A stretch of 64,000 nt of DNA from a bacterium (GTDB lineage: Bacteria; Electryoneota; Electryoneia; Electryoneales; Electryoneaceae), in assembly GCA_028278125.1 (NCBI GenBank), contig JANQEY010000199.1:5087-69086 (forward strand), in the 5' to 3' direction. Every line of letters starts with the position of its first letter. The stretch's first letter is position 1. The translations under genes were made by a program, and so were the position numbers. Below the pieces are notes generated by a model. That model was not told the DNA's origin and made no database searches. It was given only the letters and a program-made list of their open reading frames with translations. Positions 1-64,000 of this stretch are shown here, piece by piece.

Positions 1-5
1 TGAAC

Positions 6-500
6 TTGTGGCTTGACCTGGAAGAATGGAGTATAAAAGGGGAAGAGGATCTAATTGCCTGGCTTGAAAAAGAGCAGGAACTGGTTAAATATACTGGAAA
101 TGTAAACCTTGTATTTACCGGTGATAAAGGTATAGCAAAGCTTAATGAATCGTATCTTGATCATCAGGGTGCAACTGATGTTATAGCTTTTACGCTCGAT
201 AAAACTGAAGATGATGAAGTATTCAGAGTCGGTGGGCATGATTCTGATGATGAATGTTCGGGTGAAATATATGTAAACCTGGAGAGAGCGATGTCTCAAG
301 CCAGGGAATATGATGTAACAATGGATGAAGAAATTGCCAGACTGGCTGTCCATGGTGTTTTACACCTGGCAGGTTGGAACGATAGCAATGAAGCAGAAAA
401 ACGTGAGATGACAAAACGAGAAGATGACGCCCTGGCACGTATCTTAAAGCGAAAAGACAGATTTCCGTGGGAAGTTGTTCCACCAAAAACACAGGACTAA
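6..500 (+). CDS. ybeY: YbeY endoribonuclease / rRNA maturation factor (5' end near window edge)
   Basis: YbeY is a small metal-dependent RNase needed for 16S rRNA 3' maturation and ribosome quality control. The 164-residue reading has the family core, with SGEIYVN near residue 85 and HGVLHLAGWND at 116-126. Canonical YbeY carries three zinc-binding histidines spaced HGxLHxxGxxH. Here H116 and H120 are present but the third position is D126. The only in-window start is TTG at base 6; the frame is open upstream, so the true start may lie outside the window. The length matches the family. It is followed after 5 bases by the CorC-like gene, a common pairing in bacteria. Confidence 0.9.
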   Translation: MWLDLEEWSIKGEEDLIAWLEKEQELVKYTGNVNLVFTGDKGIAKLNESYLDHQGATDVIAFTLDKTEDDEVFRVGGHDSDDECSGEIYVNLERAMSQAREYDVTMDEEIARLAVHGVLHLAGWNDSNEAEKREMTKREDDALARILKRKDRFPWEVVPPKTQD

Positions 501-505
501 TATAA

Positions 506-1822
506 TTGGAATTGAACAACATAGTTGTTAATTTATTAATATTCTTAGTATTATTAATATTGTCAGCGGTATTCTCCGGAAGTGAAACTGCATTTTTCTC
601 CCTGGATAAAACAGCACAACGTTCTTTTCGCTCCAGGGATGGATCTGGTGCCAGGAGAGTAAGTTGGCTGTTGGATCATGCCAAAGAATTGTTGATAACG
701 ATCCTCATCGGTAACACGATTGTTAACGTTTCTGCAGTCACGATCGCCGCAATTACTGTAGACATTCTTGCAAGAAACGCCGGATTTAATCCTGCCGTTG
801 CCATGATTCTAAATATCTTTGTCGTCACCTTTTTGTTGATAATTCTTGTAGAAATCAGCCCAAAGGTTCTCGCCTTTAAATACAATGAAACATGGGCGGT
901 AAATGTTTCCGGTTTCATAAAGCTTTGCTATATAATCCTGTTCCCGGTAATGAAGATACTTGTCGTCCTGGTTGACGGTGTAGCAAAGCTATTCGGTGTG
1001 GAAGCAACAAAGGTGCTGTTCAACGAAGAGGAGTTGAGAACACTTGCTGAAATCGGGGAGCAGCATGGCGCACTCGAAGAAGAAGAAAGGGAGATGATCA
1101 ATTCCATTTTCGAGTTTGCTGAAAAAGAAGCTCATGAAGTTATGATTCCTCGCATGGATATGACGACAATCAGCGTGGATGCAACGTTCGAAGAGACCGC
1201 AGAGTTAGTCCAGGCAAAAGGACATTCACGGATTCCGGTATTTGAAGAAGATGTTGACCATATAGTTGGTATCCTTTACGCAAAGGACTTAATTGGGAAA
1301 ACACGTGATAAAGGTTCGATCAGGGAACTTGTAAGGAAGGCATATTTTGTTCCTGAAGGAAAGATGATCAGTGATCTTCTCAGGGAATTTCAGAAGAATA
1401 ACGTCCATATGGCGATTGTTGTAGACGAGTACGGCGGGACTGAGGGTATTGTCACCCTGGAGGATATCATTGAAGAAATTGTGGGTGAAATACATGATGA
1501 ATATGACCAGGAAGAGGTACTCTACAAAAAACTGGAAAACGGAGACACGCTGATCGCGGCAAAAATGGAAGTTGAAGTTTTTAATGAATACATTGGTGAG
1601 AACCTGGTCCCGGAAGAAGATGATTACGAAACAATCGGCGGATTTATATTCGACCTGGCGGGTGAAGTCCCGAAAGAGGGGCAGCATTATCTTCACCAGG
1701 GATGGAAGTTTACGGTACTTACGGTTGAAGCTAACAGGGTAGTCAGGGTTAGAATATCTCCACCGGATGACGAAATAGAAAACAGCAGTAACGGTAATAA
1801 CGATAAGGACAATTCCGCTTAA
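506..1822 (+). CDS. CNNM/CBS/CorC_HlyC family membrane protein
   Basis: This 438-residue protein follows the hemolysin C/CorC layout: an N-terminal DUF21 (CNNM) membrane domain with hydrophobic segments between about residues 8 and 165, including [10 protein letters not shown]; a CBS pair at about 215-340; and a C-terminal CorC_HlyC domain at about 355-430. Family members are linked to magnesium or cobalt efflux and tolerance; the ion handled here cannot be told from sequence. The start is TTG, 5 bases after the ybeY stop, so the two are probably co-transcribed. The acidic and Asn-rich C-terminal tail looks disordered. Confidence 0.9.
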
Positions 1823-1915
1823 CCGCTCATCTTAATATATCTGCGCAGATTGAATATGTTAAATCGAGAAGCGGGTTGCCGGGTTGCGTAGATCCGGGAG
1901 CAAGAACTCGATATC

Positions 1916-4501
1916 ATGAATTATTCCACGGAATTTCGGCAAAAAATTCTACCTTTTGTACGTAAGCCCAACAGGTACACAGGTATTGAACTGAATTGCG
2001 TCAAGAAAAAGAATCCTGATGTTACCTGGTCTCTCTGTTTCCCCGATCTATATGAAATAGGCATGTCGCACCTGGGAACGGCAATTTTATATCATTATAT
2101 AAATAAAAAGTTACCGAATGTAGCTGTTGAAAGATGTTTCCTGCCGGATAACGATGTCAGCACAAGGTTGAGAAATGAAAATATACCACTCTTGACCTTG
2201 GAATCAGGGATTGCATTGAAGGATGTTGATATAGTCGGAATAAGTCTCGGTTACGAGATGGCTATGCCTGGAATCCTCGAGCTGCTTGACCTGGGACAGA
2301 TTCCAATAAAATCAGAAGATAGAACTGACGGTGATCCGATTGTCATTGTTGGTGGTCCGGTAGTTTATAATCCAGAACCGCTGGCAGATTTTGTCGATTG
2401 TGTAGTTCCGGGAGATGGAGAGGAAATTTCAATTGAGATTTCTGAAACAATAGTTCGAGCAAAGAAAAAACAACTGTCAAGAGATCAAATCCTTGATGAA
2501 TTGTCTCGAATAGATGGAATATATTTACCTGGGCGATATGAACTCGTACAACAACTTGATGGATTTCTTGCTGTCAATAAATCAGGTATCGTTGGATTTC
2601 CGAAGTCGATCAAAGCGAGAACTTTACTGAGTCTTCTACCGGACCTCTATCCTGATAAACCTTTGGTCCCAATTAATGAAATCGTTCATGACAGGCTGAA
2701 TATTGAACTGATGCGTGGTTGTTCAAGAGGATGCAGGTTCTGCCATGCCGGTACAGTTTATCGCCCTGTCCGGGAACGAATGGCTGACGAAGTAATAAAC
2801 CAGGCGATTAATAATATTAAAGCAACCGGGTATGAAGAGATTGGGTTGACATCCTTATCAACATCAGATTACAGCTATCTATCCGAAGTATTAAATGGCC
2901 TGAGGAATGCTTTCAGAGGGCAGGCGATCTCGGTTTCATTCCCGTCATTACGTCCTGATTCTTTTACGCCGGAGATGGCGCGTGCTATGCCGGAAGGACG
3001 AAAGGGAGGATTAACGTTTGCGCCGGAAGCCGGATCGCAAAGATTAAGAGATGTAATAAATAAAAATTCTGCTGAAGATGATCTGCTATCAGCCTCCAAA
3101 CTTGCTTTTGAGGAAGGCTGGAACAGTATAAAGCTGTACTTCATGGTCGGATTACCAATTGAAACCTATGATGATCTAGATGGAATTTTCGACCTCAGCT
3201 CAAAAGTGGCAAAATTGAGAGCAAGGAAGAGCCAGAAAGTTACTGTATCCCTAAGTCCGTTTGTTCCCAAATCCCATACACCTTTTCAGTGGTACGGACA
3301 GGAAAATCCGGGGATCGTTAACGATAAAATTGAGTACTTAAAGAAGAAATTTAAAAACTCACCTGTCAGGTTTACTGCCCACAATCCGGTAAATTCACTA
3401 TACGAAGGAGCATTAGCGCGGGGAGATCGTCGCCTTGGGGCGGTTATTGAACGGGTTTGGCGAATGGGTGGAACTCTTGAGGCATGGAGTGACCAGTTCA
3501 ATCCGGAACGTTGGGAGGCGGCATTCAGGGATGAGGGATTAGATCCGGCGACATTTGTTGAGGCAAGGAGAATAGGATCGGATTTACCCTGGTCACATAT
3601 CACAAAAGGGATCGATGATACTTTCCTGGAGAAAGAGTGGAATGATGCGTTAGAAGCGCAAACGACTGAAGATTGCAGGATTGGGAAATGCCACGCATGT
3701 GGCTTGATGAAACTCATACCAAAAGGCGAGAAGGTTTGTAACACCCTGAAGAGTGAAGCCATTAAAGAGTTTAGTACAAAAACTGATATCAAAACTCCGG
3801 AAGTAGTATCAACAGTACGTTTACGCTATTCTCGCGGCAATGAATTAAAATGGACCGGACATCTAGATTTTGTACGATTATGGGACAGGTTGATCAGGAG
3901 AGCCGGGATTCCAATCGCGTATTCTCAAGGATTTCATCCCCATCCAAGATTGTCGTTCGGACCACCGTTGCCTGTTGGAGTAAGGTCGAATGATGAATTC
4001 CTTGATCTTGATATGACTGAAATTGTTGATGCGAAAGAATTTATCAAAATTATCCATGTGTATAGTATCGAGGACCTGGTTCCCCTTGAAGCGGCAGTTT
4101 TTACAAAATCACCTGGTTCTCTGGTTTCCGCAATTGAAAGATACGATTACCATATCTTGGGTGAAATTTCTGACACTCACATGCAAAATATCACAGAATG
4201 GATGATGAACAGCAGTTATTTTGTTAAGAGGATAAAGAAAAAACGTACTCGTGAGATTGATATCAGGCCTTTTGTTAAAAGCGTTGAAGAGCTCGAACCC
4301 GGGAAATTATATTTACAACTTCGTTCCGTTAACGGGGCAACGGCAAGGTTAAATGAACTATTTCAAGCTTTCGGGATGGAAAATGAAAAATATCTTGATG
4401 TTGTCCGTGATTCGGTGTATATATCAGCAAACGGTGAATGGACAGATCCAATTAAGATGGCGATCCGAGCCCAGGAACCATTGTCAACTGTGAACTGTTA
4501 A
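1916..4501 (+). CDS. B12-binding radical SAM protein fused to DUF2344 domain (TIGR03960 + TIGR03936)
   Basis: The 861-residue protein has an N-terminal cobalamin-binding-like region (about 30-180), then a radical SAM core with a Cx3Cx2C cluster motif, CSRGCRFC, near residue 272. The C-terminal third, from about residue 635, is a DUF2344 domain starting RYSRGNELKWTGHLDFVRLW and containing SQGFHPHPRLSFG. In many bacteria these are two adjacent genes or one fusion next to RNase G, as here. The enzyme probably modifies an RNA or protein target, but the reaction is not established to my knowledge. Its TAA stop shares one base with the rng start codon, implying translational coupling. Confidence 0.92.
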   Translation: MNYSTEFRQKILPFVRKPNRYTGIELNCVKKKNPDVTWSLCFPDLYEIGMSHLGTAILYHYINKKLPNVAVERCFLPDNDVSTRLRNENIPLLTLESGIALKDVDIVGISLGYEMAMPGILELLDLGQIPIKSEDRTDGDPIVIVGGPVVYNPEPLADFVDCVVPGDGEEISIEISETIVRAKKKQLSRDQILDELSRIDGIYLPGRYELVQQLDGFLAVNKSGIVGFPKSIKARTLLSLLPDLYPDKPLVPINEIVHDRLNIELMRGCSRGCRFCHAGTVYRPVRERMADEVINQAINNIKATGYEEIGLTSLSTSDYSYLSEVLNGLRNAFRGQAISVSFPSLRPDSFTPEMARAMPEGRKGGLTFAPEAGSQRLRDVINKNSAEDDLLSASKLAFEEGWNSIKLYFMVGLPIETYDDLDGIFDLSSKVAKLRARKSQKVTVSLSPFVPKSHTPFQWYGQENPGIVNDKIEYLKKKFKNSPVRFTAHNPVNSLYEGALARGDRRLGAVIERVWRMGGTLEAWSDQFNPERWEAAFRDEGLDPATFVEARRIGSDLPWSHITKGIDDTFLEKEWNDALEAQTTEDCRIGKCHACGLMKLIPKGEKVCNTLKSEAIKEFSTKTDIKTPEVVSTVRLRYSRGNELKWTGHLDFVRLWDRLIRRAGIPIAYSQGFHPHPRLSFGPPLPVGVRSNDEFLDLDMTEIVDAKEFIKIIHVYSIEDLVPLEAAVFTKSPGSLVSAIERYDYHILGEISDTHMQNITEWMMNSSYFVKRIKKKRTREIDIRPFVKSVEELEPGKLYLQLRSVNGATARLNELFQAFGMENEKYLDVVRDSVYISANGEWTDPIKMAIRAQEPLSTVNC

Positions 4502-6006
4502 TGAAACAAGAACTTATAATAAACTCTGCCACCACTGAGACAAGAATCGCGCTTCTTGAAGACGAACAGGTCGCCGAGATTTTTGTCGAGAGACCCGAGC
4601 ACGAAAGGAATGTGGGAGACATTTACAAAGGGCGAGTACGTAAAGTTCTTGTTGGAATGTCGGCATCTTTTATTGACATCGGGTGGGAGCAGGACGGTTT
4701 CCTGCATTTTAATGATGCGGGCAATTTCTGGCAGTACAATGATGAGCTTGATGATCAGCATTTGAATGGCAAACCAACCATTAACCTGCACAATGGACAA
4801 GAAATCTTTGTCCAGATTATCAAAGAACCGATCAGCGGCAAAGGCCCGCGTGTAACCAGTGAGATTTCATTGCCGGGGCGGTTTGTTGTCCTGGTTCCCA
4901 ATGTGACTACTATCGGTGTCAGCAGAAAAATCCTCGATCCGCGTGAGAAAAGAAGGCTTAAGAGTTTAGTTAAACAACTTAAACCGCCGGGCTGTGGTCT
5001 GATTGTCAGGACGGTTGCACAGGCAAAAGACGAACAGACCTTAAAAAAAGATATAGATATGCTGGAATCACTCTGGCGAAAGATTGAGCGCAGGGCAGAG
5101 CGGATGCAGCCACCATCGCTGGTTTATAAAGAGGTATCATTGGCCAGCAGTGTCATCAGGGACCTGTTTACGCCGGATATTGATCGTCTTGTTGTTGATT
5201 CTCGGAGACTTTACAAGGAAATCCGTAATTACCTTGAAACTGTCGCACCGGTTCTCAACGAACGTGTGGAATTATATCGTGATCCGGAACCGATCTTCGA
5301 TAAATTCCATATTGAATCTGAGATTGAAAAGGGGATTCGTCGGAAAGTATGGCTCGAGGGTGGAGGATATATCATCATCGAACATACGGAAGCGATGGTT
5401 ACAATTGATGTTAACTCAGGTAAATACCATGGCAGGAAGAATCATGAAGAAAACAGCCTGCAGATTAACCTGAGAGCTGCACGTGAGATATGTCGTCAGC
5501 TTCGTTTACGGGATATCGGCGGAATTATCGTTATTGACTTTATCGATATGTTCGAGGAGAAAAACCGTAAAAAAGTATATGACGAGATCAAAAAAGACCT
5601 AAAAAAAGACAGGGCGAAAGCTGATGTAACTCCTATAGGCTCATTCGGCCTGCTTGTGATGACCCGCCAGAGAATTAAACCTTCATTACTCTTTACTTTT
5701 AAGGAACCCTGCCCAGCCTGTCGCGGAACCGGCATGATTGCTTCGAAGGAGACTGTTGTTACCGAAATCGAACGGTGGATTTCAAGATTTAAACAGCGTT
5801 CGAACGAACGGCGGATAAAACTTGAGGTGCATCCTGAGATTTACGAGTTTCTGAAAGAAGATGGTTTCAAGAACAAAATCAACAGGATAATGATGCGGCA
5901 GCGTGTACTAATCAGGCTTGTTCCAAAATCATCTGTTTCCCCCAGTGAATTCCGAGCTTACAGCATCAGGCGAAAGACTGAAGTAACTGACTTATATAAG
6001 TTTTAG
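4501..6006 (+). CDS. rng: Ribonuclease G/E
   Basis: RNase E/G family endonuclease of 501 residues acting in rRNA maturation and mRNA decay. An S1-like RNA-binding domain lies in the first 120 residues (VGDIYKGRVRKVLVGMSASF). The catalytic region contains TIDVNSGKYHG and IVIDFIDM, whose aspartates are the expected metal ligands. The zinc-link motif CPACRGTG follows near residue 404. The length matches RNase G, without the long RNase E scaffold tail. The start overlaps the stop of the radical SAM gene, so the two are coupled. A candidate promoter and iron-type operator follow downstream and belong to the next gene. Confidence 0.95.
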   Translation: MKQELIINSATTETRIALLEDEQVAEIFVERPEHERNVGDIYKGRVRKVLVGMSASFIDIGWEQDGFLHFNDAGNFWQYNDELDDQHLNGKPTINLHNGQEIFVQIIKEPISGKGPRVTSEISLPGRFVVLVPNVTTIGVSRKILDPREKRRLKSLVKQLKPPGCGLIVRTVAQAKDEQTLKKDIDMLESLWRKIERRAERMQPPSLVYKEVSLASSVIRDLFTPDIDRLVVDSRRLYKEIRNYLETVAPVLNERVELYRDPEPIFDKFHIESEIEKGIRRKVWLEGGGYIIIEHTEAMVTIDVNSGKYHGRKNHEENSLQINLRAAREICRQLRLRDIGGIIVIDFIDMFEEKNRKKVYDEIKKDLKKDRAKADVTPIGSFGLLVMTRQRIKPSLLFTFKEPCPACRGTGMIASKETVVTEIERWISRFKQRSNERRIKLEVHPEIYEFLKEDGFKNKINRIMMRQRVLIRLVPKSSVSPSEFRAYSIRRKTEVTDLYKF

Positions 6007-6031
6007 GGAGTACTGAAAAGTTAGTTAAACC

Positions 6032-6060
6032 TTGACACGATCATTCCCATGAGTTAACTT
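6032..6060 (+). promoter_or_regulatory. Candidate sigma-70-type promoter for the DtxR-family gene
   Basis: TTGACA at 6032-6037 is followed after 17 bases by TAACTT at 6055-6060. The -35 element is perfect and the -10 weak. The DtxR-type operator begins three bases downstream, where a bound repressor would block transcription. Confidence 0.45.
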
Positions 6061-6062
6061 CT

Positions 6063-6081
6063 AAAGGTTAGGCATACCTAC
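6063..6081 (+). promoter_or_regulatory. DtxR/IdeR-type iron box
   Basis: The 19-mer AAAGGTTAGGCATACCTAC matches the classical DtxR/IdeR consensus TTAGGTTAGGCTAACCTAA at 14 of 19 positions by eye. Its core is TAGG-N4-CCTA. It lies between a candidate promoter and the DtxR-family gene at 6179, suggesting autoregulation. A site with the same core precedes the DtxR-FeoA/feoB unit at 16814. Confidence 0.7.
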
Positions 6082-6178
6082 ATGTATGCTTATTATTTTT
6101 TATCATTTGTAATGAGTAAAAATTTCACTTGTAATTGGTTTTAATCCTTTCTTTAACGATTTGATCCCGGAGGTTTGG

Positions 6179-6643
6179 ATGTCTCCTCATAAGCATAGGC
6201 GACGTGATCTTAGTCCCAACATGGAAGACTATCTGGAAACAATTTATTTGCAGGATATGGACGGTAGTGTGGCAAAAGTCAAAAGTATTGCCGATGCTAT
6301 GGGTGTTTCTAAACCGTCAGTAACAGAAGCTCTATCGGTTCTTCAGGATAGAGGTTTTGTTTCTCATCAGAAATATGGTGACATTGAGTTAACGGATCGT
6401 GGCCGTAACGCAGCCAGCCAGATATATTTCAGACATAAACTGTTTTTTGAATTTTTCCGTGATGTGCTTGGTGTTCCTGAAGAAACGGCTGAAGATGATG
6501 CCTGCAAGGTGGAACATATCGTAAGTGAAACTACGGTAACACACTTTTTCAAACTAATGGAGTTCCTGGAGAACCAGAAAAAGGACAGCGGCCCTTATGC
6601 CATGTTTTCGGAATCGCTTATAAAAGAGATGACTTCAAAATAA
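6179..6643 (+). CDS. DtxR-family metal-dependent transcriptional regulator (iron type)
   Basis: The 154-residue protein has an N-terminal winged helix-turn-helix (about 10-75; VSKPSVTEALSVLQDRGF) and a metal-binding dimerisation domain. The ligand signature C109-x2-E112-H113 (ACKVEH) with H86 upstream resembles iron-sensing DtxR (Cys) rather than manganese-sensing MntR (Glu). There is no C-terminal SH3/FeoA domain, so it is a two-domain form. The start chosen is ATG 6179, behind GGAGG at 6169-6173; a TTG at 6161 would add six residues but lacks this spacing. A matching operator lies upstream. Expected role: iron-dependent repression of uptake genes such as feoB at 17849. Confidence 0.88.
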   Translation: MSPHKHRRRDLSPNMEDYLETIYLQDMDGSVAKVKSIADAMGVSKPSVTEALSVLQDRGFVSHQKYGDIELTDRGRNAASQIYFRHKLFFEFFRDVLGVPEETAEDDACKVEHIVSETTVTHFFKLMEFLENQKKDSGPYAMFSESLIKEMTSK

Positions 6644-6646
6644 ATA

Positions 6647-6674
6647 AAAAATCCCGGGTTATCCCGGGATTTTT
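6647..6674. terminator. Two-way rho-independent terminator
   Basis: Twelve-base-pair inverted repeat AAAAATCCCGGG / CCCGGGATTTTT with a TTAT loop. It has A-rich and T-rich flanks, so it can work in both directions between convergent genes ending at 6643 and 6695. Confidence 0.9.
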
Positions 6675-6694
6675 AGTTCATATATGTTTATATC

Positions 6695-7132
6695 TTACAT
6701 TTGACCACGTATTGCGCCGATCATTTTACGATATCGTAATCCCAATACTTTTGAAGCAGCCGAGAAGTGAATCTGGTTAGTTGCCATTTGCGCCATCTGT
6801 TTTTCAACGTCTACATTATTGATACCATTAAACTTTTCAGGTGTTTCATCTTCATTAACTTCTCCCCGAACCTTATCCAGCTGTCTCAACCCACCTCGTA
6901 CCGGCATATGGTTATCGTGGGTTCTAGATAATCCACGGCTTTGCCTGTCGAGTGCCTTTTTGAGGTCTTCTTCAAAATCTACTTTCTGAGCCTGGTATTC
7001 GGGTGTTTCCGAGTTCGCAACATTTGATGATATAACCTTATGTCGCAGAGAATAGGCATCCAATGCTTTCTTTAAAGATATTATTCCATCCATCCGACGG
7101 AAGAGAAATTCATGTAGAACATTATCAGGCAT
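6695..7132 (-). CDS. flgB: Flagellar basal-body rod protein FlgB
   Basis: FlgB is a proximal rod subunit of the flagellar basal body. The 145-residue product has the conserved N-terminal rod motif, ISSNVANSETPEYQAQKVDF around residues 34-53, and the C-terminal region NNVDVEKQMAQMATNQIHF followed by a helix ending near the terminus. The length matches the family. Normally flgB heads a flgB-flgC-fliE operon. Here the next gene on this strand is more than 300 bases away and points the other way, and no other flagellar gene occurs in the window. The start is ATG 7132; a second ATG at 7093 is possible. No obvious Shine-Dalgarno sequence is seen. Confidence 0.85.
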   Translation of the reverse strand: MPDNVLHEFLFRRMDGIISLKKALDAYSLRHKVISSNVANSETPEYQAQKVDFEEDLKKALDRQSRGLSRTHDNHMPVRGGLRQLDKVRGEVNEDETPEKFNGINNVDVEKQMAQMATNQIHFSAASKVLGLRYRKMIGAIRGQM

Positions 7133-7441
7133 TTTTCTATCCGGTAAACCAAACCATTATTGTCCTCTGTAATGAGAAGCAATATTTATGCCCTGCCTTA
7201 ATCAACTTTAAATTTATGTAAGACGTATAAAAATAATTAAATAGGCGATATGTCTGATTGATAAAACTAACACGGCAGGTAAGAACTAACACACCACGGA
7301 AAATATTTACCCATGTCTGATCTGTGATTAATTTTACCCTCTAGCAGAAAAGTATGTATGAAGTAACACAACAAGGTAGACACGCTATCGATCATCGTCG
7401 TATTTTTGTCAATCCATTAATTTAACGCTATTGAGGAAAAT
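7133..7441. other. Intergenic region between divergent genes
   Basis: This 309-base AT-rich region separates flgB (minus strand) from the acetyltransferase gene (plus strand) and must hold both promoters. I see no repeat, hairpin with T-tract, or recognisable RNA, and no clear -35/-10 pair. Confidence 0.6.
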
Positions 7442-8197
7442 ATGAGTTTGGGTAGAATAGTAAATGTCACTATGGATAACCTGGATGAATATGGATTTTA
7501 TTGCACTTCCAATCCAAAGTATGATGGTTACCAGGCGAAGAAAAAATGGTTTAAAGAAAACTTGAATAAAAGCCTGGTTCTGAAACAGATGATCCTCGAA
7601 GATGGTAAGGCGGCCGGCTTTATAGAGTATATAGATGGAGAAAACGCGTGGCGTCCCGTTATTGCTGAAGGTTACCTGTTTATCCATTGTATTATGGTTG
7701 GTTCCAAGTCAAACAGAAACCAGGATGTGGCGTCAGGCTTGATCCAGGACTGCATCGACGATGCCCGCAATCGAGGTAAAAACGGTGTGGTTGTCATGAC
7801 CAGCGATGGAACATGGATTGCGGACAAACGGGTGTTCCTGAAAAATGGATTTGAGGTTATCGCAGAAAAAGAACGGTATGAACTTCTTCTATATGCGATA
7901 AACGAAACCGATAAGCCATCATTCCTGGACTGGGAGAAAAACAGGGATGGATATAAAGGCTGGAATATGCTGATAGCTCATCAGTGCCCAATGCAATACC
8001 GTGCAATGGAGGATCTCCCGATGATGGCAAAAGACAATAACATCCGGTTAAAGATAAAAGAGCTGAAGAAATCTGAAGAAGCCAGGAATTCGCCTGCAGG
8101 ATTTGGAGTAATGACAATTCTGAAAGATGAAGAAGTTGTAGCGGATCATTATGTCAGCAAGACCCGCTTTAGAAACATTATCCAGAAAAAGAAATAA
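7442..8197 (+). CDS. GNAT acetyltransferase with YoaP-like C-terminal domain
   Basis: This 251-residue protein has an N-terminal GNAT fold (about 1-145) with the acetyl-CoA region VGSKSNRNQDVASGLIQDCI and a typical late strand, KRVFLKNGFEVI. A C-terminal YoaP-like domain begins near residue 175, with HQCPMQYRAMEDL resembling a redox or thiol motif region. The acceptor substrate is unknown. The start is ATG 7442 behind TGAGGAAA. It is convergent with the GH18-like gene, with only 18 bases between the stops, and stands alone transcriptionally. Confidence 0.8.
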   Translation: MSLGRIVNVTMDNLDEYGFYCTSNPKYDGYQAKKKWFKENLNKSLVLKQMILEDGKAAGFIEYIDGENAWRPVIAEGYLFIHCIMVGSKSNRNQDVASGLIQDCIDDARNRGKNGVVVMTSDGTWIADKRVFLKNGFEVIAEKERYELLLYAINETDKPSFLDWEKNRDGYKGWNMLIAHQCPMQYRAMEDLPMMAKDNNIRLKIKELKKSEEARNSPAGFGVMTILKDEEVVADHYVSKTRFRNIIQKKK

Positions 8198-8215
8198 CTG
8201 CGAGTTAGAGAATAT

Positions 8216-9967
8216 TCACCTTATGTGGACTATTTTTTCCCTTACAGGATTTCCAGAATTGCTCTTCAATTCTATAAAGTATAACCCACTCGATAGTTGA
8301 TTATTGTCGAGGATTAATTCACTGTATCCAGGTTCAAGTGTTCCTGAAAATAAAGTCCCGACTTTGCGTCCAAGAATGTCGTATAGAGTAATTAAAATAT
8401 CGGATTTCTGCACAAGCGACAATCTTACTATAACCTGCGAATTGAATGGATTTGGATATATATCGAATAGGTTGATACTTGAAGGCAGATTGCCCAATTC
8501 TTCGCTAATGTCATTGATTTCGTGTGGTTCGATATAAAATTGGAACGGTTCATCACATCCGGTTGTATCGATCCCACTGATTGCATTGACACTCCATTCT
8601 GATCTCAGATAATGAAACCAGGTTATGTCACCGAGACTGTCTGCAAGATTGATGGTCAGTGATTCTGCAATAAAATCTTGATAATATTCTTCGATAATAA
8701 ATTCCGTTGAATCGGAAACCCGTAAAAAGAAATTGTAGCTGACAGTATCATCTTCGTTTGGATCAACTGACCCAGTCCAGCTAAAATGCACGTCATATAA
8801 TTCATCAATTGATAACGTATCCCCGTTTGCCGGGGTTAATAATTCAAAATTACCGGGAGGAAGTTGAGGATTTTCAAAACTATCCAGGAATTCCCTGTGA
8901 CTGTTGGAAAATTCCAGGTCATTATCAACATCCCAGTTTATGGACCAAGTCATCAAGCCTCTGAAAGCCGGGAAACCATCGGGATTAGATAGGTTATAAC
9001 TTCCACCAAATCCCTCTCCCGTTACCAAATATGTAACAGCTTCATGAACAATGTCCGGTTCACTATATCCTGAGCCTGCAGCCAGGGGGGAGGCAGGTAA
9101 TCCTATTAAAACCTGCGCTTCATCAAGGGGATCAAAGAAAATTGGATCAAAATTGGCATTTACGTTAAATCCGGCAAGCAGCATATCTGCCATCGCGACA
9201 TGAAAATCAGCAGTGGCAGGATCATAGACTAATCCATCTCTCCCGAACATCGAACCGGTATTGTAATGCTGGACATGGATATAAGTAAGTTGATCCCGAA
9301 AAGCATGAATTACAGGCAGATACGCACCCCATACACTCGAATAAGCGCTATATCCACCCTGGACATATGCAGTTTCAGGTGCAGCTGTAAGGATAAGATC
9401 TTCCGGATAGGTGTCCAGTAATTGTTGTACAGCATCGATAAAATAAACTATCAGGTCTGATGTTGGATCCCTGAAATCAGTATCGCCGACCTCCAACATC
9501 AGCGATGATGCTTCAAGGTCAATATCGATTCCGTCAAAGTTATAGTAATCAATCAATTCAGTCATTGATGAGACAAAATCTTCAACATCACTCGAATCTG
9601 CAACATTCACTATCGCAGTGGCGCCACCAAGTGATATCAATACTTTTTTACCCAAATCCTGCAGGGTAGCAATATCATCCAGAAAATCCTGTTCCTCAGG
9701 ATAGATTGAAATATCAGGCGAAAACTGCATATCAGCGCCAAACTGTTCCGATGGGACAGCAAATGCAATGTTTATAACATCATATGCTTCAGGAATTTCA
9801 GTTAAGAGGAGGGAATTCGGTGAATTCGCCCAGTTGTGCCAATAACCTACTATCAATCTTGATGGTAGTTCCTGGGCAAATGAACTAGAAAAAATGAGAC
9901 TCAAAACTATAATCAAAAATTGTACACGGTGCGAGTTGGATTTCTCTGAAGTATGTTTCACGATCAA
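8216..9967 (-). CDS. Secreted glycoside hydrolase family 18 protein with type IX sorting domain
   Basis: GH18 enzymes cleave chitin or related beta-1,4-GlcNAc polymers. The 583-residue product has a signal peptide (hydrophobic to about residue 31, ending FAQ) and a TIM barrel with FDGIDIDLE at 144-152, where E152 is the expected acid catalyst. A fibronectin-like region follows, then a C-terminal type IX sorting domain starting IYPNPFNSQ near residue 507. The protein should be exported and anchored at or released from the cell surface. The start is uncertain: TTG 9967 or GTG 9961, both behind AAGGA; the spacing favours GTG 9961. It is transcribed divergently from the Rid gene. Confidence 0.88.
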   Translation of the reverse strand: MIVKHTSEKSNSHRVQFLIIVLSLIFSSSFAQELPSRLIVGYWHNWANSPNSLLLTEIPEAYDVINIAFAVPSEQFGADMQFSPDISIYPEEQDFLDDIATLQDLGKKVLISLGGATAIVNVADSSDVEDFVSSMTELIDYYNFDGIDIDLEASSLMLEVGDTDFRDPTSDLIVYFIDAVQQLLDTYPEDLILTAAPETAYVQGGYSAYSSVWGAYLPVIHAFRDQLTYIHVQHYNTGSMFGRDGLVYDPATADFHVAMADMLLAGFNVNANFDPIFFDPLDEAQVLIGLPASPLAAGSGYSEPDIVHEAVTYLVTGEGFGGSYNLSNPDGFPAFRGLMTWSINWDVDNDLEFSNSHREFLDSFENPQLPPGNFELLTPANGDTLSIDELYDVHFSWTGSVDPNEDDTVSYNFFLRVSDSTEFIIEEYYQDFIAESLTINLADSLGDITWFHYLRSEWSVNAISGIDTTGCDEPFQFYIEPHEINDISEELGNLPSSINLFDIYPNPFNSQVIVRLSLVQKSDILITLYDILGRKVGTLFSGTLEPGYSELILDNNQLSSGLYFIELKSNSGNPVREKIVHIR

Positions 9968-10117
9968 TATTCCTTAACGGTAAAAAATAGGAAACGAATC
10001 ATTGACATTATACACGGATTCAATATTGAACAATTTATCATCAAATCCAATACCACGAGTTAATTCCGGATATCTTTGGGATTATATTACCAACTCTGAA
10101 TTTAGCTGAAAGGAAAA

Positions 10118-10510
10118 ATGATGGAGCTTCAGAAAATTCCAACAAGTTCGCCGTTTGGAAAGATTTACGGGTATTCTCGTGCGGTTCGAAAAGGTCCATT
10201 TGTATATGTTTCCGGTACTATGGCAGCGAATGAAAAAGGAGAGAAGCAGGGTGAGAACTCTTATGAGGAATCTGTATATATCCTCGAAATAATTAAGAGG
10301 GCTTTGAATGAAGTCGGCGCAGCTTTGAATGATGTCGTAAGAACTCGGGTATATATCACAGATATTTCTACTGTTGAGCTAGTGGCAAAGGCTCATAGCG
10401 AGTTCTTCGGTACTGTTCAACCGGCTGCAACGCTAATTCAGATAACAAGTTTAATCTCACCCGGATTTACAGTTGAAATCGAAGCAGACGCGATTGTCTC
10501 AGATGAATAA
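10118..10510 (+). CDS. RidA/YjgF-family protein
   Basis: This 130-residue protein belongs to the Rid family, which hydrolyses reactive enamine/imine intermediates or has related roles. Family features include YSRAVRKGPFVYVSGT at about 18-33, DVVRTRVYITDI, and the C-terminal VEIEADAIV. The arginine corresponding to E. coli RidA Arg105 appears replaced in the stretch PAATLIQIT, so it may not be a canonical imine deaminase. The start is ATG 10118 (or ATG 10121) behind AGGAAAA. It is followed by the DUF374 gene after 58 bases. Confidence 0.85.
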   Translation: MMELQKIPTSSPFGKIYGYSRAVRKGPFVYVSGTMAANEKGEKQGENSYEESVYILEIIKRALNEVGAALNDVVRTRVYITDISTVELVAKAHSEFFGTVQPAATLIQITSLISPGFTVEIEADAIVSDE

Positions 10511-10568
10511 GAACGGTATACTGATGTTTCAATTCTAACGTGGGTCACATCATTTACAGCTTAAGTCG

Positions 10569-11276
10569 ATGAATATTCCGAACCAGTCAAAAACAATACC
10601 TGAACAACCGCAAGGCTGGATATTCGATAATCTGCCTGCATTAGTCGAGAAGGTATCTCCTCTGATAGTTAAGACTTGGGGGAGAACCTTAAAGATCAAG
10701 TTTAACGGCCTGGAGAATATCAGGAATGCACGAAAGGCTGGAGGGTTCCTTTTCGCCATGTGGCATGGGAATCTCCTGGTACCGATTTATTCACATCGAT
10801 ACCGGGGACTATATACACTGGTCAGCCCGGTCTGGGAGGGCGAACTGATCGCCAGCGGATTAAAAGGATTGGGCTATAACCTGGTAAGAGCCTCGAGTGG
10901 GTATGATCGTATTCACGGAATCAGGCAGAGTGTGAAGATTGTTCGCGATGGGAAACCACTGGTTATTATTATTGATGGGCCTGAGGGACCAAGAAGAGAG
11001 GTCAAGCAGGGTATTATTGCAATAGCGGCAATTTCAGGAAAACCGATCATCCCTGTCTATTCAACAGGTTCTCCGGGATTCAATCTGCCATCATGGGATA
11101 AACAGGAGATAGTTTTACCATTTTCAAAGTCGATAATCAATTTTGGTGTACCCATATATATTGAAAAACAGAAAGGATCATTTGACGTTCCTAAATGGCA
11201 GGAAGTTATTAAAAATAAAATGGGTGACCTTGAGATCAGCACCAATAAACTGTTGGAATCCTGGATGGATATATAG
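10569..11276 (+). CDS. DUF374 lysophospholipid acyltransferase-like protein
   Basis: This 235-residue protein matches the DUF374 branch of the LPLAT superfamily, thought to transfer acyl chains in lipid A or phospholipid synthesis at the inner membrane. The motif MWHGNLLVP near residue 64 supplies the HG of the block I His motif (with N in place of the usual fourth residue). The substrate-loop region is IIIDGPEGPRREVKQG near 136. There is no clear membrane-spanning segment, as is common in this family. The specific substrate is unknown. Confidence 0.8.
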   Translation: MNIPNQSKTIPEQPQGWIFDNLPALVEKVSPLIVKTWGRTLKIKFNGLENIRNARKAGGFLFAMWHGNLLVPIYSHRYRGLYTLVSPVWEGELIASGLKGLGYNLVRASSGYDRIHGIRQSVKIVRDGKPLVIIIDGPEGPRREVKQGIIAIAAISGKPIIPVYSTGSPGFNLPSWDKQEIVLPFSKSIINFGVPIYIEKQKGSFDVPKWQEVIKNKMGDLEISTNKLLESWMDI

Positions 11277-11319
11277 TTGGAGAATATGTTGGTTTTTCAC
11301 CGCATCTTTTTAGGGTGGC

Positions 11320-12225
11320 ATGAAAATGAAAGTTGAGCTCGAAGAATTTTTAAACCATATCAAACTTGAAAGGACTTTTAGTGATAATACTGTCCAGGCA
11401 TACAGGCGTGACCTGAAAAGATATATCGAGTATCTATCAGAAAATAATTTCCACGATTTCGATAAAATTGAGCGCGAGGATATTACCAGCTACCTGGGTT
11501 TGTTAAGAGATTTAGGGCTAGCAGGAAGTTCAGTTGCCAGGTCGATAAGCGCAATAAAGCATTTCCACAAGTTCCTCGTACGTGAAGACCTTGCTGATTC
11601 CAATCCCACGGAACTGATTAGATCCCCGCGAAGAACTCGTAAACTTCCAGAATATTTATCCCTGGAAGACGCTCAAACACTGGTGGAAGCTCCTGATACA
11701 AATTCGGCAACCGGTACAAGGGACAGGGCTATGATGGAGCTTCTCTGGGCGTGTGGTTTGAGAGTCACAGAACTTGTGACATTAAAACTAAGGGATGGTT
11801 TCTGGAAAGATGGCTTTATCAGGGTATTTGGTAAAGGTTCAAAGGAAAGGCTTGTTCCGGTGGGTGAGAGTGCTGTTTACTGGATAGAAGATCGGTATCT
11901 GAGAGATGGGATCAGGGCATCATTGGCTCGAGATTATGGTAAACATGATGAGTATATCTTCCTGTCAATTCGGGGGAGACCATTAACACGAGATGCCGTT
12001 TATAAAATTATCAGGAATTATGCCAGCCAGCTAAAGCTTAACACACACGTAACTCCCCATGTTTTTCGCCATACCTTCGCCACTCACCTGATCGATGCAG
12101 GGGCTGATTTGAGGGCAGTACAGGAGATGCTCGGTCATGCGGATATCTCAACTACACAGATATATACACATCTGGAGAGTGATTTTATCCGGGAAGTGCA
12201 CCAGCGTTTTCATCCTAGAGCTTAA
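11320..12225 (+). CDS. Tyrosine recombinase XerC/XerD
   Basis: This tyrosine recombinase probably resolves chromosome dimers at dif. The 301-residue protein has an N-terminal SAM-like core-binding domain (1-95) and a catalytic domain with the full catalytic set: R148 (GLRVTEL), K172 (GKGSKE), H247 and R250 (HVFRHTF), H273 (LGHA) and Y282. The length is typical of XerC/XerD rather than phage integrases. I cannot say which of XerC or XerD it is. ATG 11326 has better spacing to AGGGTGG (11312-11318) than ATG 11320. It is not next to the tmRNA insert. Confidence 0.92.
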   Translation: MKMKVELEEFLNHIKLERTFSDNTVQAYRRDLKRYIEYLSENNFHDFDKIEREDITSYLGLLRDLGLAGSSVARSISAIKHFHKFLVREDLADSNPTELIRSPRRTRKLPEYLSLEDAQTLVEAPDTNSATGTRDRAMMELLWACGLRVTELVTLKLRDGFWKDGFIRVFGKGSKERLVPVGESAVYWIEDRYLRDGIRASLARDYGKHDEYIFLSIRGRPLTRDAVYKIIRNYASQLKLNTHVTPHVFRHTFATHLIDAGADLRAVQEMLGHADISTTQIYTHLESDFIREVHQRFHPRA

Positions 12226-12453
12226 TATTTTACAGCCTTAATTATTCAGCAATAAATGAAGGTTTCCAATGGGAAGAATCAGATTGCTGAAAAAGTGAGC
12301 AAGCTTGTCATTCCAGACTTGATCTGGAATCCAGTGTCGTTCGTTATTATTGATATAGTATAAAAATATTAGATTCAATTTGGGCTGTTTTCTGTATTAC
12401 GAACTATCTCAATAGCCCAAGGCTTCCAATGGAAGCTTAAGAAAAGTTCGATT
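12226..12453. other. Convergent intergenic region with hairpins
   Basis: This 228-base stretch lies between convergent genes. It contains hairpin TTCCAGA-N5-TCTGGAA (12311-12329), a distant inverted pair TTGGGCT/AGCCCAA (12380-12386, 12414-12420), and GCTTCC-AAT-GGAAGC (12422-12436). None has a strong T-tract, so termination is only possible. Confidence 0.5.
12311..12329. repeat. Small palindrome resembling dispersed REP-like elements
   Basis: Perfect seven-base stem TTCCAGA / TCTGGAA with loop CTTGA, in the context TCATTCC...GGAATCCAG. That wording is typical of dispersed intergenic repeats in many bacteria. Only one copy is seen here, so the repeat status is a guess. Confidence 0.35.
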
Positions 12454-14547
12454 CTATTTTATTAACACAATCCGCTTCATATCCGACCAGTTTTCCGCTG
12501 AAACATTCACATAATAAACTCCGGTCGCGAAATCTTTCGCATTCCAGTGAAGATTGTGCACGCCTGCCTGTAATTGTTTTGACCCAGACTGCCTGATTCT
12601 ACGGCCAATTGAGTTATAAATTTCAACGTCGACCGCGCTGGAAAAAGGAAGGTGCAGTGTCAGGGAGATCTCCGAGTTGAAAGGATTCGGAAATGCCTCA
12701 AACTTAAAATCCCCAGGTATCACGGATATCTCATTTACCGATGTTAATCCTTCGATTTCCCAGGTTATATCATCCTGTAACAGAAATGTATCAGCTGCTA
12801 CACCCTGGATTGTAATATTGACCGCGTCCGTTTGTATTGTATAGTCAAATTCCTGCTGTTCTACAACCCAATCACCCTGTTCGTCGGATATGTTGTAAAA
12901 ATAATTAATTGGTCCCATCTCCGGATCTTCAGCGATCATTGAAAAGTTAATCTGGGTTCCAACGGGTTCAGATATCTGCGGTTCTTCAGGCAGATGTGTA
13001 CCAATCTCTGGTGCCTGGTTGATAACTGTTACATACCAATGGACTGAGACTGAATTTTCTGCGTCATCAGTAACAGTTCCCACAACTTCCCAATCGAATC
13101 CATTTTCGAAAACGATATTGGCCGTGGAATCATTGGAAACAGTTTCACCATTTATAGTGAACTCATATGTCAATGTTGAATCACCTTCAGGATCATCCGC
13201 AGTTATCGTGAATTGCCGTTCATCACCCCATAAAACATCCAGAAGAGTATCCTGGGGCTCAAATGAAATAATTACAGGTGGTTCGTTGGCTTCCGGATCC
13301 CAGAGGGGAAGGTAGGTAACCTCTCCCAGAGTGCCATCATCAGGATTATGGAATATTCCATCCTCTACGTCATCGACATCAGTACTTCCCCACCAGTTGT
13401 TCTGGGCTAAAGCCGGGTCGGGTGAATTATTGTAAAAGTTGTAAACTTCGTCATTGTTACCATTATCATAGAGAAAATTACGTCCCTGCTCGTCTTCAAT
13501 TTCAGATTCATTATCTCCCAGCAGGATTGTACCGGGATCGTTCGGAGGATAAACCGTAATTCCCCAGTGATTACCTGTTATGGTATTTCTTGCTGCTGTT
13601 ACATGTGCCCCGTATTGAACTGTAATCCCCGATCCGCTGACCATTGGATTCGGATGGATATTGTTGTTAAGGAATTCGCTGTCTGTTACAAGGACTTCAA
13701 CTCCATCACCATTTGCTATCATCCCATAACTCAAGTTCTCGACTGTAGTCCTGCGGATGGTAACATCAGCGCCTGTTCCGAGAAAGTTCCAGATAGAAAT
13801 TCCACCATGGGGATCGCCAACTTCTCCGCTGATATGGCAGTCTTCAATCAAAGCTGTATTGAATCCCTGTGTTCCAATACTGATGGGATTTTTCGGGCTT
13901 GTCCCTTCGAGATTACAATTCAAAAAAGTGCAGTTTCGCAAGGTCAGATTTGCGTCAAGGTTTATTTCAACAGTCCATTGATGATTATCATGGAAAAGAC
14001 AATTTTCAACAGTCCCGCTGCCACCGAGCGTATTAACTGCATAACGATCCCAGTTTGTAATTCGGCAACCATTCATGTCGATTGAACCATCTGAGACTTT
14101 CACCGCTGAACGTCCCCCGATATCTCCTGTATAACCGCCACCTTCGTAAATTACCTGGGTTAGGATCGCTTCACCACCCTCTTCAACTTTAATTCCACCT
14201 GGTCCATCAACCTCGTCACCCGAAAGAATTACCGAATCTACTAAGACTGAATCCAGAGAACCGACAATCAGCATACCGTAAACCAGGAAATCCGGATCAT
14301 CATCATGCGATGAATAAAAATCATCATCTATTAAAACAGTATCTGATTCCGAAATTTCCAGTTCTTCCGTACTCTCGTAACGATTGGCGTCGAAACTCCA
14401 GGTGATAATGCCATCTGAATTGTTCACCAGGCTGTCCGCGTTCCAGAAAACACCTGTACCGGGTGTAGTAAATGCGAATAGGCAGTTGGTAAAAACGATA
14501 TGCAGCACAAGGAGAATTAAGGAACGAAAACCGTTTTTATAATCCAT
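12454..14547 (-). CDS. Secreted right-handed beta-helix protein with type IX sorting domain
   Basis: This 697-residue exported protein has a signal peptide in the first 27 residues. A parallel beta-helix region runs from about 105 to 390, with repeated short strands of the VENCLFHDN and LRNCTFLNC type. Ig-like or cadherin-like modules follow (about 420-580), then a type IX sorting domain starting FPNPFNSEI near 620. No catalytic motif was recognised, so it could be an adhesin or a polysaccharide-acting protein. The start is ATG 14547 behind AAAGGA. It is divergent from the HypE-like gene. Confidence 0.85.
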   Translation of the reverse strand: MDYKNGFRSLILLVLHIVFTNCLFAFTTPGTGVFWNADSLVNNSDGIITWSFDANRYESTEELEISESDTVLIDDDFYSSHDDDPDFLVYGMLIVGSLDSVLVDSVILSGDEVDGPGGIKVEEGGEAILTQVIYEGGGYTGDIGGRSAVKVSDGSIDMNGCRITNWDRYAVNTLGGSGTVENCLFHDNHQWTVEINLDANLTLRNCTFLNCNLEGTSPKNPISIGTQGFNTALIEDCHISGEVGDPHGGISIWNFLGTGADVTIRRTTVENLSYGMIANGDGVEVLVTDSEFLNNNIHPNPMVSGSGITVQYGAHVTAARNTITGNHWGITVYPPNDPGTILLGDNESEIEDEQGRNFLYDNGNNDEVYNFYNNSPDPALAQNNWWGSTDVDDVEDGIFHNPDDGTLGEVTYLPLWDPEANEPPVIISFEPQDTLLDVLWGDERQFTITADDPEGDSTLTYEFTINGETVSNDSTANIVFENGFDWEVVGTVTDDAENSVSVHWYVTVINQAPEIGTHLPEEPQISEPVGTQINFSMIAEDPEMGPINYFYNISDEQGDWVVEQQEFDYTIQTDAVNITIQGVAADTFLLQDDITWEIEGLTSVNEISVIPGDFKFEAFPNPFNSEISLTLHLPFSSAVDVEIYNSIGRRIRQSGSKQLQAGVHNLHWNAKDFATGVYYVNVSAENWSDMKRIVLIK

Positions 14548-14679
14548 GATCTAATCCTTTAAAGTGAGTATGATTTGACAATTAACTTTGCTTAAAATAC
14601 CGAATGTTACGCTGTCCGGCAATAATTTGCCTGAGCCGCATCCTGTGGAAATGTTTTCACCCTCTTTGTACATTCAAAT

Positions 14680-15684
14680 ATGGTTAATCGAATTGGTATT
14701 CGTCACGCTGGTGGAGGGAAACAGGCAAAAAAACTGCTGAATGATATTTTCCTCTCAAAATTCAGATCCATTTCTTTGCAAAAATTAACTGACGCGACTG
14801 TGGTCTCTCTTCCTTCAAACGGTAGAATGGCAATTACGGCGCAGTGTTGCGATGTTAATCCTCCCTTTTTTCCCGGTGGTGATATTGGACGGCTGACAGT
14901 TTTCAGGGCTGTAAACAATCTTGTTGTACAGGGTGCATCACCACGCTATGCCGCTGTTTCATTTATTATCCATGATGGATTCTTGGTTGAGGATCTCGAA
15001 AAAATTGTATCATCAATCGCCTACGCTGCATCCCAGGCGACAATTGAAATAGTTGCCGGGGATACCAGGATCATTGAGAACAGCGGACAACAGGGTATCT
15101 ATATCAACGTAACGGCAATTGGGATTGTAACTGATGAGACTGATCCCCTGAAGAGAAAGATCATGGAAGGGGACCTGGTTATTGTCAACAACTACCTGGC
15201 GGAACATGGTTCAGCAGTTCACGTAGCGAGACGGGGAGATGCAAGCCAAAACCTGGAGAGCGATCTACGGTCGCTGCATCAACTTGCGCGTATATCCATG
15301 GGTTTTAAAGGTGTAAGAAGGTTAAAAGATGTGAGCAGAGGTGGACTGGCCGGTGCCCTGATAAACATTGCCGAACAGAACCGTGTGAACCTGGAAATCG
15401 GTAAAAAACTATTGCCTGTCAGGCGTGAGGTGAAGAGATATTGCATGTCGAATGGAATCGATCCGCTTTATGTCCCTTCAGCCGGTGTGTTGATAACAAT
15501 TGCCGAGCCTTCAGTCTCTGAAGATTTACTGTTTGAATGGAAACGGGTAAAGGGTGGCGAGAACGCCTCGATTATCGGTATGGTAAAAGCATTGCCCCAA
15601 TGCGAGGTTACCCTGCGAGAGAGTGAGAAAAGGAAATCGAAATTAGAACTGAAGAACATGCCCGATTTTATCCAGGTTGGATAA
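14680..15684 (+). CDS. HypE-like AIR synthase-related protein lacking the C-terminal cysteine
   Basis: HypE makes the cyanide ligand of NiFe hydrogenases from a carbamoyl group carried on its C-terminal cysteine. This 334-residue protein follows the HypE/AIR-synthase fold: a glycine motif near the start (RHAGGGKQ), FFPGGDIGRLTVFRAVNNL near 63-81 and GDTRIIENSG near 127. The C-terminus ends MPDFIQVG, with no cysteine like the usual PRIC ending. No hydrogenase or other hyp gene is nearby. It could be a HypE paralogue with another ATP-dependent role. The start is ATG 14680, without a strong Shine-Dalgarno sequence. Confidence 0.75.
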   Translation: MVNRIGIRHAGGGKQAKKLLNDIFLSKFRSISLQKLTDATVVSLPSNGRMAITAQCCDVNPPFFPGGDIGRLTVFRAVNNLVVQGASPRYAAVSFIIHDGFLVEDLEKIVSSIAYAASQATIEIVAGDTRIIENSGQQGIYINVTAIGIVTDETDPLKRKIMEGDLVIVNNYLAEHGSAVHVARRGDASQNLESDLRSLHQLARISMGFKGVRRLKDVSRGGLAGALINIAEQNRVNLEIGKKLLPVRREVKRYCMSNGIDPLYVPSAGVLITIAEPSVSEDLLFEWKRVKGGENASIIGMVKALPQCEVTLRESEKRKSKLELKNMPDFIQVG

Positions 15685-15829
15685 TCCTTGAAGTTTCGCC
15701 TTCCTCTAAAGACATTCAATATAATATGTTTTGATCACGACTTACTTTTTTGTATGTTTGTTCGTTATAAAAGTAGACTTTTAAATCGATTATTGATACG
15801 GGACCATAAAACCTGCAGGGAGGATTTAC

Positions 15830-16285
15830 ATGACCCAGTATAAGGATGCTATTGACGCAAAAAAGAGAAGAAATACATACCTGATAATAGCTGCAGTTAT
15901 AGTTTTATTTATTGTTACAGTACTTGTAATGAAAGCTGTGTTCCAGAGTGACCTAGACCATCTTCGCGCGGCAGAAGCTAAATTAGCGATGCAGGATATC
16001 TGGGTTGCTGCTAATAAATATGAATTCCAACAGGGTGAGTGGCCGTTTAACCTTCATGATTTAGAAGAGGTCGGCTTGTGGAATGTAAACGAAATTGACG
16101 ACAAGGTTTACAACGAATGGACATTCTATCTGCTGGGATCAAAAACCATTCGCGCAATTTCTACATATGAAATGCCCGGTGGTAAAGGAATGATTGTTAA
16201 TTACAGCATTACTACCGATATGTTTTCAGGCTACGGCTGCCCTGAAGAGGGAGAACTGGGTAATTTCGAAGAGCTGCTTGAATAA
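15830..16285 (+). CDS. Small single-pass membrane protein, pseudopilin-like periplasmic part
   Basis: The family is not recognised. The 151-residue protein has a short charged N-terminus and one transmembrane helix (about 17-39). The extracytoplasmic domain opens with a helix (LRAAEAKLAMQDIWVAANKY), then GEWPFNLHDLEEVG, a layout resembling the globular part of type II secretion pseudopilins. The conserved prepilin cleavage motif is absent, so this is structural resemblance only. The start is ATG behind AGGGAGG. A strong terminator follows, so the gene ends its own transcript. Confidence 0.6.
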   Translation: MTQYKDAIDAKKRRNTYLIIAAVIVLFIVTVLVMKAVFQSDLDHLRAAEAKLAMQDIWVAANKYEFQQGEWPFNLHDLEEVGLWNVNEIDDKVYNEWTFYLLGSKTIRAISTYEMPGGKGMIVNYSITTDMFSGYGCPEEGELGNFEELLE

Positions 16286-16316
16286 AACTAAGACTGGATA
16301 AGAATATTTAAGTTTT

Positions 16317-16350
16317 AAACGGGATATCGCTTAGGAGCGATATCCCGTTT
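16317..16350 (+). terminator. Rho-independent terminator
   Basis: Fifteen-base-pair perfect stem AAACGGGATATCGCT / AGCGATATCCCGTTT with loop TAGG, followed by T-rich sequence. It lies 31 bases after the stop at 16285. Confidence 0.92.
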
Positions 16351-16420
16351 TATCATGAAAACATAATATCCGGAAATGAATCTAAACTTAAATGGAAACT
16401 GGATAACAAATGAGTGAGCT

Positions 16421-16627
16421 ATGAATCAGAGAATTGATAAAGATATGGACCTGGAAGATGTTGCATCAAACATTCCCAAGGCTATTGGTTTATTGACCAG
16501 GAAAGGAATTGTCTGCATTCAGTGTGGGACACCACTCTGGATGACAGTGGAAGAGGCTGTTAAGAGTGCCGGCTACAAGGATGTAGATTCTATAATTGAG
16601 GAAATCAACCGGTCACTGGAAGACTAG
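16421..16627 (+). CDS. DUF1858 domain-containing small protein
   Basis: The 68-residue product matches the DUF1858 family of small proteins: a helix (LEDVASNIPKAIGLLTRKGI), then a CxxC pair (CIQCG) and a helical C-terminus (DVDSIIEEIN). Members often carry a redox or metal-binding CxxC and are linked to hybrid-cluster proteins or sulfur metabolism; the specific role here is unknown. A weak ribosome site GAGTGAG precedes ATG 16421. It sits alone between a terminator and the iron-regulated unit. Confidence 0.72.
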   Translation: MNQRIDKDMDLEDVASNIPKAIGLLTRKGIVCIQCGTPLWMTVEEAVKSAGYKDVDSIIEEINRSLED

Positions 16628-16813
16628 GTTTTCATTGATAAGACTCTATATTATTACGCATTGTATTTGTTTGATCTTCATTATTCCTTTAAGAGAAGTA
16701 TACTTTGTTCCCCATTTCACATTCCTAAGCTATAATTATTAATTGTTTGTAACTAACTATTCGAACTCCAAGGCTTAAAAGATTTTATTGCTTCCTCTGA
16801 CAATAGTATCTAC

Positions 16814-16832
16814 CTTTATTAGGTAAACCTAC
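16814..16832 (+). promoter_or_regulatory. DtxR-type operator for the feo unit
   Basis: Contains TAGG-TAAA-CCTA (16820-16831), a near-perfect palindrome with the same TAGG-N4-CCTA core as at 6069. The 19-base frame matches the DtxR consensus at about 12 positions by eye. It ends about 14 bases before the start of the DtxR-FeoA gene, a classic position for autorepression. Confidence 0.65.
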
Positions 16833-16845
16833 CAGCGAGGGATTA

Positions 16846-17856
16846 ATGAAAGTAGGCACTCTTTCAGAGAGTCTTGAGGACTACCTGGAAATTATTTTCC
16901 GGCTCCTGTTATCAAATAAGGTAGCCAGAGTGCGTGATATTGCCAGGGCGAAAGATGTTAAAACATCCAGTGTAACATCTGCCATGCAGAGGCTTGCCAA
17001 GGAAGGCCTTGTTGACTACCAGGCAAGGGAGTATGTAGATCTTACGGATAAAGGCCGTGAGCTGGCTTTCAGGTTGAACCAGCGGCATGATTTCCTTAAG
17101 AAGTTTTTCGTTGAATTTCTCCAGGTAGATCCTGAAGTAGCCGAAGAAGATGCATGTTCAGTAGAACACTCAATCAGCATTGATACACTCGACCGGCTTA
17201 CATCTTTCAGCGAGTTTATGACCTACTGTCCCAAAGTTGACATAAACCTGATAACGGATTTCCGGGATTACTGGCTGGCACAATCGGAGTTGGATCGTGG
17301 CGATTTTGTCCAGGAATACGGATTGTGGCAAAAAAAGGAAGAGTTGATTGAAAAGTTTGGAGTCTGTTCACTGACTGATCTTAAACCGGGAGAGGGTGGT
17401 GTTGTCGCCCGGATTGTCGCGAATCCCGATGACCGAAAAAAAATGATCCAGAGTGGATTTTTACCTGCATCTAGAATAAAAGTTCTGCAAAAACAGAATG
17501 GTAAAATACAAGTGGATTTATCAGGAATTGAAAAGGAATTAACAGCTAAGGAAGCCAAATCTGTATATGTCTGGGCTGACCAGGAAACTCTGGACAAAGT
17601 TATTTCGAATGTGGAACTGCAGGATCAACTGTTGGCTGACCTTGATCCGGGAAAAAGATTCAGGATCAAAAAAGTTGTCGCCAAAGGTGAAATCAGGCAG
17701 CGGTTAATCGACATGGGATTTATTAAGGGTGCTGAAGGGAAATTGATTCGAGAAGCCCTCCTGCGTGATCCGATTGAGCTTGAGATGGAAGGATATTTTC
17801 TTTCTCTTCGTCGAGCAGAAGCACGAGATATAATCGTTGAGGAAATAAATGGTTGA
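16846..17856 (+). CDS. DtxR-family regulator fused to two FeoA domains
   Basis: Iron-responsive regulator of 336 residues. It has an N-terminal winged helix (about 8-70) and a metal and dimerisation domain with C104-x2-E107-H108 (ACSVEH), the iron-type ligand set. Two FeoA/SH3-like domains follow at about 175-245 (LTDLKPGEGGVVARIV) and 263-333 (LADLDPGKRFRIKKVV). FeoA normally is a small cytosolic partner of FeoB. The gene overlaps feoB by eight bases, so regulator and transporter are co-translated. GAGGG upstream supports ATG 16846. The tandem FeoA arrangement is less common than one domain. Confidence 0.9.
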   Translation: MKVGTLSESLEDYLEIIFRLLLSNKVARVRDIARAKDVKTSSVTSAMQRLAKEGLVDYQAREYVDLTDKGRELAFRLNQRHDFLKKFFVEFLQVDPEVAEEDACSVEHSISIDTLDRLTSFSEFMTYCPKVDINLITDFRDYWLAQSELDRGDFVQEYGLWQKKEELIEKFGVCSLTDLKPGEGGVVARIVANPDDRKKMIQSGFLPASRIKVLQKQNGKIQVDLSGIEKELTAKEAKSVYVWADQETLDKVISNVELQDQLLADLDPGKRFRIKKVVAKGEIRQRLIDMGFIKGAEGKLIREALLRDPIELEMEGYFLSLRRAEARDIIVEEING

Positions 17857-20143
17857 AACGAAAAAACGTGCGGGGGGCAGGTTAAATAGAATTCTGAACG
17901 GATTTAAAGATAATCAATCTGATGATAAAACGGGCAAAAAGGTAATTAGGGTTGCGTTTGCCGGTAATCCCAATGCCGGGAAAACAAGCCTTTTTAATAA
18001 TATTACAGGCCAGAGACAACACATCGGGAACTATCCAGGCGTAACTGTCGAGAAAAAGACCGGGTACTCTGAACATAAAGGATTCAGAATAGAAATTGTT
18101 GATTTACCGGGGACTTACTCACTGACTGCTTATTCACCAGAAGAGATTGTTACCAGGGATTATATTCTAAACGACAGTCCTGATATAGTTGTTGATATAA
18201 TCGACTCAACAAATCTTGAGAGAAACCTGTTTCTCTGCCTTCAGTTCCGTGAACTTGGTGTTCCTGTTATTGGTGCCCTGAATATGTCCGATGAGGCAGA
18301 AAATATCGGCATCAATATCGATGTGGATCATCTATCACGAATACTGGATATCCCATTTGTTAAAACCGTCGGTCATAAAGGTTCTGGCATCGAGACATTA
18401 CTTGACCTGGTTGTAAGCACTCATCAGAACAATGAATCAAAAAGTAAACGTGTTCTCAATTACGGCCGTGAAATTGAAGGCCAGCTTGAAAAACTCTCCG
18501 CCGTACTGAGTGAAGATCCGGAATTTACAAATATTTTTCCACTTCGATGGATAGCAATAAAGCTGATTGAAAATGACCAGGATGTTATTGAGAAACTTAA
18601 AAAACAGCATAAACTGGCGGAACTGGTGCTACGACGAGTAAATGAATCGCAGCAGTGGATACAGAAACATTTTCGTGAAGAGCCAAATACTGTTGTAGCA
18701 GAGCAGCGGTATGCCTATATCCATGGTGCCGTCCGGGAGACAGTTAAAAAAACAGGTAAACTGAGCAGGAGAACTTTTACAGAACAACTGGATAAGATTG
18801 TCCTCAATCGATTTGCAGGAATGTTCATATTTTTCCTGATGATGTTCCTGGTTTACCAGGTAACATTTTCACTTGGTAACCCGTTGAGTGACCTCATTGA
18901 TACCGGGTTCAGTAACCTGGGAAGTTTTATCGGTTCCGTCATGCCTGAAGGAGCCGCCCGTGACCTGATAGTTGATGGAATAATCGGTGGTGTAGGTGGT
19001 GTCCTGGTATTTCTGCCGATTGTACTTCTCCTGTTTCTCAGCTTGTCGTTCCTGGAAGATTCCGGCTACATGGCCAGGGCAGCGTTTGTAATGGATAAGT
19101 TTTTCCACATGTTTGGCATGCATGGAAGAAGTTTTATCCCGTTCATGATAGCAACAGGTTGCGCGGTACCTGCTGTTATGAGTGCCAGGACGCTGGTTAA
19201 TCCAAGGGATAGGAAAATTACTATCCTCGTTACCCCGATAATGATGTGCGGCGCAAAATCACCGGTTATAGCAATGTTGACGGCTGCGTTTTTCCCAAAA
19301 AATGCAGGGCTGGTATTCTGGCTGGTCTGGTTAACCGGGTGGATGATTGCGTTTATCATGGCGTATATCTTCCGTAAGACACTGTTTAAAGGTGATGCGG
19401 CACCATTTGTAATGGAATTACCTCCATACAGGTTTCCTACCCTTCGCGGAATAATAAGCCATATGTGGGATAAGGGTTCGATGTACCTGAGAAAAGCCGG
19501 AACTATAATCCTGGCGGTTAGTATTGTTATCTGGTTCTTTCTTTATTATCCCAAACCTGCAGAATATTCCATCGACTATGATGCGGAAATACAGAAAATC
19601 AGTGATCAATTCACGAGCAGTCTGATAGATGAAGACGGCAGCTCGATACAGGAAAATGATCCAGTGATTTTAAGCGGCCTGGAAGCTGAACGGGATGAAT
19701 TGATTGCGCAACTCGAAAATCAAAAAGCTTCTGAGGAGATAGAAGCCAGTATAGGTGGGCGGATTGGTAAGGCAATTGAACCGGTGTTCAAGACAGCTGG
19801 ATTTGATTGGCGGATCGGTGTCAGTCTCTTTGCTGGATTTGCGGCGAAAGAGGTTATTGTAGCTACCATGGGTATCGTTTACGGAATAGCGGATGAAGGT
19901 GAGGAATCCGTTTCATTACGAGAGAGGATCTCTTTAGATCCGGCTTACAATCCGGCGATGGCACTGGCAATGATGTTTTTCGTACTGATTTATATCCCCT
20001 GCATGGCAGTACTGGCAGTTGTTAAGAAAGAGCTGGGTGGTTGGCGCTGGCCGATTTTTGTTGCTGTGTACACCCTGGCTGTGGCCTGGGGTGTGGCAAC
20101 AGGTGTTTATCACCTGGCATCACTGTTCGGACTTGGAGCATAA
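17849..20143 (+). CDS. feoB: Ferrous iron transporter FeoB
   Basis: FeoB imports Fe(II) across the inner membrane. The 764-residue protein has the cytosolic G domain with G1 GNPNAGKTS (39-47), G3 DLPGT (85-89) and G4 NMSD (145-148). A helical GDI-like region and an extended membrane domain from about residue 325 follow, with Gate motifs and the segment GYMARAAFVMDKFF. An insertion between the later helices (about 565-640) is hydrophilic. The start overlaps the upstream DtxR-FeoA gene, so FeoA functions are supplied by that fusion. Expression should rise when iron is scarce through the operator at 16814. Confidence 0.96.
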   Translation: MVETKKRAGGRLNRILNGFKDNQSDDKTGKKVIRVAFAGNPNAGKTSLFNNITGQRQHIGNYPGVTVEKKTGYSEHKGFRIEIVDLPGTYSLTAYSPEEIVTRDYILNDSPDIVVDIIDSTNLERNLFLCLQFRELGVPVIGALNMSDEAENIGINIDVDHLSRILDIPFVKTVGHKGSGIETLLDLVVSTHQNNESKSKRVLNYGREIEGQLEKLSAVLSEDPEFTNIFPLRWIAIKLIENDQDVIEKLKKQHKLAELVLRRVNESQQWIQKHFREEPNTVVAEQRYAYIHGAVRETVKKTGKLSRRTFTEQLDKIVLNRFAGMFIFFLMMFLVYQVTFSLGNPLSDLIDTGFSNLGSFIGSVMPEGAARDLIVDGIIGGVGGVLVFLPIVLLLFLSLSFLEDSGYMARAAFVMDKFFHMFGMHGRSFIPFMIATGCAVPAVMSARTLVNPRDRKITILVTPIMMCGAKSPVIAMLTAAFFPKNAGLVFWLVWLTGWMIAFIMAYIFRKTLFKGDAAPFVMELPPYRFPTLRGIISHMWDKGSMYLRKAGTIILAVSIVIWFFLYYPKPAEYSIDYDAEIQKISDQFTSSLIDEDGSSIQENDPVILSGLEAERDELIAQLENQKASEEIEASIGGRIGKAIEPVFKTAGFDWRIGVSLFAGFAAKEVIVATMGIVYGIADEGEESVSLRERISLDPAYNPAMALAMMFFVLIYIPCMAVLAVVKKELGGWRWPIFVAVYTLAVAWGVATGVYHLASLFGLGA

Positions 20144-20157
20144 AATAGAAGGTCATT

Positions 20158-21348
20158 ATGGGTTTTAGCGGAACAAATAAATCGGAGTTCGCAAACCGGT
20201 TATCGTTATTTCAAGAATCTTTGCAGAAACTGGAGCTGGATGGCGCGATTTTAATGCAGCGAGTTGACCTGGTGTATTATACAGGCTCTGTTTATCAGGG
20301 TGCCCTGCTTGTTCCAGCATCGGGTGAATCCAGGTTATATACCTGGCGAGGGCAGGGCAGAATTACCGACATCTGTCCAGTTGAACCTGTAGCAATAAAG
20401 GGAATCGGCAAACTTCAACAAACTCTGGCATGCTCTGAATATTCTAAATGGAGAAAAATAGGCTACGAAGCCGATGTTCTACCTGTAAACATGTTCGAAC
20501 GGTTTATTAAGAATGTCTGGATTGACAAGGATTTTACAGATATTTCAATGCAGATCAGAAGACAGAGATCTGTTAAAACTGAGTACGAGCAGCAGTTATT
20601 GCGGGAAAGTGGAAAGATTCTGGCAGACGGATTCAAGGCGGTTCCAGGCATTATCAAACCGGGAATGCCGGAATTTGAAGTCCAACTTCTGATGGAACTC
20701 GAGATGGCCAAGGCCGGTGATCAGGGTATTGTAAGGTCAAGAGCTTTTAATACGGAAGCGGACGGTGTAGTGGCATATGGACATTCAGCAGCAACTGACT
20801 CCGCGTTTGATGGGCCGTTGTCACAACCTGGAAGAAGTCCAATTGTGCCGGTTAAGGCGGGGAAGGAACTGATCGGAAGAGAGTATCCGACAATTGTTGA
20901 TGTAACCGCAGGTGTAGATGGTTATATGACAGATATGACCCGGGTTTTCGCTTATAAAGGGATAGACAACCGTTTTATTGAAGCCCATGACTTATGTGTT
21001 GAAATACAGGAAGAGACAATCTCAAAGATGGTTCCGGGGGCTATTCCCGAGGATATCTATAATGCTGCTGTTGAAAAAGCCAATAAAGCCGGATTTGGTG
21101 ATGTATTCATGAACAGTGGCGATAACAGGGTACGATTTATTGGTCACGGTGTAGGCCTGGAGCTCGATGAAATTCCCATTATTGCGAACAGATTCAAAGA
21201 GCCTCTAGTCGAGAACATGGTAGTTGCCATTGAGCCGAAAGTAATTTTCGATGATGGGGCAGTCGGGGTAGAGGATACCCTGATAGTCAAAGAAGGTGGG
21301 GCGGAGGTTTTAACAAAACATCCGCTGGGAATAGTGTTCCTTGACTAA
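20158..21348 (+). CDS. M24-family metallopeptidase (Xaa-Pro aminopeptidase-like)
   Basis: This 396-residue protein has a creatinase-like N-terminal domain (1-135) and a pita-bread M24 domain. Probable metal ligands are the aspartates in VDVTAGVDGYMTDMTR, the histidine in GHGVGLELDE, and glutamates in VAIEPK and GVEDTLIV. Members remove N-terminal residues ahead of proline or act on related substrates. It follows feoB after 14 bases but is not expected to take part in iron uptake. The start is ATG behind AAGGT. Confidence 0.88.
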   Translation: MGFSGTNKSEFANRLSLFQESLQKLELDGAILMQRVDLVYYTGSVYQGALLVPASGESRLYTWRGQGRITDICPVEPVAIKGIGKLQQTLACSEYSKWRKIGYEADVLPVNMFERFIKNVWIDKDFTDISMQIRRQRSVKTEYEQQLLRESGKILADGFKAVPGIIKPGMPEFEVQLLMELEMAKAGDQGIVRSRAFNTEADGVVAYGHSAATDSAFDGPLSQPGRSPIVPVKAGKELIGREYPTIVDVTAGVDGYMTDMTRVFAYKGIDNRFIEAHDLCVEIQEETISKMVPGAIPEDIYNAAVEKANKAGFGDVFMNSGDNRVRFIGHGVGLELDEIPIIANRFKEPLVENMVVAIEPKVIFDDGAVGVEDTLIVKEGGAEVLTKHPLGIVFLD

Positions 21349-21357
21349 AATCCAGTG

Positions 21358-22224
21358 TTAAATATTTACATATCCATCAAATACTTTTTCAGCTTCACCT
21401 TCCAGCATTGCGCTGGACCAGTCATTCCCGATGGTGACATATAAATCCCCACCAGGCATGCGCACGTGGACTCTTTGGTCGAACTCGAACCGGTTTTCTG
21501 CAATTCCAACGGCAACTGCGGCGACAGCGCCGCTTCCACAGGCCAGGGTAGGACCAACACCTCGTTCCCAGACAACCAGTCCAACTGCATCGGGTGATTC
21601 TTTCCTGGCAAATCCAACATTTACACCCTCGGGAAACAACTCTTCATGGATTTCAAGCCTGTGACCGATTGAATGGATCTCATCACCTTCCCACATTTCA
21701 TTGTTATAAATGACAAAATGTGGATTTCCGATTCCAACCGCTGATCCGGTGACAGTATAGTTTAATCCGGGAACAGATATTGTTTTCCTGATCGCGTTCT
21801 CGGTACTTACGATGCCCGCATCGTTGGGATTAAATGAGGGATTAGGCATCATCACCTGGATTGTGTTATTGTCGGTAAACCTACTGTGTACAGGACCGGC
21901 ACCGGTAAGGATTGTCACCTCATCCCGGCTACGGACATCCTCGCCCATGTCACTAAGGAAGAGCATCAGGCATCTGAGACCATTTCCACACATCTCAGCA
22001 GGAGAACCATCCGCATTAAAATATCCCATCGTGTAGGGCATGTTTTTGTCATTGGATTTAACAGCGATAATAACACCATCAGCTCCAATGCCATAATGAC
22101 GGTGACAGAGCTTTTGGATGAATTCAGGTGTTAGTATGTCCCATGTCTGCCTGTTGTCCTCACGATTATCAATCATTACAAAATCGTTGCCGGCGCCGTG
22201 ATATTTCGAAAATTTATATTGCAC
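21358..22224 (-). CDS. dapF: Diaminopimelate epimerase
   Basis: DapF converts LL-diaminopimelate to the meso form for lysine and peptidoglycan synthesis. The two catalytic cysteines are visible in EMCGNGLRC and TLACGSGAVA. The family N-terminus FSKYHGAGNDF identifies the start: GTG 22224 behind GGAAGGT gives 288 residues, close to family length. A TTG 36 bases upstream would add a charged extension not typical of the family. It is convergent with the M24 gene and downstream of the SDR gene on the same strand. Confidence 0.95.
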   Translation of the reverse strand: MQYKFSKYHGAGNDFVMIDNREDNRQTWDILTPEFIQKLCHRHYGIGADGVIIAVKSNDKNMPYTMGYFNADGSPAEMCGNGLRCLMLFLSDMGEDVRSRDEVTILTGAGPVHSRFTDNNTIQVMMPNPSFNPNDAGIVSTENAIRKTISVPGLNYTVTGSAVGIGNPHFVIYNNEMWEGDEIHSIGHRLEIHEELFPEGVNVGFARKESPDAVGLVVWERGVGPTLACGSGAVAAVAVGIAENRFEFDQRVHVRMPGGDLYVTIGNDWSSAMLEGEAEKVFDGYVNI

Positions 22225-22305
22225 GATTAGTACCTTCCATTTAATCTTACTGCATTTCAATCTTTCATATATAGATACAAAATCATTGTCTATCCAACTG
22301 AAATT

Positions 22306-23070
22306 TTAGTCATCACCTATCCATCCCGCATTTACATCAAGTACTGCACCCGTGATACTCTCAGCTGATGGTGACAGTAGGAAGATAACAGCTTCTGCTA
22401 TGTCTTCAAAAGAACCCTGGTGTCCCATGGGAAATTGTGATCCTGCCAGAATCTGCTTTGATTGTTCCCTGGTCATCTCTTTATTCTTGATGTTTCCGGG
22501 ATTGATGATGTTCACCGTGACTTTGTGTTTAGCCTCTTCCAGGGCTAATGTTCTCGCCAGGGCAGTTACTCCACTTTTTGCTGCCAGGTGGGGGCCGAAA
22601 TTACGCATGGGAGAAGTATACTGGGCTCCAGCCATTCCGAATCCAATTATCCTTCCTTCACTATTAGACCGCATGCCCGGAAGTACTGCTCTGCAGGTAT
22701 TAAAAAATGAAACCAGGTTGTCATCAATAAGTTTTTCAAAATCAGATTTATTATGATCAGTAACCCCTTTGCGCAGAAAACTTCCAGCGCAATGAACCAG
22801 GGCATAGGGTGATCCGAGTTTTTCAGTTATTTTCCCAATGCTTTCCTCGGCTGTCTTATCAATCGAAAGGTCACCAGAGGTTATACATGTACCGGTTCCA
22901 TTCTCCTTCAATTTTTCAGCCACTACCTTAGCCTGCTCGTGATCCTGGTGGGTATGGATAGCAATTTTTGTGTAAAACTTCGCAAGGTTAACGGCTATAC
23001 CTTTCCCAAGTCCGCCGGTTGCACCTGTCAACCAGATTACTTTTTCACTAAAATCATTACTATCGTTCAT
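22306..23070 (-). CDS. Short-chain dehydrogenase/reductase with altered catalytic Tyr
   Basis: Rossmann-fold SDR of 254 residues. The nucleotide motif TGATGGLGKG lies near 16-25, and HCAG replaces the usual NNAG. The position that normally holds the catalytic YxxxK reads HLAAK (in FGPHLAAKSG), so Tyr is replaced by His while the Lys is kept. The closing VNAGWI is typical of family members resembling pteridine or oxoacyl reductases. The substrate is unknown. The start is ATG 23070. The next gene on the same strand is dapF, 81 bases away. Confidence 0.82.
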   Translation of the reverse strand: MNDSNDFSEKVIWLTGATGGLGKGIAVNLAKFYTKIAIHTHQDHEQAKVVAEKLKENGTGTCITSGDLSIDKTAEESIGKITEKLGSPYALVHCAGSFLRKGVTDHNKSDFEKLIDDNLVSFFNTCRAVLPGMRSNSEGRIIGFGMAGAQYTSPMRNFGPHLAAKSGVTALARTLALEEAKHKVTVNIINPGNIKNKEMTREQSKQILAGSQFPMGHQGSFEDIAEAVIFLLSPSAESITGAVLDVNAGWIGDD

Positions 23071-23272
23071 TATTTTATTCCGTTAGCTCTGGAGCACCCG
23101 TAAAATTACGAAGGTAAATTATACATTTTTTAAGATATGAAGATTGCTCGCCAAAAGGTTGATTTAAGACCCCCGGAGACGCACTTGTTTCGCACCAAGA
23201 TATAGCCCATATTCCCACAAAATTTGTGGTGATCCTCATATTTATATATCTTTTAAACATGGTAATGCCCTC

Positions 23273-25288
23273 ATGATTTCCAGTGAAAAGTTTTTCGATT
23301 TCAGTAATCTTGATTCGTTGGCAGTTGATAATATCAGGATTCTCAGTGCTGATATGGTTCAGAAGGCAAATTCCGGGCATCCGGGTATGCCGATGGGCTT
23401 TGCTCTTCCGGCCCATATATTGTGGACACGCTTCCTGAGTTTTAATCCCGACCAGCCATTCTGGCCGGGTAGAGACAGGTTTATCCTCTCAGCAGGTCAC
23501 GGTTCAGTGCTCCTGTACAGCCTGTTGCATCTGGCTGGATATGACCTTTCTATTGAAGATCTGAAAAACTTCAGGCAATGGGAAAGCCGAACCCCGGGGC
23601 ATCCTGAATATGGAGTAGTTCCGGGCGTGGAAACCACTACCGGTCCGCTGGGACAGGGCTTCGGAAATGGTGTAGGGATGGCAGTAGCCCAACGGTATAT
23701 CAGGGAAAAGCTTGGCTTGGAAGATTCCAGTGAGTTTGATCCACTTGACAACAGGATATACGTGGTCGCCGGAGACGGTTGTCTGCAGGAAGGAATATCT
23801 TCAGAAGCAGCCTCATTCGCGGGTCATCAGAAACTGGGAAGATTGATAGTTCTGTATGATGATAACCGTATCAGTATTGACGGGAGCACTGATATTTCGT
23901 GGTCTGAAAATGTGTGCGATCGTTTTAATGCATATGGATGGCATACTCAGCAAGTGGAGGGGGATGATCCGGCAGCGATATTGAACTCTATCCGGAATGC
24001 GCAAGATAACCTGGATGAACCATCATTAATTGCCATCCATACACATATCGGTTTTGGCAGCCCCAATAAGCAGGATTCAGAGAAAGCTCACGGTGCCCCG
24101 CTTGGTGAAGATGAACTGAAGGCTACCAGGGAACAACTTGGGTGGACGTTGCCAGCCTTCGAAATTCCTGATGAAGTATACAATCTCTATGCAGAAATTG
24201 CTGATGAAAGACGAGAAATATACAGGGAATGGAAACGTTCTTTCGAAATATGGATGAAGGAAAATCCTGAACGTGAATCGCTTTGGAAAATCCTGGTAGA
24301 GGGAGAAGAACCGGGTAACTGGGATAGCAATATTCCTGTATATGAAGCCGGCCAAAAAGTAGCAACAAGAGCTGCATCAGGCGAAGCACTTAACGCTTTC
24401 GCAATAAATAATCCACAAATTATCGGTGGGTGTGCTGATCTTACCGGTTCAGTAAAAACAGATATTAAAAACGAAGATCTTTTTCTGCCGGGTATAAAAA
24501 ACGGCCGAAATATCAGGTTTGGAATCCGTGAACATGGAATGGGAGCGATTGCCAACGGGATGGCATTGTACGGAGGTCTGCGTCCTTACACGGGAACATT
24601 CCTGGTTTTCAGTGATTATATGCGACCACCGATACGGCTGGCTTCGATGATGGATCAGCCGGTAATATTTGTCTTCAGTCATGACAGTATCGGGGTAGGT
24701 GAGGATGGACCGACTCATCAACCGATCGAACACCTGGCTGCTCTTCGTTCAATTCCCGGATTATGGGTTATCAGGCCGGGGGATGCCAACGAGATGGTGG
24801 AAGCCTGGAGGATTGCATTAGATCGAAACGATGGCCCTACAACAATTATCAGCACAAGGCAGGGATTGCCTGTTATCGATAGGAATAAACACTCTGCCAC
24901 ATCTAATTCACGCAATGGTGGATATATCCTTGCAGATTGTCAAGATGGAACACCAGAGACAATTTTATTAGCAACAGGAAGTGAACTAACTTTGTCGCTT
25001 GCTGTATGGGAAAAACTAGTTGAAAAGGGAATTAAGGCACGCCTGGTCAGTTTACCATGCTGGGAATTATTCGACCTGCAGGATGACGTTTACCAGGAAC
25101 AGGTTTTACCCCGTGATGTGAACAACCGGATAGCACTTGAAGCAGGAATATCAATGGGTTGGGAACGATTTACGGGAGATAATGGGAAGATCATATCTAT
25201 TGAAAAATTTGGTGCTTCTGCTCCGGGTGGATTATTGTTTGAAAAATATGGCTATACTGTTGATGTTATATTAAGCAAAATACTCTAG
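23273..25288 (+). CDS. tkt: Transketolase
   Basis: The 671-residue length and full domain order match transketolase, which transfers two-carbon units in the pentose phosphate pathway. The thiamine-diphosphate region is VAGDGCLQEGISSEAASFAG; the pyrimidine domain holds FGIREHGMGAIANGM, and the phosphate-binding end contains SIEKFGASAPGG. HPGMPMG near the N-terminus is also conserved. The start is ATG 23273, with no strong Shine-Dalgarno sequence. It is divergent from the SDR gene. Confidence 0.96.
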   Translation: MISSEKFFDFSNLDSLAVDNIRILSADMVQKANSGHPGMPMGFALPAHILWTRFLSFNPDQPFWPGRDRFILSAGHGSVLLYSLLHLAGYDLSIEDLKNFRQWESRTPGHPEYGVVPGVETTTGPLGQGFGNGVGMAVAQRYIREKLGLEDSSEFDPLDNRIYVVAGDGCLQEGISSEAASFAGHQKLGRLIVLYDDNRISIDGSTDISWSENVCDRFNAYGWHTQQVEGDDPAAILNSIRNAQDNLDEPSLIAIHTHIGFGSPNKQDSEKAHGAPLGEDELKATREQLGWTLPAFEIPDEVYNLYAEIADERREIYREWKRSFEIWMKENPERESLWKILVEGEEPGNWDSNIPVYEAGQKVATRAASGEALNAFAINNPQIIGGCADLTGSVKTDIKNEDLFLPGIKNGRNIRFGIREHGMGAIANGMALYGGLRPYTGTFLVFSDYMRPPIRLASMMDQPVIFVFSHDSIGVGEDGPTHQPIEHLAALRSIPGLWVIRPGDANEMVEAWRIALDRNDGPTTIISTRQGLPVIDRNKHSATSNSRNGGYILADCQDGTPETILLATGSELTLSLAVWEKLVEKGIKARLVSLPCWELFDLQDDVYQEQVLPRDVNNRIALEAGISMGWERFTGDNGKIISIEKFGASAPGGLLFEKYGYTVDVILSKIL

Positions 25289-25502
25289 ATCGAATGTTTC
25301 AACTACGATTTAGTTTTAATCAATGATATTACTTGTTGGGGAATTTTACTGATACAAATTTAATTTTGTTAAGCGTTTTGTGTTTTTATTTAAGAAAATT
25401 CTTCATACATTAGCGAATTAAATGGATAGGAATTGAATTATAGCTTAACAATCCTTGAATCAACTTTAGAAGTTAAGAATCTGTTGTGAGGAGAGTGACA
25501 AC

Positions 25503-26324
25503 GTGTATCTTGAGTACTGGGAATTAAAAGAAAAACCATTTGAGAACACACCTGATCCCCGGTTTTTCTTTCAATCCAATCAGCATCGTGAAGCTCTGAT
25601 GAGGGTTCTTTATGCAATAAATGAGGCAAAGGGAGCTGCACTACTGACGGGTGAGTACGGATGTGGAAAGACTACTCTGATCCGTACTGTAATTAACGAA
25701 CTTGATCCCCATTTTTTCCCCGTTGTTTTCCTGACAAATCCTACCTGGGACGCAGAAGACCTGTTGAAAGAAATCCTGTACCAACTGGGTACTGATGATG
25801 TTCCGGATAAAAAATCTGAAGTGCTGCATTTAATAAATGACCATCTGTATAAGAACGTTATTGATGGTAAACATACCGCATTATTCGTTGATGAAGCCCA
25901 GATCATCGAAGATCCGATGACTCTTGAAGAATTGAGACTTCTGCTTAACTTTCAATTAAACGACCGTTTTATGCTTACGTTGATTGTATCTGGACAGCCG
26001 GAGCTCAGGGATCGTGTACGAAAACTGCCTCAATTTGTTCAACGTATCGCAGTAAAATATCACCTTATTCCTCTAACACTTGAGGAAACAGTTAATTATA
26101 TTGAATACAGATTGGCACTTGGTGGAAATCTGAAAGAAGAAGTTTTTACAAAAGATGCAGTATCTGATATCTTTACCTATTCGGGTGGTACACCAAGAAA
26201 AATCAATAATATCTGCGATCTTGCTTTAGCACTCGGTGCAGGCAATCGTGTAGAAAAGATTGAATCAGATCTTATCAGGTCTATAGTTGATAGTGAGACG
26301 GACGGAGGGGCTTACCAATGGTAA
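25503..26324 (+). CDS. ExeA-like AAA ATPase
   Basis: AAA/ATPase of 273 residues with YWELKEKPFENTPDPRFFF at its N-terminus, the signature of ExeA/GspA-type secretion ATPases. Walker A is GEYGCGKTT (50-58) and Walker B ALFVDEAQ (about 122-129). ExeA proteins help assemble type II secretion machinery or handle cell-wall tasks and often carry a peptidoglycan-binding tail, absent here. GTG 25503 follows GGAGAGTG. The gene overlaps the next one by seven bases, forming a three-gene unit with HD-GYP-like and receiver-like proteins. Confidence 0.86.
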   Translation: MYLEYWELKEKPFENTPDPRFFFQSNQHREALMRVLYAINEAKGAALLTGEYGCGKTTLIRTVINELDPHFFPVVFLTNPTWDAEDLLKEILYQLGTDDVPDKKSEVLHLINDHLYKNVIDGKHTALFVDEAQIIEDPMTLEELRLLLNFQLNDRFMLTLIVSGQPELRDRVRKLPQFVQRIAVKYHLIPLTLEETVNYIEYRLALGGNLKEEVFTKDAVSDIFTYSGGTPRKINNICDLALALGAGNRVEKIESDLIRSIVDSETDGGAYQW

Positions 26325-27421
26325 GGATGCGTGATGTCCTTAAATCAGTCCGTGATGTAGTTCCCGGTGCAAGACAGCAGGATAGTGATAAGGCTGACGC
26401 GGGGAGTGGTTATTCCTTCCCGGGACAAACCGGCGAAAAACGTGATCAGGCTAAGCATAGTTTTCCTGATCAGGATGTAAAAGCACCAGATACAGAATCC
26501 GGTCAGGAAAGTCAGGACGGCGCGACTTATTCAAGTGATCCTAATTTTTATCTGAATGCCATAGATGTTGTAGAAGATTTTCTCGCCTGTGCTGCCGCTG
26601 ATGATCTGCAAAACCTGACTAACCTTGTCGATACAAATAAAAGGATGATTGAATCCCTTAAGAACGATGATGAACTGTTCCTGCAATGTCTTGCCGCACG
26701 TGACCAGGAATCATCGCTTGCTCAACATTCTGTCAACGTGGCGATTGTTGTTATCAAGATGGCGCTTGGGATGTCTGAATTCAGGGAAGAGCAGGTAGAG
26801 GAAGTTGGATTGTCCGCCCTCGTCCATGAAGTTGGAATGATCAAGGTACCCGAGGAAATTCTCAATAAAAAAGGTGAACTAACCTCCGCCGAAACAAGAC
26901 TGATCAAACAACACCCGGTTTACGCAAAGGCTATCCTTGATACGCTTCGTGATGAATACCCATATCTGCCGGTAGTTGTATCCCAGGAACACGAAAGATG
27001 GGACGGCAACGGGTATCCGTACGGCTTAAAAGCAGACAATATTCATCTTTATGCCCAGGTAATCGGGATTTCAGATACATTTTTCGCATATACCCATGAA
27101 CGTCATTACAGGGACAATTTTATTGCCTATAAGGCTATTCAATCAATAATTGAAAGAAGAAATAAAGACTTTTCCGCGGCGATTATTAAAGCATTGATTG
27201 ATGTGATCAGTCTCTTCCCGGTTGGTTCGCTTGTAAAGCTTAATGATGGAAGTGTAGCCAGGGTAATAAAAACTCACAAGGATTATCCAATCAGACCTAC
27301 TATTGAAATTATCCAGGATGCCCAGGGTCATAAGATGCCCAATCCTCCACCAACTGATCTATCAAGAAATCCCATGATTCATATCGTCAGTCCTATTCTG
27401 GATGTGTCAGCCTATCAATAA
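26318..27421 (+). CDS. HD-GYP-domain protein with altered metal ligands
   Basis: The C-terminal half of this 367-residue protein is an HD-GYP domain, a family that hydrolyses cyclic di-GMP. The GYP element is kept in EHERWDGNGYP. The catalytic HD pair reads HE (HEVGM instead of HDxGK), and the usual HHE reads EHE. Another part retains D in ISDTFFAYTHERHYRD. The N-terminal 80 residues look disordered, with repeated charged and Ser/Gly residues. Enzymatic activity is doubtful; a signalling or binding role is plausible. It overlaps the ExeA-like gene and is followed by the receiver-like gene after 15 bases. Confidence 0.85.
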   Translation: MVRMRDVLKSVRDVVPGARQQDSDKADAGSGYSFPGQTGEKRDQAKHSFPDQDVKAPDTESGQESQDGATYSSDPNFYLNAIDVVEDFLACAAADDLQNLTNLVDTNKRMIESLKNDDELFLQCLAARDQESSLAQHSVNVAIVVIKMALGMSEFREEQVEEVGLSALVHEVGMIKVPEEILNKKGELTSAETRLIKQHPVYAKAILDTLRDEYPYLPVVVSQEHERWDGNGYPYGLKADNIHLYAQVIGISDTFFAYTHERHYRDNFIAYKAIQSIIERRNKDFSAAIIKALIDVISLFPVGSLVKLNDGSVARVIKTHKDYPIRPTIEIIQDAQGHKMPNPPPTDLSRNPMIHIVSPILDVSAYQ

Positions 27422-27436
27422 TAGATAGAGGTGTGT

Positions 27437-28060
27437 ATGGATGAGCGGAAGCGGAAAGAACTTGAAGATTTAAAAAAACAGATTGATCCGAAAATCCTTG
27501 AACGTGTTGCCAAATCAATGGGAACATCTGTACCTGAGCATGGGGGAGCTCCGGCAGCGTCCGCACCTGCAAAGCCATCCATGCCGAAGCCAAAATCTTC
27601 CGGTGGACTTCGAAAACCAAAACAGTATAAACCTCTTGCTGAGGAACCCAAGGAAAAACCGGTTCAATTTATAATATTTGATTCATCACATTTTCGTGCA
27701 AAACAACTATCCGGGTTCCTTAACCGGTTGGGATTTAAATATGTTTCTATTGTCAGTGATCCTGTTGAACTGACAAAATCATTAATTACCAACTTGGGAG
27801 ACGCGAGAGTTCAGAAGCTGGCATTCGTCGCTTCTATCAGGGAGTTTAATGTCTTGAATTCCATTTTAAAATCTGAAGATTTTGCAATGGTCCGTGAAAA
27901 ATTACCAGATGTCGCCAATATTCCCACTTTCGTCTTCACCGATGAAGATTCAGCTCCGATTCCACGAGAAGTAGTAGATCCGAAATACGTGCTGTCTCTC
28001 GATCGAAGTCCCGGATTCAGCGAGAAAAAAATCAAGGGGATTCTTGAAATCCACGATTAA
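27437..28060 (+). CDS. Receiver-like protein, degenerate
   Basis: The family is not firmly recognised. The 207-residue protein has a basic, Pro/Ala-rich N-terminus (about 1-75), then a receiver-like fold (VQFIIFDSSHFRAKQLSGFL onward). The phosphoacceptor aspartate expected after the third strand is absent (LAFVASIREF). The chosen start is ATG 27437 behind GAGG at 27428-27431; GTG 27431 is an alternative. It is the third gene of the ExeA-like/HD-GYP-like unit and probably works with them. Confidence 0.65.
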   Translation: MDERKRKELEDLKKQIDPKILERVAKSMGTSVPEHGGAPAASAPAKPSMPKPKSSGGLRKPKQYKPLAEEPKEKPVQFIIFDSSHFRAKQLSGFLNRLGFKYVSIVSDPVELTKSLITNLGDARVQKLAFVASIREFNVLNSILKSEDFAMVREKLPDVANIPTFVFTDEDSAPIPREVVDPKYVLSLDRSPGFSEKKIKGILEIHD

Positions 28061-28078
28061 TTTCGTTTCCTTCCTTGA

Positions 28079-29482
28079 ATGAAATCCATTAGCGAAAGCA
28101 CTCAAACTGTTCCTCGTCATTCGAATGATGTAAGGCTTTTTGACGCCGGGGCAGAATTGAACGAAGCCTATTTTGAAGCGTTGAAGCATATCTACAACCG
28201 GCTGGATATGGAAGGAATGGATCCGGCGAAGGCTTCAACCTTCAGGCGAGATATAAATGCATATCAACGTTTCCTGGCAGAACTGGGAAATCCTCACCTG
28301 GCAACTCCAACTATCCACGTAACAGGAACTCGAGGAAAAGGATCGTCTGTAGCTTGTCTGGAAAGTATTTTATTCCAGGCAGGGTATAAAATCGGTGCGA
28401 CTGTATCACCTCATCTCGTTGAGGTTCGTGAGAGGATCAGGATCAATGGATTGGATCTGGATCGGGATTTGTTCAGCCATTATTACAACGAGATCTTACC
28501 GGTTGTAGATAACAGGGTAAACGGAAATACGTTCAGAACTGTTTTCGAATTGTTGACGGCTTTAGCTTTCTGGACGTTTAAAAGAGAGCAGGTCGACGTT
28601 GCTCTAGTGGAAGTTGGGATGGGTGGCAAGCTAGACGCGACTATAGTTGTAAATCCGGAACTTGCCATTATTACTCGAGTCGGACTTGATCACACACATG
28701 TGCTTGGGAATACGACCGGCGAGATTGCTGAGGATAAGGCTCATATCATCAAAGAGGGAGTTCCTGTTATTGTTGGCCCTCAGCCTGATGACGCTCAACA
28801 GGCAATAGACACGCGTGTGCGTGAAATGGATAGCACAGCATGGATGTTAGGTCGAGAGGCAAAATATGACATTGTGGACTCAGGTAAAGATGGAAGTGTT
28901 TTTAACCTGGATACACCATTTAAGTCTTACAGAAATTTAAAAACACCCATGCTTGGCAGGCACCAGGTAGAGAATACAGCGATTGCGGTGATGGCGGCGG
29001 ATAAGTTAACTGCTGATAGTAAATTTAAAATCAGCGAAGAAAATGTCAGGGCTGGACTGGAAAATGTGCGATGGCAGGGACGGGGTGAAATAATCAGAAA
29101 GGATCCGACAGTAATCCTTGATGGTGCACACACTCCACAGGGTGGAAAAGTACTGAACGAGATGCTGCATGACTGCTGGCCTGACAAAGAGCTGGTATTT
29201 CTCCTTGGATTTAACAAAGATAAGGATTATAAGAGTTTCCTTGATTGCTTTGATAGAGTACCCGGTAGAACATATATCACAGCTGTTGACTCAATCCGAG
29301 CTTTGTCGACAGATGAACTTCAAACTGAGACCATGAATCGCGGTTGGCAGTCTGAGATAATAAATCTCGAATACGCCTATAAAAATGTTTGTGATAATCT
29401 CGGAAAAAATGAAATACTGGTTGTCACCGGAAGTTTTTATATTGTTGGCGCAATCCGTCGCCAATTCTTGCAAACTATTTGA
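28079..29482 (+). CDS. folC: Folylpolyglutamate / dihydrofolate synthase
   Basis: Mur-ligase family enzyme of 467 residues that adds glutamate to folates. The ATP-binding motif TGTRGKGSS occurs at about 82-90; further conserved stretches are VALVEVGMGGKLDAT and DGAHTPQGG. The N-terminus carries about 25 extra residues. The gene starts 18 bases after the receiver-like gene ends and may share its transcript. No strong Shine-Dalgarno sequence precedes ATG 28079. Confidence 0.93.
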   Translation: MKSISESTQTVPRHSNDVRLFDAGAELNEAYFEALKHIYNRLDMEGMDPAKASTFRRDINAYQRFLAELGNPHLATPTIHVTGTRGKGSSVACLESILFQAGYKIGATVSPHLVEVRERIRINGLDLDRDLFSHYYNEILPVVDNRVNGNTFRTVFELLTALAFWTFKREQVDVALVEVGMGGKLDATIVVNPELAIITRVGLDHTHVLGNTTGEIAEDKAHIIKEGVPVIVGPQPDDAQQAIDTRVREMDSTAWMLGREAKYDIVDSGKDGSVFNLDTPFKSYRNLKTPMLGRHQVENTAIAVMAADKLTADSKFKISEENVRAGLENVRWQGRGEIIRKDPTVILDGAHTPQGGKVLNEMLHDCWPDKELVFLLGFNKDKDYKSFLDCFDRVPGRTYITAVDSIRALSTDELQTETMNRGWQSEIINLEYAYKNVCDNLGKNEILVVTGSFYIVGAIRRQFLQTI

Positions 29483-29527
29483 TATAAGCATACCTTACCA
29501 GTTGTGAACGATTACCAGGAGGAAATC

Positions 29528-30673
29528 ATGAAGCACAGCCTATCTACACGAGTTACATGGATTATTTTAATTTCGCTTTTCCTGCTAACATTTTTACTGG
29601 TAACAGGTTGTGGTGAACCTAATGATCCGGTAAAGCCGGATACCCCGGAACTACCATATGACATTGTAGATATTGTTTCCACAACGGCGTTTGTGAATGA
29701 TATCGATGTCGATACTTTCCGGAATCAACTGGTTGTGGCATTTAACTATTCGGACATAGGTTTTTATGACTTCTCCGACCCATACAATATTACGCCGGTA
29801 GATACTCTTTTTGATGAGCAAAACTCATTGCCGGCCATTTACATCAGCGTAGAACCAGCTATGGATTTTATCGCTGTTGTAAATCCTGAAAACTACCGGA
29901 CGTATTACCTGGATAGTTTCACCTGGGGGCGTTTCACCAAGGGATCACGCCATATGGAGGACGTTATTACAACAGTCAGGCGTGCTGATATCCTGCTGGA
30001 ATCAGGGTTAACATTGCAAGATACACTTGTCGCACAGGTCATTACTTCGGATACAGATGTTGGTGACGCGTTTGCGGTTGATTATGCTATTCAGGATACG
30101 ATCATATTGTTCGAAGAAGTAATTCCACGTTTCTGGATTGAAAGGGTAGCAACCGGATTGGTCAATTATGCCGGGGAGGCATCAGCCGGCCTGGCATTTT
30201 ATGAAGAACCGGATCTTGTGGCAGCAGGAATGATGCAATTTGGTATAGGTATCGCTGATGTTTCGCCTGAATTAGTTGCAGGTTTTGAAGGAAATGGGGA
30301 ATGGATAAGTTTCGCCGATACACCTGGTGAAGCTACTCACCTGGCTGTCCAGGATGGATGGATTTTTGCCGCAGACGGATACATGGGACTGGCAATAATT
30401 GACGCAACTGATATGCATAATCCAGAGTATGTATCAAGTTGGAAAACTGATGGATTGGATCATGCGATTGATGTAGCTGTTTTTGGTGATGTTGTTGCCC
30501 TGATGGATGAGTATGATGGTGTGTATTTTATAGATGTATCAGTTCCTGAAGCACCCGAATACCTGGGGCAATATGAGCTGAGAGAACCCAACAGTGTAAT
30601 GTTTACCGATGATGGATACCTCTTGATCGCATCAGACTATGAAGGGATAACGGTCCTGACCATGAAGGACTGA
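29528..30673 (+). CDS. LVIVD-repeat lipoprotein
   Basis: Predicted lipoprotein of 381 residues. The start is ATG 29528, just after the consensus ribosome site AGGAGG. The signal peptide ends with lipobox VTGC, so Cys would be lipidated. The rest contains LVIVD-type beta-propeller repeats, such as GYMGLAIIDATDMHNPEYVS and GVYFIDVSVPEAPEYLG near the end. The function is unknown. A terminator follows 26 bases after its stop. Confidence 0.8.
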   Translation: MKHSLSTRVTWIILISLFLLTFLLVTGCGEPNDPVKPDTPELPYDIVDIVSTTAFVNDIDVDTFRNQLVVAFNYSDIGFYDFSDPYNITPVDTLFDEQNSLPAIYISVEPAMDFIAVVNPENYRTYYLDSFTWGRFTKGSRHMEDVITTVRRADILLESGLTLQDTLVAQVITSDTDVGDAFAVDYAIQDTIILFEEVIPRFWIERVATGLVNYAGEASAGLAFYEEPDLVAAGMMQFGIGIADVSPELVAGFEGNGEWISFADTPGEATHLAVQDGWIFAADGYMGLAIIDATDMHNPEYVSSWKTDGLDHAIDVAVFGDVVALMDEYDGVYFIDVSVPEAPEYLGQYELREPNSVMFTDDGYLLIASDYEGITVLTMKD

Positions 30674-30699
30674 TAAACAGATAAATGTTCGATTTTTTG

Positions 30700-30769
30700 A
30701 ACGGGCGAGGTAAATATTCATCTTCCATATCCGCATCCCTGGAAGATGAATCAACCGCCCGTTTTTTTT
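30700..30769 (+). terminator. Two-level hairpin terminator
   Basis: Outer stem AACGGGCG / CGCCCGTT encloses an 11-base-pair inner stem ATTCATCTTCC / GGAAGATGAAT, followed by a run of eight T. A strong terminator for the lipoprotein transcript. Confidence 0.88.
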
Positions 30770-30872
30770 GTTATATTCAGTGAAGTTATAACGGATAGTC
30801 CTTATCGAAAACGAATAATTCTTCTTATTTTAGCGTAATTACTTGCAGGCTTCAAAAGGAAAGAATTCAAAT

Positions 30873-32243
30873 ATGATACACCCGGCACTATTTGGAACCA
30901 GGACACTGATTTTCGACATGGACGGTACTCTGATCAGCTCCGGGAAAATGGCTGTTATTTCACTTCGAAAAGCTCTTGATGAATTTTTTGAAGAACGTTC
31001 AGTTCCGGCTCCCGATTATACTGATAGTGAACTGGAGAGTGGACTGGGTGCTCCATCTAACGAGTTTTATAAAAGCCTACTGCCGCCAGAATTTGTAAAT
31101 GATTGGATAGAATTCAGAAATCTTGTCTTCGAAAATGAAGAAAATAACCTGGCAACTATGAAAATCAGGTTTCCCGGTACAATCCGTGTACTGACAGAAT
31201 TGAAAAGAAGAGGATATAAGCTTGCCCTTGTATCCAACTGTAATTTTGATTACCTCGATGCTATAGTAAAATCACAAAACCTTGAAGAATTCTTTGAAAA
31301 ACTCTGCTGCCTGAGTGCTTACGAAGGAGCAACTAAGACCAGTCTGATCGGAGATGTATTAAACGAAATTGGCAGTTCTCTTAGCGAGAGTTGCGCACCG
31401 GCTGTGATGATCGGTGACCGGCATTACGATATCGATGCGGCTATAAACAATGAAATACCTTCTGTTGGCGCTTTATACGGCTATGGTTCCCGGGAAGAGC
31501 TGGATAAATCGGACACCTGGATCAGCGATATTAGACAGCTTCTCCATTTATTTAATCCGCTACAGGAGCTGGCTGAAATCATCGCGACAGAAATTAATCG
31601 AAGAAGGAAGAATGACAGGCCGGTGGTGGTATCCATCGGCGGGAAACATTCTTCAGTAACCGCCCAACTGGTACCATATATTCTTTCATCACTTACTGAC
31701 CTGAATGTTGTTGTAAACCATATGATCCTTGATAATCATACGAATTTCAGCTCCACCAGTAACTTCGGAAATGACAACTACGGTGAAAACCTTGAACAGT
31801 TGCTGCCGTGGGACGTTCTGAGCATGGATATATTCAACAGGAAAGATAAATCGGTTATATCAACCGCTCTGAAAAAAATCAACACTACTGAAGAGAAGTC
31901 ATACAGGAATCGTGCGGGTGAAGTCTTATTAATTGAAAGTCCGTTTATCCTTGGTAACGATACAAAAGAGTTACTGGATTATTCCTGCTGGATTGATTCA
32001 AGTGATTCCTTGATGCAAAGAGCTTCGAAAAAACTGGAAACAAAAACAATAGAATCAAGTGATCAATTCTCCCAAAGCCCCATTGACAAATATTTCCTGA
32101 AATATCAAAACGGGGTAATTCCTCTACTGGATGTTTCTTACCTCAAGGTATTAAAGAATTACATGAAGAGAGAAAATCCGGCAGCATTGGCTGATATAAC
32201 TGTAAAGGGAAATCGAATTAAAAGGGGAATATTTAAGACGTAA
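30873..32243 (+). CDS. HAD-like hydrolase fused to degenerate P-loop kinase-like domain
   Basis: The first ~225 of 456 residues form a HAD hydrolase, with motif I IFDMDGTL, motif II LVSNC and motif IV GDRHYDIDAA, resembling phosphoglycolate phosphatases. The rest resembles a uridine-kinase-like P-loop protein, but the Walker A (SIGGKHSSV) departs from GxxGxGKS. The chosen start is ATG 30873, 13 bases after AAAAGGA; TTG 30843 is upstream. The second domain could be a non-catalytic binding module. Confidence 0.72.
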   Translation: MIHPALFGTRTLIFDMDGTLISSGKMAVISLRKALDEFFEERSVPAPDYTDSELESGLGAPSNEFYKSLLPPEFVNDWIEFRNLVFENEENNLATMKIRFPGTIRVLTELKRRGYKLALVSNCNFDYLDAIVKSQNLEEFFEKLCCLSAYEGATKTSLIGDVLNEIGSSLSESCAPAVMIGDRHYDIDAAINNEIPSVGALYGYGSREELDKSDTWISDIRQLLHLFNPLQELAEIIATEINRRRKNDRPVVVSIGGKHSSVTAQLVPYILSSLTDLNVVVNHMILDNHTNFSSTSNFGNDNYGENLEQLLPWDVLSMDIFNRKDKSVISTALKKINTTEEKSYRNRAGEVLLIESPFILGNDTKELLDYSCWIDSSDSLMQRASKKLETKTIESSDQFSQSPIDKYFLKYQNGVIPLLDVSYLKVLKNYMKRENPAALADITVKGNRIKRGIFKT

Positions 32244-32421
32244 AATATTAAATTCTGTTGGAATTGAAAAATACTGCTGAATCAGTGTGACCTCGAAATG
32301 TAAAAAGCTTTCTTCTGGGCTCTATATCGTGTTTTCCACTCCTTAATGAACTAAATTACCTTTCATAGTACCGTTTCAAACATCACATTGTTCAGACAAC
32401 CAATCACTGGCCAGAGAGCAG

Positions 32422-33153
32422 ATGCCGAAAACTATTCGCAGCGAGGCGTTAATACTTAGAAGATTCCGTCATGGCGAAACCAGCCTGGTGGTTCATGCCT
32501 TTACCCGTGAACGAGGACGCGTGGCTTTTATAGCTAAAGGCGCGAGGTCGAGCGGAAAAAAATCGCATGTGCCTTTAGTTCCCGTAGTGCTACTCGAGTT
32601 CATCTGGAGCCCCTCAACCCGTTCCGAACTACAGTTATTACGTGAAGTTTCCCTGGTGAACGCCTATGGAGGTATACACGATAACCTCGAACGCCTGGCC
32701 TGGGCACAGGCGGCGATAGAATCATTGGGACGGGCGTTAACCGGGGAGGATTCACATGAGATACTCTTTGAAAAAACCCTCGATTACCTGGAAGCAATAG
32801 CTACTACAGATAATAAATACGAAAATCTATTCCAGCGGTTCAGGTTAACTTTGCTGAAAGAATTGGGATTTGAACTGGTTTTTGATATCGAAAAAACATC
32901 AACAGGTGTGGCATTTTTTAACCCGGAAAAGGGATCGATTTCGGTTAAAAAGTCGGGCAGGTATAATGTTCCGGTTCATTTCGGCACCTGGAAAATTCTC
33001 TCAGTGCTGGGAAACAGCAACAGGGAAGAGGTCTGTAGATTAAGAATCTCAAAAAACGCGAAGAAAGAGATTGAACAGGTTCTGAACGCGGCATATGTTC
33101 ATGTTCTGGAAAAATGGCGCCCACTGGAAAGTCTTAAATTACTTAACTATTAA
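32422..33153 (+). CDS. recO: DNA repair protein RecO, without zinc-finger cysteines
   Basis: RecO acts with RecF/RecR to load RecA at single-strand gaps. The 243-residue product has the N-terminal OB fold (SEALILRRFRHGETSLVVHAFT) and helical C-terminal domain. Many RecO proteins carry a four-cysteine zinc finger; here only one cysteine (EEVCRL) is seen, so no zinc site is likely. It is 26 bases upstream of the TonB receptor gene, but a functional link is unlikely. Confidence 0.88.
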   Translation: MPKTIRSEALILRRFRHGETSLVVHAFTRERGRVAFIAKGARSSGKKSHVPLVPVVLLEFIWSPSTRSELQLLREVSLVNAYGGIHDNLERLAWAQAAIESLGRALTGEDSHEILFEKTLDYLEAIATTDNKYENLFQRFRLTLLKELGFELVFDIEKTSTGVAFFNPEKGSISVKKSGRYNVPVHFGTWKILSVLGNSNREEVCRLRISKNAKKEIEQVLNAAYVHVLEKWRPLESLKLLNY

Positions 33154-33178
33154 GAATTTATCATATGTTGGAGAATAG

Positions 33179-35812
33179 ATGCAGATCATAAATATATCCA
33201 TATCAAAATTTATCACTATAACCACTTTGTTATTATTTGGCTTGTTATATCATTCCGAACTAGCTGCATCCCAGATGGGGAAACTATCCGGTACAATTAT
33301 TACACCGGACGGCAATCCTGTTCCCGGCGCAAATATTACCATTGAAGACTTGAATAGAGGAGGAGCATCTGACCTCGAGGGCCGGTTTTTTATCCTGGCA
33401 ATTCCACCTGGAAATTATACAATAAGAACCTCGGCATTAGGGTTCAGGAATGTAGATATTGAACAGGTTGTTATAAAACCAGGAATAACTACTATCCTGG
33501 ATTTTGTCCTCGAAGAAGAATCAATAGTTCTGGATCCAGTCACAGTTGTTTATAAACGACCACCCGTTGAGTTGAATGAAACAAATGAACGAATTCATGT
33601 TGATGGCGCCGCGGTACGACAAATGCCGGTTCGACAGGCATCGGAAATAGTCGCTTTACAACCCGGGTTTGTTCGAGACGCATCAGGTGATCTGCACCTG
33701 AGAGGGGGGAGGAGTGGTGAGCTTGGTTATTATGTTGACGGAATCAGGATAGAGGATCCTCTCTATGGCGAGGAATCAGCCAGGATTGGGAGAGATGCCA
33801 TCCAGGAGCTTTCCGTACAATCTGGGACGTTTAATGCAGAGTATGGCGAAGCCATGAGCGGGATTGTCGAGTTGATTACTCGTGAGGGGAGTGATAAATA
33901 CAGCGCAAGGATCGAGTACGAATCAGGGATGGTCAATCCCAGTCCCTACCGTCAAAAAGACTGGGTTGAAAATAACAGTGACGCGGTCAGAGATCCTGTA
34001 AGTAATAGATCGCGCTATGAAACAACTGATGTGATGGATGAGGATGTTATAATTCCATTCCCCGGTAGGTATTCAGCGAATTTGTCAGGACCCGTTCCCG
34101 GTGTCACGTCAATGAACTTTTTTATGAACGCCATAAATGAAGCGGAGGATCTGCATACACCGTTTGGTTATAAATGGACACGAAAAACAACGGGTAAAAT
34201 ATCCTGGTCGCCAAAAGCCGGAAAGTTAGTATTCAGCTACGGTTTAAGGGCAAAAGATAAAAAATCTTACAACCACACCTGGAAATATGTGCCTGAGCAC
34301 TATCATACCCATTTTGTCAAGTCAACAAGGTTATCGCTTTCCTGGACTCACAACATCTCACCATCGCTGTATTACACAACAACCGCGGGATGGTTTGACC
34401 GAAGACACGATGTAAAGGTATTCGAGGACTGGCAGGATTATCTCGACAACGGCTATCAACCCGAAGATTTCACCTTCGCACAATATTTTTTCGATGAAGA
34501 TGACTGGTCGGATACATGGAGAGAAGGGAAGACAAAAACCTTCAGCGTCGGCTCAAAAGCAACCTGGCAGATGGGTAACTATCATCAGTGGGGGGCAGGA
34601 GTTTCATTCAGGAGTCACGATATAAACCTTCTTGATATCAGGGAACTGCAGATTGGTGACAATCTTGAACCTGCTGGCGTGATTGATAAATACAACGAGA
34701 ATCCAGTTGAAGCTGATGTATACATCCAGGATAAGATTGAGCTGGATTACCTTGTTGTCAATGCAGGTCTCAGGCTTGATTATGTAGATCCAAGAACCCA
34801 GGGTTGGATCGATATCGAAAATCCGAATGAAGAATTGGAAGATGTAGATGCATCATATCAGTTGAGTCCGAGGATAGGTTTAGCGCATCCGGTTAGCGAT
34901 AAAACAACATTGCACTTCGCCTATGGTCACTTTTTTCAGTTTCCTGATTACGTAAACCTGTTCCTGAATTCCACCGATCTGAATCCTGATACCCTGGCTG
35001 TTAGGAGCTTGGATGCGGTTGGTAATCGTACACTTAAGCCCCAAAAGACAGTCGCCTATGAGGTTGGATTGAAGGGAATCCTCAGCGAGGATATGGGGTA
35101 TTCTTTAACTGCCTTTTACAAGGATATTACTGATCTTGTCGGGACGCGGCAGGTCAGAGTAGGTGTTTCCTACAATTATGCTGCGTTTATAAACATCGAC
35201 TATGCGAGTGTGATCGGATTTGAAGCAGGCATCACTAAAAATCTTTCAGATTACTGGAGCCTGCAGGCAAACTACACCTATAGCGTAGCTAAAGGTAATT
35301 CTTCAGAACCACTTGAGGGTTACTATAATGCATATTACCAGCGTCCTGAGGCACAGCAGGAATACTACATGGATTTTGACCGCAGGCACGTTGCCAATCT
35401 CCTGTTTACCTGGCAGACTGGTGAAAACAGGTATCCAAAGTTATTCGGTTCAACATTTTTACAAGGATTAATGTTTGGAGTAATAACGAATATTTCCAGC
35501 GGTCTTCCATACACACCTTATTCGGGGGCGGGAGAGCAGCTCTCGCTAAGGAATTCTGAAAGAATGGACTACACTGCAAGACTTGATATCAGGTTATCGA
35601 AAACACTTATGTTCAGACCTGTGAGGTTATCGGTTTTCACCAATATAGATAATTTGTTTGACAGGATAAATCCGTTGGAAGTTGAGTCGAGAACAGGGGA
35701 ACCCTGGGAGACTACGTTACCTGGTAATGATATAAGTTTTGATCAATTGCATGATCCGGGCAAAGTTGATATTCCCAGGATAGTAAGAGTAGGAATTGCC
35801 CTGGAATATTAA
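33179..35812 (+). CDS. TonB-dependent outer-membrane receptor
   Basis: This 877-residue receptor imports or binds a large substrate at the outer membrane. It has a signal peptide (about 1-31), a carboxypeptidase-regulatory-like domain (GKLSGTIITPDGNPVPGANI), a plug domain from about 125 (LHLRGGRSGELGYYVDGIRI), and a long beta-barrel ending in aromatic residues (IVRVGIALEY). No SusD partner is adjacent. The next gene is a secreted CBM48-like protein whose start lies 38 bases after the stop. Confidence 0.93.
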   Translation: MQIINISISKFITITTLLLFGLLYHSELAASQMGKLSGTIITPDGNPVPGANITIEDLNRGGASDLEGRFFILAIPPGNYTIRTSALGFRNVDIEQVVIKPGITTILDFVLEEESIVLDPVTVVYKRPPVELNETNERIHVDGAAVRQMPVRQASEIVALQPGFVRDASGDLHLRGGRSGELGYYVDGIRIEDPLYGEESARIGRDAIQELSVQSGTFNAEYGEAMSGIVELITREGSDKYSARIEYESGMVNPSPYRQKDWVENNSDAVRDPVSNRSRYETTDVMDEDVIIPFPGRYSANLSGPVPGVTSMNFFMNAINEAEDLHTPFGYKWTRKTTGKISWSPKAGKLVFSYGLRAKDKKSYNHTWKYVPEHYHTHFVKSTRLSLSWTHNISPSLYYTTTAGWFDRRHDVKVFEDWQDYLDNGYQPEDFTFAQYFFDEDDWSDTWREGKTKTFSVGSKATWQMGNYHQWGAGVSFRSHDINLLDIRELQIGDNLEPAGVIDKYNENPVEADVYIQDKIELDYLVVNAGLRLDYVDPRTQGWIDIENPNEELEDVDASYQLSPRIGLAHPVSDKTTLHFAYGHFFQFPDYVNLFLNSTDLNPDTLAVRSLDAVGNRTLKPQKTVAYEVGLKGILSEDMGYSLTAFYKDITDLVGTRQVRVGVSYNYAAFINIDYASVIGFEAGITKNLSDYWSLQANYTYSVAKGNSSEPLEGYYNAYYQRPEAQQEYYMDFDRRHVANLLFTWQTGENRYPKLFGSTFLQGLMFGVITNISSGLPYTPYSGAGEQLSLRNSERMDYTARLDIRLSKTLMFRPVRLSVFTNIDNLFDRINPLEVESRTGEPWETTLPGNDISFDQLHDPGKVDIPRIVRVGIALEY

Positions 35813-35849
35813 TTATTCAGCCAGGGATCAGGATCGAGGAGACCATATT

Positions 35850-36548
35850 TTGGCAGACACATATTGGAAGAGAAAATTATCCCTGATAGTGTTTGTATTC
35901 ATATTTCTGGTCTCAACTTCAATATCCGCTGATATTACTTTCCAGGTTATCATGTCTGTTCAGGAGGAGCTTGGTAATTTTGATCCTGTTGAAGATGATA
36001 TTGTAGTTATTGGTGATTTTAACAATTGGGGTGATAACGGTAGCGGGGAGGACCTTGTTTGCAATCAGGTTGATGATTCCCTCTGGGCAGCCACTTCAGA
36101 TATTGCACCGGGTTTTAATCGATTTCGATATTCGATTAAAGATGGATTCGGAAACTATCTTTATGAAAGCTGTGAACAGAGAGAAATTGTCGCCGGTCAA
36201 TTTCCCACTATTCTTGATCCAGTTTATTTTAATGATCAGACAGATATAAACACTGCAGACAACAAATTTGGAATAATCTCACCCACTGATCCGATTATAA
36301 CAGCAGTCTATCCCAACCCGTTTAACAACTACACAACGATAAATGTGATTCTAAAGAACAATGAAGTATTTAACATCTCTTTCTATGATTTATCCGGAAG
36401 AGAAATACTGGCAGAGAGAATTTTTAGTCGATACGATGGAAATAATTCAATAATATTTAATGCTTCAAGTCTTCAAAGTGGTATTTATTTGTGCAGAGTG
36501 GAAACCGGAAATTTTCAATCGGTGGAGAAACTGGTGTTGATTAAATAG
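35850..36548 (+). CDS. Secreted protein with CBM48-like motif and type IX sorting domain
   Basis: The 232-residue product has a signal peptide (about 1-30) and a domain with VIGDFNNWGD, typical of the glycogen-binding E-set module CBM48/AMPK1_CBM. A type IX sorting domain follows, beginning VYPNPFNNYT. The start is TTG 35850 behind GAGGAGA, giving a clean signal peptide; upstream ATG/TTG codons would extend into the TonB receptor gene. It is probably a surface glycan-binding partner of that receptor. Confidence 0.74.
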   Translation: MADTYWKRKLSLIVFVFIFLVSTSISADITFQVIMSVQEELGNFDPVEDDIVVIGDFNNWGDNGSGEDLVCNQVDDSLWAATSDIAPGFNRFRYSIKDGFGNYLYESCEQREIVAGQFPTILDPVYFNDQTDINTADNKFGIISPTDPIITAVYPNPFNNYTTINVILKNNEVFNISFYDLSGREILAERIFSRYDGNNSIIFNASSLQSGIYLCRVETGNFQSVEKLVLIK

Positions 36549-36550
36549 AA

Positions 36551-37609
36551 TCAGTAGGGTTCAAATGTGAACCTGAAAAAAACTGAATGTGAATCGTACG
36601 AATAAAAGCTGTTTGAAGAATCATTGTAGTAGTACAAGTAATCCGCTATAACTCCTACCAGCCATTTTTTGTTATCCGAGAGTATTTTTCTCTGAAATGA
36701 TATACCCATTGACAACCTGTGATCTATCCGGGCTGAACTCGAGGTAAGAACAATATTTTCCAGGAATGAAGCTCTACCTGCCTCTATTCGTCCGGTAGTT
36801 TTCCAATTGCCGATAATCCTCGTGAGGTTCCCCCGTAAACTCCATCCATCCCAAAGTAGTTCAGAGGGATCGATACCCCCGGTTGAGAGGCTGTATAATT
36901 CATCATCACTGATATAAAATTGTTCGTGTAAAATAACAGCGAGACTTCCCCCAAACCGGTATCCTAGAGGTCCCGAAAGCCTGCATGACATCCAACCGTA
37001 ACGAGTTTCAGTTGGAGATTCAAAATCCACATAATTTCTGTATTGTAAACCTGCTTCCATGTCAACTGCAATCGGAACAGGTATCGAGAAGTTTACCCCG
37101 ATCAGAGAGTTCATTTCATTAAAATTCACTGATAATGTGTCTGAATACGATGGGTAACGGATGGAATAAGCATCTATGCCTGCTCTTATGTTTAAAGTAT
37201 TGTCAAGCCTTGAATTCAGGCTCAAGGCGCCATTTAGAATTCTATTGTTATAACTGGAAAAATAGCTGTAATACTGTAGGTCTGAAATACTGGTTGTCAG
37301 CTGTATGCCTGTTGATGGTCCCAGGTAGGTATGAAAAAATAATCCACCCTCATGGTTTCGATAGCCAAGATCATTTGTTTCAATATATTCCTGGATATTT
37401 CCATCATAAAACAGGATGACTGATTTATGAAGGTTTTGTTCAAGTGAGAGCGATATTCCTCCAAATTTGTCTTCCTGATCGAACTTATCCCCAAACAGGT
37501 TGGTGGTCATTCCGGCTTCGGCAGAGATCCTGAACCATGGGGACGTAAGTCCCCATGCTGAGACATGTATTGAACATACAAGAATCAGAACAGGTAGAAT
37601 CTTTGCCAT
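36551..37609 (-). CDS. Outer-membrane beta-barrel protein
   Basis: No named family is recognised. The 352-residue protein has a signal peptide (1-18) and many short amphipathic strands with aromatic girdles, ending in FFRFTFEPY, fitting a beta-barrel with a C-terminal aromatic. The gene starts 16 bases after the RGG-tail gene, so they form one transcript. Its function is unknown. Confidence 0.75.
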   Translation of the reverse strand: MAKILPVLILVCSIHVSAWGLTSPWFRISAEAGMTTNLFGDKFDQEDKFGGISLSLEQNLHKSVILFYDGNIQEYIETNDLGYRNHEGGLFFHTYLGPSTGIQLTTSISDLQYYSYFSSYNNRILNGALSLNSRLDNTLNIRAGIDAYSIRYPSYSDTLSVNFNEMNSLIGVNFSIPVPIAVDMEAGLQYRNYVDFESPTETRYGWMSCRLSGPLGYRFGGSLAVILHEQFYISDDELYSLSTGGIDPSELLWDGWSLRGNLTRIIGNWKTTGRIEAGRASFLENIVLTSSSARIDHRLSMGISFQRKILSDNKKWLVGVIADYLYYYNDSSNSFYSYDSHSVFFRFTFEPY

Positions 37610-37625
37610 AATATGAGTTAACTAA

Positions 37626-38192
37626 TCAACGACCACCACCGCCGCGACCACCTCGTCTTCTGCCTCTGCCGCCTCGACCATTGTCTCTTTCGTCACCACC
37701 AGCTTCACGTCTTCGGCGAATCTCTTCACGAAAACGACGATCACGAGGATTAAAACGTTCGCGCCAGATCTGGTCTCTATAATGCCAGGGACCACCACTT
37801 TCGCGAATCTCGAACCATCTCTGCCAGGCTTCCCGCCAATCAATCGGTCGACGATCTACCTGCCGCCACCATTCACGGAAACGAAGACTGTCATATCGCG
37901 CGCTATCGGGCATGGAACGGAACCATCCCCAGCGAATTCTGTCCTGGGGACCGGTAAAATCAGGATCTATACGGTTCGGGATGCCGTCACCATCATCATC
38001 CGGTGCTAAATCGTTAAATCCATCGCCATCAAGATCTACAAATGCGGGGGGGAATGGAAGATCATGATGTGGCAACCGGGGTGGATTTTCAGGAGGTTTT
38101 TCAGTTTCCTCCTGGGCAAATATAAAATTCATCCCTGCCAGTAGAAAAGTAACGATGATTGAATATTTTAATGTAGCTTTTACCATTACCAT
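37626..38192 (-). CDS. Secreted protein with thrombospondin-type-3-like repeats and Arg/Gly-rich tail
   Basis: The mature part after the signal peptide (ending FAQ) opens with Pro-rich sequence, then calcium-binding repeats DLDGDGFNDLAPDDDGDGIP. A Trp/Arg-rich helical region follows, then a strongly basic RGG-type tail of about 40 residues (GRGGRGRRRGGRGGGGR). A secreted RGG tail is unusual. The start is ATG 38192 or 38186; the TTG upstream at 38216 is less likely. It is upstream of and co-transcribed with the beta-barrel gene at 36551. Confidence 0.7.
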   Translation of the reverse strand: MVMVKATLKYSIIVTFLLAGMNFIFAQEETEKPPENPPRLPHHDLPFPPAFVDLDGDGFNDLAPDDDGDGIPNRIDPDFTGPQDRIRWGWFRSMPDSARYDSLRFREWWRQVDRRPIDWREAWQRWFEIRESGGPWHYRDQIWRERFNPRDRRFREEIRRRREAGGDERDNGRGGRGRRRGGRGGGGR

Positions 38193-38379
38193 GACTCGGT
38201 TATTTGAATTCTTCAATATATTATACTTACAAATGATATGCCAAAAATTAATTAATCAAACGTGTCGTTATATTATATATAATCAAAATGATGAGAATCG
38301 TGTTTCTTAACCGGTCTTCCAACTTCTCGACATTAAAGTCATAAAGTTCGACAATTTTGTCGAATTTGTTGATAATAGA

Positions 38380-39753
38380 TTAGTTGATGTCCCATTTTTT
38401 GATTCGATCACGAATATTCTTTTCGGACATTCCCAACCGCCTGGCTGTTTCACTTCTATTACCGCCGGTTTCATCCAGTATCCTTTTTATCTCTTTTTTT
38501 TCCATGAGTTCAAGCTTTTCAGGCAGGGTAAGGTCAGGATTACCTCCATCGAATAATTCTACGCCGATGTTTCTTTCAGTCATGATCGTAATTGAATCCG
38601 GTAGATCTTTAGCAGTTAAAACATCTCCACGGGTTAACACGACTGAGCTTTCGATGGCGTTTTCAAGTTCACGAACGTTTCCTGGCCAATGATATTTCAT
38701 CATCATGTCGAGTGTATCGCGTTCAACGCCGTTTACCTGCTTATTGTTGAGGGATGTATACTTATTTACAAAATGATCTATAAGTGGTGGGATATCGGAT
38801 TTTCTATCCCGCAATGGTGGTATGGTAATCCTGACAACATTCAGTCGGTAGAACAGGTCTTCCCTGAATGACCCGACATTCATAGCCTGTTGAATATCCC
38901 TGTTGGTGGCGGCCACAACCCGGACATCGATTTTCCGTTCTTTTTCACCGCCAAGAGGTAATATCAAACCTTCCTGCAGTACTCTGAGAAGTTTTACCTG
39001 TGCCTGCAGGGGAAGGTCACCAATTTCATCAATAAATAGTGTTCCACCATTGGCACGTTCAAAATGGCCTGTGTGATTTGCCAGGGCGCCAGTAAACGAT
39101 CCCTTTACGTGACCGAATAATTCACTCTCCAGCATGGTTTCAGGAATCGCGGAAATATTGACGGCAACAAATTGATTTTTACTTCTTGATGATGCAGAAT
39201 GGATTGCCTTTGCGATTAATTCCTTACCTGTGCCCGATTCACCCAGGATCAATATTGACGCTTGAGAAGGTGCCGCCCTGGCGACCATTCCAAGAACTTC
39301 CCTCATTTCTGAAGATACTGCAATTATGTTCTGATCTTTAAATTCGCCGATGCTGGCCTTAAGCTGCCTGTTTTCAGAAAGTAACAGTTTATGTTCGAGG
39401 GCTTTCTCCAGGTGCAGTTGCAAAGATGATAAATCTATCGGTTTTGTCACGTATGTATAGGCGCCATTATGCATGGCATTAACAGCGGTATCGATAGTCC
39501 CATGAGCCGTCATAACAACTACCTGGATATCAGGATTTATCTGTTGTATTTCTGAGAGCAGTTCGAGACCATCCATTTTCGGCATACGTAGATCAGTTAA
39601 AACCAGGTCAATTGATTCTTTCCTGATAAACTCTAACGCTTCAGCACCATCGGCTGCCTGGATGATTTCAAATCCCTGTTTTTTCAGGAATCCACTTAAA
39701 GTTTCACGCTGCAGAACTTCATCATCTGCAATAAGAATTTTGAAACCTTTCAT
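38380..39753 (-). CDS. Sigma-54-dependent response regulator (NtrC family)
   Basis: Response regulator of 457 residues with a receiver domain (phosphoacceptor D54 in LTDLRMPKMDG), an AAA+ domain with GESGTGKE near 172 and GSFTGA (the sigma-54 contact loop, slightly varied from GAFTGA), and a Fis-type helix-turn-helix at the C-terminus (SETARRLGMSEKNIRDRI). It activates sigma-54 promoters on phosphorylation by the adjacent kinase. The start shares one base with the kinase stop, so the pair is translationally coupled. Target genes are unknown. Confidence 0.95.
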   Translation of the reverse strand: MKGFKILIADDEVLQRETLSGFLKKQGFEIIQAADGAEALEFIRKESIDLVLTDLRMPKMDGLELLSEIQQINPDIQVVVMTAHGTIDTAVNAMHNGAYTYVTKPIDLSSLQLHLEKALEHKLLLSENRQLKASIGEFKDQNIIAVSSEMREVLGMVARAAPSQASILILGESGTGKELIAKAIHSASSRSKNQFVAVNISAIPETMLESELFGHVKGSFTGALANHTGHFERANGGTLFIDEIGDLPLQAQVKLLRVLQEGLILPLGGEKERKIDVRVVAATNRDIQQAMNVGSFREDLFYRLNVVRITIPPLRDRKSDIPPLIDHFVNKYTSLNNKQVNGVERDTLDMMMKYHWPGNVRELENAIESSVVLTRGDVLTAKDLPDSITIMTERNIGVELFDGGNPDLTLPEKLELMEKKEIKRILDETGGNRSETARRLGMSEKNIRDRIKKWDIN

Positions 39754-41435
39754 TAAACTTCCTTCTTAAGGTGGATTACGACTGAAGCACCGTTCCCACC
39801 GGTAGTCTCGATTACTACTTTACCAAAATGTTCCACGGCAATCCTGTGCACAATGGATAGCCCAATACCTGTTCCTTCTGGCTTGGTAGTAAAGTACAGG
39901 TCAAAAATTTTATCTCTGAGTGATTCAGCAATTCCCGGGCCATTATCTTTTATCCTGATAATTACCATATCATCCGATAATTCCGCCCCTAGATGTATTT
40001 CACCGGTTTTATCCTGAACAACATCCAGGGAATTCTGCAGCAGATTTATAATTGCCTGTTTTACCTGGTTTTGATCGAACAGAAATTCTGGATCTTCTTC
40101 AATCCTGGATGAGAAATTGACTCCCCTTGATTCACATGCAGGTCGATACAGAGTCTCGATGTCTTCGAAAATTTTTGAGAGTTTCCCCGGTTTTTTCACT
40201 ACTTTTGCGGGACGGGCAAAATTGAGAAAATCTTTTATAATGTTATCCAACCGCTGGTTTTCCATAATCATTGAATCCAGGAGCTGATTATACTCATCGC
40301 TGTCTTCTGCAGGGGAGAATTCGGCTTTTAGCCTTTGAGTAGCCATCCCGATTGTATTGAGAGGATTCCGTATTTCGTGCGCTACACTACCTGCCAACGC
40401 TCCCATCGCAGATAATTTTTCACGAATATTTCTCTCCGATTCCAATCTTCGAACTTCATTCTCGATCCTGGTTTTTTCAGATTCAATAATTTTTATGTTC
40501 TGCCGGGTTATTATAAACGCAAATGCAGTGGCAGCTAAAATTATAAACAGAGTAGTTCGCAAGATTAATGAAAAAGTACTTCTTCTGCGGATTTCATAAA
40601 TCTCTTCAATATCCAGGCCAAGACGGAGTGTTGTTTCACCAAGAAGTGTAAAGGGTGTAGACGCCTCAAACAGTTTCCCATCAGGAGTAGAGATAAAGTC
40701 TGCATAAAACTCCGTTCTGCCGAGCAAAATATTTCTGTCTTTATCATTGGGGGTTGCAATCCAGTTAGGAGCTCCGGGAGTGGCTGCAAGAATACCATCT
40801 TTACTGTCAATTAATACGTAACGGACCTCGGGACGGGAATCGATATCATACAACAGGGCACTTAATCCGAAATTACTTCTCATCTGTAGGATTTCATCAG
40901 CGCGAAAACTGACAATAATGGCACCAGCAGATGGTATTGATACTACTATTCCAAATCTTCTATCACCTGAGTGAGGGTTAAAAAATCCTATTACCTGTTC
41001 CTCAATATATTGAGTTGAAAGAAGAGGGGAGATTTTTTTAATCGTGTTGTCGTCAGGCCCGGAAAACCCGGGAGTGCCATTTGTTCGCTCCCCTTTTTTA
41101 TTAACAATATCAATGCAATAAATCCCAGCATTATTACTAATCGTCTGGAAATTAATCGAGCGATGACTATCTGAGTTCAATATTTCACGAACGAGGTGTC
41201 CAACGGAAAACAGGTGATCGGTGACAGTATTCTGGATAGCCTCTTCGGCGATTGTAGAAAGCTCAACTGAATTCTGAATGTGACTGATCAATCCCTCTGC
41301 CTGGCGTACAGCAAGATCATGCGTTAGTTTGCGTGTGTAAAAGTAATCCCAGATCGCAGCGATAAGGGTAAGTATAAACAATGTGAGCAAAAGTAATACT
41401 ACAAGATGTGTTGTAGAAGAAGATTTATTTGTCAT
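39753..41435 (-). CDS. Sensor histidine kinase
   Basis: Membrane kinase of 560 residues partnered with the sigma-54 regulator. TM1 at about 11-30 and TM2 at about 288-310 flank a periplasmic sensor region of about 255 residues. H353 lies in the HisKA box VAHEIRNPLNT. The ATP-binding domain contains NLLQNSLD, DNGPGI and GTGIGLSIV. The sensed signal is not evident. The start is ATG 41435, and its stop overlaps the regulator start. Confidence 0.95.
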   Translation of the reverse strand: MTNKSSSTTHLVVLLLLTLFILTLIAAIWDYFYTRKLTHDLAVRQAEGLISHIQNSVELSTIAEEAIQNTVTDHLFSVGHLVREILNSDSHRSINFQTISNNAGIYCIDIVNKKGERTNGTPGFSGPDDNTIKKISPLLSTQYIEEQVIGFFNPHSGDRRFGIVVSIPSAGAIIVSFRADEILQMRSNFGLSALLYDIDSRPEVRYVLIDSKDGILAATPGAPNWIATPNDKDRNILLGRTEFYADFISTPDGKLFEASTPFTLLGETTLRLGLDIEEIYEIRRRSTFSLILRTTLFIILAATAFAFIITRQNIKIIESEKTRIENEVRRLESERNIREKLSAMGALAGSVAHEIRNPLNTIGMATQRLKAEFSPAEDSDEYNQLLDSMIMENQRLDNIIKDFLNFARPAKVVKKPGKLSKIFEDIETLYRPACESRGVNFSSRIEEDPEFLFDQNQVKQAIINLLQNSLDVVQDKTGEIHLGAELSDDMVIIRIKDNGPGIAESLRDKIFDLYFTTKPEGTGIGLSIVHRIAVEHFGKVVIETTGGNGASVVIHLKKEV

Positions 41436-41776
41436 GGTTTATTCAAGATTTAGATCTTTTATGATAAATCCTTATAGACTGCTCAATAAAACTAATCCCA
41501 TGCGCTGATAGCAATATTATTCAGTTACCACTGAACGAAAATATAATAACTATCTCTCAGATAGTCCTCACCCGATCCAGGAATCTCTATTTATGCTGTT
41601 ATTTCTTGTTGTCCTTCCAGATTATACAGCCCTGGGAAGATATTAACCTCAGAATAATTATACTAAGTATACAAATAGGATTGGAACCATTTTCAAGAAT
41701 TAGGAAAACTTATGCTTGTGAGAGGAGATTGAATAATATATTTTCTCCAATCCTGATAATTAGATAACATTAACAA
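41436..41776. other. Divergent intergenic region with several inverted repeats
   Basis: A 341-base region between the kinase and resB. It has TTCAGT-TACC-ACTGAA (41520-41535), ACTATCT-CTC-AGATAGT (41549-41565), and a nine-base inverted pair AGGATTGGA (41677-41685) / TCCAATCCT (41746-41754) just before resB. No clear sigma-54 -24/-12 site was found. The last pair could form a leader stem in the resB mRNA. Confidence 0.5.
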
Positions 41777-43117
41777 ATGCCGGAAGAACAAATGCAATCA
41801 AACGATAAGCCTGGAAACGTAATCGACAGTTTCTGGAATTTGCTGAAGTCAATGAAATTTGCCATTATTTTGCTTATCGTCCTCACTATAGCTTCATTAT
41901 TTAACCTTTTCCTGAATGAATTTATAATCCCGGTGGATGGCGATTCCGAATTAATCTATAAAACATATGCCTCAAGGTACGGTGCTTTAAAAGCTTCTTT
42001 GCTGATGACGTTCCAGATGTACAAGCCATACCATTCCTGGTGGTACACCGGAATACTTGCAATTTTGACTCTTTCCATGCTGATCTGCGTCATTGACCGT
42101 GCGCCATCAATGTTCAGAAGATCATTCAGACCCACTTTTATCAGGAAACCGGAAACTTATACTGCATCAGAAAATCACTATACCCTGGTTGGGGAGAGTG
42201 GTTTTATCGACCTGGCCACAACTTTCTTGAAGAAAAAAGGGTACCTGGTTGCCTTCGATAAAAGTGAGCCGGGAGAGTATTTGTCCGCACGGAAGAATAC
42301 ATTTGCGCATATCGGCCCCTGGATACTTCACGTGGGGATGATTGTTCTGATAGTCGGTGGGGCGATGGTTGCCAGGAGTGAGTACAGGGAATATGTACGT
42401 GGATTACCTGGTGACTTTCTCATGCAGTCTGAGGATGAATGGGGGTTTAATGTCAGGGTGGATGATTTTATCATCAATTATCATCCGCTTAATGTAAAAC
42501 AAACCGTTTCAATTGGTTCCGACTCACTTGGACGAATAATTAACGTTAACGATGATGGGACATTTGAACTGGAACTGTATGGATATTTCGAGGGTGGATC
42601 TTACATACCTCAAGCTGGCGTCCTCAATTCTGTTGAGGCAGAGAGAATTTCGAACAGCTTTGATTTCCGAATGAGTAGTGGACGTCTCGACCAGTCTAAT
42701 ATTGCGGATTATATAGCAGTCTTAACCGTATTTGAGGGAAACAGGGAGATATTTACAAAACGGATTGAGGTTAATGTTCCGCTACGTTACAAAGGATACA
42801 GGTTTTACCAGTCAAGTTTTAACGATACAGTACGTGACGATAACGGTACCTGGATGACGATAATTGAGGTCAGGAAGGACAGGGGATCTGTTCTTGTTGC
42901 CATTGGACTGATACTGAGTACCATTGGCGTGTTTCTCGGGCTATATCTTGTTCCGAAACGGTTAAATATTATGGTTTTTCAAGAAAGTGGAAAAGAGAAA
43001 GTATTGCTTGTGGGCAAAACAACCAGGAACAAGACCAGTTTCGAGAATCACCTTGAAAACATTGTTAAATCTCTTTCTGATAATTCAGGCTACAAGGTTA
43101 TAAACGATGAAAAGTAG
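41777..43117 (+). CDS. ResB-like cytochrome c biogenesis protein
   Basis: System II cytochrome c maturation component that pairs with CcsA to deliver heme to apocytochromes. The 446-residue protein has membrane segments near 24-46, 88-108 and 170-200, a large extracytoplasmic domain, and a final segment (about 370-395). The conserved start region WNLLKSMKFAIILLIVLTIA matches the family. It overlaps a small membrane protein gene by eleven bases. Confidence 0.88.
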   Translation: MPEEQMQSNDKPGNVIDSFWNLLKSMKFAIILLIVLTIASLFNLFLNEFIIPVDGDSELIYKTYASRYGALKASLLMTFQMYKPYHSWWYTGILAILTLSMLICVIDRAPSMFRRSFRPTFIRKPETYTASENHYTLVGESGFIDLATTFLKKKGYLVAFDKSEPGEYLSARKNTFAHIGPWILHVGMIVLIVGGAMVARSEYREYVRGLPGDFLMQSEDEWGFNVRVDDFIINYHPLNVKQTVSIGSDSLGRIINVNDDGTFELELYGYFEGGSYIPQAGVLNSVEAERISNSFDFRMSSGRLDQSNIADYIAVLTVFEGNREIFTKRIEVNVPLRYKGYRFYQSSFNDTVRDDNGTWMTIIEVRKDRGSVLVAIGLILSTIGVFLGLYLVPKRLNIMVFQESGKEKVLLVGKTTRNKTSFENHLENIVKSLSDNSGYKVINDEK

Positions 43118-43622
43118 AAACCTGATTTTTGTAATTGTTTTAGTGATGATTGTGGGACTTCTGGTCTGGTCTGGAATTAAGGATAGAGCAGATGAAGAAA
43201 ATGCTCATGTACATGAGACTGAACCGGGGATGATGGGAAGTCATACCACTGGCACCGAGCAGCCTGTTGTATCGAATATCAGCCTGGCAATTAAACATGT
43301 ATCGGGGGATTCTATCCCATCAATGACAATAACTCCCGGCAGTATTAATGCAGTTACAGGAACTATATATTCGATTAAGGCTACTGATTTTTATACTCAT
43401 TGGAATTTTGATGGCAGGCCGGTGAACCTGTCATTCGAAGAAAAAAATCCTGCCGTTAAAATTGAGGTGTTCCAGGGTGACAGCCTGCTTTATTACCAAT
43501 GGGCATTCAAAAACATGCCCTTTTTCGGGATGGGTGGATTCAGCTCGGAACATCCGGGGGGGAAGGCAAAAGACCTGGCCTTCACTTTGTTGGCATACGA
43601 AGGACTAAGTTTCACGCATTGA
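43107..43622 (+). CDS. Small membrane-anchored protein between ResB and CcsA
   Basis: No family recognised. The 171-residue product has an N-terminal transmembrane helix (about 6-24), a His/Glu-rich linker (HVHETEPGMMGSHTTG), and a beta-rich extracytoplasmic domain. Its place between resB and ccsA, with an eleven-base overlap to resB, points to a role in heme delivery or cytochrome maturation. The methionine/histidine-rich linker could bind metal or heme; that is a guess. Confidence 0.6.
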   Translation: MKSRNLIFVIVLVMIVGLLVWSGIKDRADEENAHVHETEPGMMGSHTTGTEQPVVSNISLAIKHVSGDSIPSMTITPGSINAVTGTIYSIKATDFYTHWNFDGRPVNLSFEEKNPAVKIEVFQGDSLLYYQWAFKNMPFFGMGGFSSEHPGGKAKDLAFTLLAYEGLSFTH

Positions 43623-43646
43623 CAAAACCGTAATTGGAGATACAAG

Positions 43647-44975
43647 ATGTTACGTCCGGACGCGTTACTGTTTTCTATTGCATTCTGGGCATATTTACTG
43701 GGATTCCTGGGATATATCCTTCTTACGGCGCTGAATAAAAAGCAGTTCGGCATAATCTCCACAGCTTTGATGATTGTTGGAGTGATTCCACACACAGCTG
43801 CGTTTATTGTTCGCTGGACAGCACAAGGGCATTATCCCCTGGCTAATATGTACGAGTACATGGGAATGATGGCCTGGATGGTCGTACTTGGTATGATATA
43901 CTATGTTTTTAAATATAAAAACCATAAGATAGGAGTATTTACGTCGCCGGTGGTTGTGATGCTCCTTGTGACCGCCAGCCTACTGCCATCGGATATTAAC
44001 AGCCAATTGATGCCTGCCCTGCAATCGATCTGGTTAACAATTCACGTGACAATGGCTGCACTGGGATCTGGATCATTCTTGATCGCATTTGCTGCTGCAA
44101 GTTTATACCTCTTATCCATTTCAATGGATAAGAATGGGCGAAAACTTGAGGTTCTGAACAGGGAATGGTTCCTGTTTTTTATCTGCTGGATTGTAATACC
44201 GGTAGTGTCGATGATTCTGCTCAAGCTGGCCGGTTGGATGCCAACTCCCGTGAGAAGTCTGGCCGAAGCAAGAATGATGGGGCTGGAAGGGAAAGCTCTG
44301 ACATCATTTGCCCTGTACCTGGGACAGCAGCCAATACTGGCCGGACAATATGCTATAGGCCTTGGGATTGGAATGGTACTTGGCGCCATAACCTGGCCGA
44401 TTATTCACAAATTCAGAAACAGGGGTGACCGGGACTCATCATCTGGTTCACAATTTTTTACAGTTTTGATAATTGCACTGTTGTTGTCAGCAATTATCTC
44501 TGCGCAGCTTGTTCATGAAAATATGATTTCAGTTACATCATCGAGCTATTTTAAAATCTTCGAGTTCTTCGGTCCAACATTGATTGTATCGTGGTTTATT
44601 ACGCCAATCATGTTTTACATACTTCTTTTAATGGGTGGCGGATGGATAGGTAAGATCGGGATAAACAGGAAAATCCTTGAGGATCTTTCTTATACGTCAG
44701 TAGTTATTGGTTACCCTCTGTATACGGTGGGCGCGTTATTCGCGGGTGCTGTCTGGGCTGAACAGGCATGGGGAAGCTGGTGGAGCTGGGATCCAAAAGA
44801 AGTTGGAGCGTTGATTATCTGGCTGTTCTACACCGCGTTTCTGCATGCACGATTTAATCGACAATGGAAAGGTGAACGAGCAGCCATCCTCGTTATCCTG
44901 GGGATGGTGATGGTTTTCATAAGTTTCTTTGGAAATTACTTCTTCGGTGGGTTACATTCCTTTGAGGTTACATAG
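43647..44975 (+). CDS. CcsA-type heme lyase (cytochrome c biogenesis)
   Basis: CcsA/CcsB-type protein with the WWD heme-binding motif, AEQAWGSWWSWDPKE, in its C-terminal part, flanked by many transmembrane helices. It completes system II with ResB upstream. The length, 442 residues, is longer than minimal CcsA (about 300), with extra N-terminal helices. It is followed after 45 bases by an Rrf2 regulator. Confidence 0.92.
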   Translation: MLRPDALLFSIAFWAYLLGFLGYILLTALNKKQFGIISTALMIVGVIPHTAAFIVRWTAQGHYPLANMYEYMGMMAWMVVLGMIYYVFKYKNHKIGVFTSPVVVMLLVTASLLPSDINSQLMPALQSIWLTIHVTMAALGSGSFLIAFAAASLYLLSISMDKNGRKLEVLNREWFLFFICWIVIPVVSMILLKLAGWMPTPVRSLAEARMMGLEGKALTSFALYLGQQPILAGQYAIGLGIGMVLGAITWPIIHKFRNRGDRDSSSGSQFFTVLIIALLLSAIISAQLVHENMISVTSSSYFKIFEFFGPTLIVSWFITPIMFYILLLMGGGWIGKIGINRKILEDLSYTSVVIGYPLYTVGALFAGAVWAEQAWGSWWSWDPKEVGALIIWLFYTAFLHARFNRQWKGERAAILVILGMVMVFISFFGNYFFGGLHSFEVT

Positions 44976-45020
44976 GAATATTGTAAGTTAAGTATATTTG
45001 CAGGTGGTTTGGGAGGATAC

Positions 45021-45464
45021 ATGCTGAACGCAACGTCAGAATACGCTATCAGGGCTATAGGCTACCTGGCGACAGTCGAACCCGGTGAAAATATTGGTTC
45101 AACGGAGATAGCCGATGCGACAAATGTGCCAAAAAGATTTCTCCTGAAGATTCTGAATATGCTTAAAAATCAGGGAGTTATATCGACAACTCGCGGAATT
45201 GGTGGCGGTTTTTGCCTGGCAAGAAAGCCCGAGGATATCACACTGATGGAGATTGTAACTGTCTTTGAGGATATCAGCAGACATGCACACTGCCTCCTGG
45301 GGCATGATATTTGTGATCCGAAGGATCCTTGCCCGTTGCATATCGAATGGAGAAAAATACTTGACCAGATTGAATCATTTTTGCAAAACACCAGTGTTGC
45401 TTGTTTCAGGGATGCCAGGGATAAACATATTTTCGGAGTGATTCCAAAAACAGCAATGGAATGA
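45021..45464 (+). CDS. Rrf2-family transcriptional regulator, probably Fe-S
   Basis: This 147-residue regulator has an N-terminal winged helix (LNATSEYAIRAIGYLATVE) and three cysteines, C91, C98 and C104, in the position of the cluster ligands of IscR/NsrR. Spacing is x6 and x5, compared with x5 and x5 in IscR, so cluster binding is probable but not certain. The start is ATG 45021 behind GGGAGG. It may regulate the upstream cytochrome genes in response to oxygen, nitric oxide or iron-sulfur status. Confidence 0.86.
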   Translation: MLNATSEYAIRAIGYLATVEPGENIGSTEIADATNVPKRFLLKILNMLKNQGVISTTRGIGGGFCLARKPEDITLMEIVTVFEDISRHAHCLLGHDICDPKDPCPLHIEWRKILDQIESFLQNTSVACFRDARDKHIFGVIPKTAME

Positions 45465-45472
45465 TAAGATCG

Positions 45473-46312
45473 TCAGTCAAAAGGTGAAAGAAGTTGGTCT
45501 CTGCTCGGGATATCACCCATTTGTTCTGCAGTATGTTCCTCAATCTTGTGCAGTTTTATATTAATACTACCAAGAAATACCTTCAGGCTTGCTTTAACAG
45601 GATATGAATCCTCATCATTTGTGATCCATGCTGAGAAATATCCTGTCCAGCCGGCCACACCTTTAAAACCGAGGAAACCCTCGATAAAACGAATTTCACG
45701 TTCGAAATCCGAGTTTTCCAGGGATTGAGATTTTAAACGATCACTGATATTGAGCTCGACAGGTCCATACTTGTCATCTATAAAAGAATAAAACCTGTCG
45801 AAGGGTAGTTCTGTTTTATATTTCTGGAACAAAATTAAAAGTGTGGGTAAATCAAAAGTTCTACCTTTAAGCTTGACATCCTTGGAAATTGAAACAACCG
45901 GCTCACCATTCTCAGAACTTAGATATTTTATCGTTTTTACATGATAAAGAGAATCGGAATAATCAAAATTGTATGTCGTTATTGAGGAGTCGGGGTATTC
46001 ATAATCTACAGATCTAATGGATATCAGCCGGTCATGCTGCCTATCCATGAAGCTTTGATAGCGGTTGTGAAAATCAACGATAAAAACATTCGGATTAGAG
46101 TCAATTGTAATTCTATTGCATTGAACGGAGTCCTTCTTTGGATGCGGGATATCCAGGTCAAGAACCAGTGTTCCGATTCGCAAAGGACCATACTTTATCT
46201 TAAATACATAAGAATTGTATGCTTCCGAAGCAAAAGAAAATCCTGCTGCTACAATAGAAACTGAAATTATAAGCAAAATCAGGATGATTCGTTTCAAGTT
46301 CGAAGGTTTCAT
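45473..46312 (-). CDS. DUF3108 periplasmic protein
   Basis: Exported protein of 279 residues (signal peptide about 1-29) matching the DUF3108 family: an N-terminal strand pair (YVFKIKYGPLRIGTLVLDL) and a C-terminal strand block (GWTGYFSAWITNDEDSYPVK). The function of the family is unknown. It is convergent with the Rrf2 gene, with eight bases between stops. Confidence 0.8.
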   Translation of the reverse strand: MKPSNLKRIILILLIISVSIVAAGFSFASEAYNSYVFKIKYGPLRIGTLVLDLDIPHPKKDSVQCNRITIDSNPNVFIVDFHNRYQSFMDRQHDRLISIRSVDYEYPDSSITTYNFDYSDSLYHVKTIKYLSSENGEPVVSISKDVKLKGRTFDLPTLLILFQKYKTELPFDRFYSFIDDKYGPVELNISDRLKSQSLENSDFEREIRFIEGFLGFKGVAGWTGYFSAWITNDEDSYPVKASLKVFLGSINIKLHKIEEHTAEQMGDIPSRDQLLSPFD

Positions 46313-46410
46313 TATTTCTGGTTTTCAATTAATAATTATCAATAAATTCAGTGAGAAAAATATACCGGCAGAAAATTATTATTCTAAACTAATATAAAAT
46401 GAGTACCAAT

Positions 46411-46440
46411 AAAAATGCCCGGCGAGACTATAGCCGGGCG
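46411..46440 (-). terminator. Rho-independent terminator
   Basis: Seven-base-pair stem GCCCGGC / GCCGGGC (46417-46423, 46433-46439) with T-rich sequence on the minus strand. It ends the transcript of the gene at 46464. Confidence 0.85.
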
Positions 46441-46463
46441 TAAACTTTTTATATTCATGATTA

Positions 46464-47129
46464 TTAAATCTTCTTGACCCTGGGAGCTCGATGTGGTTCT
46501 CCACGAAGGTAGAAAAACTTCTTGGCATAGAGTCTCATCATCATTTCCATGTTTGATTCTATAACGTCGATGAGAACGGTTTTCTTTGTGTTACCCAGGC
46601 GGAAATCATCATAGATATATGGGTCTTCTTCAGTACCGACAACCAGTTTCATATTATAATACACAGATCGTCGGGAGAGTCTCCAGGTCTTAATAGTAAG
46701 CCATATTTTCCCTATTTCATTTGGCAGTGACTCATCCGGACTGCCACCTATCGCCCTGATCAATTTATCACGGTATTCCTCGTTCTCAGGGTTATTCCAC
46801 TTATCCGGATCGACATGGGGGAATTGCTTAAAATGCCTGTCGTAACATTTCGCTTCAAGGTAAAACTCGAGGTACTCCATGGTGAAGTTTAAACGGGTTG
46901 TATCACCAATAAACTCAACGTCTAACAGATCGTAAAATGCGACGTTCTCCAAGTCCTTTTTATACTTGTTGTAATCAAACCAGGCAACTGTTTTATCGAT
47001 CATAGATTCAATATCATATTGCGCTTCGGGATCATCCTTCGTGATCGCGGAATAAAAGATGATAAATCCTACTATCAGGATAACCGATGATATTGAAACT
47101 TTAAGGAAGGCTCTCCAGTATTTGTTCAT
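46464..47129 (-). CDS. Membrane-anchored protein of unknown family
   Basis: No family recognised. The 221-residue product has an N-terminal transmembrane helix (about 9-28), then a mostly charged extracytoplasmic or cytosolic domain with DIESMIDKTVAWFDYNKYKK and a basic C-terminus (RAPRVKKI). It sits between the DUF3108 gene and a patatin-barrel gene on the same strand, and its transcript ends at the terminator at 46411. Confidence 0.65.
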   Translation of the reverse strand: MNKYWRAFLKVSISSVILIVGFIIFYSAITKDDPEAQYDIESMIDKTVAWFDYNKYKKDLENVAFYDLLDVEFIGDTTRLNFTMEYLEFYLEAKCYDRHFKQFPHVDPDKWNNPENEEYRDKLIRAIGGSPDESLPNEIGKIWLTIKTWRLSRRSVYYNMKLVVGTEEDPYIYDDFRLGNTKKTVLIDVIESNMEMMMRLYAKKFFYLRGEPHRAPRVKKI

Positions 47130-47306
47130 TTTCTCTGTCTCCCTGACTAACGTAGTAACCTTCCGGCTGGAAGAGTCTAAACCTGAAATTATTACTTCAT
47201 GCGAATGAACGAATATAAAGAAACGGGACGGGAAGGTAAAGAACTTTTACGTGTTTGTATATGCTCTTTTAACATAGAGATTATCAGTAATTTAACTATT
47301 GTTAAG

Positions 47307-49586
47307 CTAGAACATATACCCGATTCTCAGATGTGATATTGATTCATTCACTGTTCCCCAGTGGGAAGTAAACTGGATAGGTCCAAAACGAGTGAGAATT
47401 CCTATTGTCAACCCCGCACCTGCCTCCACGTCTTTACCATCAAATTCCAATGACCACTCATCACGAACCCGGCCAATATTTCCTTCCAACACAACAAACC
47501 TGTTATTCCACGTTTCCCATTGGACAGCGATACTGCCGATCTGCTTTGTGTCGCCAGCTAATTGCCCGGATTTTGCTCCAAGAAAACTGTCTATACCTCC
47601 TGCCGAGTATCCTGGAAAAATCGTAAAATCATCGTGTGTTAATGATCCGAGTGTAACTGCGGCTTGAATTGTGAAACGACTACTCACAGGTACATTTGCC
47701 TGAGCGGTAAAATCTCTGAGAATAAACGACTTGTTATTGACCTGGTCATATAAACTTTGATTGTAAGCTGCTTCAATAAATAGACCGCTTCTGGGAAAAT
47801 TGATCCTGTCCAAAGTGTCGTACCAGAATATCGCGAACCAACTGAAAAATTCCTGTTTTATATCAGACTCATTATTGTCATCCTCTGGTGGATTAATTGC
47901 ATTAAAATTGTCAGAGATTGCTGCCAGCCCTATCCCGAAAAGAGTTGTTGTAGAAAATATTGAGCCGACGAAAAGCTCGGTTGAACTGGAATTATGGTCG
48001 TAGGGAATTGAGACACCCGGTTCTTTGTTAAATATAAAATCTGATTCATAGTTGTTCAGCTGCAACCTTATTCCCAGACGAGGCTGGATCCCGGTATGGA
48101 CAAAGTATGAGAGAGTTGAACCACTTATATTTCCCAGACGAACATCAGCTACTGCCATAGATCCCTGGAGACCAAGATTATGCCTTGTCAGATTAAAAAT
48201 TACAGCAGCTTTATCATCGCTATCGTAGTGAAAACCAAATCTGACCGTGTTTGGATTCTTTTCAATTAGTTTAAAATGTAATATTGTGCCATCAGGTGTC
48301 GCTTCGAGACGGTAGGTAACTCTTTCAAAAAACTGGGTGCTGTAAACACGTTCAACACTTCTTTGAATCTCTGAACGTGCGATCCAGGTCTCTTTTTTTA
48401 TGCCAAGCTGTGTTTTAACAAGTCTAAGTGGTGTTTTATCCAGTCCCTCTATTTCAATCGATGAGACATAAATGGTATCCGGGCTGATTGGCTTATAAAC
48501 CGGTTTTCCCCGTCCGATGGATTTTAATGAATCTGCCAAAGCTCTCAACCTCGGCAGAAAATTGATTGCCGCGTTTTCACCAATTTCGATAATTTCCTCA
48601 ACTCGTCCAAATTCGTGCATTGCAACATCATCCAGAGCCGGTTCGATGAGAATATCACAGAGATATCTTTGGTGGGTGTTTTCTTCTGCACTTTGGAATG
48701 CCATTGTCTGGTTGGTTATAGACCACAGGTCGTTAATGGACTCAACATCCTGCAAAGGCGTTCCCACGTCGACACCAATAATAAATTCAGCCCCAAGATC
48801 TATAGCGTCTGTCGCTGGCAGGTTTCGAGCGATATATCCATCAATCAATAATTTATCTTCAATCCAGACAGGTGTCATTAACGATGGGATAGACATACTG
48901 GCTCTAATTGCTTCAGAAAGAAATCCCCTGTTTAATACTACGGGTTCACCGTTCTCGAGATCTGTTGCTACACAAGCGAAGGGAACGGGAAAATCACTGA
49001 AATTCTCAATATCATGGACAGGCCAGGTAAGTTCAGTAATTTTATTACTGATTTTTTGACCGGGGATTACGCCGGTTGGCAGTTCAATGTCCCAGCCTTT
49101 TATCGGAAGTGAAAGAGTATACCTCGAATCATAGAATTTCTGCTCCATGGCCAAAGACCTGCGGCTTGGAGTATCGTCAAATATATCTGTCCAGTCAGTG
49201 TTAACGAATATGGATTCCAGTTCTGCGGCCGAATATCCAATCGAATATAAACCACCGACAACGGCACCCATGCTGGTTCCTGTAATTACCTCAATCTCCA
49301 GGTTTGCTTCTTCAAGAATCTTTAAGACACCTATATGAGCAATACCTTTTGCCCCACCACCACTCAGTACTAGACCAAGCACAGGACGATTCGGCTTTGA
49401 TTCGTCTAATTCTGATTCAACAGCAGAACCTGGTTCCTGAGAAATAAACCAGGAATATTCGTCATGATTCTCCTGTTTGTTTATCGGATTATTAACGTTT
49501 TTAGCGGGAGTAGTTAATGGTGAGCATAACAAAGCAACTATAATAATTATTGTGAGATTAGCGCATTTAGAGTAGGATTTGGTCAT
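47307..49586 (-). CDS. Patatin-like phospholipase with POTRA and outer-membrane barrel (type Vd-like)
   Basis: A 759-residue protein with a signal peptide and a patatin domain. The oxyanion region is LSGGGAKGIAHIG, the catalytic Ser lies in GTSMG (S105) and Asp in LIDGYIARN. A POTRA region (SSIEIEGLDKTPLRLVKTQL) follows, and then a BamA/D15-like barrel ending in LRIGYMF. This layout resembles PlpD-type (type Vd) autotransported lipases. The start is ATG 49586, fitting the signal peptide; ATG 49649 would add 21 residues. Neither has a clear Shine-Dalgarno sequence. Confidence 0.86.
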   Translation of the reverse strand: MTKSYSKCANLTIIIIVALLCSPLTTPAKNVNNPINKQENHDEYSWFISQEPGSAVESELDESKPNRPVLGLVLSGGGAKGIAHIGVLKILEEANLEIEVITGTSMGAVVGGLYSIGYSAAELESIFVNTDWTDIFDDTPSRRSLAMEQKFYDSRYTLSLPIKGWDIELPTGVIPGQKISNKITELTWPVHDIENFSDFPVPFACVATDLENGEPVVLNRGFLSEAIRASMSIPSLMTPVWIEDKLLIDGYIARNLPATDAIDLGAEFIIGVDVGTPLQDVESINDLWSITNQTMAFQSAEENTHQRYLCDILIEPALDDVAMHEFGRVEEIIEIGENAAINFLPRLRALADSLKSIGRGKPVYKPISPDTIYVSSIEIEGLDKTPLRLVKTQLGIKKETWIARSEIQRSVERVYSTQFFERVTYRLEATPDGTILHFKLIEKNPNTVRFGFHYDSDDKAAVIFNLTRHNLGLQGSMAVADVRLGNISGSTLSYFVHTGIQPRLGIRLQLNNYESDFIFNKEPGVSIPYDHNSSSTELFVGSIFSTTTLFGIGLAAISDNFNAINPPEDDNNESDIKQEFFSWFAIFWYDTLDRINFPRSGLFIEAAYNQSLYDQVNNKSFILRDFTAQANVPVSSRFTIQAAVTLGSLTHDDFTIFPGYSAGGIDSFLGAKSGQLAGDTKQIGSIAVQWETWNNRFVVLEGNIGRVRDEWSLEFDGKDVEAGAGLTIGILTRFGPIQFTSHWGTVNESISHLRIGYMF

Positions 49587-49887
49587 CTTAGTTTTTAGTA
49601 GATCAGCTTGTGAGATATTATTTTGAAAGATATCTTCTAACAATAACATTTACAAATATTACTGGGAGAAATGTTGTATTTCACATATCTCGTTAAATGT
49701 GAAAGATTTAACTATTGGCCAGTCTTTACTCTCTAAGAATAATGATCTTTTTTTAACAATCTTTATGCCCTAAATTTGCTGACGTACAGATTTTTGAAGA
49801 TAACTAAGATTCATTACAAGAATATTAAGTAATCCTTTAAAATACTTCTTTTCAAGGGATGATCTAACATTAGTAAGGTGACCTGTC

Positions 49888-50022
49888 ATGGAAAAGTACC
49901 AGTGTGAAGTATGTGGTTATATTTATGATGAGGAAAAAGAAGGAACAAAATGGGAAGATCTCCCGGACAATTGGGTCTGCCCGGTATGTGGAGCCGCAAA
50001 AACCAGCTTCAAAAAAGTTTAA
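49888..50022 (+). CDS. Short rubredoxin
   Basis: A 44-residue rubredoxin with the iron ligands C6 and C9 (CEVCG) and C31 and C34 (CPVCG). The conserved core [14 protein letters not shown] is kept. The usual loop of about nine residues before the GTKW motif is missing, so it is shorter than common rubredoxins (about 52). The start is ATG 49888 behind AAGGTG. The function is electron transfer; the partner is unknown. It lies between divergent patatin and TPR-like genes. Confidence 0.9.
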
Positions 50023-50338
50023 ATCATCTATTCCTGTATTGACAGCTAACAATCCAGTTCCCCAGGTTATCTCTTTTGGGATATTTGCCGGATTCGTTTA
50101 TTTATACCGAAACTGTCTTAAGTGTATGTATATAAAGAAATAATAATTGATTAATATCTTCTCTTAACTCACGTGTGCCCTGGGGCAACCTATGAAAGTG
50201 GTCGATATCAAGAGCTCGCGGTGAATGATATCAAATTTTGCTGTAAAATAAATAATTAATTTTCTTGTAGAAAGACCGATACTAGAGTCAGGGAAATTGA
50301 AATAGTTAAATGTTGGAAAAGATATTTCGGATTATAAA
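50023..50338. other. Intergenic region after rubredoxin
   Basis: A 316-base region with TTGACA at 50039 but no well-spaced -10 sequence, and two GATATC sites near 50196-50234. No terminator hairpin with T-tract is obvious. Nothing further recognised. Confidence 0.45.
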
Positions 50339-51211
50339 ATGATAGGACAGCTGAAAAACCTTCTATCTGAAGATACCCTGGATTTTTACTGGGTAGAACA
50401 TGGTACCGATCTGAAACTTGGTCCATTTCAGTTTCCTCCAGGATTACCGATACCTGTTGCCGGCAATCTAAATGAGCTTGCGCACATGACCTGGTTGTCT
50501 GTCCCGTATAAAACCAGGAAACCTGTTGCATCGGATTTTGAGATAAATCCCGACGGGCTCGATGGCGAAACTTTACTGAAAGAGTTCATTGACGGCAAAA
50601 TAACCATTAGAGAAAATGATCTGAATACATTGATTGACCAGGTTGGTCGGTCACTCCTGATGATAGCTGCCCTTGACCGTGACAACAAGTATTTTAATGA
50701 AATTAAAGCAGTTATAGAAAATGTTGAGAGCGGATCAGCCCTTTTCGATATCCTGGTTAGAATAGGGAAATCCAATGTGGATATTGGATTGAGATACAGC
50801 GATAATGGGCAGCCCGAGGAAGCATTAAAGCACCTGATGATTGCATTTGCTTTACAGAATGGTGCTCATTTGATATCTCCTTCCACATATGGAGTTCTTT
50901 ATAACCTGGGAATTCTCTGCAATGATATAGCCAACCGTTTCAGTCTGCCCGATCAGCAGGATGACGAAAAGTGGAAAAAGATATTCTGCTTTGAAAGCGC
51001 ATATTTTATCCAGTTGGCACTTGCAGATGAGGATATTCGTAATAATACACCGGGATTATACCTTCTCGGGATGTGCAGAGAAGTTCTTGGTGAGAACGAG
51101 GGAGCTCAATCAGCCTATAAGATGTTTTTAAAATCATCTCAACTGGATAAATACCAGGATATAGTAAAAGATATAGAAATACGTCTTGATAAATTGAATA
51201 AAAAGAAATGA
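50339..51211 (+). CDS. TPR-like helical protein of unknown function
   Basis: No family recognised with certainty. The 290-residue product has an N-terminal region with Pro-rich PFQFPPGLPIPVAG, then tandem helix pairs (residues 150-285; NGQPEEALKHLMIAFALQNG, LYLLGMCREVLGENEGAQSA) like TPR repeats. It is probably cytosolic, with no signal peptide. It starts at ATG 50339 and may share a transcript with the M23 gene (165-base gap). Confidence 0.6.
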   Translation: MIGQLKNLLSEDTLDFYWVEHGTDLKLGPFQFPPGLPIPVAGNLNELAHMTWLSVPYKTRKPVASDFEINPDGLDGETLLKEFIDGKITIRENDLNTLIDQVGRSLLMIAALDRDNKYFNEIKAVIENVESGSALFDILVRIGKSNVDIGLRYSDNGQPEEALKHLMIAFALQNGAHLISPSTYGVLYNLGILCNDIANRFSLPDQQDDEKWKKIFCFESAYFIQLALADEDIRNNTPGLYLLGMCREVLGENEGAQSAYKMFLKSSQLDKYQDIVKDIEIRLDKLNKKK

Positions 51212-51376
51212 TTGCAAAAGTTTCGGGAATTTTTGGAGAGTAAAAACCAAAAACAATAAATTATAATCTAAATAAGGTACCAGCTAAATAATTATCTTAG
51301 CATGAATGGAATAAATAAGAAGTTATGTCTTGACCAGAGATATTGAAAACGTTACTTTACCGGTGCGTTTCTGGCC

Positions 51377-52366
51377 ATGAGAATTGATAACTTACTAAGG
51401 TGTAAAGGTTTGGAACGGAAAGACAAGAAACAAAAGAGACAGGGAAGAAGACAATTTACGCTACTGATACAGCGTGACGGTTCTTCTGATATCAAACGTC
51501 ATACTCTTACTGACGGACGTCTGACGGTTCTCATTGGAGCCGGGCTGGCGTTGCTGGTTTTTATTATGGCTATTGGTGTTGTTTCAATCAGCGAATGGCG
51601 TTTTCATCAAAGAACCGGCCAATTGATTGCGGAAAACCGTCTTCTCGGACATCAACTCAGCGAAATCCAGAAGCACGTTCTCAGTGTTCAAAGCCTGGTA
51701 GACTCAATCGCTACAGAGGAAGAATTACTCAGGACAAAGGTCGACCTGCCTGTCATCAGTGAAGATGTTCGTATGGCTGGTGTAGGCAGTATGATGCCTC
51801 TAGAGAACCAGGTTATTGGTGATCAAAGGGTAGAGGACCTCCTGCTGGCTCTTGATCAGATTGACCGTGAACTTTCCATTCAGCAGCAATCTTTTAATGA
51901 AATACAGAAGAAGATAATTTCTGACGAAGAGCGGATGTCTCATATCCCGGCAATCAAACCGGTTAATACGGGACGATTTACCGATGGTTATGGTTATCGA
52001 AAAGATCCTTTTACCGGTAAAAGACGTTTCCACTACGGAGCGGATTTTGCCGCACCACGTGGTACACCTGTTTACGCTACTGCTGACGGTAAAGTAGTTA
52101 AAGTCAAAAAGATGGGTGGCTTCGGGAAGACTATCGAAGTTGACCACGGTTATGGCTACAGGACAGTTTACGGACACCTTCACGATTATAAGGTTAAAAG
52201 GGGCCAGAGCGTAAAGCGTGGTGATATCATTGGCCTTGTTGGAAGTACCGGAAGAAGTACAGGCCCTCACCTTCATTACGAAGTCCAGGTTGAAAAAAGA
52301 GCGGTAAACCCGTTGGATTATTTCTATGAGGGTTACGAACTGGCGAGAGGTAAAAAGCAACTATAA
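51377..52366 (+). CDS. M23-family peptidase
   Basis: Membrane-anchored M23 endopeptidase (329 residues) that acts on cell-wall peptide cross-links or regulates such enzymes. It has a TM helix at about 49-71, a coiled-coil region, and the M23 domain with metal-ligand motifs HYGADFA and HLHYEV, so it looks active. The region before the TM helix (about 1-48) is basic and could be cytosolic. A terminator follows. Confidence 0.9.
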   Translation: MRIDNLLRCKGLERKDKKQKRQGRRQFTLLIQRDGSSDIKRHTLTDGRLTVLIGAGLALLVFIMAIGVVSISEWRFHQRTGQLIAENRLLGHQLSEIQKHVLSVQSLVDSIATEEELLRTKVDLPVISEDVRMAGVGSMMPLENQVIGDQRVEDLLLALDQIDRELSIQQQSFNEIQKKIISDEERMSHIPAIKPVNTGRFTDGYGYRKDPFTGKRRFHYGADFAAPRGTPVYATADGKVVKVKKMGGFGKTIEVDHGYGYRTVYGHLHDYKVKRGQSVKRGDIIGLVGSTGRSTGPHLHYEVQVEKRAVNPLDYFYEGYELARGKKQL

Positions 52367-52385
52367 TTATTTTTAGATAGAATAG

Positions 52386-52415
52386 AAAGGCTGCTTGAAG
52401 AAGCAGCCTTTTTTG
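52386..52415 (+). terminator. Rho-independent terminator
   Basis: Eleven-base-pair stem AAAGGCTGCTT / AAGCAGCCTTT with loop GAAG, then T-rich sequence. It ends the M23 gene and lies between convergent genes. Confidence 0.92.
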
Positions 52416-52437
52416 TTTAAGTAGATTTTTATTGCGG

Positions 52438-53487
52438 CTATTTGACTCTAACCCTTCCGTCTTTATCTATGGTGATCGAGGTTGTATTGAGCTTAATAGA
52501 AAGCTCTTCAAGGTATTTATTAAATTTCATCTGATCTTTTAGAGAGAGGGGAGTGGGCTGAAAATTTACTTCCGCGTTATAAACGTTTACCGGCACTGCT
52601 CTTGAAGAAATGACCTTTCCGCCTTGAAAGTTAATATCAGCGATAAGGCCAATTTTGGCATTTTCACTGTAAGAAGCGAAGGCAAAATTCCCCAGGCTGT
52701 AAAAAACAGGAACATTCCTGTAAAACTCAATTCCCTGGACAACATGAGGATGATGACCAACAACCAGGTCAGCCCCAAGATCGATGCATAAATGTGCCAG
52801 ATCCCTCTGGTAATCTTTGGGTTCGGTCATTTTCTCAGCACCCCAGTGGAATACTACCACTACAACATCATAATTGTCATTACAATGAGTGACAGCTTTC
52901 CGCACATCTTCATTATATGGAAATGCAGTTCCTGCAGTACTGTCCGTCGCCCAGAATTCTTCAGGGAAAGTTGCTGAAAATCCGAGGAATGCAACTTTCT
53001 GGTTCTTTATTTCAACCACCGCTTCTTTTCGTGCGTTTTTACGGTTTGAGCCGGCACCAAAATGTTTAACTCCGGAATGGTCGAGATATTTAATTGTATT
53101 TTGAAGACCGTCAGGGCCATAGTCGAGAACGTGGTTGTTTGCCAATGTGACTGCACGGATATTAGCGTTAAATAGACCTTTTTCTATCCCTGGCGGTGAT
53201 TTCAAGAGATACTGTTTTTCCAGATAGGGCTCACCGTTTTCCAGGATAGGGCTTTCGAAATTACCGACCACGAGGTCCATCTGGTCGAATAACTCCCTGC
53301 ATGCATTAAACGGGTAGTCTACACCAAAAGAATCAATAAAAGCCTCAGCCCAGTTCCCCAGGAAAATATCACCGACTAATCCCAACCTTATTATATCATC
53401 AGCCTGATTATCATCCTGACCGAATGAGAAATTTGAAGATAAAGAGAAGATTAACAATAAGATCAAGAGAAAGGGGACTATTCTCAT
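52438..53487 (-). CDS. CapA-like polyglutamate-synthesis family metallophosphatase protein
   Basis: Protein of 349 residues with a signal peptide (1-23, ending SFG). CapA family motifs: LGLVGDIFLGN, VVGNFESPI, ANNHVLDYG and VVGHHPHVVQG. CapA proteins are tied to poly-gamma-glutamate synthesis or wall-linked phosphatases. The conserved His and Asp residues suggest metal binding. Its start lies about 190 bases from ssrA, which is on the opposite strand. Confidence 0.88.
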   Translation of the reverse strand: MRIVPFLLILLLIFSLSSNFSFGQDDNQADDIIRLGLVGDIFLGNWAEAFIDSFGVDYPFNACRELFDQMDLVVGNFESPILENGEPYLEKQYLLKSPPGIEKGLFNANIRAVTLANNHVLDYGPDGLQNTIKYLDHSGVKHFGAGSNRKNARKEAVVEIKNQKVAFLGFSATFPEEFWATDSTAGTAFPYNEDVRKAVTHCNDNYDVVVVVFHWGAEKMTEPKDYQRDLAHLCIDLGADLVVGHHPHVVQGIEFYRNVPVFYSLGNFAFASYSENAKIGLIADINFQGGKVISSRAVPVNVYNAEVNFQPTPLSLKDQMKFNKYLEELSIKLNTTSITIDKDGRVRVK

Positions 53488-53638
53488 GGATTATTCCTTT
53501 CAAATCTTGGCATTACTTGTTGATCGTACAAGATAAGTTAACCGTTAATATATTTTCTATTGTATTTTATTCTCCAACTCTAATCTACCGACATTCAGCT
53601 GTATAAATACTAATCTTGAAACAGTGGGTTAATTTCCG

Positions 53639-53650
53639 TAGTATATACTA
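53639..53650 (+). promoter_or_regulatory. Palindromic -10 region upstream of tmRNA
   Basis: TAGTATATACTA is a perfect palindrome containing TATACT. A weak -35, TTGAAA at 53616, is 22 bases away, so a promoter is only suggested. The distance to the mature tmRNA 5' end (24 bases) implies a processed leader. Confidence 0.3.
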
Positions 53651-53673
53651 TAGCAGGACATCTGTCTGCCCCT

Positions 53674-54034
53674 GGGGACGATTGGATTCGACGGGGCGAT
53701 GGGAGATGTCACTTGCGCGTCGGGAGGGTCTGCAGTCCCGTACCCCTGCAGTCAAACACAAAAATGCCGATGATTACGGCTATGCTCTCGCAGCCTAATT
53801 AAAGGTTGCGCGTCCGTGTAAAATTTCGTCCGTTCGGTTTTATACAGGGCGTCGCTTAGAACGGTCTGCACGGTGAAAATCGCCAGGGATTTTACCGTTA
53901 AGATTCACCTGGCTGGATTTTTCCCGCCTGCCGGCCGGCACTAGGGAATTATCGAGATTGCAGTAGACCGGATACACGCGTAGAGGGTGCCATGTCCCCG
54001 TCTCCGGACCCGGGTTCGATTCCCGGCGTCTCCA
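53674..54034 (+). ncRNA. ssrA: Transfer-messenger RNA (tmRNA)
   Basis: The tmRNA rescues stalled ribosomes. The 5' end GGGGACGATTGGATTCGACG and 3' end CCGGG-TTCGATT-CCCGG plus CGTCTCC form the tRNA-like part. The acceptor stem pairs GGGGACG with CGTCTCC and keeps the G3-U wobble for alanine charging. CCA is not encoded (ends A-CTA), so it must be added. The tag frame ends YALAA at GCA GCC TAA (53790-53798). The tag probably reads either AVKHKNADDYGYALAA from GCA 53748, or a shorter form from AAA 53754 after AGTC; the resume codon is not settled. Length is about 361 bases. Confidence 0.95.
53993..54007 (+). repeat. 15-base repeat, copy in tmRNA
   Basis: TGTCCCCGTCTCCGG inside the 3' part of ssrA. 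An identical copy lies at 54801-54815, inside the end of the second GIY-YIG gene. Confidence 0.9.
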
Positions 54035-54036
54035 CT
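54015..54036 (+). repeat. tmRNA 3'-end direct repeat, copy 1 (native)
   Basis: Begins TTCGATTCCCGGCGTC and runs 22 bases through the T-loop and acceptor 3' strand. It is repeated exactly at 54861-54882 and with three changes at 54507-54528. Confidence 0.92.
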
Positions 54037-54186
54037 AGGCTTCGTTTCGCTCACATGAGAGCGAAATGGAGCCTGCCACGGCGAAGTCACAGACGAAGCC
54101 GGGAATTCTTCACACAACCGGCGAAACTACGCCCTGGCAAGCTCATCTATTAAACAATTTATAGTGACTCCCAACGATAACTAATC

Positions 54187-54435
54187 ATGAAAAACTATCA
54201 TTACGTATATATACTTGTGTCTGAGAAAAATCCAAATTGTCATTATACAGGAATAACTGAAGATTTGGAGTCTCGGTTAAAGGCTCATAACGCTGGACAA
54301 TCACCTCACACCGCGAAGAACAGACCATGGCAAATTGAAACTGCAATTGCATTTCATTCTAAAGTAAAAGCATTAGCATTCGAAAAATACCTCAAATCAC
54401 ATTCAGGGCGGGCATTTGCTTCGAAGCACTTCTAG
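54187..54435 (+). CDS. Small GIY-YIG nuclease-domain protein 1
   Basis: A single-domain GIY-YIG endonuclease-type protein of 82 residues. The first motif is YVYILVS and the second HYTGIT (YTG in place of YIG). R in LESRLKAH and E in FEKYLKSHSGR occupy the catalytic positions. This domain occurs in homing and repair nucleases as well as many small bacterial proteins of unknown role. No DNA-binding extension is present. ATG 54187 lacks a clear Shine-Dalgarno sequence. It lies 150 bases after ssrA inside the insert. Confidence 0.85.
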   Translation: MKNYHYVYILVSEKNPNCHYTGITEDLESRLKAHNAGQSPHTAKNRPWQIETAIAFHSKVKALAFEKYLKSHSGRAFASKHF

Positions 54436-54491
54436 TTCAGTCACAACGAATTTTTTTTCTGAGTACAAGACAGTTGATCTCTATCAGAATT

Positions 54492-54566
54492 TGCGCCTGA
54501 GGCGCATTCGATTTTCGGCGTCTCCTCTTCGAACCCACAGAAATGTGGGTTCACTCGTTTGGGGGA
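54492..54566 (+). repeat. 75-base module repeat, copy A
   Basis: Consists of a hairpin TGCGCC-TGA-GGCGCA, a degenerate tmRNA 3'-end copy, and hairpin GAACCCACA-GAAA-TGTGGGTTC, ending in GGGGGA. It is 70/75 identical to copy B at 54846-54920, by eye. It ends four bases before the GIY-YIG 2 start. Confidence 0.9.
54507..54528 (+). repeat. tmRNA 3'-end direct repeat, copy 2 (degenerate)
   Basis: Matches the native tmRNA 3' end at 19 of 22 positions; two C-to-T changes fall in the T-arm and one A-to-T change next to the acceptor end. It lacks the upstream T-stem strand, so it cannot fold as a tmRNA end. Confidence 0.85.
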
Positions 54567-54569
54567 ATA

Positions 54570-54833
54570 ATGATTACAGTTTATGTAATAGAAAGCATTG
54601 AAAATGGAAAAAGGTATGTTGGTATAACAAACAACCTTGGAAGAAGGTTAAGGGAACACAGGTCTAAACAGACAAAAGGGAGCGAGATACTAGGAAAATT
54701 CAAATTAATCTATAAAGAAGAACACGATGATTATGCATCAGCACGAGAACGAGAAAAGTTTCTGAAATCTGGTACTGGCAAAGACTTTCTTAATCAAGTC
54801 TGTCCCCGTCTCCGGTCCACCTCTGGCGGATAA
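54570..54833 (+). CDS. Small GIY-YIG nuclease-domain protein 2
   Basis: An 87-residue GIY-YIG protein: VYVIES and RYVGIT as the two tyrosine motifs, R in LGRRLREH and E in AREREKFLKSGTGK. ATG 54570 follows GGGGGA closely, which is part of the flanking repeat, so the repeat supplies its ribosome site. The last eight or so residues (CPRLRSTSGG) are read through sequence identical to ssrA (TGTCCCCGTCTCCGG). This is a hybrid end produced by the duplication. Confidence 0.83.
   Translation: MITVYVIESIENGKRYVGITNNLGRRLREHRSKQTKGSEILGKFKLIYKEEHDDYASAREREKFLKSGTGKDFLNQVCPRLRSTSGG
54801..54815 (+). repeat. 15-base repeat, copy in GIY-YIG gene 2
   Basis: Identical to ssrA bases 53993-54007. It encodes part of the C-terminal end of GIY-YIG protein 2. 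Confidence 0.9.
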
Positions 54834-54845
54834 AACCCAGGCTTG

Positions 54846-54920
54846 TGCGCCTGTGGCGCATTCGATTCCCGGCGTCTCCACTTCGAACCCACAGAAATGT
54901 GGGTTCACTCGTTGGGGGGA
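54846..54920 (+). repeat. 75-base module repeat, copy B (no gene follows)
   Basis: Same hairpins and tmRNA-derived core as copy A, but here the core matches the tmRNA exactly, and no GIY-YIG gene follows; the next gene, on the minus strand, ends at 54967. Confidence 0.9.
54861..54882 (+). repeat. tmRNA 3'-end direct repeat, copy 3 (perfect)
   Basis: Identical over 22 bases to the native ssrA 3' end at 54015-54036. A candidate attR-like end of the insert. Confidence 0.92.
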
Positions 54921-54966
54921 TTATTAATTGTGACGCATAGAAACGTTTTGTGGTTAGCATAGCTAA

Positions 54967-56685
54967 CTAACGCAGGTAAACTACTTTTTTTATTATCTCT
55001 TCTGATAGTACTTTGTTTTTTAATGATATAAAATATATTCCACTTGATAAACCATCCGGTTTCCAGGTAAAACAATGTTCGCCTGGTCCAACTTTATCTT
55101 CTGCCAGATTAAATACTTCTTGCCCAAGCAGGTTAAAAATTGAAATATTTACTAGATCCAAATACGAAGTTTCCATTCTTATCTGTACTTCATTATTAAA
55201 CGGGTTAGGCCAACAGGATAAAGATATTTTGCCTGGCAAATTCATCCTGGTATCTAAATTTGGGGCTGTATTTACAGGTAATCCCAAATCACCTTCCGGG
55301 CTTAGGATATTCGCCACAATCGTTACTTCTTCATCAGAGTATTCTTTCGCCCATACTACAAAAATATTACCCAAATTATCGTTTAAAAGCATCCAATCCT
55401 CAGAAGCAACAGTATCCATGATTGCACTCCAGTTAAAAGCACCCAGGGTATCCCATTTAAACACGTGGAAATCAGTATCGTATGAATAGGGTTTATTATA
55501 TATTCCCCATTGTCGTAAAGTGAAATATCCGGGATGTATTAATGCATCCAATAGAATACTTTCCCCTGGCAATGTAGGTTCCAGATCACTATTTAGATGA
55601 ACATAATTATACGCATTTTGATCTGAAACAATTATAAATCCATAAGAATCAGTCCCGACTTTTTGAATGTTAGAAACTCTTTCAAAACCCTGCAGAGAAT
55701 ATCCATCATCCCATGGCAGATTACCAAGCGTTGAAATTCCTGTTATATGAATCTGTGTCCTTTCTTCATTTGAACCAGCTATCAATGCTGTACCCTGCGC
55801 CCAACAATCGCATAGCCGATCAATATAGATAAGACTATCTGGTAGTTCTATTTCCCCATGATTCCATGATAACACCCAATTTGAGTTCATATGCATAATC
55901 TCATCTTGAGAATCTATAAACCAGCCTCCATCTCCATCCTCAACATTTGGTGATCCCCATAATTCAAGCTCTTGATTCTCTTCCCATACAGGATTACCCC
56001 CCATGTCATATTCTTGCGCATAAATTCCTCCAGGCCAACCGAATTCATGATCAATCACCCATATTATCATCACGTTACCATTTGATTGAATCCTTAGTAA
56101 ACGAATAAGGAAAAATTCAACATCATGATGGCTTCTCTGATCCTGAACAATAATCCCGCTTTCACCCCAGGCCGGTCCATTAGCATCCATTCTTTGCATG
56201 CGGATTTCATTATTATAATATCCCCATTCACCCTCATCTGCGTCACGGTAGTCTGACCATGCTACCCATACATTTCCAATTCCATCTGTTACCATTTTAT
56301 GATTGTATCTATGATTATAAGTTGAATCTACATACATTGGACCATCGCCATCCGGATGCGATGGCCAGCGAACGTTCCCCTCTTGATCAATCCCCTGCAA
56401 GTATAAATAGTTCAAATAAGAATTTGGTCTCGAATAGGCAGTCTCTATGAGTATATAGAACCCGTCCTCTCCATCTTTAATGACCATGAGCGGTTCTTCA
56501 TAACCTCCAGAACCACCAAGTTGAATATTTGAATATTGTTCTGTAGGCCATTCCGAATATGATTCACATGGTAAGCAGAAACAGAAAGCAAGAATAAGGA
56601 CAACAAGTAATTTAAATCGAGAAAGAGTATTCCTGTTAAAACCGAGTTCACAGGAAAAGAAAAAGCCAGCTATTTGTGTACTCAT
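54967..56685 (-). CDS. Secreted protein with type IX sorting domain
   Basis: A 572-residue exported protein with a long N-terminus leading to a signal peptide (LVVLILAFCFCLPCES). The mid part contains beta-propeller-like repeats with VTDGIGNVWVAWSDYRD type segments. A sorting domain, beginning CWPNPFNNEV, closes the protein. The start is ATG 56685 behind GGGGGGA (GTG 56688 adjoins it). The role is unknown; there is no catalytic motif. Confidence 0.82.
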   Translation of the reverse strand: MSTQIAGFFFSCELGFNRNTLSRFKLLVVLILAFCFCLPCESYSEWPTEQYSNIQLGGSGGYEEPLMVIKDGEDGFYILIETAYSRPNSYLNYLYLQGIDQEGNVRWPSHPDGDGPMYVDSTYNHRYNHKMVTDGIGNVWVAWSDYRDADEGEWGYYNNEIRMQRMDANGPAWGESGIIVQDQRSHHDVEFFLIRLLRIQSNGNVMIIWVIDHEFGWPGGIYAQEYDMGGNPVWEENQELELWGSPNVEDGDGGWFIDSQDEIMHMNSNWVLSWNHGEIELPDSLIYIDRLCDCWAQGTALIAGSNEERTQIHITGISTLGNLPWDDGYSLQGFERVSNIQKVGTDSYGFIIVSDQNAYNYVHLNSDLEPTLPGESILLDALIHPGYFTLRQWGIYNKPYSYDTDFHVFKWDTLGAFNWSAIMDTVASEDWMLLNDNLGNIFVVWAKEYSDEEVTIVANILSPEGDLGLPVNTAPNLDTRMNLPGKISLSCWPNPFNNEVQIRMETSYLDLVNISIFNLLGQEVFNLAEDKVGPGEHCFTWKPDGLSSGIYFISLKNKVLSEEIIKKVVYLR

Positions 56686-56775
56686 CACATTCCCCCCAAG
56701 ACATTTTGGTAGATTCGTATTATAAACTACATTTTTCAGTACACATAAAACAAGCGTAATCGGAATATTATCATC

Positions 56776-57990
56776 TTATTCGGTAAGATTGATTAAAATA
56801 TCGCTAATAGCTTTTGAAGCTTTTGCCAGCTTGACACAATCTGCAAGTTCAGGTCTGTCTTTAGGAGTATGTGTAATTTCCGAACACAACTGCGTAAAAT
56901 TACCTGAAGTAATTGCAACAGCCGGAACTCCCTGCATTGTAAATATCGAATGATCACCCTGCACCCACGGTTCTCCATGGATAAATTCATCATCGGCGTC
57001 AAATGTTTTCTTAATGATGGAATCAAAATGTTCAGGGCAGTTATACAGTGAGAAAGCGGTTCGGGCGTCTTTAAAACCTGCCCCATCAATGTTTATCACC
57101 AGTTTAATATCCCTGGTACTATCACCGAGAGATTTGAGATATTGTGTCTGTCCCGGTGCAGAATAATAGTCTTCACCGTTAAATGCTATTATTTCAATTA
57201 TTGTATCATTCGAATAATCCTTCAGCAGTTCCGCGGTTCCAAGGAGAGTTATTATTCCTGTCGCATCGTCCAACGCTCCCGGTGTGTCTTTTTTAGAATC
57301 GATATGTGCAAATACAAGAATCTTGTTTGACTGGTCGGATCCTTTCGAAGCAATAACATTACAACCTGTTGCGGGAATTCTTTTGGATTCGAAAGAGAGA
57401 TGTATCTCATCGCCTGCAAAATTCAGTAACTCTTTTCCTTCAACATCCTTCATATAAACTGAGGGGATATCAAAATCACCATCTTCGAACATGGGGAAGG
57501 GGTACATACTTCCGGCAAGTTGTGGATTTTTTCCAGTAGCGCAGATTAAAGCGGCTGGCTGCTTTTCCTCCAGGATTCGATGAATTATTTGATGTTCTTC
57601 AGGATTATAAAAAACATAGTTTTTAGGCAATATCTGTTCCCTGGCAATGTCTCCATGAAGCAGTACAATCTTACTGGTTATATCTCCATTTTCCAGCTCA
57701 TCAATATTAGAGACAGGAACAAGTTCAGCCTCGATATCGCAAGGCAGGGAGTAAGGACTAACGTGAGCATTCCATTTTTTACCACCTACTTCTAACAAAA
57801 CAGCGCCAAACTCCCAGTCAATACAATCGAATGGAGGAGATGAGGTTTTGAAGCCAAAAGATGAGATTACCTTTTCGAAATATTTAGTCGCTTGATGATT
57901 TCCCTCGCTTCCCACATGCCGGTTAGATACCTGGTTGCAGAGATAGTCAAGATAAGATTCCAGTTTATTCGTTAAATACAACTCATCCAT
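56776..57990 (-). CDS. M28-family peptidase with PA domain
   Basis: Zinc aminopeptidase-like protein of 404 residues. A PA-like insert precedes the M28 domain. Likely zinc and catalytic residues are in AHIDSKKDTPGALDDATG, FNGEDYY, NIDGAG and EITHTPKD. No signal peptide is seen, so it is probably cytosolic. ATG 57990 follows GAGG; the gene overlaps the PadR gene stop by eight bases, so the two are co-translated. Confidence 0.87.
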   Translation of the reverse strand: MDELYLTNKLESYLDYLCNQVSNRHVGSEGNHQATKYFEKVISSFGFKTSSPPFDCIDWEFGAVLLEVGGKKWNAHVSPYSLPCDIEAELVPVSNIDELENGDITSKIVLLHGDIAREQILPKNYVFYNPEEHQIIHRILEEKQPAALICATGKNPQLAGSMYPFPMFEDGDFDIPSVYMKDVEGKELLNFAGDEIHLSFESKRIPATGCNVIASKGSDQSNKILVFAHIDSKKDTPGALDDATGIITLLGTAELLKDYSNDTIIEIIAFNGEDYYSAPGQTQYLKSLGDSTRDIKLVINIDGAGFKDARTAFSLYNCPEHFDSIIKKTFDADDEFIHGEPWVQGDHSIFTMQGVPAVAITSGNFTQLCSEITHTPKDRPELADCVKLAKASKAISDILINLTE

Positions 57991-58534
57991 TATTAACCTC
58001 ATTTTTCAATTCTTCCAGGTATTCTTTCACCCATTTTATCTCGCCCTCGAATATCCTGATCGGTCTGCGCGACAATGCTAACTTATGAGTAACGCAATTA
58101 ACACTCTTGAGATAATCATCCAGCTTACCGTAGTCTTGGATCTTTTTTTCCAATGCAAGTTTGTATTCTTCCAGACATACGATCGCTTTATCGCGTTTGA
58201 TCACCGCCAGGTTGGATATTGCCAGATCCATCTGCCATTTCATGTGCTCAGGTACACTGAGGATTTTTCTCACCTTCCAACGCAATACGTTAAGCCCATC
58301 TTTTGAAACTGAATAGACCTTCCTGGCACGATTCTCTTCACTGATTTCCGTTTCTGCTGAAACCAGGTTGTCTTTCTCCAGCTTACGTAACAATTTGTAA
58401 ATAGAGGACATTGATAAATCTGTCCAGAACCTCATATCTCTTTGACGGACATCTATTTCTACCTGGTAAGGATGTTTTGGCCCTTCTGCCAGCAATCCCA
58501 ATAATGCCGTTTCCGCATTTGTCAGATCACGCAT
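57983..58534 (-). CDS. PadR-family transcriptional regulator
   Basis: A 183-residue PadR-like regulator: N-terminal winged helix (AETALLGLLAEGPKHPYQVE), a dimer helix, and the C-terminal helical domain of the Vir_act_alpha_C type. It overlaps the M28 peptidase gene, which it may co-regulate. The start is ATG 58534 behind GGAGAG. The operator at 58552 suggests self-repression. Confidence 0.9.
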   Translation of the reverse strand: MRDLTNAETALLGLLAEGPKHPYQVEIDVRQRDMRFWTDLSMSSIYKLLRKLEKDNLVSAETEISEENRARKVYSVSKDGLNVLRWKVRKILSVPEHMKWQMDLAISNLAVIKRDKAIVCLEEYKLALEKKIQDYGKLDDYLKSVNCVTHKLALSRRPIRIFEGEIKWVKEYLEELKNEVNNG

Positions 58535-58551
58535 AATTATCTCTCCTCTAC

Positions 58552-58579
58552 TGTACTACTATAATATAGTAATAGTACA
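58552..58579 (-). promoter_or_regulatory. Candidate PadR operator
   Basis: An inverted repeat TGTACT...AGTACA (58552-58557, 58574-58579) encloses ACTATAATATAGT (58558-58570), itself a perfect odd palindrome. PadR sites are often of this TGTACTA-TAGTACA kind. It lies just upstream of the padR gene start at 58534. Confidence 0.65.
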
Positions 58580-58779
58580 ATATAGTTTCAGTATCATAAA
58601 CAGATCCGTCTCGAGAGCCATTTATACAGGTTTTTATCGGTTTTTGAAACGAAATAGAGTTTCTGCGGTTTAACTCTTGTAAGATAGTTAGGAGTACCTT
58701 ACTTTGTAGAAACATCTAATCTGAAAATTGATTAGGATCATTATTTTAAATTGGATAATTTGAATAAGAGGAGAATAAA

Positions 58780-59253
58780 ATGTCGACAGTAAAACCTATT
58801 CCTGAAGGATACAGAACAATTACACCGCACCTGGTTATACGCAATGGTGAAGAGGCAATTGAGTTTTATAAAAAGGCTTTTGGTGCTGAAGTCGTTTACG
58901 TTATGCCTGGTGAAGATGGAAAGGGCGTTATGCACGCGTCGTTGGTTATTGGTGATTCACGTTTTATGATCGCTGATGAAATGCCTCATATGGAAAGATG
59001 GCTTTCCCCTGATTCGCTGAATGGAACTACAATGGGAATTCATCTCTATGTCGAAGATGCGGATGCGGCATATCAGCAGGCCATTGATGCCGGTGCAACC
59101 TCTGCAATGGAGCCGATGGATACCTTCTGGGGTGACCGTTACGGGATGTGTTTTGATCCATATGGGCATGCCTGGACAATCGCTACCCACAAGGAAGATT
59201 TGACCCCTGAACAGATGGATGAAAAATATAAAGAGTGGAAGGCTAATTGCTAG
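58780..59253 (+). CDS. VOC-family protein (PhnB/YdhR-like)
   Basis: A 157-residue glyoxalase-fold protein. Family stretches are TPHLVIRNGEEAIEFYKKAF near the start and WGDRYGMCFDPYGHAWTIAT near the end. PhnB-like proteins have the fold, but the reaction is often unknown. ATG 58780 follows AGAGGAGA. It is followed after 30 bases by the DNA alkylation repair gene, so the two may share a transcript. Confidence 0.85.
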   Translation: MSTVKPIPEGYRTITPHLVIRNGEEAIEFYKKAFGAEVVYVMPGEDGKGVMHASLVIGDSRFMIADEMPHMERWLSPDSLNGTTMGIHLYVEDADAAYQQAIDAGATSAMEPMDTFWGDRYGMCFDPYGHAWTIATHKEDLTPEQMDEKYKEWKANC

Positions 59254-59283
59254 CTCCACGAAGCATAAACAAGAGTAAGTCTG

Positions 59284-59967
59284 ATGAATTATAATGAAGT
59301 AATGGCTGAGCTTGAATCCCATGGTACAGAACAGAACCGTAAGATCTACAAAAGACATGGATCAGGCGATAACCTGTTCGGTGTCAGTTTTGCCAACCTG
59401 AACAAGATGAAAAAGAAGATTAAGGTAGATCATAGCCTGGCGACTCAGCTCTGGGACTCGGGTAACACAGATGCTCAATCGCTGGCTACGATGATAGTTG
59501 ATCCCTCTTTGATGAAAAAGACAGATCTTGAGAAATGGGCTAAAGATGTCAATTATTACCTGCTGGCGGATTTGCTGGCGGGTAATATTGTTATCAAAAC
59601 ACCCCATGCAGCCAGCTTGATGAAAAAATGGACAAAATCTAAACAGGAATACATCGGTCAATCTGGCTGGGACATTCTTGCACAACTTGCCATGCAGGAA
59701 AATGAACTCGATGATGAATTCTTTAAACCTTACCTCGAGACAATTGAGGAAAATATTCATCAATCGAAGAACCGTACAAAACACGCGATGAACATGGCGT
59801 TGATTTCAATAGGTATCAGGAATTCTAAGCTTCAAAAACTTGCAGTTTCTGCGGCTAAACGAATCGGTAAGGTAGATGTTGACCATGGAGAAACATCCTG
59901 TAAAACACCTGATGCAATTCAATATATTGAAAAGGCTGTAAAAAGAAAGAAAGCCAAAACGAAGTAG
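59284..59967 (+). CDS. DNA alkylation repair (AlkD-like) protein
   Basis: A 227-residue alpha-helical repeat protein of the AlkD family, which excises alkylated bases. Family features: N-terminal KIYKRHGSGDNLFGVSFANL, WAKDVNYYLLADLLAGN, and the C-terminal GETSCKTPDAIQYIEK. Not all family members are active glycosylases. It is downstream of the VOC gene. Confidence 0.85.
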   Translation: MNYNEVMAELESHGTEQNRKIYKRHGSGDNLFGVSFANLNKMKKKIKVDHSLATQLWDSGNTDAQSLATMIVDPSLMKKTDLEKWAKDVNYYLLADLLAGNIVIKTPHAASLMKKWTKSKQEYIGQSGWDILAQLAMQENELDDEFFKPYLETIEENIHQSKNRTKHAMNMALISIGIRNSKLQKLAVSAAKRIGKVDVDHGETSCKTPDAIQYIEKAVKRKKAKTK

Positions 59968-60009
59968 TAAAACATTTTTATGTTTTGCTGTTTCTACCTT
60001 CCTAATGCA

Positions 60010-60040
60010 ACAGGGATTCTTAGAAATTGAGAATCCCTGT
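60010..60040. repeat. Perfect inverted repeat after the AlkD-like gene
   Basis: ACAGGGATTCT / AGAATCCCTGT, 11 base pairs, with a nine-base loop. It has no T-tract on either strand, so it could be a weak terminator or processing signal. It lies 42 bases after the AlkD-like gene. Confidence 0.6.
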
Positions 60041-60261
60041 ATTAATATGCGTATTCTACTCACCCTGCTGTATATATATTTCACAATGCATGATATCTTC
60101 TCATTTCATTCCAATTCTAAAACGCCTGGATCAAATCTAGCAGCAATGGTAGTTACGGGGATAGTGCAATATGTGGCTGGTAAGTGGCATGGAATCTGCG
60201 TTTGTGCGGTTCTATAAACATATTTAACCGGTTTATGAGAAACACAGGGGGAATTAACTGG

Positions 60262-62007
60262 ATGTTACCTGCTACACCAAAGATCAGGCTAATAGTTTCA
60301 GTCGTCTTATTAAACCTACTTGTACTTTTTGCTCATGTCTGTACTGTCAGGGCTGTTGAATCAATCAATATCCCTGACTTCTTTCCTCAATACAAAATTA
60401 CTGTGAACAATGATCCCATGGATGGGTGCATTTATCTGAGCGGTCAAATCCAGGGGAGTTCCATCTCATTCCATTGTATAATGACAAATGATGGTCAGTT
60501 ACTTTACTATCAAATTGAGCATGAGCTCTCTATTTTTGGTTTTCATCCTTATCCGGATCGCCAGCAGATGAGCTTTTTCAAGTTTGGTGATCGATGTTGG
60601 TATCTCCAGGACCTCAACTTCGACATAGTTGATACACTCAGGGTAAATGGAGATTTTCGAACTGATAGTCATGAGTTGTATTTCGATGCGGACGGTCATG
60701 CCTGGATGATCGGACAGGAGGATGTCCTTGTTGATATGAGTGAAACTGTCGATGGTGGTCATCCGGAGGCGATTGTCATCGGGATGGTTATCCAGGAGTT
60801 GGATGAAAATGGTGAAATCCTTTTCGAATGGCATAGCCTTGACCATATACCCATTCTAGATACTGACCGGGAGGAAGTGGATTTAACTGAAGAAGTGATT
60901 GATTATATGCACTCTAATTCAATCTATGTTGATACAGATGGAAACGTAATTGTATCGAGTAGAAACCTGAACGAGGTAACGAAAATAGACTATGAGACGG
61001 GTGAGATCATCTGGAGATTAGGTGCAGGTCATGGAAACATGTTTACGTTTGTAGATGATGATCCTAATGAAGGATTTAATCTCCAGCATTTTGCACATCG
61101 TTTAGAAAATGATAATCTGCTGGTATTTGATAACGGCAAATTACATGATCCACCTGTTGCGAGCGCAAAAGAGTATGAACTTGATGAAGAGAACTTGATA
61201 GCGACTCGCGTATGGTCATATGAGCAGGATCCCTGGTCGATGAGCTTTGCAATGGGAAGTGCAAGCCGTCTGGAAAACGGCAATACAATTATCTGCTGGG
61301 GAGTTCCAGATCCTGATGATCCCCTTATTGCATCAGAGGTTACACCGGAAGGGGAAACAGCCTGGGAGATTGAATTTACTGAAGTTGATGATCGAAAAGT
61401 TCATTGTTATCGTGCATATCGAACAGAAATGACAGGAATTGCCGCAAAACCATACCTGACGTATGAAATTCGAGAGGATTCGTTATTATTCTATATGAAT
61501 CATTTTGGCGCCGATTCACTTTCTGGCTACCAGCTTTTCCTGGATACACATCCTGAACCTACAGAATTCTATGGTGAGTATGAGACTGGAAAAATTGTCC
61601 TGACAGACCTGGAGCCCGGACGATACTATTTTGCACGGATAAAGAGTATTCAGGATAATCAAACAAGTGATTATTCCAATAGAGTTCAGTTCAGGTATAG
61701 TGGAACTCCTGTTGAAGAACAAACTCCCCCGGCATATTCGGAACAGCATAATAAGTTAGGAATCTGGCCGAATCCGGCAAATCCTCAATCGACTATCCAG
61801 ATAGATATATCACAACCTTCATATATAAAATTGTCTGTCGTCAATCTACTCGGCAGAGAAGTAGATACCATCTATGCAGGACAACTCTTAGCAGGAAATC
61901 ATTCATTTGTATTCAATGGTAAACAACTGGCAAATGGCATCTATTTCGTAACAGCCATGTGCGACCAACAGTTAAAAACCGTTGAAAAAGTTTTGCTGCT
62001 TCAGTAG
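60262..62007 (+). CDS. Secreted arylsulfotransferase-like protein with type IX sorting domain (copy 1)
   Basis: A 581-residue exported protein resembling arylsulfotransferase (ASST) beta-propellers. It has a signal peptide (about 1-36) and propeller repeats with HELYFDADGHAWMIG, NEVTKIDYETGEIIWRLG, HRLENDNLLVFDNG and SRLENGNTIICWG. A fibronectin-like region and a sorting domain with WPNPANPQ follow. ASSTs move sulfate between phenols using an active-site His. ATG 60262 follows AGGGGGA. It is 100 bases from a paralogue of similar length. Confidence 0.83.
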   Translation: MLPATPKIRLIVSVVLLNLLVLFAHVCTVRAVESINIPDFFPQYKITVNNDPMDGCIYLSGQIQGSSISFHCIMTNDGQLLYYQIEHELSIFGFHPYPDRQQMSFFKFGDRCWYLQDLNFDIVDTLRVNGDFRTDSHELYFDADGHAWMIGQEDVLVDMSETVDGGHPEAIVIGMVIQELDENGEILFEWHSLDHIPILDTDREEVDLTEEVIDYMHSNSIYVDTDGNVIVSSRNLNEVTKIDYETGEIIWRLGAGHGNMFTFVDDDPNEGFNLQHFAHRLENDNLLVFDNGKLHDPPVASAKEYELDEENLIATRVWSYEQDPWSMSFAMGSASRLENGNTIICWGVPDPDDPLIASEVTPEGETAWEIEFTEVDDRKVHCYRAYRTEMTGIAAKPYLTYEIREDSLLFYMNHFGADSLSGYQLFLDTHPEPTEFYGEYETGKIVLTDLEPGRYYFARIKSIQDNQTSDYSNRVQFRYSGTPVEEQTPPAYSEQHNKLGIWPNPANPQSTIQIDISQPSYIKLSVVNLLGREVDTIYAGQLLAGNHSFVFNGKQLANGIYFVTAMCDQQLKTVEKVLLLQ

Positions 62008-62106
62008 CTGTTTAAGAGCAAAAAGGTTTTGCTATTTAAGAAAACAATTTTACATTTGTTGAATTAATTTACTAACTACTTGAGAACTGTTTCAGGGGAG
62101 GAAAAA

Positions 62107-63864
62107 ATGTTACGTGGATTTACAGCTTTGCTGATGATTATTGCGTGTTATTTCGTTGTACCCGTATCGGCTCTGGATGTAGTAGTACCAGAAGAGTTTT
62201 TTGATTATTCCATCGATATCAACGTAGATCCCTTTGATGGATATAATTTCATGGCTCCAGGTGCAAGGGATGCTAACGGGGATCGTTATTCATTTGTTAC
62301 GATAATGGATAATGATGGTGAGATTGTCTATTTCAAAAAAACTCCACCGGGATCATATTTCTATAATTTTACCCCATTCCCGGAATTAGGATTGTTTGCG
62401 TACGTGGATCGGAACAGCGATCCTTCAAAATATTATGTCATGGATCTCACCTATACCCTGGTTGACTCTATCATTCCTGCAAACGGTTTTCCGCTTGATA
62501 ACCATGAAATACTAATCTTCGGCGAAGATGAAGACCGCCGTTATTGGGTTATCGGCGACGATGAACGTCCGATTGATATGAGTGAAATAGTTGAGGGTGG
62601 CGATCCTGACGCTATCGTTCTCGGGATGGTTATCCAGGAACTTGATGCAGACGGTGGAGTCATCTGGGAATGGAAAAGCCTTGACCATACGGACGAAATC
62701 CCGATTACCGATGCCGAAGGATACCGTGACCTGACAGATGACTACATTGATTATCTCCACACCAACGCTATCGAGATCGATACCGATAGCAACGTGATGC
62801 TTTCCCAGAGGGGAACCAGTGAGATAACAAAAATTAACTATGATACCCAGGAAGTGATCTGGCGTTGGGGTGGAGGACCTGGCAACATGTTTGACTTTGT
62901 CGACGATCTTCCCGGTCAGGATTCAGCGTTTTATCTCATGCATGATATCCGTCGTCTTGATAACGGTAATGTTGTTATTTTCGACAACGGGGGATTACGT
63001 GAAGAACAGGTTAGTTTTGCCAAGGAATATATCCTTGATGAAGAGAATCTTACTGCTACACTGGTCTGGTCCTATGCCCAGGATCCTGAATCCTACTCGC
63101 GCGCCCGGGGAGGACATCGTATCCTCGAGAATGGAAACCACTTAATCGGGTGGGGTTTAGGTAAATCCACGGACATTTATACTACAGAAGTCCGTGTCGA
63201 TGGTACTATTGAATGGCAGCTGACATTCCCTGATACCGAGTGGGAGCAGGAGGTTAACGATTATCGAGCCTACCGTTCGACAATGATAGGAATTGCAGCA
63301 CGTCCATATGTCATCGATGACGCTGATAACGAAGCGGTTACAGTTTATTGTAACTGGTTCGGTCATGAAGATGAGATAGCCTCCTACAATGTATATATGG
63401 ATGAAACTCCGGAAGCGACCACACTCTATGGAAATACTGATACCGGTATTATGGTTCTGGAAGGATTAACAAACCAGTCCCCCTATTATATCCGGATAAA
63501 AGCTGTTAATGGCGATGGTGAAGAAATCAGTGATTATTCGAACGAAGTTGAATCCGTTCCGACAAATGTAAAAGATCAGTATAACAATATATTGCCCAAG
63601 GCATACGTACTGGGCCAGAATTATCCCAACCCATTTAATCCAACAACACAGGTTGATATCAGTCTTCCAAATACCTCGAAGTTGATTGTTAAGGTATATA
63701 ACCTGCTAGGACAGGATGTAGCGGTTCTTTATAACGGGATTGCGACTGCTGGCGTTAAAAACCTGGCATTTGACGGCTCAGGATTGACCAGCGGTGTATA
63801 TCTTGTTCGTGCTGAAGTACCGGGAAAAATGAACCAGGTGAGGAAGATCGTTTTGATGAAGTAA
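62107..63864 (+). CDS. Secreted arylsulfotransferase-like protein with type IX sorting domain (copy 2)
   Basis: A 585-residue tandem paralogue with the same order: signal peptide (about 1-23), ASST-like propeller, fibronectin-like module (near 430-505) and sorting domain with NYPNPFNPTT. It keeps histidines in MHDIRRLDNGNV and GGHRILENGNH, the second of which is missing in copy 1 (SRLENGN). ATG 62107 follows AGGGGAGG. The two are probably recent duplicates and are co-oriented. Confidence 0.85.
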   Translation: MLRGFTALLMIIACYFVVPVSALDVVVPEEFFDYSIDINVDPFDGYNFMAPGARDANGDRYSFVTIMDNDGEIVYFKKTPPGSYFYNFTPFPELGLFAYVDRNSDPSKYYVMDLTYTLVDSIIPANGFPLDNHEILIFGEDEDRRYWVIGDDERPIDMSEIVEGGDPDAIVLGMVIQELDADGGVIWEWKSLDHTDEIPITDAEGYRDLTDDYIDYLHTNAIEIDTDSNVMLSQRGTSEITKINYDTQEVIWRWGGGPGNMFDFVDDLPGQDSAFYLMHDIRRLDNGNVVIFDNGGLREEQVSFAKEYILDEENLTATLVWSYAQDPESYSRARGGHRILENGNHLIGWGLGKSTDIYTTEVRVDGTIEWQLTFPDTEWEQEVNDYRAYRSTMIGIAARPYVIDDADNEAVTVYCNWFGHEDEIASYNVYMDETPEATTLYGNTDTGIMVLEGLTNQSPYYIRIKAVNGDGEEISDYSNEVESVPTNVKDQYNNILPKAYVLGQNYPNPFNPTTQVDISLPNTSKLIVKVYNLLGQDVAVLYNGIATAGVKNLAFDGSGLTSGVYLVRAEVPGKMNQVRKIVLMK

Positions 63865-63899
63865 CATAATCGCTGTTAGAATCTAAATATTTTGGGTGG

Positions 63900-63930
63900 C
63901 CCAGTTGGCTGTGACAACTGGGTTTACTTT
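63900..63930 (+). terminator. Rho-independent terminator
   Basis: Eight-base-pair stem CCCAGTTG / CAACTGGG with loop GCTGTGA, then TTTACTTT. It follows the arylsulfotransferase-like gene after 36 bases. Confidence 0.75.
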
Positions 63931-63952
63931 CGTTAATACAATTATCAAGCCT

Positions 63953-63989
63953 AGTAGCCCGGGTTCCCCCGAACCCGTCCTACTTTTTA
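63953..63989 (+). terminator. Second hairpin with T-run, possible dispersed repeat
   Basis: AGTAG-ccc-GGGTTC-CCCC-GAACCC-gtc-CTACT, then T-run. It could back up the terminator at 63900 or be a dispersed intergenic hairpin; no second copy occurs in the window. Confidence 0.5.
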
Positions 63990-64000
63990 TCCTCTAAATT

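Follow-up and report, generated by a model that had tools for sequence, protein, structure and literature searches.

In relatives of a small nuclease encoded beside a bacterial tmRNA gene, comparison of related sequences shows that a unit with a GIY-YIG gene as its sole gene has been inserted at the arms of RNA genes, that the RNA gene was kept intact, and that such insertion has happened repeatedly. We favour, with a probability of roughly 0.65, the reading that these are intronless-homing GIY-YIG mini-elements, which would enter the T-arm or D-arm of tRNA and tmRNA genes and leave an intact RNA gene behind. The same estimate covers, jointly, the locus from which the study set out: within the window (the whole 64,000-nucleotide stretch of bacterial DNA that was analysed), the region downstream of ssrA would record two successive insertions of free-standing GIY-YIG mini-elements, in either order.

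The tmRNA gene and its neighbours in the window

The tmRNA gene is placed by two callers, ARAGORN (53674-54035, with the tag ADDYGYALAA) and Rfam (RF00023, 53674-54037, 151.9 bits). The initial annotation had noted that 22 bases of its 3′ end recur downstream, and that the enclosed DNA lacks an integrase and contains only two small GIY-YIG genes. Both statements held. The stretch TTCGATTCCCGGCGTCTCCACT at 54015-54036 is found again, identical, at 54861-54882, a spacing of 846 bp, while an exact 22-mer pair would be expected about 1e-4 times in a random 64 kb by hand arithmetic. Family matches in the enclosed DNA are confined to the two nuclease genes, GIY1 and GIY2, and a Pfam search of the 10 open reading frames at 46.5-60 kb, two of which match no Pfam family at all, returned no integrase or transposase.

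The tmRNA 3′ end is present in three copies, the middle and decayed one having been overlooked at the outset. Repeat analysis places that copy at 54496-54528, with 76% identity over 33 nt. The third copy is split: 53993-54010 is repeated at 54801-54818 (18 nt, 94%), and 54801-54815 together with 54861-54882 makes up a single copy, about 43 nt long, of 53993-54036 that is interrupted by 45 nt. A two-piece alignment (score 73) recovered the same split, its break points lying a few bases off. Each of the two later copies is immediately preceded, on its 5′ side, by a GCCnnnGGC hairpin; with a stem of at least 6, hairpins of this kind occur only twice in the 64 kb, at 54492 and 54846, and 0 or 1 times in shuffled versions (n = 10). 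The second and third copies also sit within an 84-nt direct repeat of 90% identity, which takes in the hairpin GAACCCACAGAAATGTGGGTTC. This repeat suggests that one of the insertions in the window also carried along a copy of the 3′ flank hairpin, and the terminator-like hairpin directly after the tmRNA gene was possibly brought in by the insertion of GIY1. A group I intron was considered and rejected, as Rfam matches in the window are limited to the tmRNA and include no intron RNA.

Features of the tmRNA locus, in window positions
Feature	Position	Strand	Basis or remark
tmRNA gene (ssrA), intact	53674..54036	+	ARAGORN and Rfam RF00023
Duplicated stretch, tmRNA 3′ end (T-arm and acceptor 3′ strand)	53993..54036	+	repeat families D2, D3
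Strong terminator-like hairpin directly 3′ of tmRNA	54036..54075	+	17-bp stem, z -6.48
GIY1, GIY-YIG nuclease, 82 aa	54187..54435	+	PF01541, E 9.4e-15
Palindrome TGCGCCTGAGGCGCA	54492..54506	.	precedes first remnant (54507..54528)
Second, decayed copy of tmRNA 3′ end	54507..54528	+	part of D2 (54496-54528)
Hairpin GAACCCACAGAAATGTGGGTTC, first copy	54531..54552	+	repeat and hairpin analysis
GIY2, GIY-YIG nuclease, 87 aa	54570..54833	+	PF01541, E 1.3e-16
Third copy, left piece	54801..54815	+	inside GIY2 end; D3 and two-piece alignment
Insert splitting third copy	54816..54860	.	ends in palindrome TGCGCCTGTGGCGCA (54846-54860)
Third copy, right piece	54861..54882	+	exact 22-bp repeat of 54015-54036
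Hairpin GAACCCACAGAAATGTGGGTTC, second copy	54885..54906	+	repeat analysis

Both nucleases are minimal. PF01541 spans residues 2-71 of the 87 in GIY2, and neither the Pfam match nor a structure model reveals a DNA-binding or other domain beyond that core, which could itself bind. The catalytic columns Arg26, His30 and Glu62 (GIY2 numbering) are conserved in all 82 rows of the family alignment. GIY1 and GIY2 fall on opposite sides of a starred branch of the nuclease tree, the placement of GIY1 being unsure on its long branch; because this branch splits them, the two units in the window are not a simple duplication of one. Matches in specialised collections are sparse: GIY2 resembles homing endonucleases weakly in PHROGs, GIY1 has one weak match in PADLOC, and profile comparison gives a modest match to UPF0213 (E 5.9e-5). 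Ten plasmid records hold relatives, all below 60% identity, nine of them from Rhizobiales by genus name and one from Azospirillum. A phage origin was rejected: neither nuclease matches any of 50,697 phage records at E <= 1e-3, and IMG/VR yields four relatives, in whose available flanks ARAGORN calls no RNA gene.

Two genes elsewhere in the window deserve mention in their own right. One, at 47307-49649 on the minus strand, encodes a protein of 780 aa that combines patatin, POTRA and Omp85 domains; the other, at 1916-4501 on the plus strand, encodes an 861-aa protein in which the radical SAM family TIGR03960 is joined to TIGR03936.

Relatives beside tRNA and tmRNA genes

A search with GIY2 gave 180 homologs at E <= 0.001, and by our own reading the annotated N-terminus resembles a translated tRNA 3′ end in many of the 120 of these 180 that were listed. 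Scanning genome contigs with a 32-row alignment confirmed 330 relatives, the best 80 of which form the survey. A tRNA or tmRNA gene lies within 300 bp on the same strand at 65 of these 80 loci, whereas the background within those loci is 13 of 987 positions; one locus, L071, has an opposite-strand RNA gene besides its same-strand one. Among the remaining 15, Rfam gives a truncated tmRNA or tRNA in three (L014, L019, L034). At L039 a tRNA-Pro lies 462 bp from the nuclease gene. Inspection by eye finds an RNA 3′ end on both sides in six loci (L003, L008, L010, L013, L023, L028) and split tRNA-Pro pieces in three (L005, L022, L045), and at L060 no association with an RNA gene is seen by ARAGORN, Rfam or eye. 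A phylum could be named for 71 of the 80 loci, 30 phyla in total, and the RNA genes used, as called by ARAGORN at the 80 loci and for the two window genes, comprise 15 tRNA isotypes and tmRNA. Ten genomes with a known GIY2-type unit were also searched for genes of the GIY1 type; of the 20 places, 13 have an RNA gene on the same strand no more than 300 bp away, L192 has one at 443 bp, and ARAGORN calls none at six. Other tRNA- or tmRNA-flanked GIY-YIG modules, whose existence the initial annotation had offered as a check, are thus numerous, and they come with copies of the RNA end.

Several loci are unusual in other respects. At L064 (3001-3495), another of the 15 loci that lack a same-strand call within 300 bp, mobile elements of two kinds meet at a single tRNA: a tRNA-Asn-like 5′ half has a GIY-YIG gene directly 5′ of it and a group I intron (RF00028, 82.7 bits) after it. 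Three GIY-YIG genes are interleaved on a single strand with tRNA-Pro, tRNA-Arg and tRNA-Ala in genome G147 (L184/L191). At L023, an int-alpA RNA match that barely exceeds the gathering score lies on the minus strand (positions 31-99), close to a GIY-YIG site whose ends resemble tRNA-Val.

Two arrangements of the unit occur. Group A has the order intact RNA gene, GIY gene, second RNA 3′ end, the last of these mostly beginning at the T-loop TTCRANTCC; in group B, the D-arm form, a copy of the 5′ part is followed by the GIY gene and then by the intact RNA gene. Labels were assigned to 79 of the 82 alignment rows (45 A, 34 B; 14 from visual inspection, and those of the two window rows set manually), leaving L060, L070 and L071 unlabelled. 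On a quick tree of these 82 rows and 80 columns, in which 42 of 79 inner branches are poorly resolved, arrangement requires 11 changes, compared with 19-31 in 300 shuffles. RNA isotype requires 28 (37-47 when shuffled, 65 rows) and host phylum 39 (50-56 when shuffled, 71 rows). Since fewer changes are needed than in shuffled data, the nuclease lineage tracks the side of insertion and, less strictly, the target RNA.

Among relatives, the GIY gene is present in some and absent from others at a fixed site. The tRNA-Met case rests on the Cloacimonadota family of L030, in which 40 genomes were searched and 30 loci examined. Two of these, L238 and L242, have an empty tRNA-Met site with one copy of the RNA end and synteny on both flanks, and the query pieces that flank the insert overlap there by 24 and 23 nt. 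In L234, which carries a 392-bp insert, new sequence adjoins the 3′ side of the intact tRNA-Met, and the old flank resumes after the split copy. The alignments thereby show the insert to be derived: the 5′ flank has stayed with the intact gene, whereas the former 3′ flank lies beyond the split copy. Overall, five of the 30 loci are occupied, nine lack a GIY gene over the first 400 bp downstream of the tRNA (in one, L246, the tRNA end is present twice), five end within 400 bp and 11 are without the site. L252 (2243-3154 on the tRNA strand) presents two tandem GIY units after one tRNA-Met, identical by eye, with three tRNA ends spaced at 395 bp, a layout like that in the window. These tandem units look like a fresh amplification.

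Other lineages offer comparable cases. In Winogradskyella, where 60 genomes were searched and the best 30 loci counted, the tRNA-Arg site is empty in 26, yqeY and the tRNA being 4-59 bp apart. It is occupied in two, whose GIY proteins are 41% identical and whose D-arm breaks differ by eye; L151 has a remnant and palindrome without a GIY gene, and L150 lies at a contig end. Within an Opitutaceae genus of nine genomes, tRNA-Pro(ggg) was examined in eight; a GIY gene lies downstream of it in L204 and upstream in L216, and none is seen in the other six, L211 offering only 64 bp upstream. L208 shows synteny on the downstream side. For tmRNA, 41 genomes related to an FCB genome were searched, giving 20 loci, 18 of them with an ARAGORN tmRNA; a GIY match follows in six of the 18 (two partial) and in none of the other 12, presence and absence being counted here irrespective of synteny. 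Empty sites with a single RNA end, the other check proposed at the outset, were therefore found in relatives for tRNA-Met and tRNA-Arg, outside the lineage of the window itself. For that lineage no empty ssrA site was found in a search that covered six genomes of another phylum, SM23_31, which gave no match at E <= 1e-40. Of the hits to the neighbouring M23 protein, used as a guide to kin, one of the closest named ones is BMS3Bbin04 and the weaker ones are of FCB type, which fixes no phylum; transketolase was uninformative.

Split copies, palindromes and routes of insertion

The split third copy in the window has many counterparts. Two-piece alignment finds an interrupted partial copy of the neighbouring RNA gene in 44 of 73 RNA-GIY pairs, and in 4 of 365 control comparisons with another isotype's gene; no split copy was detected by this method in the other 29 pairs. 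The 73 pairs derive from 67 loci with the window entered twice, GIY2 scoring and GIY1 not. A stem of at least 6 lies inside 33 of the 44 inserts, compared with 59 of 880 random segments. Six group A tRNAs share one break, the left piece running to -24 and the right starting from -22 as counted from the RNA end, and two tmRNAs share that position when CCA is left out of the count. The nearest stem/loop boundary belongs to the D- or T-arm in all 39 tRNA cases. Breaks fall exactly on a boundary in 21 of these (11 expected, simulated P 0.0006), and within 1 nt of one in 27 (25 expected, P 0.30), which is no enrichment; both P values are optimistic because related loci are not independent.

Palindromes are concentrated around the nuclease genes, with 129 in 75.4 kb near GIY genes versus 7 in 377.8 kb elsewhere. 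One palindrome type has 0-21 forward copies per genome across 11 genomes, and palindromes are present away from RNA genes too. Four tRNA remnants with a palindrome and no GIY gene stand beside an intact tRNA (L151 and, by eye, L090, L098 and L100); these seem to be deletion derivatives, which are not enough to explain all palindrome copies. In genome G013, a 19-nt palindrome unit forms head-to-tail arrays at the ends of two contigs (C80 and C188).

How might such an element move? Under the homing reading, a typical element would be some 0.4 kb long, encode a single GIY-YIG nuclease of about 85 aa and carry no other gene; it would enter tRNA and tmRNA genes at the T-arm or, for another branch of the family, at the D-arm. 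After entry, an intact RNA gene would lie on one side, and on the other a partial copy that short GC palindromes often interrupt. The nuclease would cleave the arm of an RNA gene that is still unoccupied, and repair templated by an occupied one would install the element, in essence intronless homing. Support for this reading comes from the excess of same-strand RNA genes and of split copies, the empty sites, the fit of arrangement to the nuclease tree, the conserved catalytic columns, the tandem units of L252 and the Pfam search at 46.5-60 kb that returned no integrase or transposase. Insertion need not be lethal, because the element carries the RNA end along. Placement on the same strand would give the nuclease gene the transcription of the RNA gene, and the palindrome may shield the remnant from renewed cutting. 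Several observations count against it. In an occupied genome the arm is still present in the intact RNA gene, which makes self-protection a difficulty; no DNA-binding domain is visible besides the core; 29 of the 73 pairs gave no split copy; breaks are not enriched within 1 nt of a stem/loop boundary; the tree is poorly resolved; six of the 20 GIY1-type places have no RNA gene by ARAGORN; palindromes are found away from RNA genes; and the empty sites lie outside the lineage of the window.

Palindromes also feature in the alternatives. It is possible, if unlikely, that we are looking at a minimal GIY-YIG nuclease that reads structure, with the hairpin arms common to tRNA and tmRNA genes as its target, and that inserts with palindromic hairpins while leaving the RNA gene intact; the palindromes would then be part of what transposition produces, and the system neither classical homing nor an integrase island. 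Distinctly doubtful is the related proposal that the nuclease cuts hairpins or cruciforms of tRNA arms, that the palindromes are part of the insert, and that the unit is a hairpin transposon rather than a gene spread by homing. The exact boundary breaks at D- and T-arms, the excess of stems in the inserts, the concentration of palindromes near GIY genes and the palindromes in GIY-less remnants all speak for a reader of structure, as does the presence among the structural matches of Slx1, a processor of branched DNA. Integrase action is harder to accommodate. If a tyrosine integrase supplied in trans moved the unit as a cargo mini-island, with the RNA 3′ end as attachment site, this would fit a repeat that spans T-loop to RNA 3′ end as in integrase islands, and partial tRNA copies left by such islands are well known (PMC9897764). 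However, the unit recurs with the GIY-YIG gene alone, a D-arm form with 5′ duplication exists, and a palindrome frequently interrupts the second end, a feature not expected of integrase action; we regard this explanation as improbable. The initial annotation had left two mechanisms side by side for a mobile mini-element. Its mobility is borne out in relatives, and cleavage with repair copying is the mechanism that the evidence favours, mobilisation in trans having gained no positive evidence.

The two remaining accounts fare worst. A plain tandem duplication of the tmRNA end, beside which the GIY genes lie fortuitously, would be compatible with the window alone, and tandem duplication of a whole unit does occur (L252). 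It is nonetheless very improbable in view of the empty sites, the recurrence over many isotypes and phyla and the polymorphism within a genus, and for the relatives the syntenic empty sites refute it. Scarcely credible is a nuclease retained next to tRNA genes because it works for its host in RNA processing or repair: same-strand placement would suit such a role, and a GIY-YIG/TrmH fusion is known (PMC1564403), but presence within a genus is patchy and insertion scars flank the RNA gene.

Comparison with known systems

In the literature searched, which left most subscription journals and bioRxiv outside, no paper was recognised as a description of GIY-YIG genes inserted at bacterial tRNA or tmRNA ends. 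Apparently, then, this is an undescribed and widespread family of very small mobile elements at tRNA and tmRNA genes in many bacteria. We judge it to be a real mobile mini-element, probably a novel form of free-standing homing endonuclease, and give it a fair chance of constituting a separate class. Homing endonucleases usually carry a separate DNA-binding module, although this is not a defining feature. For the UPF0213 proteins 1zg2 and 1ywl, and for Slx1, our searches found no tRNA-gene insertion.

The nearest described case found is SegB of T4, a free-standing GIY-YIG homing endonuclease at tRNA genes. SegB homologs are reported near phage tRNAs, together with microhomology between tRNA and segB (PMC2988022, PMC13096335). 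The T4-like free-standing enzymes share with our family the GIY-YIG fold, a location outside introns and residence at tRNA genes. In contrast to SegB, the elements described here lie on bacterial contigs, consist of a single core of about 85 aa, and insert at the T- or D-arm with a copy of the RNA end and palindromes. REP/REPIN sequences and the Rickettsia palindromic elements (RPEs) likewise have short, recurring GC hairpins, and RPEs are reported inside tmRNA, with lengths of 105-146 bp (PMC2229807). Unlike RPEs, the inserts seen here measure 15 to about 55 nt and are concentrated at GIY-linked RNA-gene remnants.

A mini-element of this kind would account for many small GIY-YIG proteins whose starts, in our own reading, appear to read through a tRNA end, and for many partial tRNA copies. 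It would also offer a testable system in which a nuclease exploits a target that its host cannot lose. Genes for tRNA and tmRNA are among the most conserved bacterial DNA, and their ends are the classic landing sites of large, integrase-carrying islands. Such islands and prophages at tRNA and ssrA 3′ ends share with our elements a direct repeat from T-loop to RNA end, an intact gene and a one-copy empty site; the unit here differs in being about 0.4 kb and free of an integrase, in a second copy that is often split by a palindrome, and in having a 5′-end (D-arm) form. In essence, a package of one nuclease of about 85 aa would exploit the same safe haven as the integrase islands.
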